Virus record (IMG/VR): IMGVR_UViG_3300043436_001683 | Span: 1 to 33,409 of that record | Direction: 5' to 3' (one strand) | DNA from: a virus | Length of the DNA stretch: 33,409 nucleotides | In this document: positions 1 through 33,409 of the stretch, piece after piece | Numbering within the stretch: position 1 is the stretch's first letter | Layout of the letters: the number at the start of each line of letters is the position of its first letter | Made by a program: the position numbers and the translations under genes | The notes under the pieces: generated by a model | What the model saw: the letters and a program-made list of their open reading frames with translations, nothing else | Databases searched by the model: none | What the model was told of the DNA's origin: nothing

Positions 1-118
1 TCTCCTGTTGTTTAAAGGACTCTATTTGATTTTTGGATGTCTCATACATAACTTTCTCTAAGGGGAAAAATCTCCTCTCTAAATCGATTAGGCGTTGTTC
101 TAATTCTTTGATGTCCAT
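1..118 (-). CDS. Partial CDS: N-terminus of coiled-coil/beta protein (second allele of the 33248 gene)
   Basis: The first 39 codons of a gene that runs off the left edge of the contig. It starts at the ATG complementary to 116-118, in the context AAGTTATG. It is the same gene as the complete copy at 32919-33248: the two overlap over 118 nt and differ at position 28 (Gln here, Glu there) and at position 92 (silent). The visible part is a charged helix beginning MDIKELEQRL. Because the right end of the contig carries the complete version, this is most simply the other end of a circular genome and not a second gene copy. Function unknown. Confidence 0.85.
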   Translation of the reverse strand, partial: MDIKELEQRLIDLERRFFPLEKVMYETSKNQIESFKQQE

Positions 119-125
119 AACTTAT

Positions 126-380
126 TTATTTAATTTTTTTTCCAACCCATTGGTGTTTCTCTCTTTCCAAAAATGTTGTTAAGCATTCATCGGCAGAATA
201 TGATTGTAAACATGCATTTATCACATCTTCAAAAAAGTGAGTACCTACCCAATGAGTTGCTCTATACTTATTTATAAACTTTGATGATGCCTTTGATATT
301 GCTTCTATTTTTTCACTTGTCATTTTTCCTGAATGATACCCACTTTGGATATATTCTTTTACTCTTACTTTTGTTATCAT
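126..380 (-). CDS. Small hypothetical protein, 84 aa; present/absent between the two ends
   Basis: An 84-aa protein with a basic N-terminus and the middle motif HWVGTHFFEDVINACL. No family is recognised. Its ATG follows the stop of the 384-824 gene by three bases (TAAGTTATG), so it is probably translated by coupling, and eight bases separate its stop from the next ATG. The equivalent place at the right end of the contig (33252-33291) has only 40 unrelated bases instead of these 255, while both flanks match almost perfectly. The gene is therefore an accessory indel between variants of this phage. Confidence 0.75.
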   Translation of the reverse strand: MITKVRVKEYIQSGYHSGKMTSEKIEAISKASSKFINKYRATHWVGTHFFEDVINACLQSYSADECLTTFLEREKHQWVGKKIK

Positions 381-383
381 AAC

Positions 384-824
384 TTATGCGTATTGTTCTT
401 TGTATTCTTTATATTGTTTTTTAGCAAACCTATTTAATTCAGTAAGCATCTCTTTCAATTTGGTTTTGGTAATCTTACCTACACCACTTTTATCGTGATA
501 CCCCAATTCATATGTAATTGAATCCTGAATGTAATAACAAAACGAATAACCATTTTCTTCATAGTCATCTTCTTTAATATAGATGTGTAATAAAGGACCT
601 GGTCTTTCATCATCATCTTGTAGAGATTTTGGACAAACTGTATCCCATATGTGTATGTGTCCGTATTCATATAAAGACCCATCATTAAATCTCTTTTTGG
701 GAAACTCAAATGCAAAGTCTTCATCTTCCCAATAGTTTTTTATACCTTTTAGATTACTAATCAATTTGTCTACTTCTTTTAAGAATAGTGTTTCTTCACT
801 ACTCATTTTTACTTTCTTTTTCAT
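384..824 (-). CDS. Hypothetical early protein, 146 aa
   Basis: A 146-aa acidic protein rich in aromatic residues; I do not recognise the family. The first Met (824) follows the AAGTTATG context shared by other genes of this operon. An internal Met at residue 7 is an alternative start. The C-terminal third is a lysine/glutamate-rich helix. It sits between the 194-aa and 84-aa genes with spacings of a few bases, so it belongs to the same transcript. The last 36 codons are repeated without change at the right end of the contig (33299-33409), which confirms circular closure. Confidence 0.8.
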   Translation of the reverse strand: MKKKVKMSSEETLFLKEVDKLISNLKGIKNYWEDEDFAFEFPKKRFNDGSLYEYGHIHIWDTVCPKSLQDDDERPGPLLHIYIKEDDYEENGYSFCYYIQDSITYELGYHDKSGVGKITKTKLKEMLTELNRFAKKQYKEYKEQYA

Positions 825-830
825 AACTTA

Positions 831-1415
831 TTATTTTTTTAGTCCTAAATATTCTACCATTTCTTCTGCTTCGGTTAGTGCATGTTCTGCATCATCCCAA
901 GTCATTTGTGATTTGTATTTTGTGAATGGCATACCTTGTGAGTTTTTGTAAGAACTTTCTATATCAGGTATGAATGCAAAGTTATATACATAAACTGCAT
1001 CATAACCTTTATACCATTTATCCCAATCCTTTCTCATTCTCTCTACCTTTTCCATAGAGACTTTACCATTCTCCATACAATCCCAATTAGAACCATCGGT
1101 TAGTTTAACTCTCCATTGGTGAGGTGGTCTACAATCAAACTTATTCACTTCGATACCATTAGTTAAATTGTCCATATCATCCCACACATTATTGTCTTTG
1201 TCTACATTCCAAAAGTGCCATGGAAACATACTATCATATCCTTTGATATTTGAATACTTACCATTATCTCTCACTAATATAGTTCCATACATAATGTCTA
1301 ATTCTTCACTCTCGTTTAATACGGCAGACATATTACATACACCTATGTCTCTTTTACTCAATCCGTATCTAATATCGAAAGGAACTATTTCTTTCACTTG
1401 ATATATCTTAGTCAT
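831..1415 (-). CDS. Hypothetical early protein, 194 aa
   Basis: Soluble protein with many Trp and Asp residues, for example WHFWNVDKDNNVWDDMDN. No known domain is recognised. The open frame extends to 1457, but I place the start at the ATG at 1413-1415 because it follows the stop of the upstream gene by one base (TAATATG), the coupling pattern also seen between portal and connector and between fibre and lectin. The longer start would overlap the upstream gene by 41 nt. It is part of the operon beginning at 2764. Function unknown. Confidence 0.75.
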   Translation of the reverse strand: MTKIYQVKEIVPFDIRYGLSKRDIGVCNMSAVLNESEELDIMYGTILVRDNGKYSNIKGYDSMFPWHFWNVDKDNNVWDDMDNLTNGIEVNKFDCRPPHQWRVKLTDGSNWDCMENGKVSMEKVERMRKDWDKWYKGYDAVYVYNFAFIPDIESSYKNSQGMPFTKYKSQMTWDDAEHALTEAEEMVEYLGLKK

Positions 1416-1416
1416 A

Positions 1417-1629
1417 TTATATGTTTTGGTTTTTGTTAAAGTTTCTAACGAACTCAATCAATTCAGTTCTATTAGAGATAGTGTCATTTGTAATCAATGG
1501 AGTTTTCTTACTCTCGTCAGTAATTCTTTGATTTCTTTGTTGAGTAATGTAATTGAACATATCAACTACATACTGTCTGTAAATTGTAAAAGAACTTCTA
1601 AATTGATTTGGAATAAAATATTTATTCAT
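1417..1629 (-). CDS. Small hypothetical protein, 70 aa
   Basis: A 70-aa basic, polar protein, MNKYFIPNQFRSS at the N-terminus, with Asn/Arg/Gln-rich composition. No domain is recognised. It lies 51 nt downstream of the 120-aa gene and ends one base before the start of the 194-aa gene, so translation is likely coupled. No signal peptide or membrane segment is visible. Confidence 0.65.
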   Translation of the reverse strand: MNKYFIPNQFRSSFTIYRQYVVDMFNYITQQRNQRITDESKKTPLITNDTISNRTELIEFVRNFNKNQNI

Positions 1630-1680
1630 TGTGTTTGCTTCAGTTTTTTAAGTGGTGACTCCACTTTATTATTTTTTATA

Positions 1681-2043
1681 TTATTTGAATGTTTCAATCA
1701 TATGTTCTTCAATTGCATTTACTAACCAACCCTCAGCCAAATCAGTATGGAAGTTTTCTTCAACATATTCACTTGGGTCAAAATCCCATAATTCTAAAAA
1801 CTGAGTTCTTTTCTTTTCTATCTTTGTATAAAACTTGTCTTTGATATATGAAATGAAATGTTTATAATCTTCATTCTCATCCATTATATCATTCCAATCC
1901 ATACCACAACATAACTGAAATAAAAGATTACTTCTTTCACTTTCATCATCCCATAATTGTTCGTATTGGTCACAAATATTGTCTAATACTTTTGCATACT
2001 TAATAATGTCACTTACATTACTTACTTTTTTACTTTTACTCAT
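1681..2043 (-). CDS. Hypothetical acidic early protein, 120 aa
   Basis: A strongly acidic helical protein with a short lysine-rich N-terminus (MSKSKKV) followed by Asp/Glu-rich segments such as LWDDESERSN and MDWNDIMDENEDY. No family is recognised. Its overall charge resembles small phage inhibitors or DNA mimics, but that is only an analogy. The ATG follows AAAAGTTATG, the shared start context of this operon. It lies 25 nt downstream of the GNAT-like gene. Confidence 0.7.
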   Translation of the reverse strand: MSKSKKVSNVSDIIKYAKVLDNICDQYEQLWDDESERSNLLFQLCCGMDWNDIMDENEDYKHFISYIKDKFYTKIEKKRTQFLELWDFDPSEYVEENFHTDLAEGWLVNAIEEHMIETFK

Positions 2044-2068
2044 AACTTTTCTTTTTATATTTTATTTA

Positions 2069-2764
2069 TTATTTACTTGATTTATCTTTTAATTCACTAT
2101 ATACTAAGTCCATATCAAACTTAGTTTCATCATACATCATTTGAACATAGTTTAACACACCATACTTATCTTTTCTATCTTTTGATACTCTAAAACCAAA
2201 CTTACGGAAAAACTTAGTTTGTTGTGATATAGATGATTTTTGAGCGTTTTCACCGAAACCAATTGAACCTACACATTCTAACATAATATTATTTAAGTCA
2301 ATATTAAAGAATGGGTCTGTAATCATACCTAACAAAGATAACATCATAACTGTTCCCATACCATTACCTCTCGGGCCATTTACTACAATAGATGAAATCT
2401 CTATACCATCATTACCTAATGGAGAAAGTGTCATATATGAATTACCGAATTGAATTCTAATATTTGGGTGTATTCTTAATATTGTATCTACATTTGAACG
2501 AACTACTCCACAATCTATTTCGATAAAATCTTTTGGTAAACCTATACCTTCACACAATAACTCTATTGCTTTATCTTGATTTTCACATATCTTAGTAAAA
2601 CATTGGTTGGTATCACCTACCTCAAAATAAACTACTTTTGGGTTGATAGCCTGACCACTCTCTTTGAAAGATGTTTTGATATCTTTTAAGAATGATAACT
2701 TATTGTTAGAATAAGATTGTTTCAATTCTAAAACTTCATTAAATAATTCGGTTGATTTTTTCAT
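2069..2764 (-). CDS. GNAT-like N-acetyltransferase, 231 aa; first gene of the left operon
   Basis: Probably transfers an acetyl group from acetyl-CoA to an amine or protein substrate. Two features point to the GNAT fold: RGNGMG at residues 132-137, matching the acetyl-CoA loop pattern R/Q-x-x-G-x-G/A after a beta strand (ISSIVVNG), and FFRKFGF at 185-191, the usual strand-loop end of GNAT domains. The first 110 residues are not recognised and could bind the substrate. It is the first gene after 535 bp of repeat-rich noncoding DNA and so heads an operon that continues across the contig junction to 32111. Its place in an early-type operon fits a role in modifying a host or defence protein, but that is inference. 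The domain call rests on motifs alone. Confidence 0.6.
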   Translation of the reverse strand: MKKSTELFNEVLELKQSYSNNKLSFLKDIKTSFKESGQAINPKVVYFEVGDTNQCFTKICENQDKAIELLCEGIGLPKDFIEIDCGVVRSNVDTILRIHPNIRIQFGNSYMTLSPLGNDGIEISSIVVNGPRGNGMGTVMMLSLLGMITDPFFNIDLNNIMLECVGSIGFGENAQKSSISQQTKFFRKFGFRVSKDRKDKYGVLNYVQMMYDETKFDMDLVYSELKDKSSK

Positions 2765-2932
2765 ATTATATTGTGTATGTATTTACTCACATACGGGAGG
2801 TTTGTTGATAATATACCATTCCCTAATTGGTTGGTAGATAACCAAAGATACGACAAATTACTTGATTTACCTACTACTTTATGAGACGATTTGTCATATT
2901 CCCTTAAAATCCCAAAGATTTTTTATTGAGTA

Positions 2933-3095
2933 TCAACGAGTTACATATATGTTTTTACCTTATTTGTCAGTTTGGGTCTAAACGGTTGAAAATCAATGAT
3001 TTAGCTAAAGTATTGGAAATCAACGAGTTATGAAAAAACCTCATAAATGACTGATTTTCAACGAGTTATGCAACTGGTTGATTATCAATGAGTTA
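2933..3095. repeat. Iteron-like direct repeats, consensus TCAAYGAKTTA, five copies
   Basis: Five direct copies of an 11-bp core begin at 2933, 2993, 3020, 3058 and 3085. Three read TCAACGAGTTA, one TCAATGAGTTA and one TCAATGATTTA. The starts are separated by 60, 27, 38 and 27 bp, so copies 2-3 and 4-5 form pairs with the same 27-bp period. Copies 2 and 5 also share an upstream GGTTGA. A degenerate half copy (GGTGAGTTATAC) follows near 3133. This pattern fits iterons of a replication origin or clustered repressor sites. Confidence 0.75.
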
Positions 3096-3182
3096 GGTTT
3101 TAGGGTTAAAAACGAGGTTTTTTGGGTATTTTGGTGAGTTATACATAGTAATTTTTTACTATATGTAATAAAGTATGGACAT

Positions 3183-3206
3183 AAAAAAACCCCTATTTTA
3201 AGGGGT
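3183..3206 (-). terminator. Rho-independent terminator ending the late operon
   Basis: On the minus strand the hairpin ACCCCT-loop-AGGGGT is followed by seven T. It lies about 95 nt after the stop of the last late gene (3300) and before the control region. The plus-strand reading also has a T-rich end, so it could work in both directions. Confidence 0.75.
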
Positions 3207-3299
3207 ATTTTTCGTATATTCTCCGATTTGGTATCTTTATACCATTTTGTAATTAAAGTGTCTTAAATTAGGTTATAACCTATTTTCCACCTATTCTGG

Positions 3300-3416
3300 C
3301 TACTTACCTTGTCCAATATATTTTTTAGTTGGTTTATCTTTTGGCCCACTTCCTTTTTTAGCTTTACCTTTCTTTTTAGTTTTCACTTCCTTTACAGGTG
3401 ATAATCCTTTTGCCAT
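3300..3416 (-). CDS. Lysine-rich mini-protein, 38 aa
   Basis: A very short, strongly basic protein beginning MAKGLSPVKEVKTKKKGKAK and ending KKYIGQGK. Close to 40 percent of its residues are Lys or Arg, with Gly and Ser between them. Its ATG overlaps the stop of the 61-aa gene by one base (TAATG), which supports it as a real coupled gene. It is the last gene of the late operon, followed by a terminator. It may bind nucleic acid or be packaged with DNA, but this is inferred only from charge. Small Lys-rich proteins of this kind occur in other uncultured phages. Confidence 0.7.
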   Translation of the reverse strand: MAKGLSPVKEVKTKKKGKAKKGSGPKDKPTKKYIGQGK

Positions 3417-3601
3417 TATATTGATTTTCCGTATTTGTTTTGAGCCAGATAATCTAACTCAATTTGTAATGTATTAATTTGTTTGCTTAATTCTAAAACT
3501 AATTCTCTTAATTCTGTTATTTGTTTTTGTTGGTTTTCCACTTTCAATTCCAAATCATAAAGACTTGTATTGAATTTTTCTTTACGAAATAAGTGTATCA
3601 T
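3416..3601 (-). CDS. Coiled-coil protein, 61 aa
   Basis: Residues 15-52 form one continuous heptad-patterned helix (LELKVENQQKQITELRELV and following), so the protein probably forms a coiled-coil oligomer. The N-terminus is short and basic. It could be a small structural or accessory virion protein; no family is assigned. It starts six bases after the stop of the 105-aa gene and overlaps the 38-aa gene at TAATG. Confidence 0.65.
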   Translation of the reverse strand: MIHLFRKEKFNTSLYDLELKVENQQKQITELRELVLELSKQINTLQIELDYLAQNKYGKSI

Positions 3602-3606
3602 ATTTT

Positions 3607-3924
3607 TTATTTTGGTTCTGAAATAGGAACACAGTTAGGGACTTCTCTACCATCCATATCTTTTGTTCCATATTGTTCGTAACCTTCCCAGCAAGGGTCA
3701 CCTGCATCTTTTAAGTTTATACCTCTAAACTTTGTATCATAGGCAACTCTTGCCATTACTTTTGAAGTCGTATCTTTTATCTTACTCATTTTATCTCTGT
3801 CAAATTCACCTTTACATACTGCATAGGCTTGACCTTCTGCATCATACTCAGATGATATTTGAGAAACACATCTTCCAATGTATTTGTCCTCAGTTTCGTT
3901 TGGTTGTGGTTTAGGTATTGGCAT
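3607..3924 (-). CDS. Two-motif phage protein, 105 aa
   Basis: The N-terminus begins MPIPKPQPNETEDKYIGRC and is followed by a short EYDAEGQAYAVC segment. This pattern (MPIPKP, E, C, EY, A-x-C) is one I recognise from short modules in Bacteroidota phage head or protease proteins. The C-terminus, DPCWEGYEQYG then GREVPNCVP, matches a second small recurring module (PCW-x-GY ... PNCVP). The conserved cysteines could bind metal. The function of neither module is known to me. It lies near the 3' end of the late operon, two bases after the PA14 gene. Confidence 0.6.
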   Translation of the reverse strand: MPIPKPQPNETEDKYIGRCVSQISSEYDAEGQAYAVCKGEFDRDKMSKIKDTTSKVMARVAYDTKFRGINLKDAGDPCWEGYEQYGTKDMDGREVPNCVPISEPK

Positions 3925-3926
3925 AA

Positions 3927-4808
3927 TTAAAATCCGTTTGATGATGAGTTATATAATGTTAATCCTGTGAAATTATTTGTTTGTGATATAGTTGGTGTTG
4001 AGAACGACATCGAAATATATTCTGCACCTAGGTTTTCACCCCATTGTATTCTCATTGGATATTGTGTTCCTGATATTAAAGCTATTGGACTTCCTGATAA
4101 AAATAATGGGCCTGGACTAGTGCTACCCATATTGATTGATGCAGTAGTGTAATTATTTATTGCATCATTTCCAATCCACATTAAAATTGCATCATCCGAT
4201 GTCACATCAAAAGTATAAGTTTCAGTTGTAGCAGGTTTGAAATATCCTAACCATTGAACTGATGCACTATCAATTGATGCAGTGAATCCTGTTTGTATAA
4301 CTCCAACATCGGCTACACCAGCTGAACGAGATACCGCAGTGTCAAACCAAGTTGGAACACCACCAAAATATCCATTATATTGAGTTCTAAATAATCCATT
4401 GGTATTTCCACCCAAACTAGCCGATGCTGCACTTACACTAGAACTAATTGTATATCTTACATTACTTCCTACTGTAAAGTTAGTGTTTAATGCACTACCG
4501 GTAGTGCTTTGATTATATAGTAAACTACCATCACTAGCAGAAATAAATAATGTTACAGAATTAGAAGAACTGATTGCAGTTCCTGCTATTGATGCAGACA
4601 CAACCGAATTAGGTGCAGCTAGGAAATTAGTAGTTGCAGATGCAGTTGTTGATAATTTAGTTACTGCATCATTTGTTAATACAAAAAGTGATGAACTATT
4701 TGTGGTATAACTTGCACTAACACTACTAGATATTAGTGTTGGCACAGCTCCTCTAATTACATCAGTTTGTATACTTTGAACTTGGTTGGTATTTCTTAAA
4801 TACAACAT
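3927..4808 (-). CDS. PA14-domain virion protein, 293 aa
   Basis: The first 120 residues are Ser/Thr/Ala-rich and beta-prone, like the other fibre proteins of this phage. From about residue 145 to the end there is a PA14-like beta-barrel: YNGYFGGVPTWFD, then WLGYFKPATTETYTFDVTSD followed by DAILMWIGNDA, then YPMRIQWGENLGAEYISMSF. In PA14 and GLEYA families this fold binds glycans. A role as an adhesive surface or tail protein recognising host polysaccharide is likely. It sits with other small structural genes downstream of the prohead protease. The plus-strand ORF inside it is a shadow. Confidence 0.7.
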   Translation of the reverse strand: MLYLRNTNQVQSIQTDVIRGAVPTLISSSVSASYTTNSSSLFVLTNDAVTKLSTTASATTNFLAAPNSVVSASIAGTAISSSNSVTLFISASDGSLLYNQSTTGSALNTNFTVGSNVRYTISSSVSAASASLGGNTNGLFRTQYNGYFGGVPTWFDTAVSRSAGVADVGVIQTGFTASIDSASVQWLGYFKPATTETYTFDVTSDDAILMWIGNDAINNYTTASINMGSTSPGPLFLSGSPIALISGTQYPMRIQWGENLGAEYISMSFSTPTISQTNNFTGLTLYNSSSNGF

Positions 4809-4821
4809 TATTTTTTATTTT

Positions 4822-5079
4822 TTATCTTAAAGCTACTAATGACCCTGCAGTTGTTGAAGAGGATACCGCTGTAAATATACCAGGGATAAATCCACTAGCA
4901 CTTACAAATGATAATAAAGAACCATCGGCAGTTTGTGCTACTAATGTTCCAACTTGTCCAACATACAATCCACTAGCAACGAATGGTAAAGAACCGATTG
5001 GGTTCGAACCTGTAATACTTTGTCCACCTGAAAATTGTCCATTTTCTACATTACCTGCTAAATTGAATACTTTGCTCAT
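4822..5079 (-). CDS. Small beta-rich virion protein, 85 aa
   Basis: A Gly/Ser/Val-rich all-beta protein with GLYVGQVGTLVAQTADGSLL and ASGFIPGIFTAVSSSTTAGS. This layout (LYVG-x-x-G, TADG, IPG-x-F) resembles a family of small phage structural proteins that I know only as uncharacterised virion or decoration-type proteins. It precedes the PA14 protein with a 13-nt gap and follows the 107-aa gene, in a run of structural genes. The exact role is unknown. Confidence 0.6.
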   Translation of the reverse strand: MSKVFNLAGNVENGQFSGGQSITGSNPIGSLPFVASGLYVGQVGTLVAQTADGSLLSFVSASGFIPGIFTAVSSSTTAGSLVALR

Positions 5080-5091
5080 TTTATTTTATTT

Positions 5092-5415
5092 TTAATTTAT
5101 TGTATATGTTTTTCCCTCAAACTTAAATGAGGATATGTTATCGTATGTTAATGTTCTCCATCCTTCTCTTGTAGTAGGTGCAACTAAGTTCACCATACCT
5201 TCTTCTGCTTTAGTTTCACTTTGGTCAGAATTAGAATAAAACTTTCCCCAATACACTTCATACGATGCTCTATGTGTTGGTGGTATTGCAGTTCTCCATT
5301 TTACAAACATAGGATTACCTGCTGAACTACTTTCCAACATAGACTTAAACTTAACCATTGATACCGATGGTAAAGCAAACTTTTGTAAATTCTTTATGTA
5401 AGTATCACTATTCAT
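5092..5415 (-). CDS. Hypothetical late protein, 107 aa
   Basis: A soluble protein of mixed alpha/beta type, with aromatic-rich segments YEVYWGKFYSN and REGWRTLTYDN. No family is recognised. Its start overlaps the end of the protease gene by eight bases, so the two are translationally coupled. Its position between protease and small virion proteins suggests a virion or assembly role. Confidence 0.6.
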   Translation of the reverse strand: MNSDTYIKNLQKFALPSVSMVKFKSMLESSSAGNPMFVKWRTAIPPTHRASYEVYWGKFYSNSDQSETKAEEGMVNLVAPTTREGWRTLTYDNISSFKFEGKTYTIN

Positions 5416-6478
5416 TTCCTATTAATGCTGGTGCAATGATTAAATCTTTTTTATCTTTTTTCTTTGCAGGTTCTCCTGCATAACTACTTCCTGGAATAGA
5501 AGGCATTGTTTCCGTTTCGGTTAACAAACCTAATTGTCTTAATTTATTTCTACTCCATCCTAATGCTGCCTTACCGCCCCATGCATCGTACATGAGTTTT
5601 CCGCAACCATCTCCGTATGCAGTTGATGTTTCCAAATCTTTTTCATGTCTACTTAAAAAAGAATACATTCTCTTTATAGTATCTACACTAATTGGTTCTC
5701 CTTTTGCCAATTGGGATGCTCGTTGCTTACCAACGGGAGTTCCACATGAACCCCATCCATTCTTATCTACATACTCTAATACTCTTTTAGCATTTCCTTT
5801 TACACCATCTGGATAGTCTGAATAACTTTCCATATCTATTCTCTTACCACCTCTGTATCTGCTATCTTTACGAATTGTATTTTTGATATAAGATAAAACT
5901 ACATTAGCTTCTGCTTCTGATAAATCATCAATATTCTTTAATAAGATATCTTCTTTACTAGCTTCAACTAATTTGTGTTCAAATAAACCTTCAATAGAAA
6001 ATCCTTTCACTTTACCTGTTTTCACATAGTCTTTCCAAATCTTCTCATCAGCAACTTTAAACATTCCCATCCATGCCCCTTCAGGGACATTTAAGCCATA
6101 CACATTACTCTTATCTAATTTCCCTTCTTTAATCCAACTCTCAACTAAATGAACTTTTCCATTTATAGACTCATCATGTTCCAAAGTAGCCTTATCGTTA
6201 TACTTCTTCATTAAATAGTTTTGAGCAACCTTCTTAACCGTTTCTTTTGACAGAAACACATTATATGGTTGTCCTTCACCATCTATTCTTAATATCTTTT
6301 TATCAGGTATTAAAATAGGGCCAATTAACATTCTTTGTTCGTTGTCTACTGCCGCAAAAAGAGTTTCTTCTTTACCAAAGGCAATCCAATCCATTTCTAT
6401 TGCAGGACTTTCTACCAATGATATAGCAAACACTTCATCAACACCTTCTTCTTCAACCTTTAATTCATAGAGTTTCAT
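5408..6478 (-). CDS. XkdF-like prohead serine protease fused to a C-terminal GWGSCGTP domain, 356 aa
   Basis: Cleaves scaffold and capsid precursors during head maturation. Residues 1-170 match the XkdF-like phage protease: GPILIPDKKI (53-62), FLSKETVKKVA (75-85), ATLEHD with the likely catalytic His101, and VKGFSIEG with the likely nucleophile Ser161. Residues about 216-315 form a second domain (SYSDYPDGVKGNAKR, NGWGSCGTPVGKQRA, LAKGEPIS, GDGCGKLMYDAWGG), a module found attached to proteases and other enzymes in Bacteroidota phages and of unknown function. The gene lies downstream of the tape measure, far from capsid and scaffold, whereas in many phages the protease sits next to portal and capsid. 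A weak late-promoter motif lies just upstream. Confidence 0.8.
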   Translation of the reverse strand: MKLYELKVEEEGVDEVFAISLVESPAIEMDWIAFGKEETLFAAVDNEQRMLIGPILIPDKKILRIDGEGQPYNVFLSKETVKKVAQNYLMKKYNDKATLEHDESINGKVHLVESWIKEGKLDKSNVYGLNVPEGAWMGMFKVADEKIWKDYVKTGKVKGFSIEGLFEHKLVEASKEDILLKNIDDLSEAEANVVLSYIKNTIRKDSRYRGGKRIDMESYSDYPDGVKGNAKRVLEYVDKNGWGSCGTPVGKQRASQLAKGEPISVDTIKRMYSFLSRHEKDLETSTAYGDGCGKLMYDAWGGKAALGWSRNKLRQLGLLTETETMPSIPGSSYAGEPAKKKDKKDLIIAPALIGNE

Positions 6479-6479
6479 A

Positions 6480-6514
6480 TAGTAAAAACATTATAATTTG
6501 AAAAAATCATTATC
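6480..6514 (-). promoter_or_regulatory. Weak candidate late promoter upstream of protease
   Basis: On the minus strand GATAATGATT is followed after 15 nt by GTTTTTACTA. The upstream box matches the AATAACTATT consensus at 7 of 10 positions and the downstream box matches GTTTTTAATA at 9 of 10, with the same spacing as the stronger sites. It ends two bases before the protease ATG, so a usable leader would be very short; confidence is low. Confidence 0.35.
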
Positions 6515-8273
6515 CGCCTACAAATGTTGCAGCTCTACTTGTTCGTCTGTCTAAAGCTTGTTGTGAACTAATTTCACCACTTACTACATATGCTTTAATT
6601 GGTCTCTGTGCAGATGCAATAGTTTCACCTATTTGTGCAGTTGGATTTTGTCCTCCACCTGTTTGTATTTGTGGTGCTGCAGTTACTGCTACTGTTGGTG
6701 GTGCAGGAACACTTGTAGTCGAACCTCCACTAGATGAACCGGCCTGGCCTGACCCTGAAGATTTACTTTTACCTGCTCCTAAGATTGCTGCAATTTGTGC
6801 AGCTGATGATACACCTACTGCCGTAATTTGTAATGCAGTATTTACTTTATTTTTTACCTTACCAGCTATACCACCTGCTACTGCTGCTTTACCTGCTGCA
6901 GCTTCTGCAATACCTAATGGTGCAGTAATTGGATTTACTAATTTTGGTATTGCCATTAAGATTGCTGCATTACCTGTTGCAATTGCTTTATCGTATTCAA
7001 ATCCTGCAGCCTTACTATTAACTAATATTTGTCCAATAGATGATGCAGCATTGATTGCAACCTGTGCAATACCAAATGCTTTTGCCATAGATGAACCTTG
7101 TTCAAATACATTTACCAAACTTCCAAATATACCTGAAATATTTTGACCTAAGTCTACCCAAGATTGTGCAACTGCCTGATTAGTTTTAAATGTTACATCT
7201 TCTCTTTCTTGTTCTAATTTCTTAATTTTTTCAAATTGGTCTAATTGAAACTTAGCTAAATCATCTGCATCCTTTAATCTTTTTTCTGCATCTTTATCTG
7301 CCTGTTCTTTTTCTTTATCTCTATACTTTTGGTCAATTTCAGCAAGTGCATTTGCTTGTGCAAGTTTTAAAGTAGTTGTATCCTCACCATACTTTGTTGC
7401 TAATGAAATTAATCTAGAATAATGTTCGTTTACTTTATATTCTTCTTGTTCTCTTTCAGAAAGTAATTCTAACATTGCTTCTTTCTGACCATCCATTATT
7501 TCCTTTAATTCAGCCTCTCTTTGTCTCTTTGCTTCCTCAGCAGCGTCATCTCTATCTTTCTTTTGTTTATCTAAATTTTCTTTTTGAGTTTTAGTCATTT
7601 TCTTTTGACCTTGCTCAAATCTATCAACTGCTGCATCGTAATTATCTGCAAATCCTGTTACTGATGATTTGGCATCTTCCCATGCACCTTTGAAATCTCC
7701 TTTAAATAATTTTACAACTGCCGAACCTAACTTACCTAATGATTGGAATACTGCAGTAACAGCTGAATAAACTACCTTAAATGCTTTTGTGACATAAGGC
7801 ATTACATTCAATGCCAACTCTATAAATCCGTCTATTAAGGGTTGTAATGCACCTAATATACCATTCAATGCCTGTTCAAACATAATAAGGATAGGCTCAA
7901 ACTTTTTCATTGTCTCCTCAGACTTTGATAAAGCTGCAACAAATCCTCCAATTAAAGAAACGATTAAACCAATTACAGATGCTTTTAATGCAGCATTAAA
8001 TGAAGAAAATGTTTTTTCTGCATTTCTAATTGCTTTACCAAACATACCTAATGGACCTGATGCATTTTCTAAGTATCCAGCAAAGTCATCAGCAGTTGCA
8101 CTAGCATCTTTAATAGCATCATCCATATCACGGATTTGAGCCGATATCTTATTAAATTCAGCAGAGCCTGCAGCCGTTTCTCTTAATTGTCTCTTTAATG
8201 CTTTTAGATTAGCTATTGTAGGTTCTATGTTAGTTTCTACATCAACTTTTACTTTGATTTTCTTATCGGCCAT
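6510..8273 (-). CDS. Tail tape measure protein, 587 aa
   Basis: Sets tail length and probably helps DNA entry. The N-terminus (about 1-90) is helical, with the KALKRQLRETAAG and SAEFNKISAQIRDMD pattern usual in Bacteroidota phage tape measures. Residues 95-190 hold hydrophobic segments (SVIGLIVSLIGGFVAAL; GILGALQPLIDGFIELAL). Residues 220-370 are a long charged coiled coil (KQKKDRDDAAEEAKRQREAE). Then come Ala/Gly-rich hydrophobic segments (about 400-510) and a low-complexity Ser/Gly/Pro linker. At this length it would imply a fairly short tail, by the rough rule of about 0.15 nm per residue. The shadow ORFs inside it are not genes. Confidence 0.85.
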   Translation of the reverse strand: MADKKIKVKVDVETNIEPTIANLKALKRQLRETAAGSAEFNKISAQIRDMDDAIKDASATADDFAGYLENASGPLGMFGKAIRNAEKTFSSFNAALKASVIGLIVSLIGGFVAALSKSEETMKKFEPILIMFEQALNGILGALQPLIDGFIELALNVMPYVTKAFKVVYSAVTAVFQSLGKLGSAVVKLFKGDFKGAWEDAKSSVTGFADNYDAAVDRFEQGQKKMTKTQKENLDKQKKDRDDAAEEAKRQREAELKEIMDGQKEAMLELLSEREQEEYKVNEHYSRLISLATKYGEDTTTLKLAQANALAEIDQKYRDKEKEQADKDAEKRLKDADDLAKFQLDQFEKIKKLEQEREDVTFKTNQAVAQSWVDLGQNISGIFGSLVNVFEQGSSMAKAFGIAQVAINAASSIGQILVNSKAAGFEYDKAIATGNAAILMAIPKLVNPITAPLGIAEAAAGKAAVAGGIAGKVKNKVNTALQITAVGVSSAAQIAAILGAGKSKSSGSGQAGSSSGGSTTSVPAPPTVAVTAAPQIQTGGGQNPTAQIGETIASAQRPIKAYVVSGEISSQQALDRRTSRAATFVGG

Positions 8274-8407
8274 AATCTTCGTTTAATGTTTTTACCTAAA
8301 TCTTTCCAAGTTGTAGGAATTTGATGTTTTCCTTTTGCTATATCAACTCTTTCAGAAATACCATAATGGTTTCCTGAATTCAAAATGCTTATTATTATTG
8401 GTATCAT
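8249..8407 (-). CDS. Possible small ORF before tape measure, 52 aa
   Basis: An open frame beginning MIPIIISILNSGNHYG, continuing with ISERVDIAKGKHQIPTTW, and overlapping the tape measure start by 25 nt. The residue composition looks protein-like, and phages commonly place small genes immediately before the tape measure. Against it, the only ATG lies two bases after the -10-like box of a candidate late promoter, so it would precede the expected transcript start. The space may be only a leader for the tape measure gene. Confidence 0.3.
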   Translation of the reverse strand: MIPIIISILNSGNHYGISERVDIAKGKHQIPTTWKDLGKNIKRRLWPIRKSK

Positions 8408-8408
8408 A

Positions 8409-8444
8409 TATTAAAAACAACTTTATTGTAATAAATAAGTAATG
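8409..8444 (-). promoter_or_regulatory. Candidate late promoter upstream of tape measure
   Basis: On the minus strand CATTACTTAT, 16 nt, then GTTTTTAATA followed by TATGATA. The downstream box is a perfect match to the late consensus and the upstream box matches 7 of 10. It lies in the 173-bp gap between the tail protein (8447) and the tape measure (8273). Confidence 0.5.
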
Positions 8445-8446
8445 AA

Positions 8447-9868
8447 TTAACACTGCTCTGATGAAAGTGCTATTACAATACCTGTTACTGGACTGATATC
8501 CCAACTTGAGCCATACATAAATACATTATTATATCCTGTTAATGGGTTAGGGAATGTATCAACATAAACATAACATCCAACCCCAAATGAAGCACCATCA
8601 CAATCTGAATAGAATGTTCTATTATTTGATGCATCACTACATGCTTGTGCTACATTATCACCTCTACCACATCCATTATATTCGTATACACTACTTATTG
8701 AATAATAATATGAGTTAGAGAATGATGATGTTAATGCTCCACAAGTTTCATACATTCTATAATATGTTGATGCAGTAGGTGCAGTAATTACTCTTGGAGA
8801 ATTACATCCTGCAGTATTGTTTCCACCCCATGTTGAGTCATCTAATGAAGTTTGTATTGTTGTTGCAGTGCAACCTGAACATTCACTACCTGTTGTAAAG
8901 AAAATACTAATATCTGCTCCACTAATTGATGCAGAAGTAATCGTTGGAGTGCAACAACTTCCAGTTTGTATAACATTAGTGCTACCTGAAATTGTGATAT
9001 TATTTCCTGCGGTAAATGTAGTTGGGAATGTAATGTTTATGTCACCACTACCCGAATAAATAAATTGTGTTGAACTTGTTATTAATGCTCCATTATCAAA
9101 AGTTGTTAGTGTTGCAGATGCCGTAGTATACGGGCCCCATACAGTTGAACCACCATCTTTACCTTCCAATGTTACATTTGCAACAGTTCCACCTGAAATA
9201 GATTGTGTGAAATCACCACTAAAGAAATACGAAGTACCTGATACAAATAAATTAGCGTCTATGAATGCAGTTGGACTTGCATTATATTCTTCTAAATGTA
9301 TTGATGCAGTTGCATCTGGGGTTGGTGGTGGAGGTGGTTCTGGTTGTGCATCAGAAATAGTATCAGCTATAATAGGGCCTAATAATTGTAAACTACATTC
9401 ACCTGTTTTAAGTGAATAATCGTTTATTGCTCTTAAATGATAATAGTTACCTCTAAAGTTTACCACATCATTCAATTCCATTTTTACATAATCAGCTAAA
9501 GGAATAATTGCTTCACAAGTTAATAATCTAGTATATGGATTATAAAGTAAACTTACATATCTTTCCCAATAAGTAGTGTATAAATTGTTAGTTGGCATTT
9601 CACCATATGATGCAAGTTCATTATTAAAAAGTAATGATAAACTATCAGTTGTAGGGAAACTACCTGATACTACATTATAATTGTCAAAATAAGGAAATGC
9701 ATTTTGTTGAAATGTTACACCACCAAAAGTAGCCGAACCACTTTCAATCCAGTAAGTTTCACAATCTATCAATCCGTTATAAAAATAAATATGTGGTAAA
9801 ACTCTCGTTGGATTGTAATTTTGGTCACCAATGAATGTTGGTATGTATATTGGTATAATTTGACTCAT
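8447..9868 (-). CDS. Tail-tip/receptor-region protein, 473 aa
   Basis: Residues about 20-170 (HIYFYNGLIDCETYWI; NNLYTTYWERYVSLLYNP; MELNDVVNFRGNYYHLRAIN; LKTGECSLQLLGPI) correspond to the part that, in Bacteroidota phage tail proteins I know, forms the C-terminal half of one long tail protein. Here it is a separate gene right after the 666-aa gene. A proline run (about 178-184) leads to a Ser/Thr-rich region with cysteine-rich beta repeats. The last 70 residues, from AQACSDASNNRTFYSDCDG through DTFPNPLTGYNN to SSEQC, resemble the C-terminus of the 666-aa protein. Probably part of the tail tip or host-recognition device. Confidence 0.65.
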   Translation of the reverse strand: MSQIIPIYIPTFIGDQNYNPTRVLPHIYFYNGLIDCETYWIESGSATFGGVTFQQNAFPYFDNYNVVSGSFPTTDSLSLLFNNELASYGEMPTNNLYTTYWERYVSLLYNPYTRLLTCEAIIPLADYVKMELNDVVNFRGNYYHLRAINDYSLKTGECSLQLLGPIIADTISDAQPEPPPPPTPDATASIHLEEYNASPTAFIDANLFVSGTSYFFSGDFTQSISGGTVANVTLEGKDGGSTVWGPYTTASATLTTFDNGALITSSTQFIYSGSGDINITFPTTFTAGNNITISGSTNVIQTGSCCTPTITSASISGADISIFFTTGSECSGCTATTIQTSLDDSTWGGNNTAGCNSPRVITAPTASTYYRMYETCGALTSSFSNSYYYSISSVYEYNGCGRGDNVAQACSDASNNRTFYSDCDGASFGVGCYVYVDTFPNPLTGYNNVFMYGSSWDISPVTGIVIALSSEQC

Positions 9869-9878
9869 AAGTTATTTT

Positions 9879-11879
9879 TTATCTTCTACAAAGTGATACA
9901 CCTGCTTCTAATACCCCGGTTATAGAATTGATTTTATAAATTATAGTTCCATTACTATAATAAGTGTATCCAGTTAATGGGGTTACTCCATATTCGTCTA
10001 CATATGCTGTTTGTCCCGTTGTTAATAAACCATTTGCTGTAAATATTTCTATTTCTATTGGTGAACTACATGCATATATTGCACCACCTGATGTAAATTG
10101 CCAAGTACCTGCACTATATTGTGATATAGGAGGATTGATACCACCAACACTTCCAGATAAACCTGTTCCTGCAATTCTAATCAATGGGTCTGATGCAAAT
10201 GTAGTTTTTACATTATACTCACCTTGTGAATAGAAATTAGTAGTGTCAATATAATATTGCTTACCATATTCTCTATTTGCCTGTTTGCTAAATTGTTGAG
10301 AAATATAATCAGTATCTAAAGTATCTCCAAAGTTTAATTTATTAACTGCAAGGTTATTTGCAGGAATTACTTCTATATTTTTATCTAAGTTAATGTATTT
10401 ATTAAAATCTTTTACTTCACCTCTCTTATAAAAATCATTAAATGTTTCAATTATAAATTCATTTAATTTAGTTTTATTAGGATAGATTACTAAGTTAAAC
10501 TTTCTTTGTAATCCTAATATAAAATCAATCTGTTTAATACCTGTTGTTCCATATGGCATATTAGAAGGTATATCCATTATTCTACCATCAGCTGCCTGTT
10601 TAACTTCTCTAATTTCTATAAAAGATTTAGTTGTTCCTTGTGGGTCTAATGTCACTAGTGGTAAACTACCTGTTGCAAAATTAGGACTTTGTCTTATTTG
10701 AAAATAATAACTACCAGATGGAATAGTATTGAATTTAAACTCACTTGCTAATTCATATGTTGTATTGATACCACCTTGTCTGCTTTGTTGTAATTGGTCA
10801 AAGAAATTAATATACGATGATACTGCTTGTGTAGAATATGGTGTTAAACTACCTGTTTCTAACATTCTTAACTGCCATGTTCCATTTGCAGAAAGTGTAC
10901 CTGGCATGTTATTTACCGAGCAACTTACATTTATGTTTATGTTTAATGCACCTTTTAAGTTAGTTGTTTTCTCAACTGTATATGCACCATTATTGTAAAA
11001 GTTTTGTGGGTCAGATAATTTATTATACCAAGGTAAAGTTGTCCAACTACCACTTGCAAGGGTGATGTCTGTCATACCACTACCTGATACTGCACCTACT
11101 TTTATTTTACCATATGTTTCTAAATCAATACCTGCAAATTCGGGATATTTTAATCCATAATTACAAATCATATAAACATCATCTAAAAATGATTGGTTCA
11201 TAAATGAAGATGAGTATGTATATCCTGCTTCTGCAAAGATTGCATCCATCACAGGTTTAACTCTAATTGCAGGTTTGAAGTTTTGAACACACAATGCACC
11301 ATCTTGGTCATCTACACCAAATAAATTCAATGCACCTTGTGTGAATGTATATCCACTACCATAATCGGCAAGTGGATAAACTATATCTCCATTAAATAAA
11401 TTTCCACTCCAACTTGCTGAAATATTATCATAAGATGCAGTGTGATTGTATTGTGAAAGAGAAGTTAAATCAGTTAAAAAGTTTCTATTAATATCTCTAC
11501 CAAAAGAGGAAAGAGTTCCATAAACAGTTACTTCGTATGAGTCAATAAATTTATTTGCAATTACATTTACTTTATTTAATTGAATGTATCCATTTGCAAG
11601 ATAAACTGAGTCAAAATCAAAATATGCAGGAACTTTTATATTCGTTGCAAATAGAAATGGATTTTCAATACTAATATCGTATACATGTTCGAAGAATGCA
11701 TTATTTACTTTTGTTCCAGGTAGGGTTATCTGTCTTGTAAAATCAGATGGTAATTGTCCTATGTCAAACAAGCCAGTTACATTATTTGATAATTTTATAT
11801 CTTCATCTTCAAATATGTCTAACTGTGTTCCGTTTGCTACTAATCTAAAAGTAAATGCTTGAGTAGAAATTATTCCCAT
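9879..11879 (-). CDS. Tail-tip/baseplate-like protein, 666 aa
   Basis: Large tail structural protein. The N-terminal pattern (IKLSNNVTGLFDIGQLPSDF, then TRQITLPGTKVNNAFFEHVY) is one I recognise from tail proteins of Bacteroidota siphophages, where L-P-x-DFT ... LP-x-TK-x-NN is characteristic. The middle contains FILGLQRKFNLVIYPNKTKL and FNDFYKRGEVKDFNKYINLD. The last 65 residues (IYACSSPIEIEIF ... DEYGVTPLTGYTYY ... GVSLC) form a small appended module shared with the next gene. The start overlaps the stop of the 387-aa gene by one base (TAATG). Exact role not proven; tail tip or distal tail is likely. Confidence 0.7.
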   Translation of the reverse strand: MGIISTQAFTFRLVANGTQLDIFEDEDIKLSNNVTGLFDIGQLPSDFTRQITLPGTKVNNAFFEHVYDISIENPFLFATNIKVPAYFDFDSVYLANGYIQLNKVNVIANKFIDSYEVTVYGTLSSFGRDINRNFLTDLTSLSQYNHTASYDNISASWSGNLFNGDIVYPLADYGSGYTFTQGALNLFGVDDQDGALCVQNFKPAIRVKPVMDAIFAEAGYTYSSSFMNQSFLDDVYMICNYGLKYPEFAGIDLETYGKIKVGAVSGSGMTDITLASGSWTTLPWYNKLSDPQNFYNNGAYTVEKTTNLKGALNININVSCSVNNMPGTLSANGTWQLRMLETGSLTPYSTQAVSSYINFFDQLQQSRQGGINTTYELASEFKFNTIPSGSYYFQIRQSPNFATGSLPLVTLDPQGTTKSFIEIREVKQAADGRIMDIPSNMPYGTTGIKQIDFILGLQRKFNLVIYPNKTKLNEFIIETFNDFYKRGEVKDFNKYINLDKNIEVIPANNLAVNKLNFGDTLDTDYISQQFSKQANREYGKQYYIDTTNFYSQGEYNVKTTFASDPLIRIAGTGLSGSVGGINPPISQYSAGTWQFTSGGAIYACSSPIEIEIFTANGLLTTGQTAYVDEYGVTPLTGYTYYSNGTIIYKINSITGVLEAGVSLCRR

Positions 11880-13042
11880 TACATGATTAATTTATAAGGT
11901 TGGCCGTATTGGAACTCAAATTGATATTGAATTACTTTATCTACCACACCTGTTTTAAATACTACATTTTGAGTTGTAATAGTCAAAGGTCTAACTAAAT
12001 TGTTTGCCTCATCATATACCCAATAAATCTCATCACTTACTAATAATTGTTTTAAAATATCATTGTAATCTTGTGATAACCAATTTGAATTTACACTCAA
12101 TCCTTGTTTACTATCTACAATGTATGCCTGATTTGCAGTATCATATGATTGATAAGATAGTGTAGAACTTTCCCATGTTCCTAATTGTGGTTGATATAAT
12201 CTTTTTTCAGTTGTAAATGAATTTTTACTTATCATATTGAAATTCATATAATCAAACTGACCAAATCTATTCTTCCATTTTATTCTTACATTTGGATATT
12301 TTTGTTCACATGTTAATTCATATCTAATTGCACTACCTAATGGTGTTGAACTTGCATAAGGTTGAACTGAAAACCATTCCATTCCTATTGTAGAAAGAGG
12401 GAAACCACTTTGTGCAGGGCCTATTGGATATCCTACAATCTGGCCAGAAGATGATGCATTAGTTGCAACTGCATAATCTGCAGTTCCTAAATTAGAAGTA
12501 TAAACTACTTTTGTAGGTTGTGTTGAACCAATATCACCTGTATATACTCCTGACATTCCTTTGTTAGTTATAAATGCAGATTGAGTTGTAGGCCCATCAG
12601 TCATTAAAGGCCAATATATTGATGATGTAAATAATGGTTGTCCTATTGGTTGAGGAAACACACCATAACCATCCAATGCTTTATATGTTGATGTTTTTAA
12701 ATGAGAACCAGTCACATAAGTGCTACCTGATAACCATTGATAATAAAAATCAACTGCAAAGTATTCGACAGATGATGTATTAGCAATTGCTAAATCAGTA
12801 AGAGTAGAATTGATAATTCTATTTAAGTCAAAAATACCTGAACCTAATGTGTTTGGGAATTTAGCTATTGTGTAATTTGCAAGAGATGATGATTGAAACT
12901 GCGAACCTGTCCAAAAGTAAAGTTCTCCTATATATTGAAATGAAGAAGAAGTGTATACTGGTGTGTTTTCCAATACCGAAAATATAATCGGTGATTGTGC
13001 TAAAGATGCAGTTGCTGGTGTTTGTAGTAATGATAAAGCCAT
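11879..13042 (-). CDS. Tail structural protein, 387 aa
   Basis: Beta-rich protein with a Ser/Thr/Ala-rich N-terminus, an aromatic-rich middle (YPNVRIKWKNRFGQFDYMNF) and a conserved-looking end (LKQLLVSDEIYWVYDEANN, then VVFKTGVVDKVIQYQFEF). I recognise this ending from tail proteins next to the LP-x-DFT tail-tip protein in Bacteroidota phages, but know no experimental function. It lies between the gp10-like gene and the 666-aa tail protein and is coupled to the latter by TAATG. A GTTTTTATAT box lies just upstream without a clear partner box. Confidence 0.65.
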   Translation of the reverse strand: MALSLLQTPATASLAQSPIIFSVLENTPVYTSSSFQYIGELYFWTGSQFQSSSLANYTIAKFPNTLGSGIFDLNRIINSTLTDLAIANTSSVEYFAVDFYYQWLSGSTYVTGSHLKTSTYKALDGYGVFPQPIGQPLFTSSIYWPLMTDGPTTQSAFITNKGMSGVYTGDIGSTQPTKVVYTSNLGTADYAVATNASSSGQIVGYPIGPAQSGFPLSTIGMEWFSVQPYASSTPLGSAIRYELTCEQKYPNVRIKWKNRFGQFDYMNFNMISKNSFTTEKRLYQPQLGTWESSTLSYQSYDTANQAYIVDSKQGLSVNSNWLSQDYNDILKQLLVSDEIYWVYDEANNLVRPLTITTQNVVFKTGVVDKVIQYQFEFQYGQPYKLIM

Positions 13043-13093
13043 TTATATTTCCTTTATATAAAAACCACTAAATCAAAAAAAGTATGTGATACT

Positions 13094-13504
13094 CTATTCT
13101 AACTCTCTTACAACATTATCTGCAATACTTTCACCAATTAAATCTAATAAATCATCCAATCCTTTTTGAAATTCAGGAGTTAATATTGCTTTCTCTGCAA
13201 AGTTAATTGATTGAGGAATATTTTTAGTTTTACCTTTCTTTACATTATCTGCAAGAGTTGGGTCATTCCAATATTTACCATATGGTGCATCATCAGGTGC
13301 ATAGTTTATAGAAAACTCAAATGATTGTATAGGAATGTTTTTAGAAAAACCACCTGTATTTTCTAAGACAGTATTTACTGTATTTGCTTTTTTAAGTGAT
13401 TTCCTTAATCTACCAGTTTTTATAGGTGCTTTATCTACTACCTGTTTGACTAATACATCAACGATAGTCTTTTGCTTTCTTTGTAATTGTGCTAAAGTTG
13501 CCAT
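13094..13504 (-). CDS. HK97 gp10-like tail completion protein, 136 aa
   Basis: Likely part of the head-tail junction or tail terminator. The N-terminal half has the pattern of the HK97 gp10-like family: a helix, then DKAPIKTGRLRKSL (about 24-37), then a beta segment with NYAPDDAPYGKYWNDPT, and a C-terminal helix. The length is typical for the family (110-150 aa). It starts just after the second LamG-like gene and is followed by tail genes, which fits the role. Confidence 0.65.
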   Translation of the reverse strand: MATLAQLQRKQKTIVDVLVKQVVDKAPIKTGRLRKSLKKANTVNTVLENTGGFSKNIPIQSFEFSINYAPDDAPYGKYWNDPTLADNVKKGKTKNIPQSINFAEKAILTPEFQKGLDDLLDLIGESIADNVVRELE

Positions 13505-13505
13505 T

Positions 13506-14183
13506 TTATATAACAGGTCCTTTTAATACATAATTTTGTAATTCTGCAGTTGATAATTCTTTAAAATATCCTGCTATACTTTTTACTTTACCTATACCTG
13601 TTGCTAACCACACTAACTGCTCAAATGCAACAGAAAAGTATTTAGCAGGGCCAAAGTTTACTTGATAAACAGTATTAAAATTATCCAATGATGTTGAGTA
13701 AAAAACATCACCATACAATGCAGGATTTGGTTTATTTAATACCGATAAATAGAAAAATTGATTTTGCATTTGTGGTGTTAATGCTAATGTTGATTGATAA
13801 GAAAAAAAACTTTCTTGTGCACCAAAAAATCCAGAATTTACATTACACCAATAGTCTTGTGCTAAATTGTCTCTTCCCATTAGTCTAAAAGAAGGTGATA
13901 AATCAACTTCATAAATATAGGTTGTAGTGGTTGGCAAATTGCCTAATACATCTGGAAATGCAAGATTTGTATTATTTGGAACTTGAATATATGACCCAGT
14001 TGTGTCAACATTATACCAAGATGATGATACCAATAAACCGTAAGATGGATTTTGATATCCAGTAACACCAATATTATTCCAAGAAGTGCTACCAGATACA
14101 TAAGATGCTTGATTATCAACATCAAAATATAAATTAGCAGTTATATTTGCTGGTGCAACAAAAGCAAAAGGTGAAAATCTCAT
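13506..14183 (-). CDS. LamG/jelly-roll-like receptor-binding protein, 225 aa (cassette 2)
   Basis: Probably a carbohydrate-binding lectin at the tip of the upstream fibre. It opens like its paralogue at 21362-22060: hydrophobic start, then ANLYFDVDNQASYVSGSTSW (paralogue: GLRIYVDATNSASYPGSGST). It has beta segments typical of concanavalin-A-like folds (FRLMGRD, YFSVAFEQLVWLATG) and the usual LamG-type end IGKVKSIAGYFKELSTAELQ. The start overlaps the stop of the 509-aa fibre by one base (TAATG), the same fibre-lectin pairing as at 22062/22060. Similarity to the paralogue is weak apart from the ends. Confidence 0.6.
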   Translation of the reverse strand: MRFSPFAFVAPANITANLYFDVDNQASYVSGSTSWNNIGVTGYQNPSYGLLVSSSWYNVDTTGSYIQVPNNTNLAFPDVLGNLPTTTTYIYEVDLSPSFRLMGRDNLAQDYWCNVNSGFFGAQESFFSYQSTLALTPQMQNQFFYLSVLNKPNPALYGDVFYSTSLDNFNTVYQVNFGPAKYFSVAFEQLVWLATGIGKVKSIAGYFKELSTAELQNYVLKGPVI

Positions 14184-15712
14184 TATACAAGTTGTTTTAC
14201 AGATGAAGCGTATAAAGAACTACTATCAAAAGAAATTATAGTTACTATATCTTTAGATGAACTAACTGCTGTAGCTTGATATGGTGTTGTTGATGGAAAT
14301 TTAAATGTTGAATTAAAGAAAATAGTTCCAAAACCAACTGCCGGTTGTTGTATCAATATGTTTGTAGTTTGTCCTTTACTAACATTTGTTGCAACTAATT
14401 GTGTTGCACTTCCAGATACTAATGTCAATGTAAATAAATTTGATTTTGATAAGTCCATACTGGCTGTTTGAGAACTTATAGTTAAATCTATTACATTACC
14501 ATATACACTTCCTGTTATTGTTTGACTACCTGTATAAACATTACTTCCAGTTGTTGCATAACTTCCTGTTTTTGCAATTAACGATGATGTTACATTTTGT
14601 AATGTTGTCCATTTTGTATCATTGCTACTTGTATAAGAATTCATACTACCTGTATAAGTTTTTATACTTGCAGTAAATATATTTGTTCCTGCAATAGATG
14701 AAGTAAAAGTATTTAATGATGCAGTCGTATTCATTACACTACCTGTAAATTGTGCAAGAGTTACATTCTTTGTATTTTGAGATGAAGTAAATGCATTTAA
14801 TTGTCCTATTGAAGAACTAAAAGATGCAGTTAAAGGTTCTAATGTATTCCATTTCGTATCATTACTGCCTGTATAAGTTTTTATACTTGATGTAAATTGA
14901 TTTGTGCCTGCAATTGATGCAGTAAAAACAGATAATGTAGACCATTTACTATTATTATTAGTATTATAAATTTCTTGTGATGCTGTAAAATCACTTAGCC
15001 ATGCAACTGATGAGTATAAAGATTGTGTTGCAACATTTAATTGTAAAATTGAGCCTGTGAAACTATATATTAATTGTGTATTCGTATAAAATTCAGCTGC
15101 AATTGATGAACTAAAATCAGTTACAGTTCCTGCACCTAATCCTTGTATTCTAGATGATGATATGTAAGATGCTGATACTTCTCCTTTAATACCCATAGAG
15201 CCCGTTATTTGACTGCTTCCTGACACTCTAACTAATCCGTTGAGTGTTTGTATATCCGAAGTGCTATCTCCCAAAATATTAGACCCAGATGAGAATATAA
15301 CGGATGATGACTCAATCAAAGTATTTATTCTTGTTGCGTTTAAAGTTCCTATTATTTCAACATCACCTGTAATATTTTGATTTCCTATAAAAGTATTCGA
15401 GCCAGTAGTTGCATAACTTCCAGTTTGATTGATTAAAGATGAAGTTACATTCTCTAATGCATATAATTGTGTAGATACTGATGAACTGAAATCAAATGGA
15501 TTACCTAAACCATTTAGTATAGATGCACTTACTTGAGATGCACTAATATGATTATTAACTTTTAAATTACCTGCAGTATTTACAAAAACACCTATTCCAT
15601 TTCCTAATGCATCTTGTATCTCTGTCAAAGTTGCAGATGCAGTCGTATCACTACCTAAATGAAGTAGAGATTGAAATGATTGTGAGATATATTGATTACT
15701 TAAATTTCCCAT
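14183..15712 (-). CDS. Fibre protein with heptad Ser/Thr-rich repeats, 509 aa (cassette 2)
   Basis: Trimeric-type fibre made of repeats such as SLNTFTSSIAGTNIFTASIK and TYTGSNDTKWNTLEPLTASF, in which hydrophobic residues recur every seven positions. Two SYATTGSN...TG-x-Q-x-ITG modules occur (near residues 100 and 385). The end domain (VIDLTISSQTASMDLSKSN, then FTLTLVSGSATQ, ending SSVKQLV) is shared in outline with the 1081-aa fibre (ending VSTKALV). It is followed by its own LamG-like gene. A tail fibre or long head fibre is likely. Confidence 0.7.
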   Translation of the reverse strand: MGNLSNQYISQSFQSLLHLGSDTTASATLTEIQDALGNGIGVFVNTAGNLKVNNHISASQVSASILNGLGNPFDFSSSVSTQLYALENVTSSLINQTGSYATTGSNTFIGNQNITGDVEIIGTLNATRINTLIESSSVIFSSGSNILGDSTSDIQTLNGLVRVSGSSQITGSMGIKGEVSASYISSSRIQGLGAGTVTDFSSSIAAEFYTNTQLIYSFTGSILQLNVATQSLYSSVAWLSDFTASQEIYNTNNNSKWSTLSVFTASIAGTNQFTSSIKTYTGSNDTKWNTLEPLTASFSSSIGQLNAFTSSQNTKNVTLAQFTGSVMNTTASLNTFTSSIAGTNIFTASIKTYTGSMNSYTSSNDTKWTTLQNVTSSLIAKTGSYATTGSNVYTGSQTITGSVYGNVIDLTISSQTASMDLSKSNLFTLTLVSGSATQLVATNVSKGQTTNILIQQPAVGFGTIFFNSTFKFPSTTPYQATAVSSSKDIVTIISFDSSSLYASSVKQLV

Positions 15713-15727
15713 ATTATTATTTTATTT

Positions 15728-16582
15728 TTAATCTGTTATCCATGTTCTAAAATCACCATACACACCACTCCATTTTGCTGGTGTAGTATTCCATATCTTT
15801 GGTTCTATCCACAACTCACACTCATCACAATTGAATAAGTTTGATTGTGGCCAATCTACCATTGGAATATTTACTAAATCCCAATTAGCCTCTTCTAATC
15901 CTTCACCTACACTAAAACATTTTAAATTACCATAGTCTGCAGGTAATGCTGAATTTATTTTAGTTGCAAATGCTCCACCTATGTTCTGACCCTCACCAAC
16001 CGATATAATTGCATTATAAGGAATACCTGTAATACAATCCGTTATTCTATATCCTAAAAAGTTCGGGTCAATTAAAAAAAAAAGACAACGATTTTTGTCA
16101 TTGTGAGTGGTAAGTGTGAATGTTGCACTCCACCCAGCTAATCCATTGTTAAACCTATCACTAAAAGGTTCACATACAATTTCTGTATTGATTTCAAATC
16201 CATCTACACTTCTTTGAGTATATGAAGTTAAATCATTTAAGATACTCAATGTGTTTGCATGAATATCAACTAAATCATCTCTTTTATAAAATGGAATTGT
16301 AATCTCATTTGTTTCAGGATTACTTTCGTTATTTTTATTTTTAACTTTATCTGCTATTATCAATTGTATTTGATAATCAGTTGTAGATGTTCCCCAATTC
16401 GTTTGTATAATATTTACATTACCAATTGGATAGTTAGGAAACTCATCATAGTCAACATCACTCAATGCACCCTGTGATACCATTTCAATGGAAGGGTGGT
16501 TTGTCATTATAGTTTTAAAATAATTTAAAACATTATAATACAATGAGTAATTAATTCCTGAATTATGAACGATTGCTGCCAT
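15728..16582 (-). CDS. Neck/tail-terminator-like protein, 284 aa
   Basis: The N-terminal 150 residues (YYNVLNYFKTIMTNHPSIEM; PNYPIGNVNIIQ; YQIQLIIADKVKNKNNE; DIHANTLSILNDLTSYTQR; ATFTLTTHNDKNRC) match a Bacteroidota phage protein family that lies between head connector and tail genes and has the size and layout of a tail terminator. The C-terminal 110 residues, after ITDCITGIPYNA, look like an appended beta domain with several cysteines. It lies six bases after the connector gene, consistent with a head-tail joining role. Function is inferred mainly from position. Confidence 0.55.
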   Translation of the reverse strand: MAAIVHNSGINYSLYYNVLNYFKTIMTNHPSIEMVSQGALSDVDYDEFPNYPIGNVNIIQTNWGTSTTDYQIQLIIADKVKNKNNESNPETNEITIPFYKRDDLVDIHANTLSILNDLTSYTQRSVDGFEINTEIVCEPFSDRFNNGLAGWSATFTLTTHNDKNRCLFFLIDPNFLGYRITDCITGIPYNAIISVGEGQNIGGAFATKINSALPADYGNLKCFSVGEGLEEANWDLVNIPMVDWPQSNLFNCDECELWIEPKIWNTTPAKWSGVYGDFRTWITD

Positions 16583-16588
16583 AGTTTG

Positions 16589-17107
16589 TTATAATTGTAT
16601 ACCTGACCAATATTGATTTGATTGGTCTGGATAGATTTGAGTTTGATTTCCAACACTTTCTAAATACTGCGGAATGTTATTTGAATATGCAATTAAATAG
16701 TTTTGTAATCTTAAAGCATAATAATCTGCATTATTGGTTGCCTTTTGTAAAAGATAATCAATCTCATTCTTTGCTGGAGCAGTTCCTTGTTCACTTGCCT
16801 GTTTTACTGCACCATTAGATTTAAATTGAATTGAACTAAATGGAATGTATTCTACACAAGCATACCACAATAAAGTGTATTTAATATGGTCATCCAATAA
16901 GTCTTGATAATAAACCGATAGATTACCAACTGTCCCTGCACTTATTTGTGCTTGTAGATAATCAAATAAAACTGTTCCTAATAAGTTCTTTAAATACTTA
17001 TCTTGTGCCGTTCTAACGAATGGCAACAAAGCATCTGCATCTATTGAACCCTGAAGTATTGAGTTCTTTATGATATCGTTTCTGTTAATGAATAAAGCGT
17101 AGCTCAT
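16589..17107 (-). CDS. Head-tail connector/adaptor protein, 172 aa
   Basis: A helical protein starting MSYALFINRNDIIKNSILQG and continuing with ADALLPFVRTAQDKYLKNLL, a pattern of connector-type proteins encoded just after portal in Bacteroidota phages. I choose the ATG at 17105-17107 and not the longer frame to 17188, because it follows the portal stop by one base (TAATATG) and the extra upstream residues would overlap the portal gene by 80 nt. Likely binds the portal and closes the head. Confidence 0.65.
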   Translation of the reverse strand: MSYALFINRNDIIKNSILQGSIDADALLPFVRTAQDKYLKNLLGTVLFDYLQAQISAGTVGNLSVYYQDLLDDHIKYTLLWYACVEYIPFSSIQFKSNGAVKQASEQGTAPAKNEIDYLLQKATNNADYYALRLQNYLIAYSNNIPQYLESVGNQTQIYPDQSNQYWSGIQL

Positions 17108-17108
17108 A

Positions 17109-18395
17109 TTATTTGTATATTTCGTATTCTTTTGATAAAATTGTTGGCATCTTAAATCTTTGTGGTTCTGCATCCGGTATTGGTTCATTCACCACTGCAT
17201 CCGTATTATCTTCTTGTGTTGCAGGATTTTCCATAGACTTATTAGTTTCATCTTCAACTTGCTCAACTGATTTACCAGTTTCTTCTGCCTGTTGAGAAAG
17301 GATTACTAATGGAGTCAATTGTTCAAAGTATAATTCAGTATCCGTATATCCAGAACATGCTAATGCATAATCTAAAGTATTTAAAATTAAGTTTTGGAAA
17401 GGTGCAATAGTCATTGTTTGCATGATACTAAATGCCGTCTTCATTTCTTCACTTTGTGAACTAAAACCATTGTTCTTTGTTCTAATACCAAATAATAAAG
17501 GTGAGGTTACTCTATGTGCAACTAATATTCTATCTTGAACATATTCTGCAACATAATCATACTTTTCATGTAAGTTTTCTACATTAATTGTGTCGATTGT
17601 AGGTTTAGTAGTCACATCATCGTTGAATGAAACCATAAATCTACCTGCGTTATCTGTTCCTGTAAACTTTGCCTGTATTAAATCCTCAATAGTTTCTCTT
17701 TCTTCAGGTGCAGGAACTCCATTATTAAAGTTAATCATCACTGCTGGTAAGAAACCATTAGTAATGTTATTAAAGTGTAAATTAGAGATTTCACCATCAG
17801 ACATTGCTAATTGTAAAGCTGATATCCAATCAGGTAGGGAATAATAATATAAACCTGGACAATAATTCTTAATGTAAAGTATTTCCATCTTTTCATTAGA
17901 AGTTTCAAATGCAGGTATTTTCTTTTTATCTCTTACTTTTTTCATATCATTCCAATCCGTGCAATAATAGTAATTTTCTATCTTTGGATTACCATATAGT
18001 TTTTCAGCACGAAGTGTTTGAACTGGAACATGATACATTTTTTTAATCTTTGTATGTGTTTCATCCCAATATACTTGAAATGCTGCATTACCAAATAACT
18101 TTAAGTCAAATGATACTTTCTTCAATTCTTCTTGTGGTAAAAGTTTATTTAAAATTTCATTAAATGCTTCATTCTTAGAATAAATTCCTTTACCATATAT
18201 TAAATCTGCAATACCTTCAACAGATGCTGCATTAGTTGTTGATACATTGAACGCTGATATAATTGCATCAAAAAAATCATCTTGTCCATAAACACCAAAC
18301 GGCACCCATGTATAACGAGTTTTAGTATCCTCTTGAATTATAGGAAGTTGATTATTGTTTACATTTACTATTGCGAAGTTTTGTTTCCCTTTCAT
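17109..18395 (-). CDS. Portal protein, 428 aa
   Basis: Forms the dodecameric DNA channel at the head vertex. Portal-family traits include an N-terminal helical segment, VSFDLKLFGNAAFQVYWDE (about 95-113), a stem/clip region with VPVQTLRAEKL and the stretch VAEYVQDRILVAHRVTSPLL followed by GIRTKNNGFSSQSEE, which corresponds to the hydrophobic core of HK97-type portals. The C-terminus is an acidic tail with Asp, Glu and Pro. The length is typical. It follows capsid and tail tube here, whereas in most phages portal precedes capsid. Confidence 0.8.
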   Translation of the reverse strand: MKGKQNFAIVNVNNNQLPIIQEDTKTRYTWVPFGVYGQDDFFDAIISAFNVSTTNAASVEGIADLIYGKGIYSKNEAFNEILNKLLPQEELKKVSFDLKLFGNAAFQVYWDETHTKIKKMYHVPVQTLRAEKLYGNPKIENYYYCTDWNDMKKVRDKKKIPAFETSNEKMEILYIKNYCPGLYYYSLPDWISALQLAMSDGEISNLHFNNITNGFLPAVMINFNNGVPAPEERETIEDLIQAKFTGTDNAGRFMVSFNDDVTTKPTIDTINVENLHEKYDYVAEYVQDRILVAHRVTSPLLFGIRTKNNGFSSQSEEMKTAFSIMQTMTIAPFQNLILNTLDYALACSGYTDTELYFEQLTPLVILSQQAEETGKSVEQVEDETNKSMENPATQEDNTDAVVNEPIPDAEPQRFKMPTILSKEYEIYK

Positions 18396-18396
18396 A

Positions 18397-18768
18397 TTAG
18401 TTATAGATTATATACTTGTTCTCACTTTCATGTGATGTTATTGGCGGTATTTGGTTTTCGTATTCTGATTTTTCTGCAGTAGTTGGGTTATATACTTGGA
18501 ATGTTCCTCTCCATATATCTACACTGCCTGATGGTGTTCCATTATATAGAACTGCACGATATTCATCACCTGGAAATGTTCCAGAAATACTGGCAGTAAA
18601 TCCAATATAACTTTCATATCCTTCGTATGTGATACCACTTAATGATGCGGTAAATGTATTTAAACCCATCATATCAGTCAAAGACATTGTGAATTCGTTT
18701 AATGTAGATGCCGTAGGTTGTGTTCTAAAGGTATATGAGTTGCTCTGTGATATATAATAACTCTGCAT
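18397..18768 (-). CDS. Small structural protein upstream of portal, 123 aa
   Basis: A beta-rich, Ser/Thr-rich protein with YYISQSNSYTFRTQPTAST near the start and GSVDIWRGTFQVYNPTTAEK near the end. This resembles small virion proteins of related phages whose role is not known; a head decoration or immunoglobulin-like domain is possible. It is the first gene after a terminator and a strong late-promoter motif, and its stop is one base from the portal start, so it heads the portal operon. Confidence 0.55.
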   Translation of the reverse strand: MQSYYISQSNSYTFRTQPTASTLNEFTMSLTDMMGLNTFTASLSGITYEGYESYIGFTASISGTFPGDEYRAVLYNGTPSGSVDIWRGTFQVYNPTTAEKSEYENQIPPITSHESENKYIIYN

Positions 18769-18783
18769 TATCTATGTTTTATA

Positions 18784-18818
18784 TAATAAAAACAATGAGT
18801 TTGGTAAAAATAGTTATG
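18784..18818 (-). promoter_or_regulatory. Candidate late promoter of the portal operon
   Basis: On the minus strand CATAACTATT, 15 nt, then GTTTTTATTA, ending 15 nt before the ATG at 18768. Boxes and spacing match the sites at 25612-25646 and 21316-21350. It lies directly after the terminator of the preceding transcript, as expected for a new promoter. Confidence 0.65.
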
Positions 18819-18822
18819 AAAC

Positions 18823-18852
18823 AAAAAAACCCCACTCAAAAGAGTAGGGTTT
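18823..18852 (-). terminator. Rho-independent terminator after the tail tube gene
   Basis: On the minus strand AAACCCTACTC, loop TTTT, GAGTGGGGTTT: an 11-bp stem with one G-U pair, running into a tract of seven T. It separates the tail tube gene from the portal operon. Confidence 0.85.
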
Positions 18853-18876
18853 CAATATTTTAATTCACAATATTAA

Positions 18877-19437
18877 TTATGAACCGTAAACAATAGTTGG
18901 TTGAACCGATAAACCTGCAAAAGGGTTATTTACTGTGCTTCCAGATAAGAAGTAAGCTGGTTCTTTTTCTAAACCTGTAAGAGTTACTGAATAACCGAAA
19001 AGGTCACCCAATGCTCCACCTGTTTGAATAGTTCCTGCAGTTACATCACATCCTTCTTTGTTACCAATAAGTAATGCTTCACCATTCATAGTCCAAACTA
19101 CAACCTTGGGACGCCCGTATGCCATAAGTTTAAGCTGCGTAGTCATCTCGTTAGTCAACTTCTTTAAGTTTAATGTCAATTCTTGTTGGAAGAATGTTGT
19201 TCCATTCTCTCTAGAAGAGTTAACTGTTTCTGTGTAAGAAGAATTGCCTTTAAGTTCATAATAATAAACCGAACTACCTGATGGATTGTTTAATGCTGTT
19301 ACCAAATCGTTAGAGTCAGTTGCTGCAGATGCAGTGTAATAGTTTATAAAGTATACACCTTGTAAACCACCAACACTTTCTTTACATACTTCCTTTCTAC
19401 CTGCTGATAATACGCATTGTCCTGATGTGTAAGCCAT
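18877..19437 (-). CDS. Major tail tube protein, 186 aa
   Basis: Builds the tail tube. The pattern SAGRKEVCKESVGGLQGVYF (about 11-30), YYYELKGNSSYTETVNSSRE, NGTTFFQQELTLNLKKL, MAYGRPKVVVWTMNGEALL, IGNKEGCDVTAGTIQTGGAL and GYSVTLTGLEKEPAYFL is one I recognise as the tail tube protein family of Bacteroidota siphophages. It is encoded between major capsid protein and portal and is flanked by two terminators, as expected for a highly expressed structural gene. Confidence 0.7.
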   Translation of the reverse strand: MAYTSGQCVLSAGRKEVCKESVGGLQGVYFINYYTASAATDSNDLVTALNNPSGSSVYYYELKGNSSYTETVNSSRENGTTFFQQELTLNLKKLTNEMTTQLKLMAYGRPKVVVWTMNGEALLIGNKEGCDVTAGTIQTGGALGDLFGYSVTLTGLEKEPAYFLSGSTVNNPFAGLSVQPTIVYGS

Positions 19438-19461
19438 GTTATTATTATTTAGTTTGTTATT

Positions 19462-19490
19462 AAAAAGGGTGAGTGTTTAACCCACCCTTT
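19462..19490 (-). terminator. Terminator after major capsid gene
   Basis: On the minus strand AAAGGGTG, an 11-nt loop, CACCCTTT and then TTTAA. The 8-bp stem with a short T-run is weaker than the one at 18823-18852 and may let part of the transcription through to the tail tube gene, for which I see no separate promoter. Confidence 0.65.
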
Positions 19491-19502
19491 AATTAGTTTT
19501 TA

Positions 19503-20522
19503 TTAGTAAGCTCCGTAGTAAACGATGTCTTGACCGATACCAAACTGAACACCAGCAGTGTATCTCATGATAATTCTATAATTTTGAGAACCATCAATGT
19601 TAGCCATATCAATTACTTTAACTTCGTTCATATCGCTTAAAAGGCCGGTTCCAAAGAACAAATTGCTCTTTTGTGCTGCAACGATTTTGTTGTCAGACAT
19701 ACCAGGACATAATACGATATCAATACCATTAAAGTTGTATGGTTTTTCACCAATTACAAATTGATTTTGGTAACCATTCGCACCCACGTTAGCCAATGTA
19801 GTACCTGTTGAAGTTAAACCAGCAGTTGCTAATTGGTATTCTTTTGCTACATTTGTTCCTACATAGATAACTAAGTCTTGCTTACCATATACAGTTGTAG
19901 GGATAGTTTCAACTACTGATTGTAATTTTTGGATTACATTCGCTGAAGTTACACTACCAGAGATAATAGCAGATGTTCCACCTGTTAATCTTGCAGGTAA
20001 AACTGAGTCAGATGCAGCTAATGCTACTGAAGCAGAGAATAATGTTTCAAAACCAGAGAATTGACCATTTGTTGCAGTGTCACCTTGCCAAATAGATTGT
20101 TCAACAGCTTGAGCCACATTACCACCAACATAAGAGATTAAGAAGTCGTTAAAGTTCTTAGGGATTTCGTCAAATGCAGAGAAACCTAATTGTAAAGCTT
20201 CCCATGATTGAACGAATTGTTGCTTACATAATTGTAAGTTAACTTGGAATTCTTCTGGAGTTAAAACTCTTTCAGAGATTGATGCAGTTGCAGTTGGATT
20301 GAAATCACAAGATGCATCTGAAATCAAAGAGGATAAAGCAAGTTTTTGGATTACGCTTTTGTATTTTACATTAGGCATAATCGTTACTAACTTCTTATCC
20401 AAAGTGTTTGCAGATAATAACGCGGCTGCGATATATCCACTTGCGGCTTCACCTGCGTATGAAGAGTTACCGGTTGGGCCGATACCTTCTGGCATTGTGC
20501 CGAATTTTTGAATTTTGTTCAT
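19503..20522 (-). CDS. Major capsid protein, 339 aa
   Basis: Forms the icosahedral shell, by inference with the HK97 fold. Supporting features are the size, the position directly after a scaffold-like gene, and segments such as VKYKSVIQKLALSSLI, LTPEEFQVNLQLCKQQFVQS, TTVYGKQDLVIYVGTNVAKE and the C-terminal strand NYRIIMRYTAGVQFGIGQDI, which match capsid proteins of Bacteroidota phages known to me. The N-terminus (MNKIQKFGTMPEG) is short with no long delta domain, consistent with a separate scaffold. Codon use is more GC-rich than in nearby fibre genes, typical of strong expression. Confidence 0.8.
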   Translation of the reverse strand: MNKIQKFGTMPEGIGPTGNSSYAGEAASGYIAAALLSANTLDKKLVTIMPNVKYKSVIQKLALSSLISDASCDFNPTATASISERVLTPEEFQVNLQLCKQQFVQSWEALQLGFSAFDEIPKNFNDFLISYVGGNVAQAVEQSIWQGDTATNGQFSGFETLFSASVALAASDSVLPARLTGGTSAIISGSVTSANVIQKLQSVVETIPTTVYGKQDLVIYVGTNVAKEYQLATAGLTSTGTTLANVGANGYQNQFVIGEKPYNFNGIDIVLCPGMSDNKIVAAQKSNLFFGTGLLSDMNEVKVIDMANIDGSQNYRIIMRYTAGVQFGIGQDIVYYGAY

Positions 20523-20551
20523 GTTAATTCGTTTTTTGTTTTTTAATATTT

Positions 20552-21298
20552 TTAATTATATAATCTTGATAAGAAAGAAGATTGTGGGTCTTGTAATTTC
20601 TTACCATAATTTTTTCTGTTTGTTTCAAATTTCATAATAGAATTAGGGTCTTCGATTGGAGCACCATCTAATTTTGGTAACTCTTCTTCATCAATCTCAG
20701 CCATTTTGATACCAGCAATTTCTTCAGTTACTTCTGAATTTACAGGAGGCATCATTGTTTCCATCATTTTCATTTTCTTTTCCATCTCATCGATACGATA
20801 AGCCATTTCTTCCATTTTCTTACCCATATCTACTTCTTTGTCTTCACCAGCTTCGTCTTCTGCTTCAGCATCTTCAGGTAAAGTTTCAACTTCTTCAGTT
20901 TCTTCTTCCATTTTTAATGTTCCTGATTTAACTTGACCTTCTGAGTCTGGCATTACATTTTTCTTGTCTTCGTTGCCTACTGATGGGATTGGTTTTTCTT
21001 CAATCATTTCAGCGTCTTCGTCAGCCATTTCTACATTCTCTCTTTCTACAATTTTACCATCTTCTGTGATAACTTTCAAAAGAGTTTCATTACCTTCTGT
21101 ATCTTTCAACATTAAGTCATGTGTTCCGTTAGGTGCTGGAGATTTAGTTCCATCTTCAGAAACTACAAAAAGTTCTTCACCTACATCGAATGTTTTACTT
21201 TCTACGATTGTTCCGTCTGCTAATTTAGCATAAGTTAATTCAACTTCGTTAGTTGATAAAAACTCTACAATCTTATTTAATACATTTTTTGCGTTCAT
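20552..21298 (-). CDS. Capsid scaffolding-like protein, 248 aa
   Basis: Likely guides capsid assembly and is removed by the protease. The N-terminal 80 residues (VELTYAKLADGTIVESKTFD and following, beta-rich) resemble a domain common in scaffold-position proteins of Bacteroidota phages. Then comes a highly acidic middle (about 90-160), a Met/Lys/Glu coiled coil (MGKKMEEMAYRIDEMEKKMK) and a short basic end (QDPQSSFLSRLYN) that could bind the capsid protein. It sits immediately before the major capsid gene, behind a strong late-promoter motif. The enzymatic or assembly role is inferred. Confidence 0.7.
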   Translation of the reverse strand: MNAKNVLNKIVEFLSTNEVELTYAKLADGTIVESKTFDVGEELFVVSEDGTKSPAPNGTHDLMLKDTEGNETLLKVITEDGKIVERENVEMADEDAEMIEEKPIPSVGNEDKKNVMPDSEGQVKSGTLKMEEETEEVETLPEDAEAEDEAGEDKEVDMGKKMEEMAYRIDEMEKKMKMMETMMPPVNSEVTEEIAGIKMAEIDEEELPKLDGAPIEDPNSIMKFETNRKNYGKKLQDPQSSFLSRLYN

Positions 21299-21315
21299 AT
21301 TTTTTTGGTTTATAT

Positions 21316-21350
21316 TATTAAAAACAATGTTTTTTGATTTTATAGTTATT
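21316..21350 (-). promoter_or_regulatory. Candidate late promoter of the scaffold-capsid operon
   Basis: On the minus strand AATAACTATA, 15 nt, then GTTTTTAATA; both boxes are identical to those at 25612-25646. It ends 17 nt before the ATG at 21298. Confidence 0.7.
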
Positions 21351-21361
21351 TTTAATTTGTG

Positions 21362-22060
21362 TTAAAGGCCAAATTTACTCCTGTCTGCATTCCAATTTGT
21401 TGTAATTTCTGCATCTGATAAAGCTTTATTATACATTCTAACAATTGATATGTCTCCAATTATACCCTCTGTTGGAATTGCAGGTTCACTTTTATATCTA
21501 TTTCCTACACAAAATAATGTGCCTGCTGAAGTGGAAATTGTTCCTGTTCTTATGAGAGTGCTATTCATATACATTTTAAAGGTGCTTCCTGTTTTTGTTG
21601 AAGCAAATTGTGTCCATTGACCTGATGTAAATGTTGGATTACCTGCATTTGTATTCCATCCACTATCTGGGAAATAATTAAACTTACCTGTTGGTTGAAT
21701 AGCTTGTTCAAAATTATCACCAGGTCCGTATGAAGTCATACGTGAAAATAATCCGCTTACAGAACCACTCCAATTTACCCAAACCTCAGTAGTGAAATCA
21801 CTTGTTAAAGTATAACTTGCACTAGCTCTATTTTGAACTTGTGTGTTACGAAATTGTAAGGTTGGAATTGGTGATGATGCAAAACTTGCACTCACTCTCA
21901 TATTGTTGCCATATCCACTTAAATCTGTCCAAGTGCTTCCTGAACCTGGATAAGATGCTGAATTTGTTGCATCTACATATATTCGTAAACCATCTGTCAC
22001 ATATGAACCAGCTACTGGTGCTAATATTTGTCTATTAAATCCAAAGTTTTGAAATATCAT
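21362..22060 (-). CDS. LamG-like lectin protein, 232 aa (cassette 1)
   Basis: A concanavalin-A-like jelly-roll domain covering nearly the whole chain: GLRIYVDATNSASYPGSGST, WTDLSGYGNNM, FTTEVWVNWSGSVSGLFSR, GQWTQFASTKTGSTFKMYMN and the characteristic ending GDISIVRMYNKALSDAEITT. Such domains in phages bind cell-surface glycans. Its start is one base after the stop of the 1081-aa fibre (TAATATG), so it is probably made with the fibre and placed at its tip. Confidence 0.8.
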   Translation of the reverse strand: MIFQNFGFNRQILAPVAGSYVTDGLRIYVDATNSASYPGSGSTWTDLSGYGNNMRVSASFASSPIPTLQFRNTQVQNRASASYTLTSDFTTEVWVNWSGSVSGLFSRMTSYGPGDNFEQAIQPTGKFNYFPDSGWNTNAGNPTFTSGQWTQFASTKTGSTFKMYMNSTLIRTGTISTSAGTLFCVGNRYKSEPAIPTEGIIGDISIVRMYNKALSDAEITTNWNADRSKFGL

Positions 22061-22061
22061 A

Positions 22062-25000
22062 TTATACTAATGCTTTAGTTGATACTAAATTTACTTTTGA
22101 TGTATTGAATGCAACCAATGATAGAACATCAATACTTCCTAAACTTCCAGAATATGCACTACCTGATGGTTGTGCAACATTTGGTGAGAAACGGATTGAT
22201 GAACTTGCACTTGCACTTAATATCAAAGTAGATGTTCTACCAGGAGTTATGTTTGTTACATTTAAGTGTAATGGAGTTACAGAAGATGTTACTTCAAAGT
22301 AGTTACCTAAATTAAAATCAATTGATGCAGTATTAGATGTAATACTTGCCGAAACAACATTACCTCCTACACTACCTGTGAATGTGGAGTTACCTATAAC
22401 TTGTAATTCAATTGTTGCAGATGAACTTAATATTAAACTACCTGTTATAGTTTGATTTCCAACAAAGTTATTGCTACCTGTTGTTGCCAACGATGATGTT
22501 AATGTATTTAAATTACTAACAGAAGTGTTAAGACTTGCAGTTGTAGTATTTAAATTACTAATAGAGATTAATGCGGATGCACTAAATGTTTCTAAATTAG
22601 CAGTTTCAATTAGTAAACTCGCAGTAGTTGTTTCAATGTTATTCAATCTACCATCAGTAGAAGAAGTATATGCGTTAAATGAAGAAGTAGTCGTATAACT
22701 TCCAGTTGCTGCAATTAAACTATCTACCTTTTGGTCGTTAGATGAAGTATATGAATTGAATGATGCACTACTTGCAAACGATGCAGTAGTTATTTCAACC
22801 GGTTGATTGGTTGTTCCACCTACCCACATATATCCTGTATCTAAACCTGGTAATTGTGCAGGACCTGGGTTTAATACCAATCCTTTTCCACCACTACCAC
22901 CTTTGGTTACTACTCCTAATAATTGAGTAACTGAATTACTTCCTGATGGTAAAGATGCAGACCATCCACCACCTTCTGCTACATATATTGATTGACCTGC
23001 TACATATCCTGTCAAATCTATTCCTTCTATTAAACCTAATACAATTGCATTGGTTGTATTGTTTACACCAATAGTTTCATTTGCAACAAATGTTACTGGC
23101 ATCTTAGCCGGAACTGCTGCATCTGCTTTGAATACTTTTGGGTTTGCACCTTGACTACCACTAATATATAATGGGTCACCTTTAGTTATATTCTCACCAG
23201 TATAAACTACTTCAAATATTGTTGTTCCTGCACTACCACTAACATCAGGAATTACTACACCAAATGTAGATGAGTCACCTTTTGTAAATGTTAAAGTATT
23301 TCCACTAAATGATGCAGTTGTTAAACCTAAACTAGCAGAAGTAAATAAACTTGCAGTAGCTGAATTTAAATTAGTTATTGATATGTTTACACTTGCACTA
23401 TTCGTTTCTAAACTACTTACTCTTTGGTCATTCGATTGTGTGTATGCATTGAATGATGCAGTTGTTGCAAAACTACCAGTATCTATTGGTGTTGATGCTA
23501 CACTTACATTAAATGTAGATGCATCACCTTTTGTGAAAGTTATTGTGTTACCTACTGCAGATGCAGTTATTAATGAACTTGCAGTGATTGCAGATGTTGC
23601 ATAAGATGCAGTTGCGTTAATTAAACTATTTACTTTATCATCATTAGATTGTGTATATGCATTAAATGAAGCAGTAGTTGCAAAACTACCTGTATCTATC
23701 GGTGCTGCTATTACACTTACATTGAAAGTAGATGCATCACCCTTTGTGAAAGTAATTGTATTTCCAACTGCTGATGCAGTATATAAAGATAAACTAGCAC
23801 TTCCAAAAAGAGAAGCAGTAGCTGAATTTAAATTAGTTACTGATGTATTTAAACTTTGAGTTGTCGAATTTAAATTACTTATTGATACTAATGCAGATGC
23901 TGAAAAAGTATTTAAGTTATCTATTGAGGTTACTAACGATGCAGTTGATTGAGATGCAGTGAATGTATTTAAAGCACTTACTGATGTATTTAAACTTGCA
24001 GTAGTCGTATTGATATTTGCAATAGATGTGTTTACACTTGCACTATTTGTTTCCAAAGAACTAACTCTTTGGTCATTCGATTGCGTATATGCGTTGAATG
24101 ATGCAGTTGTTACGAATGTTCCTGCACTACCTGATACATCTGGTATATTAACACTAAAGGTTTGGTTATCACCTTTTGTAAATGTTAAGTTACGAGTTCC
24201 GTTATCGAATGATGCAGTTGTCAATGCTAAACTAGCACTACCAAATAAACTTGCAGTAGCAGAGTTTAAATTACTAATAGAAACTAACGCAGATGCACTA
24301 AATGTATTTAAGTTATCAATTGATGTTACTAAACTAGCAGTTGATTGAGATGCAGTAAAAGTATTTAATGCAGATATAGATGTATTAACACTTGCACTAT
24401 TTGTATTAAGAGCATCAATACTAATTTGTTGAGATGCCGATGATTGATTTAAATTAGCTACCGATGTGAATAAACTAGCGGTTGCTATTTCTAAACTAGT
24501 TACTTTATTTGATATCGCATTATTGTATATCTCTTGTGATGCAGTAAATGCGTTTAATTCAGTAATGCTATTTACTATACTTGCAGTCGATTGTGATGCA
24601 GTATATACATTCAATGCATTTATACTAATCTGTTGGGATGCAGAACTTGCATTCAATTGAGATATAGATGAGTTTAAACTTGCAGTAGTTTGTTCAATAT
24701 TATTTAATCTAATGTCCGCAGATGCTGTAAAAGTATTTAATTCAGCAATAGAGTTTACAATAGAAGAACTATCTTGTGAAGCAGTATATGTGTTCAATGC
24801 GTTAATACTTACTTGCTGAGATGCTGATGAAGCATTTAAATTAGTTAAAGATGTATTTGTAGATGAAGTAAATGCATTAAAAGATGCAGTGGTTACAAAC
24901 CCAGCACCCTCTATGTTTACTTGCACTAACGCAGTTCCTGCAATTACACTCGCACTTATGGCACTACCCGTAAAGTTCATTGATGTAGCAAAACCTTGTA

Positions 25001-25307
25001 AGACACCTTCGTCTAATATAGGTAATGCAGTAGATGCAGTTATGTTTGTTAATTTAGAACCATCACCTACAAAGTTACTTGCTGATACAAATGCAGATGC
25101 AGATATAGAAGTAAAATTATTTGTTTGAGTGAAGTCGTTTGTAATATCCGTTCTAGCAAAACTACCTGTATCTAAACTATCTACAAGTGTGTCAATTACA
25201 TTTGTATTGTAATCACGCAAAACTTGTGGAGTAATTAGTTGTGAGTTATTATTCGGAAACGATGATGAGTTTGCCGCTTGTAATTGTGCTTTAGTTAATA
25301 TAGCCAT
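22062..25307 (-). CDS. Giant repetitive fibre protein, 1081 aa (cassette 1)
   Basis: A long fibre rich in Ser, Thr, Ala and Asn. The first 130 residues are probably the attachment domain. Most of the rest is heptad-type repeats (ISALNTFTASQSTASLVTSI and many variants), interrupted by 4 modules of the type TFTKGDASTFNVSV plus ATTASFNAYTQSND. A globular domain near residues 690-840 (GENITKGDPLYISGSQG; GLIEGIDLTGYVAGQSIYVA) is a known phage-fibre type. The C-terminal domain after ATTGSNNFVGNQTITGSLIL ends VSTKALV and resembles the 509-aa fibre. It has a lectin gene immediately downstream. A candidate for a long tail or head fibre. Confidence 0.75.
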   Translation of the reverse strand: MAILTKAQLQAANSSSFPNNNSQLITPQVLRDYNTNVIDTLVDSLDTGSFARTDITNDFTQTNNFTSISASAFVSASNFVGDGSKLTNITASTALPILDEGVLQGFATSMNFTGSAISASVIAGTALVQVNIEGAGFVTTASFNAFTSSTNTSLTNLNASSASQQVSINALNTYTASQDSSSIVNSIAELNTFTASADIRLNNIEQTTASLNSSISQLNASSASQQISINALNVYTASQSTASIVNSITELNAFTASQEIYNNAISNKVTSLEIATASLFTSVANLNQSSASQQISIDALNTNSASVNTSISALNTFTASQSTASLVTSIDNLNTFSASALVSISNLNSATASLFGSASLALTTASFDNGTRNLTFTKGDNQTFSVNIPDVSGSAGTFVTTASFNAYTQSNDQRVSSLETNSASVNTSIANINTTTASLNTSVSALNTFTASQSTASLVTSIDNLNTFSASALVSISNLNSTTQSLNTSVTNLNSATASLFGSASLSLYTASAVGNTITFTKGDASTFNVSVIAAPIDTGSFATTASFNAYTQSNDDKVNSLINATASYATSAITASSLITASAVGNTITFTKGDASTFNVSVASTPIDTGSFATTASFNAYTQSNDQRVSSLETNSASVNISITNLNSATASLFTSASLGLTTASFSGNTLTFTKGDSSTFGVVIPDVSGSAGTTIFEVVYTGENITKGDPLYISGSQGANPKVFKADAAVPAKMPVTFVANETIGVNNTTNAIVLGLIEGIDLTGYVAGQSIYVAEGGGWSASLPSGSNSVTQLLGVVTKGGSGGKGLVLNPGPAQLPGLDTGYMWVGGTTNQPVEITTASFASSASFNSYTSSNDQKVDSLIAATGSYTTTSSFNAYTSSTDGRLNNIETTTASLLIETANLETFSASALISISNLNTTTASLNTSVSNLNTLTSSLATTGSNNFVGNQTITGSLILSSSATIELQVIGNSTFTGSVGGNVVSASITSNTASIDFNLGNYFEVTSSVTPLHLNVTNITPGRTSTLILSASASSSIRFSPNVAQPSGSAYSGSLGSIDVLSLVAFNTSKVNLVSTKALV
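23248..24215 (-). repeat. Internal DNA repeats in giant fibre gene
   Basis: Near-identical stretches of roughly 110 bp encoding the TFTKGDASTFNVSV plus TTASFNAYTQSND module occur around 23456-23570 and 23669-23782, with diverged copies near 23250-23330 and 24110-24215. The two closest copies are about 213 bp apart and share most bases, so unequal recombination could change fibre length. Confidence 0.7.
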
Positions 25308-25322
25308 ATCAGTTATTTATTT

Positions 25323-25598
25323 TTAATCAATTTCAAATCCATCACTAAATCCAAAAGAGAATGCTCCTAAATCTTGTGGAATAAATTCAACACCTTGTAT
25401 TTGTCCTATCCCTTGTGACATCAATGCACCTCTACAACACTTCACATCATAAGTATCACTATGCACACATAGACATGCTCTTCTGCTATTCTTAGGACTT
25501 GATAGACCTCTAGTTGGCCCTATGTATATACCCGAGTTATTCTCACGATTAACCGAGTATCTTAAATTACCATTACGACTATTAGACCATCTTCCCAT
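25323..25598 (-). CDS. Cysteine-motif protein, 91 aa
   Basis: Basic N-terminus rich in Arg, Asn and Gly (MGRWSNSRNGNLRYSVNREN), then a cysteine cluster RRACLCVHSDTYDVKCCRGA with four cysteines that could bind a metal, followed by LMSQGIGQIQG and an acidic Phe/Gly tail. Proteins with this C-x-C ... CC plus QGIG pattern recur in uncultured phages; their role is not known to me. It lies behind a strong late-promoter motif and precedes the giant fibre by 15 nt, so it may be a small virion or attachment protein. Confidence 0.6.
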   Translation of the reverse strand: MGRWSNSRNGNLRYSVNRENNSGIYIGPTRGLSSPKNSRRACLCVHSDTYDVKCCRGALMSQGIGQIQGVEFIPQDLGAFSFGFSDGFEID

Positions 25599-25611
25599 TG
25601 TGGATTTCTTT

Positions 25612-25646
25612 TATTAAAAACAATCCAATCCTAAAATATAGTTATT
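25612..25646 (-). promoter_or_regulatory. Candidate late promoter of the fibre operon
   Basis: On the minus strand AATAACTATA, 15 nt, then GTTTTTAATA followed by AAAGAAATCC; a matching AGAAATCC also follows the box upstream of the small terminase gene. It ends 13 nt before the ATG at 25598 and overlaps the stop of the preceding -1 frame. Confidence 0.7.
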
Positions 25647-25950
25647 GGTTTTTCTTTAATGCTTCTTTATGTAATATGCCTTCTAATAGAGATTTATCTG
25701 CTTTATAACATAAGTAAAGTAAACATTGTTCTAAAGGCATAGTTAGGATTTCACCGAACTTAGTAATGTTTCCTTCGGCGAGTTCGTAAATCGATGAATA
25801 AGCTCCCCACTTTTTTCCAAAATTAACTTGATGTTGGGAGGAAGCTCCTCCTCCTTCAAAGATTTCAGGGTAGAACTGAACAAGTCTATTGACAAATGAA
25901 CAAAAAAAAACAAGGCACCAAAGTGTATATCCATTCCAACTGATAACCAC
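25642..25950 (-). CDS. -1 frame extension of the 26405 gene (used part about 25642-25902)
   Basis: Open frame that overlaps the end of the 220-aa gene by 208 nt and continues 101 nt beyond it. If ribosomes slip back one base on the T9 tract at 25910-25902, the product is 168 residues of frame 0 plus 86 residues starting CSFVNRLVQFYPEIFEGGG, 254 aa in total. The sequence VNFGKKWGAYSSIYELAEGN and TMPLEQCLLYLCYKADKS looks like the conserved C-terminal end of this phage family, more so than the frame-0 ending. Its own ATG (25950) lies inside the frame-0 coding sequence and is unlikely to be used. Confidence 0.6.
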   Translation of the reverse strand: MVISWNGYTLWCLVFFCSFVNRLVQFYPEIFEGGGASSQHQVNFGKKWGAYSSIYELAEGNITKFGEILTMPLEQCLLYLCYKADKSLLEGILHKEALKKNQ

Positions 25951-26405
25951 TTACTCTCATCTTCACCTATTGTATAAGGTTTGATTTGATACATGTCACC
26001 ATTCTTTTTAATTACAGGCCTATATAGTATATTCATTATCTTAGACCAATTCTTATCTATACTAAATGTTTCAAATTTACTTATATCCACATATGCACCA
26101 TAAGACATTTCAGATAAGTTAGGTTCAAATCCATACTCAACACCATCTATCTTTACAAATCTTTGCAAGGGTAAATCAGTATTAGACAAAAATTTATTTA
26201 GCTCTGCCATTATCTTATTGAATGAGTCTATGTCTAAACCATTAATCCAATTTGCATCTAATCCACATAAGTGATACAACATAATTGCATTCACTGCCTC
26301 TTCATCATCTTTATACGATTGCATTTGTTCTTGCAAGTCTAACCATTTCTTTAAAGTTATATCTGCATACGATTGTGGTATACTAAGTTCTATTTCCTGC
26401 ACCAT
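25743..26405 (-). CDS. Late protein of Bacteroidota phage type, 220 aa (254 aa if frameshifted)
   Basis: Recognisable pattern: SYADITLKKWLDLQEQMQSY near the N-terminus, a helical region, RFVKIDGVEYGFEPNLSEMS, YGAYVDISKFE, KIMNILYRPV, QIKPYTIGED and WLSVGMDIHFGALFFF. In relatives known to me this last block is followed by F-x-NL and a KWG-x-Y-x-SIY segment, which here occurs only in the -1 frame. Frame 0 instead ends with a charged, less typical tail. The family is often annotated as hypothetical or tail-chaperone-like; the role is uncertain. It overlaps the preceding 63-aa gene by 23 nt. Confidence 0.7.
   Translation of the reverse strand: MVQEIELSIPQSYADITLKKWLDLQEQMQSYKDDEEAVNAIMLYHLCGLDANWINGLDIDSFNKIMAELNKFLSNTDLPLQRFVKIDGVEYGFEPNLSEMSYGAYVDISKFETFSIDKNWSKIMNILYRPVIKKNGDMYQIKPYTIGEDESKWLSVGMDIHFGALFFFVHLSIDLFSSTLKSLKEEELPPNIKLILEKSGELIHRFTNSPKETLLSSVKS
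25902..25910 (-). promoter_or_regulatory. T9 slippery tract, candidate -1 frameshift site
   Basis: On the minus strand frame 0 reads TTG TTT TTT TTT GTT. Any TTT-TTT pair allows both tRNAs to re-pair after a -1 slip (X-XXY-YYZ with all T). The long run could also cause transcriptional slippage, or be a homopolymer of mis-assembled length: one extra T would join the two frames. Confidence 0.55.
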
Positions 26406-26574
26406 TTGTTAAAAATTTTATCATGTTATTTAATCTAATTACTTTTTTCTCTTCTCTTTCTAATGCAGCATTCATCATTATCAGTTTTGCATTTGCATCA
26501 TCTACTTCACCTTGCAATCTCTTTGCATATATTATTAATTCTCTTATTTCACTTTCTGTCCAACTCTGTTCCAT
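26383..26574 (-). CDS. Small coiled-coil protein, 63 aa
   Basis: Almost entirely one heptad-patterned helix (EIRELIIYAKRLQGEVDDAN and AALEREEKKVIRLNNMIKFL), so it should form a dimer or trimer. No family is recognised. It lies one base after the large terminase stop and overlaps the next gene by 23 nt; such small helical genes directly after terminase are common in this phage group. Confidence 0.6.
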   Translation of the reverse strand: MEQSWTESEIRELIIYAKRLQGEVDDANAKLIMMNAALEREEKKVIRLNNMIKFLTNGAGNRT

Positions 26575-26575
26575 A

Positions 26576-27742
26576 TTAATACTTTACATTTCCTATTGTG
26601 ATTGCATACTTACCTTTCGTTGTTGCCTTCTGTGTTAGTTTCATCATTGCAACATATCTAGCAGCATCCAGTAAGTGGTCAAGTCCCGACTCTGGATTAT
26701 CCGTTGTATATCCGTGTTTGTCTGATGCATATTGATAAGCATACATCTCATTAACTAAATTGGTTGATGATTTAAGTATGTGTATATTATAATTCTGCAT
26801 GACTGATATACCAAACTTAATACTATCAGGACCTTTCTTAACAGGTTTTGCATTAAATCCACTTCTATACAATTCCTCTACGCTTCTCGGTTCTGAACTA
26901 TCACACCATATCTCATAAGACTTATCTATGTCTTTTTTATTTAGTGCAGTTATTATATCATTCATTACTAATCCTCTTTCATACAATACCTCTTCCAAAT
27001 ATAAATCATTACCATTCTTATAAACAGCAACTACTGCGGTTGGGTCTTGTGAATAACCCCAATCTAATCCGAATGCAACAAAGTCTGCTTCAAAGTCATC
27101 AACAATGTCAAACTTATAGATTGCTTTCTCATTTGCAGCAAACTCACCTTTACCATAGATTAAATACTTTTTAGGTGATGTGAATTGTAAATCCTCAATT
27201 GCTTTAATCATTTCTTTTGGTATGTAAGGATTGTCTTTGTATGTTGTAACAAATCTCTCACAATCTTGCATTTGTCTTAACCAATTAAAGGGACTTACCG
27301 TAGGATTGTATGCAAGTATTATCTTACCCGTTGTTCTAATACTTAGCTGAAAATAACTTTCCTCATCTATCTCACTTGCCTCATCTATAAAGAGTATGTC
27401 TGATTTTAAACCTCTTAACTTCTCAGGGTCATCAGAATTAATAAACTGAACTAAACTATCTTGCAACTTATAAGTTCTATCACTTACATTCCAATTATCA
27501 TCACGCCATACATCAATTGATTTAAGTATGTCAATGAAATCTTTTATAACTGTTCTCTTTGTGGATGGTATAGTTCTTCTAACAATAGTAATGGTTTGTG
27601 CCTCTCTAATTGCTTCAACGATAAGATACTGCAAGATACCAAATGTTTTACCACTTCTAGTCCCGCCGATATGATGCGTAACTCTATATTTACTATCTAC
27701 TAAATGTTGAAATGTAATTGTAGTATTAATCTCTATGTTCAC
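26576..27742 (-). CDS. terL: Terminase large subunit, 388 aa
   Basis: ATP-driven DNA packaging motor with nuclease. The ATPase domain has Walker A GGTRSGKT (26-33) and Walker B ILFIDE (116-121) with the catalytic Glu, followed by the coupling region ILAYNPTVSPFNW. The nuclease domain has the first acidic motif FGLDWGYSQDP, a second at EIWCDSSEPRSVEEL and a final acidic residue in LDHLLDAARY. This arrangement resembles the PBSX/Terminase_3 group. Length is slightly short but complete. It overlaps the small terminase gene by 17 nt. Confidence 0.9.
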   Translation of the reverse strand: MNIEINTTITFQHLVDSKYRVTHHIGGTRSGKTFGILQYLIVEAIREAQTITIVRRTIPSTKRTVIKDFIDILKSIDVWRDDNWNVSDRTYKLQDSLVQFINSDDPEKLRGLKSDILFIDEASEIDEESYFQLSIRTTGKIILAYNPTVSPFNWLRQMQDCERFVTTYKDNPYIPKEMIKAIEDLQFTSPKKYLIYGKGEFAANEKAIYKFDIVDDFEADFVAFGLDWGYSQDPTAVVAVYKNGNDLYLEEVLYERGLVMNDIITALNKKDIDKSYEIWCDSSEPRSVEELYRSGFNAKPVKKGPDSIKFGISVMQNYNIHILKSSTNLVNEMYAYQYASDKHGYTTDNPESGLDHLLDAARYVAMMKLTQKATTKGKYAITIGNVKY

Positions 27743-28025
27743 TATCTGCTCTGTTTATATTAATACTTACCTGTTGTATTCTATGGTCTATCTCTCCACT
27801 AATCTCCATTGATGATTTCTTAGGCACAATATACTCTAGCAATTTTAAATAAAGCTTTGCTGCTTCTGTTGGATTGTCCTTTCTTATCTTATCAAAGTCC
27901 TCCATTATATTATCTAATCCTCTATTTGCCAATCTAGCAATAGTTAGTTTTGCCTGTTCTGTGCTTCTATTCAAAGAACCTGGTTTTCTTCCACCTAATT
28001 TATTTCCTACTTCAAACTTTCCCAT
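27726..28025 (-). CDS. Terminase small subunit-like protein, 99 aa
   Basis: Probably recognises phage DNA for packaging. The pattern GNKLGGRKPGSLNRSTEQAK at the N-terminus, then a helical region (MEDFDKIRKDNPTEAAKLY) and LKLLEYIVPKKSSME matches the short DNA-binding proteins encoded just before large terminase in many Bacteroidota phages. The gene overlaps terL by 17 nt and is the first gene behind a late-promoter motif. The call rests on this pattern and position. Confidence 0.7.
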   Translation of the reverse strand: MGKFEVGNKLGGRKPGSLNRSTEQAKLTIARLANRGLDNIMEDFDKIRKDNPTEAAKLYLKLLEYIVPKKSSMEISGEIDHRIQQVSININRADSEHRD

Positions 28026-28061
28026 AATTGTTTTTGCCCGTTATTTATTCGGATTTCTATA

Positions 28062-28097
28062 TATTAAAAACACTACTTAGTTTATTTTGTAGTTAGT
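28062..28097 (-). promoter_or_regulatory. Candidate late promoter of the terminase operon
   Basis: On the minus strand ACTAACTACA, 16 nt, then GTTTTTAATA and TATAGAAATCC. The upstream box matches AATAACTATA at 8 of 10. It lies 37 nt before the terminase start and overlaps the end of the 33-aa gene. Confidence 0.6.
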
Positions 28098-28183
28098 ATA
28101 CTCCATGCAATAGATAATCCAATGGTGAGGATATATGCCCCCATTAAAACCCATATCTCATCTATCTCTTTATTCTTTTTCAT
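28082..28183 (-). CDS. Single-span membrane mini-protein, 33 aa
   Basis: A polar N-terminus (MKKNKEIDEIW) is followed by one hydrophobic segment VLMGAYILTIGLSIAWSIL and a short Lys end, so an N-in membrane protein is expected. The ATG overlaps the end of the 59-aa gene by 14 nt. It is a possible candidate for a holin-like or membrane-modifying protein because no lysis gene is otherwise recognised, but one span is weak evidence. Confidence 0.6.
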   Translation of the reverse strand: MKKNKEIDEIWVLMGAYILTIGLSIAWSILTTK

Positions 28184-28349
28184 AATCACTTATTAATTCG
28201 TATGCATACATTCCAACTGCTCTTCCCCTTTGGTCTAATATAATTACCATACCTGCATATTCATTTCCTTTTAATACTATTTCTTTATCTTTAATCCAAC
28301 TCCAATCAAAGTTAAAGTGTGCATAATGATAATCTATTCTAGTATTCAT
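28170..28349 (-). CDS. Small hypothetical protein, 59 aa
   Basis: Reads MNTRIDYHYAHFNFDWSWIK, then a beta-like segment NEYAGMVIILDQRGRAVGMY and a short end ISDYEKE. No family is recognised. It overlaps the 158-aa gene by 11 nt upstream and the 33-aa gene by 14 nt downstream, the tight packing typical of real genes here. Confidence 0.65.
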   Translation of the reverse strand: MNTRIDYHYAHFNFDWSWIKDKEIVLKGNEYAGMVIILDQRGRAVGMYAYELISDYEKE

Positions 28350-28815
28350 GGTATCCTCTAGTGTCCGGGTAATCGTTTCTTATCATCTTCTTAGATTTCA
28401 CATACATTTCTTTCCTCATATCATCACTTCTTCTATCTCTTATCCAATGCATTATACCATTCTCTTCTATCTCTTTCAATTGTTTATCATAGTGTGCAAT
28501 GATTACTGATTTATCTCCTGTCTTATTATATTCTTTCCATGCATTACTTAATGCAGTCCGAATTGAAAGAAATCTTTTACCTGGTTCTCCACTTTTTGTG
28601 TCAAATGGATATGGTTTCTTTGGTGGCATTCCTGCCCATTTGCCAGTTGGTATTATACCTTCACCATATTTATTCTTTGCAGTTTCAAAGTTTATCTTTC
28701 CGGTACATGGTTTACATCTCCATACTGGTCTCTTTGCATGAAACTCTTCTCCACATAACTTACATTTTCTATTCTCACCATTCTTGTGGTCAAACTTTAC
28801 TTTCCATAATGACAT
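28339..28815 (-). CDS. Zinc-ribbon protein, 158 aa
   Basis: Residues 18-37 hold two CxxC pairs (Cys18, Cys21, Cys34, Cys37) that would bind one zinc ion. The rest is basic and helical (ALSNAWKEYNKTGDKSVIIA; HWIRDRRSDDMRKEMYVKSK). A nucleic-acid binding role is likely, perhaps in late transcription together with the sigma-like protein nine bases upstream, but that is inference. I do not recognise a named family. Confidence 0.65.
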   Translation of the reverse strand: MSLWKVKFDHKNGENRKCKLCGEEFHAKRPVWRCKPCTGKINFETAKNKYGEGIIPTGKWAGMPPKKPYPFDTKSGEPGKRFLSIRTALSNAWKEYNKTGDKSVIIAHYDKQLKEIEENGIMHWIRDRRSDDMRKEMYVKSKKMIRNDYPDTRGYHEY

Positions 28816-28823
28816 ACTATAAC

Positions 28824-29372
28824 TTATTCAAACGGATTATCTAATACTTCTTTTAAATACCTTCTTATCTTTCTAACTGCAAGAAATACAGTTGACTTAC
28901 TTATCTTTATATCTTTTGCTACTTCGTCTAAAGTTTTATCTGTTGATGTCCAATATATTTCAAAAATTCTGGCACTTGCCCACATCTTTGTTCCACTTAA
29001 TCTTTTTAGTTCATTCATTACATCATCATGTCCATGTTGTAATCTCATATCACCTTCTATATCATACTCCTCTTCTACTTCATCTGTATCAATAGGTGTG
29101 TCCGTTATGACTACCTTATTAAGTTTCTTTACTTTATTAATCCATCTGCTTTCTAAAAACTTATAACAATAAAACATATGATATGCATCTCCCCAAAATA
29201 TCTTTTCATTACATTTCTTATTAAGATATTCATATAAGTCGCCAACTAAATCCTCTGCCTCCTCTCTTTGTTTAGTCAACTTTAATGCATACTTAATCAA
29301 CCAACTATGTGAATTAGTATATAGGTTGACTAATCTTTCCTCACAATTTAAATCTAAACTACCCGTTAGCAT
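28824..29372 (-). CDS. RNA polymerase sigma factor-like protein, 182 aa
   Basis: Likely redirects host RNA polymerase to phage promoters. Residues 20-50 (WLIKYALKLTKQREEAEDLV) resemble sigma region 2 of ECF-type factors, and residues 146-172 (KTLDEVAKDIKISKSTVFLA) form a region-4-like helix-turn-helix. The linker between them is acidic (about 95-110). Sigma-like proteins of this sort occur in other Bacteroidota phages. It is encoded in the middle operon, which has a host-type promoter, and precedes the late genes, which have a different shared promoter motif. It overlaps the 69-aa gene by 14 nt. Confidence 0.65.
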   Translation of the reverse strand: MLTGSLDLNCEERLVNLYTNSHSWLIKYALKLTKQREEAEDLVGDLYEYLNKKCNEKIFWGDAYHMFYCYKFLESRWINKVKKLNKVVITDTPIDTDEVEEEYDIEGDMRLQHGHDDVMNELKRLSGTKMWASARIFEIYWTSTDKTLDEVAKDIKISKSTVFLAVRKIRRYLKEVLDNPFE

Positions 29373-29568
29373 CTACATACTTTCTTAATGTATCAACTGC
29401 AGCTTTCCAATACTTACCTGCGGAACCACACATACAAGGTCTTCCGCCATGGTCACCTGCTACCTTTGTATACATATCCCAAATGTATCCTGCTTGATGT
29501 TCAGGTATGTATACAGTAATTGTAGATAGGACTTCTTTAAGTTCTAAAAATTGTTCTTCACTTAACAT
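29359..29568 (-). CDS. Small cysteine-motif protein, 69 aa
   Basis: Helical N-terminus (LSEEQFLELKEVLSTITVYI), then AGYIWDMYTKVAG and RPCMCGSAGKYWKAAVDTLR. The PC-x-C-x-S-x-x-x-x-W pattern is shared with small proteins in other Bacteroidota phages encoded near sigma and terminase genes; their function is unknown to me. The start overlaps the previous stop by one base and the end overlaps the sigma gene. Confidence 0.6.
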   Translation of the reverse strand: MLSEEQFLELKEVLSTITVYIPEHQAGYIWDMYTKVAGDHGGRPCMCGSAGKYWKAAVDTLRKYVDANG

Positions 29569-29828
29569 TACTTCACTTTTTTTAATTTAGGTAAAGTTAA
29601 GTCTTTCATTGTGGGTTGTGGTTGTCCTTGTTTAATTGGTCTATCTAAATCTGCAAGGTATTTAATCTGGTCCCATGCCGGATGTGATGGACTAAATGAC
29701 ATACCTAGTGATGCAATAATTAATAATAAATCATTTACATCTTTTACCTTCTGCCAATCAATAAAGTATAATGCATCTTTATCTACTTTACTTTCGTCAA
29801 TTGCTAATTTAATTGTTGTCTCTTCCAT
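29568..29828 (-). CDS. Hypothetical protein, 86 aa
   Basis: A soluble protein with the segments YFIDWQKVKDVNDLLLIIAS and SPSHPAWDQIKYLADLDRPI and a basic end KDLTLPKLKKVK. No family is recognised. It lies six bases after the methyltransferase-like gene and overlaps the next gene by one base, so it belongs to the middle operon. Confidence 0.6.
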   Translation of the reverse strand: MEETTIKLAIDESKVDKDALYFIDWQKVKDVNDLLLIIASLGMSFSPSHPAWDQIKYLADLDRPIKQGQPQPTMKDLTLPKLKKVK

Positions 29829-29834
29829 TTTATT

Positions 29835-30506
29835 TTATTTTTTAATGTAACTTGCCCACAATAAGAATTTCATTTCTTCATACTTGTAGGGTTCTAAATT
29901 GTTTTTAATTATTCCTTCTTTAATGCTTTCTGGCGTAGTATCTGCTTCATAAGGCCATTGCCAATAGTCTGTCTTTTCTTTCCATTCTATTTCACTCTCT
30001 GCAAAGTCATGTGCTATTATAACATCACCTGATTTAAGATATTCCGAAAATACATTAAACTCTTTTGGTTTATCTCCACCATCACAAACTACTAATGTTC
30101 TACCTTCACTTTTGATTAGTTCTACGATATCTTTAAATGGTTGTTCATCAAAACAACTCTCTACTCTAAAGTCTATATCTTTTCTATTTGTATGGTTTAT
30201 AGTTCCATCTATATCATAACTAATTAACTTACCACCTTCTTTAAGATTGTCAAATAACCAACTAGTCAATCCACCATTGTAAGTTCCTATCTCAATTATG
30301 TTTGTAAATGTAGATAAGTAATCAGGGTTTAATCCTACATACACACCTAAGCATTGTGACATCTGTATCCCATTATAAAAGTTAAGTCTTAAATAAGGAT
30401 GTGATTGATGCCAGTTTGTAATCCCTGAAAAGGTTATCTTATCACTAATCGTTTTTTGTAATAGTAAGTTTAACTGATATGCTGAAAAATCAAATTGTTC
30501 TCTCAT
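29835..30506 (-). CDS. Class I SAM-methyltransferase-like (CmcI-type) protein, 223 aa
   Basis: A Rossmann-type fold: NIIEIGTYNGGLTSWLF (motif I, EIG-x-Y-x-G at 72-78), then KLISYDID with acidic residues at 98 and 100 for the SAM ribose, LVVCDGGDKPKEF (138-150) and GDVIIAHDF (160-168). The CDGGDK and H-D-F arrangement resembles the CmcI/cephalosporin hydroxylase-like group of methyltransferases, which act on small molecules or sugars. The substrate is unknown; a role in modifying nucleotides, cell-surface glycans or a defence signal is possible. It overlaps the 85-aa gene by 17 nt. Confidence 0.6.
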   Translation of the reverse strand: MREQFDFSAYQLNLLLQKTISDKITFSGITNWHQSHPYLRLNFYNGIQMSQCLGVYVGLNPDYLSTFTNIIEIGTYNGGLTSWLFDNLKEGGKLISYDIDGTINHTNRKDIDFRVESCFDEQPFKDIVELIKSEGRTLVVCDGGDKPKEFNVFSEYLKSGDVIIAHDFAESEIEWKEKTDYWQWPYEADTTPESIKEGIIKNNLEPYKYEEMKFLLWASYIKK

Positions 30507-30747
30507 AATAATGTTTTGCTAATTCTAATGTGTGTGGAGTTTTATTCCAAATTTCTCTTGCTTCTTCTGTTTCTAACCATTTAAAGAAACCATCGTATTG
30601 ATGTGATAATAGATACTTTGTTCCAGGTAAAGATAAACCAAACTTTGCATCTGCAATAATTTGTTCAGTAGTCCAACATTTTCTTTCTTTGTAGAAACTT
30701 TCTACTAATGCATCTGACTCTTCTTTTGTTAATACTTTAATTTGCAT
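30490..30747 (-). CDS. Hypothetical protein, 85 aa
   Basis: A soluble, largely helical protein with KVLTKEESDALVESFYKERK at the N-terminus and LLSHQYDGFFKWLETEEARE in the middle. No family is recognised. It overlaps the methyltransferase-like gene by 17 nt and lies one base after the 61-aa gene's stop. Confidence 0.6.
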   Translation of the reverse strand: MQIKVLTKEESDALVESFYKERKCWTTEQIIADAKFGLSLPGTKYLLSHQYDGFFKWLETEEAREIWNKTPHTLELAKHYYERTI

Positions 30748-30748
30748 A

Positions 30749-30934
30749 TTATAATTTTATTCCATCTGGACATCCAAAGAATGCATTCATTGCACTCTGT
30801 CTTTCCTGACATCCACATGATTGTTTTTTGAATACTTTGATTGCAATCCATCCTGCAATATCTTTGGCTCTACCTAAGAATACAATATCTAACACTGCTG
30901 ATACTATATTTCCAACTTTAATAATGCAAATCAT
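30749..30934 (-). CDS. Small membrane-associated cysteine-motif protein, 61 aa
   Basis: The first 36 residues are hydrophobic or amphipathic (VGNIVSAVLDIVFLGRAKDI and AGWIAIKVF). The end carries SCGCQERQSAMNAFFGCPDG with Cys40, Cys42 and Cys55. Short phage proteins with a membrane-like start and a CGC-x-x-R-x-x-x-N-x-F end are widespread, and their role is unknown. It overlaps the HNH gene by one base. Confidence 0.6.
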   Translation of the reverse strand: MICIIKVGNIVSAVLDIVFLGRAKDIAGWIAIKVFKKQSCGCQERQSAMNAFFGCPDGIKL

Positions 30935-31344
30935 TACTTCTTACGATTTTTAAGTGGTTTATCTATGGTGTGATACTTTATTAGATTTTCTGACTGAGTT
31001 AACATTTGAAGATTTTTTAATCTATTATCATCTCTGTCAGTATTGATGTGGTCAATAACCATACCTGTTGTAATAGGACATACAAAACTTTCCCACATTA
31101 GTCTATGACCATACATAATATGTCTTTCACTCATATCATCATAGATGTTAAATGTAACATAACCTAACTTACATTTAAGAGGATTGATTTCTCTGTAATT
31201 GTCAAATAAAGGTTTCTTACTATTCTTAGCAGGACTTGAATTTGCTTTAGATACTAATTTACCTGATGTTGAGATTAAATACTTTGTGAATTGTATTCCA
31301 TTGTAGGTTGGAACTACCCATTTTTCTTTTTGAGTTGTGCTCAT
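30934..31344 (-). CDS. NUMOD4/HNH endonuclease, 136 aa
   Basis: DNA-cutting enzyme of the homing type. A NUMOD4-like part (KEKWVVPTYNGIQFTKYLIS, then SGKLVSK) is followed by an HNH_3-type domain: GYVTFNIYDDMSERHIMYGH, then RLMWESFV and VIDHINTDRDDNRLKNLQML, with the DH pair, Asn and Asn of the metal-binding site, and a SENL-x-K end. I choose the internal Met at 31344. The longer frame to 31395 would begin inside the promoter (31404-31373), upstream of the expected transcript start. It is the first gene of the middle operon and directly follows the ncRNA locus. Confidence 0.75.
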   Translation of the reverse strand: MSTTQKEKWVVPTYNGIQFTKYLISTSGKLVSKANSSPAKNSKKPLFDNYREINPLKCKLGYVTFNIYDDMSERHIMYGHRLMWESFVCPITTGMVIDHINTDRDDNRLKNLQMLTQSENLIKYHTIDKPLKNRKK

Positions 31345-31372
31345 TTTTAATTGTTTTAAGTTTATAATACAT

Positions 31373-31404
31373 TCAATATACGAAAATAATTTCATATTGC
31401 CAAA
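31373..31404 (-). promoter_or_regulatory. Host-type (Bacteroidota) promoter of the middle operon
   Basis: On the minus strand TTTG, a 20-nt spacer, then TATATTGA. This matches the -33 TTTG and -7 TAnnTTTG elements of the Bacteroidota primary sigma factor. It lies 20 nt after the end of the ncRNA terminator. About 29 of 34 bases match the promoter at 31999-32030, including the ATTTTCG before the -7 box. Confidence 0.75.
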
Positions 31405-31423
31405 TATAAATACAAGATTTCAG

Positions 31424-31468
31424 AAAAAAAATAGCCTAGTCTGAATGGCACAATAAACAGACTAGGCT
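31424..31468 (-). terminator. Strong Rho-independent terminator of the ncRNA
   Basis: On the minus strand AGCCTAGTCTG, a 14-nt loop, CAGACTAGGCT: a perfect 11-bp stem (31458-31468 with 31433-31443), followed by A and a tract of eight T. It ends the noncoding transcript and insulates the next promoter. Confidence 0.9.
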
Positions 31469-31992
31469 TTGTATTATAAAATGTTGCACTCTATATAATA
31501 ATGCTAAGTAGCGATAGAGTATTAATTAAGCAACATATAGTTAAAACATTCTTTTTCAATTTTGTATTTACTTTTTAAAATCTTTTTTTACTTTATTAGT
31601 TTTGCTTAGTGCTTTACTTTCAGGAAGTTACAACTTTTTTTTGATATTTCCAAATAATTCTTAAAGTATTTTCACTTCAGCAATATAGCTTTACTGCTTA
31701 ACTGTTGCTGCATTCGTTTATGCAGAAGATTTTGTTCAGTATTGAATACACTTATTCCATAAGGTAACTATACTCTTCACAAACTATTTAGATATCCTTT
31801 ATCCGTATGTTGTGAATGATTACCCAGAATAAGTGTAGTTCATGCATTTAGACTTCATCCCAGCATTGTTTCCACTTTGAACTTTCGTTCAGTAATGATT
31901 TACACATTACACTCCACTTACTTTGATTAAGCACCCATTGTGGGTTTAACACATATCACTTATCATTTCGGATAAGGGTAGTAAGTTACCTA
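31425..31992 (-). ncRNA. Candidate large structured noncoding RNA, about 570 nt
   Basis: An ORF-free stretch flanked by a host-type promoter and a strong terminator on the same strand. The RNA strand can form many perfect helices: hairpins at 31959-31976 (6 bp), 31927-31949 (5 bp plus a bulged 4 bp) and 31892-31910 (6 bp), directly abutting 31878-31891 (5 bp with a GAAA tetraloop). It also forms a long-range arm of nested helices 31827-31837/31747-31757 (11 bp), 31820-31824/31763-31767 (5 bp) and 31810-31816/31776-31782 (7 bp); a hairpin at 31708-31725 (6 bp); and a 3' arm 31530-31536/31481-31487 plus 31514-31520/31488-31494 (7 bp each). The size and position, in a phage with no ORF, recall ROOL or GOLLD RNAs, but I could not match their consensus from memory. 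Confidence 0.75.
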
Positions 31993-31998
31993 TGAAAT

Positions 31999-32030
31999 TA
32001 AATATACGAAAATAAATTTAAATTACCAAA
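31999..32030 (-). promoter_or_regulatory. Host-type promoter of the ncRNA
   Basis: On the minus strand TTTG, a 20-nt spacer, then TATATTTA, followed by AAT. Transcription should start near 31992. It begins just after the terminator of the left operon and is a near copy of the middle-operon promoter. Confidence 0.75.
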
Positions 32031-32056
32031 TGTGAATAACTTTTATTTTTGGACAT

Positions 32057-32086
32057 AAAAAATCCCCTACCTTTTGAGTAGGGGTT
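32057..32086 (-). terminator. Terminator of the left operon
   Basis: On the minus strand ACCCCTAC, a 7-nt loop, GTAGGGG, then A and six T. It lies 25 nt after the stop of the 97-aa gene. Confidence 0.8.
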
Positions 32087-32110
32087 GATTGTTAGAGTAA
32101 AACTAACAAC

Positions 32111-32404
32111 CTATCTATTCCAATTATCTATATCCATTGGTGGTATATGTTCATCATCATTGGGTATGAAATCTAAATCATCATAGTATGGTGAATACTT
32201 TTCTACATTCATTTGAAAGTTTACGAATGAGTCTATCTGCTTTAACATACCTAACTCACCTCTTGTCTCATGAAATCTATTCCAATATTGACTTGGTCTT
32301 TCATATTCATCAGCCTGTAATTTTTCATACATAACCTTTCGTTCTTCTTTTATGTCCTTTCTTTTATCTCTAATAAAGTCACGGACTAGTTTTAATTTAC
32401 TCAT
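32111..32404 (-). CDS. Hypothetical protein, 97 aa; last gene of left operon
   Basis: A basic helical N-terminus (SKLKLVRDFIRDKRKDIKEE) and a middle helix, ending in an acidic tail (SPYYDDLDFIPNDDEHIPPM). No family is recognised. It starts one base after the stop of the 104-aa gene and is followed by a terminator. Confidence 0.65.
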   Translation of the reverse strand: MSKLKLVRDFIRDKRKDIKEERKVMYEKLQADEYERPSQYWNRFHETRGELGMLKQIDSFVNFQMNVEKYSPYYDDLDFIPNDDEHIPPMDIDNWNR

Positions 32405-32405
32405 A

Positions 32406-32720
32406 TTAAAAAGGTAATTTAATTTTATTTAATTCTTCTACTTCTTCTTTACTCATTATCCTACTTCCTTCTACTTTGGTCATTTCTACAAGATTACCAT
32501 TTTCATCTTCACACCAATACGGGCCGAAGTCATTATCATTTGGTTCACTTATACAATCACAGGTTTCCTGATTACCACACCAACATGGATGTGTAGGATA
32601 TTCATTTTGTAATTCTTCAAACATCTTTTTTGCATTAGCCTTCCCCCACCAATCACCATGCAAATCCAATCTTTGGATTACATAACTTTCTAAACTTTTT
32701 AACTTTGCTTCTTTTGTCAT
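32406..32720 (-). CDS. Hypothetical protein with CxC...CxC motif, 104 aa
   Basis: The centre holds THPCWCGNQETCDCISE with Cys46, Cys48, Cys54 and Cys56, a compact set of cysteines suited to bind zinc, flanked by helices (LESYVIQRLDLHGDWWGK; SKEEVEELNKIKLPF). No named family is recognised. The start has the AAAAGTTATG context shared across this operon. Confidence 0.65.
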   Translation of the reverse strand: MTKEAKLKSLESYVIQRLDLHGDWWGKANAKKMFEELQNEYPTHPCWCGNQETCDCISEPNDNDFGPYWCEDENGNLVEMTKVEGSRIMSKEEVEELNKIKLPF

Positions 32721-32725
32721 AACTT

Positions 32726-32917
32726 TTATTTTAAATCAATAAATTCTAATATCTCTTCTAAAATATCAATCTTAGCTGAATATTTAACTACTGCTTCGTT
32801 CCAATTCTTTTTTGAACCATCCCACTTTTGTTCTTTAATGTCCCACAATTGTTTTTTAGCATCTTTATAAAATGTTAAATTGATTTCACAATGTGTCTTT
32901 ACTTGTTCTAATGTCAT
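32726..32917 (-). CDS. Small helical protein, 63 aa
   Basis: Two helices, TLEQVKTHCEINLTFYKDAK and NWNEAVVKYSAKIDILEEIL, with conserved-looking Trp residues between. It may form a helical hairpin. No family is recognised. It lies one base after the stop of the 109-aa gene. Confidence 0.6.
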   Translation of the reverse strand: MTLEQVKTHCEINLTFYKDAKKQLWDIKEQKWDGSKKNWNEAVVKYSAKIDILEEILEFIDLK

Positions 32918-32918
32918 G

Positions 32919-33248
32919 TTATTTATTTATTATTTGTTTACTAATTGTTTTAAACCATTGTATCTTACCATCTTTTTGTAGTCTTACCATTTGAGGATAG
33001 ATTACATTTTGATTTGCATAATACAATGCCTGTTTTTCTGTCCATGCTTTCACTTTGAAATCTATGGTGTTTGTTCCTTTATCCGTTTCGATTACAGCAG
33101 AGATAGTATAGGATGTTCCGTTATTATCAATCTCCTGTTGTTTAAAGGACTCTATTTCATTTTTGGATGTCTCATACATAACTTTCTCTAAGGGGAAAAA
33201 TCTCCTCTCTAAATCGATTAGTCGTTGTTCTAATTCTTTGATGTCCAT
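32919..33248 (-). CDS. Coiled-coil/beta protein, 109 aa
   Basis: Residues 1-38 form a charged helix (MDIKELEQRLIDLERRFFPL). The rest looks like a small beta domain (TSYTISAVIETDKGTNTIDF and KVKAWTEKQALYYANQNVIY). I choose the Met at 33248 and not the frame start at 33254, because the copy at the left end of the contig can start only there. Function unknown. Its N-terminal third is repeated at positions 1-118 with two base differences. Confidence 0.7.
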   Translation of the reverse strand: MDIKELEQRLIDLERRFFPLEKVMYETSKNEIESFKQQEIDNNGTSYTISAVIETDKGTNTIDFKVKAWTEKQALYYANQNVIYPQMVRLQKDGKIQWFKTISKQIINK

Positions 33249-33295
33249 AACCATTCAAATTTTAATAATGATTTAATAAATTCTCTTCTATTCAT
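33230..33295 (-). CDS. Possible micro-ORF in the short allele, 21 aa
   Basis: At the right end, the place of the 84-aa gene is taken by 40 bases. The ATG (33293-33295) in the conserved AAGTTATG context now opens a 21-aa frame (MNRREFIKSLLKFEWLWTSK and one more residue) that overlaps the next gene by 19 nt. It is probably a scar of deletion or insertion and only perhaps a translated coupling peptide. Confidence 0.3.
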   Translation of the reverse strand: MNRREFIKSLLKFEWLWTSKN

Positions 33296-33298
33296 AAC

Positions 33299-33409
33299 TT
33301 ATGCGTATTGTTCTTTGTATTCTTTATATTGTTTTTTAGCAAACCTATTTAATTCAGTAAGCATCTCTTTCAATTTGGTTTTGGTAATCTTACCTACACC
33401 ACTTTTATC
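33299..33409 (-). CDS. Partial CDS: C-terminus of the 146-aa protein (repeat of 384-494)
   Basis: The last 36 codons of the gene fully present at 384-824, identical over 111 nt. The gene is cut by the right edge of the contig. This is the second part of the terminal overlap and shows the genome closes here. Confidence 0.85.
   Translation of the reverse strand, partial: DKSGVGKITKTKLKEMLTELNRFAKKQYKEYKEQYA

Follow-up and report, generated by a model that had tools for sequence, protein, structure and literature searches.

Organization of the locus

The window analysed in this study (33,409 nucleotides) is a linear IMG/VR virus record of a tailed phage, with its larger open reading frames (ORFs) almost exclusively on the minus strand. 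Terminase and portal genes were identifiable. The closest isolates at the portal level were Nonlabens phages (33% identity), and a DNA search for near relatives among phage isolates yielded only matches up to about 50 nt. A sigma-factor-like neighbour protein (28824-29372, minus strand), with weak PHROG and Pfam matches, occurred in hundreds of viral contigs and was absent from phage isolates and from the bacterial and archaeal species genomes searched.

The stretch of interest is positioned between a gene for a 97-aa protein (32404-32111) and an HNH homing endonuclease gene (HEG), and the features described here are all on the minus strand. It begins with a promoter-like sequence, P1 (around 32030-32001, TTTG-N20-TATATT), followed by a structured 5' module that is exchangeable between phages, module A (31706-31996), a conserved internal promoter-like sequence, P2 (31625-31654, TTTG-N20-TAACTT), a conserved small-RNA core (31477-31541) and a terminator hairpin with its T8 tract (31424-31468). 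Just past the terminator lies P3 (31375-31404, TTTG-N20-TANNTT pattern), the putative promoter of the endonuclease gene. The latter (30934-31344) matched Pfam HNH_3 (E 8e-14) and the HNH endonucleases of PHROGs. Its listed ORF (30934-31395, minus strand) begins within P3, and the likely true start is the ATG at 31344 (MSTTQKEKW).

A previous sequence-only reading had proposed that this stretch encodes one structured noncoding RNA, about 570 nt long and equipped with a promoter and a terminator of its own. The elements it listed were found on the minus strand: TTTG-N20-TATATTTA at 32030-31999, a perfect 11-bp terminator hairpin (31468-31433) with eight T behind it (31431-31424) and, between promoter and terminator, no ORF above 34 aa (the longest has a GTG start, and module A varies too little for a codon test on very short ones). 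The 573 nt exceeded shuffled sequences in folding stability (z -3.7), but the opposite strand did likewise (z -4.2). Folding energy alone therefore does not show an RNA and was set aside as evidence.

The TTTG-N20-TANNTT pattern occurred at ten sites over both strands of the window, an overall count not above chance; three of the five minus-strand sites (P1, P2 and P3) fell within one 656-nt stretch. P2, which the sequence-only reading had overlooked, is located inside the supposed RNA, so that transcription as one 570-nt unit cannot be taken for granted. Promoter-like sequences recurred in relatives at fixed distances from the core: -111 to -115 for P2, -49 to -51 in short forms and -40 to -42 in one divergent group. 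Elements resembling P1 were encountered before modules A, B and D, farther upstream of the core (-489 for A, -357 or -258 for B and -392 for D). In L003 (1-420), a small ORF was observed between P2 and the core, so that P2 is probably a real promoter.

A new family of putative phage small RNAs

Relatives were gathered via neighbouring proteins and DNA patterns. A covariation check on related phages, already suggested in the sequence-only reading, revealed a signal for the 3' core. Its architecture consists of a helix, a one-sided bulge UUAANNAAU, a second helix and then a hairpin. In the window (cmsearch match of 67.6 bits), the outer helix pairs 31536-31530 with 31487-31481 and the inner helix 31520-31514 with 31494-31488, both separated by the bulge UUAAUUAAU (31529-31521).

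Alignment A2 (27 sequences, 13 pairs) had 98.6% of its cells paired and a covariation score of 0.81, against 0.19 in shuffled alignments. The same alignment displayed 106 double-change cells compared to 31 in shuffles, and sliding the partner by 1-3 columns abolished the signal. With an E limit of 1, model R1, built from A2, returned 64 matches over 100 loci and 63 over a second, partly new set. The matches in the second set comprised 55 distinct sequences, and the family at least as many. Among these 55, 97.0% of 711 cells were paired and covariation reached 0.90 (0.24 when shuffled, at most 0.17 when slid), values obtained on an alignment fitted to R1, for which reason A2 is the cleaner covariation test. 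The outer helix was represented by 38 different sequence pairs and the inner one by 26, while the one-sided bulge measured 9 nt in 49 of the 55 sequences, mostly as UUAANNAAU.

Neither the window nor its relatives contained a match above gathering score to any of 4227 Rfam families, save two tRNAs elsewhere in L116 and L143. Models for ROOL, GOLLD and other RNAs gave nothing relevant even at E up to 10. The core pattern was matched twice in bacterial genomes, and model R1 rejected both (E 5.7 in one case, no match in the other). Judged from these comparisons, the 3' part is a new, putative small RNA, widespread in uncultivated Bacteroidota-type phages, the family having been seen in one group of them. 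Counted from P2 to the terminator, it would measure about 190 nt in the window; many relatives would have a shorter form of about 130-150 nt.

A HEG was present in all 56 loci with sufficient upstream sequence, and 49 of them displayed a model match. Among the remaining seven, L198 and L209 possessed a similar seed hairpin, the core of L198 looking diverged by eye.

The terminator loop and endonuclease starts

Almost every core match was followed by a hairpin of free stem sequence whose loop contains UGCCAU or UGUCAU; variants were few (UGCCAG, UGCUAU, GGCCAU and UGCCAA). This seed hairpin doubles as the terminator in most loci, and in the window its loop is UUUAUUGUGCCAUU (31457-31444). Over 1.1 Mb of loci, selected by neighbouring protein, terminator-hairpin loops contained TGCCAT 37 times and TGTCAT 10 times, compared to 0 or 1 for each of nine control hexamers.

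In sequence, the loop is complementary (antisense) to the HEG start of the same locus. The match was first spotted by eye and then scored as the longest stretch over which loop and gene-start region were perfectly complementary; genes were classed as HEGs when similar in sequence to nine seeds. Over 56 non-redundant loci, the scores of the best HEG starts summed to 415, against 279±8 for as many non-HEG genes of the same loci (maximum 313 in 5,000 draws). When loops were swapped between loci, the real arrangement scored 402 versus 333.5±9.6, and none of 20,000 permutations was as good. A difference persisted when swapping was restricted to loops sharing TGCCAT (269 versus 246.6±6.4; 13/20,000), indicating a contribution from bases beyond this motif. 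Both tests held for 27 loci, one for each HEG cluster at 60% identity, a selection that controls locus relatedness in part only: HEG starts scored 199 versus 141.5±6.3, and none of 20,000 swaps was as good. HEGs on the opposite strand, taken alone, gave 116 versus 81±5 (17 loci), and all genes within 2 kb, with no HEG selection, gave 477 versus 437±8.6 (0/10,000).

Matches extended over 8-12 nt in, for instance, L085 (AAGAUGGCACU, 11 nt), L127 (AAACAUGGCA, 10 nt) and L093 (AAUGACAAAAAA), and 34 of the 40 matches of at least 7 nt spanned the ATG. Of the rest, some were located in the leader just before it: AAUAGCAA in L117, facing a changed loop UUGCUAUU, and AAAAUGACAAAA in L180. These argue against attributing the complementarity entirely to start-codon usage. 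The HEGs concerned belonged to the HNH_3, NUMOD4-HNH and GIY-YIG types, so that the RNA goes with the site and not with a single enzyme family. No good loop match to the own HEG was found in L116, L148, L167, L168 and L197.

In the window, loop UUUAUUGUGCCAUU could pair with AAUGAGCACAA at the HNH start (31335-31345) over 10 bp with one bulged A (predicted RNA duplex of -10.1 kcal/mol). Three other gene starts of the window outscored the HNH start against this loop, and AUGGCA is a common gene start in these phage genomes. The predicted pairing in the window is by itself weak evidence, and the proposed target rests on the family.

Exchangeable 5' modules

The 3' part was found behind at least four different 5' sequences, designated modules A to D. 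Module A was carried by the window, L077, L063/L068 and L116; module B by, among others, L058, L059, L071, L085 and L147; module C by L061; and module D by L127, L118 and L126. In other relatives, the 3' part followed an endonuclease gene (L064) or came straight after an ordinary gene (e.g. L093, L095, L110 and L202), and in some the 3' RNA stood alone (about 150 nt). L085 and L202 had core, seed hairpin and HEG start in common, with module B in L085 only. On these comparative grounds, the RNA initially described is a composite of a 3' small RNA and an exchangeable structured 5' module. The original claim holds for the promoter and terminator as sequence elements and for the covarying 3' core; a single RNA of about 570 nt appears doubtful, considering internal P2 and the separate inheritance of the 5' and 3' parts.

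The first 140 nt of module A were nearly invariant among four phages (alignment A4), including L116, whose sigma-like neighbour protein displayed only 58% identity. RNAalifold on these four phages recorded four pairs with double changes, and columns 203/213 presented three pair types, which supports a hairpin arm. Two mutually exclusive long-range pairings, both nearly invariant in the four sequences, are conceivable: 31994-31980 with 31774-31758, or the 11-bp arm. The palindrome GATATC, for which kissing between RNA copies had been suggested as a possibility, spans loop and stem of the hairpin arm and lies partly within the covarying stem; three relatives displayed GATACT, GATACT and GATAGT, and the kissing loop was rejected for this lack of conservation. 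The swapping of 5' modules suggests that module A is an accessory domain of a longer P1 transcript. It may also be an independent RNA, or a DNA element.

Module B (alignment A3, with L004, L048, L085, L147 and others) displayed a 5' GAAA hairpin of varying stem, followed by two G runs (GGGGGGUAAGGGGGG), and appears to be a structured element without earlier description. Its RNAalifold fold contained just one pair with double changes. Modules D (L127, around 3900-4290) and C (L061, upstream of the core) were long ORF-free stretches at the same place, by eye unrelated to A and B.

Proposed function and alternative explanations

The small RNA is probably a trans-acting antisense RNA repressing translation of the homing endonuclease in the same locus. 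It would be transcribed from P2 or its short-form equivalent, and the core would fold into a scaffold that may bind a protein or lend stability. The terminator hairpin would expose the seed loop with UGCCAU or UGUCAU, which would pair in trans with the endonuclease mRNA issued from P3, at its start codon or immediately upstream. Since a start codon covered by pairing is usually closed to initiation, repression rather than activation is assumed; with its start region covered, the endonuclease would be held back by a built-in repressor. P1, where present, would give rise to a longer form whose structured 5' domain is exchangeable (module A in the window). Features of trans-acting small RNAs are present as a conserved secondary structure, as promoter and intrinsic terminator at the level of sequence elements, and as a presumably exposed seed complementary to, and co-varying with, target starts, the latter statistically and weakly in the window alone.

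Bacteroidota small RNAs such as GibS bind their target mRNAs by pairing close to where translation begins. Unlike these, the candidate is phage-encoded, has its putative target in the same locus and carries its seed in a terminator loop. Restraint of free-standing homing endonucleases is known mainly from cis hairpins of T4-like phages. Here a whole phage group appears to rely on a small RNA of its own, with a seed that varies along with the endonuclease, even for genes on the other strand. The RNA family is new and would exemplify an RNA regulator that evolves alongside a selfish gene, in phages of hosts where phage small RNAs are hardly described. CfrI of cyanophage S-PM2 is likewise a phage non-coding antisense RNA adjoining a HEG, with proposed antisense pairing (Millard 2010, described in PMC12197685). 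CfrI is linked to psbA, in contrast to the present family with its conserved fold and a short loop seed changing with the HEG start.

A further-reaching reading, somewhat less likely than not, views these loci as a transferable 'endonuclease plus antisense RNA' unit. A fixed fold with a re-programmable terminator-loop seed would restrain the resident HNH or GIY-YIG HEG, and exchangeable 5' modules (A-D, each an undescribed structured RNA) under a second promoter would tune or redirect it.

A broad regulon, in which numerous phage or host mRNAs starting with AUGGCA or AUGACA are targets of the loop and the endonuclease is only one among them, seems unlikely. It would account for the retention of UGCCAU in very different phages, but non-HEG genes in the same loci matched far less and loop variants track the HEG start. 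A divergent replication-type gene in L106, L107 and L148, starting with AUGGCACAUAUG or AUGGCACACAUAUG, also begins with AUGGCAC and displays a 7-10 nt seed match in favour of such a regulon; it may be a second target.

In phage T4, hairpins cover the start region of the I-TevI, segB and mobE homing endonuclease mRNAs and limit their translation (PMC2988022). The candidate resembles these systems by a phage RNA structure that would act over a HEG start region and by a promoter near the gene (PMC2988022). A similar cis control, with the loop on a read-through transcript pairing with the downstream endonuclease start while P3 transcripts without the loop are translated, would agree with the position of P3 between loop and start in same-strand loci, as for I-TevI and mobE (PMC2988022). 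We nevertheless consider it quite improbable: the 17 opposite-strand HEG loci match too, so that a cis version fits same-strand loci only, and the loop sits in a terminator. The T4 inhibitory arm acts in cis on the same transcript, whereas the present loop would belong to a separate small RNA serving opposite-strand genes as well.

Less probable still is a loop that is bound by a protein or merely aids termination, the start match being a by-product of common AUGGCA starts. Such starts are common and the motif is very constant, but neither the swap among TGCCAT loops nor the leader matches outside start codons (L117 and L180) would be expected from this.

The antisense small RNA is also preferred to a single large structured RNA spanning about 570 nt, whether as a divergent cage of the ROOL/GOLLD type or as a comparable new class, which is hardly credible: size (the P1-to-terminator length fits the 580 nt or more of ROOL and GOLLD), phage origin shared with these non-coding RNAs (PMC12286853), a fold stabler than shuffles and conserved module A speak for it, but the candidate has no covariance-model match, its conserved part is small and can stand alone, P2 is internal, 5' modules are swappable, the palindrome is not conserved and the window is devoid of the tRNA genes often found near ROOL and GOLLD. 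A group I intron or an RNA-guided nuclease, brought to mind by the adjacent HNH gene, was rejected, there being no Rfam match and the same RNA occurring beside unrelated HNH and GIY-YIG enzymes.

A further observation concerns the 97-aa gene, which in the window is not followed by any additional seed-like hairpin. In L048, L050 and L054, an extra hairpin with a seed-like loop (UUACUGCCAUUU, UUAUAUGCCAUC and UUAGUGACAUUC) was located just past this gene and before its terminator.
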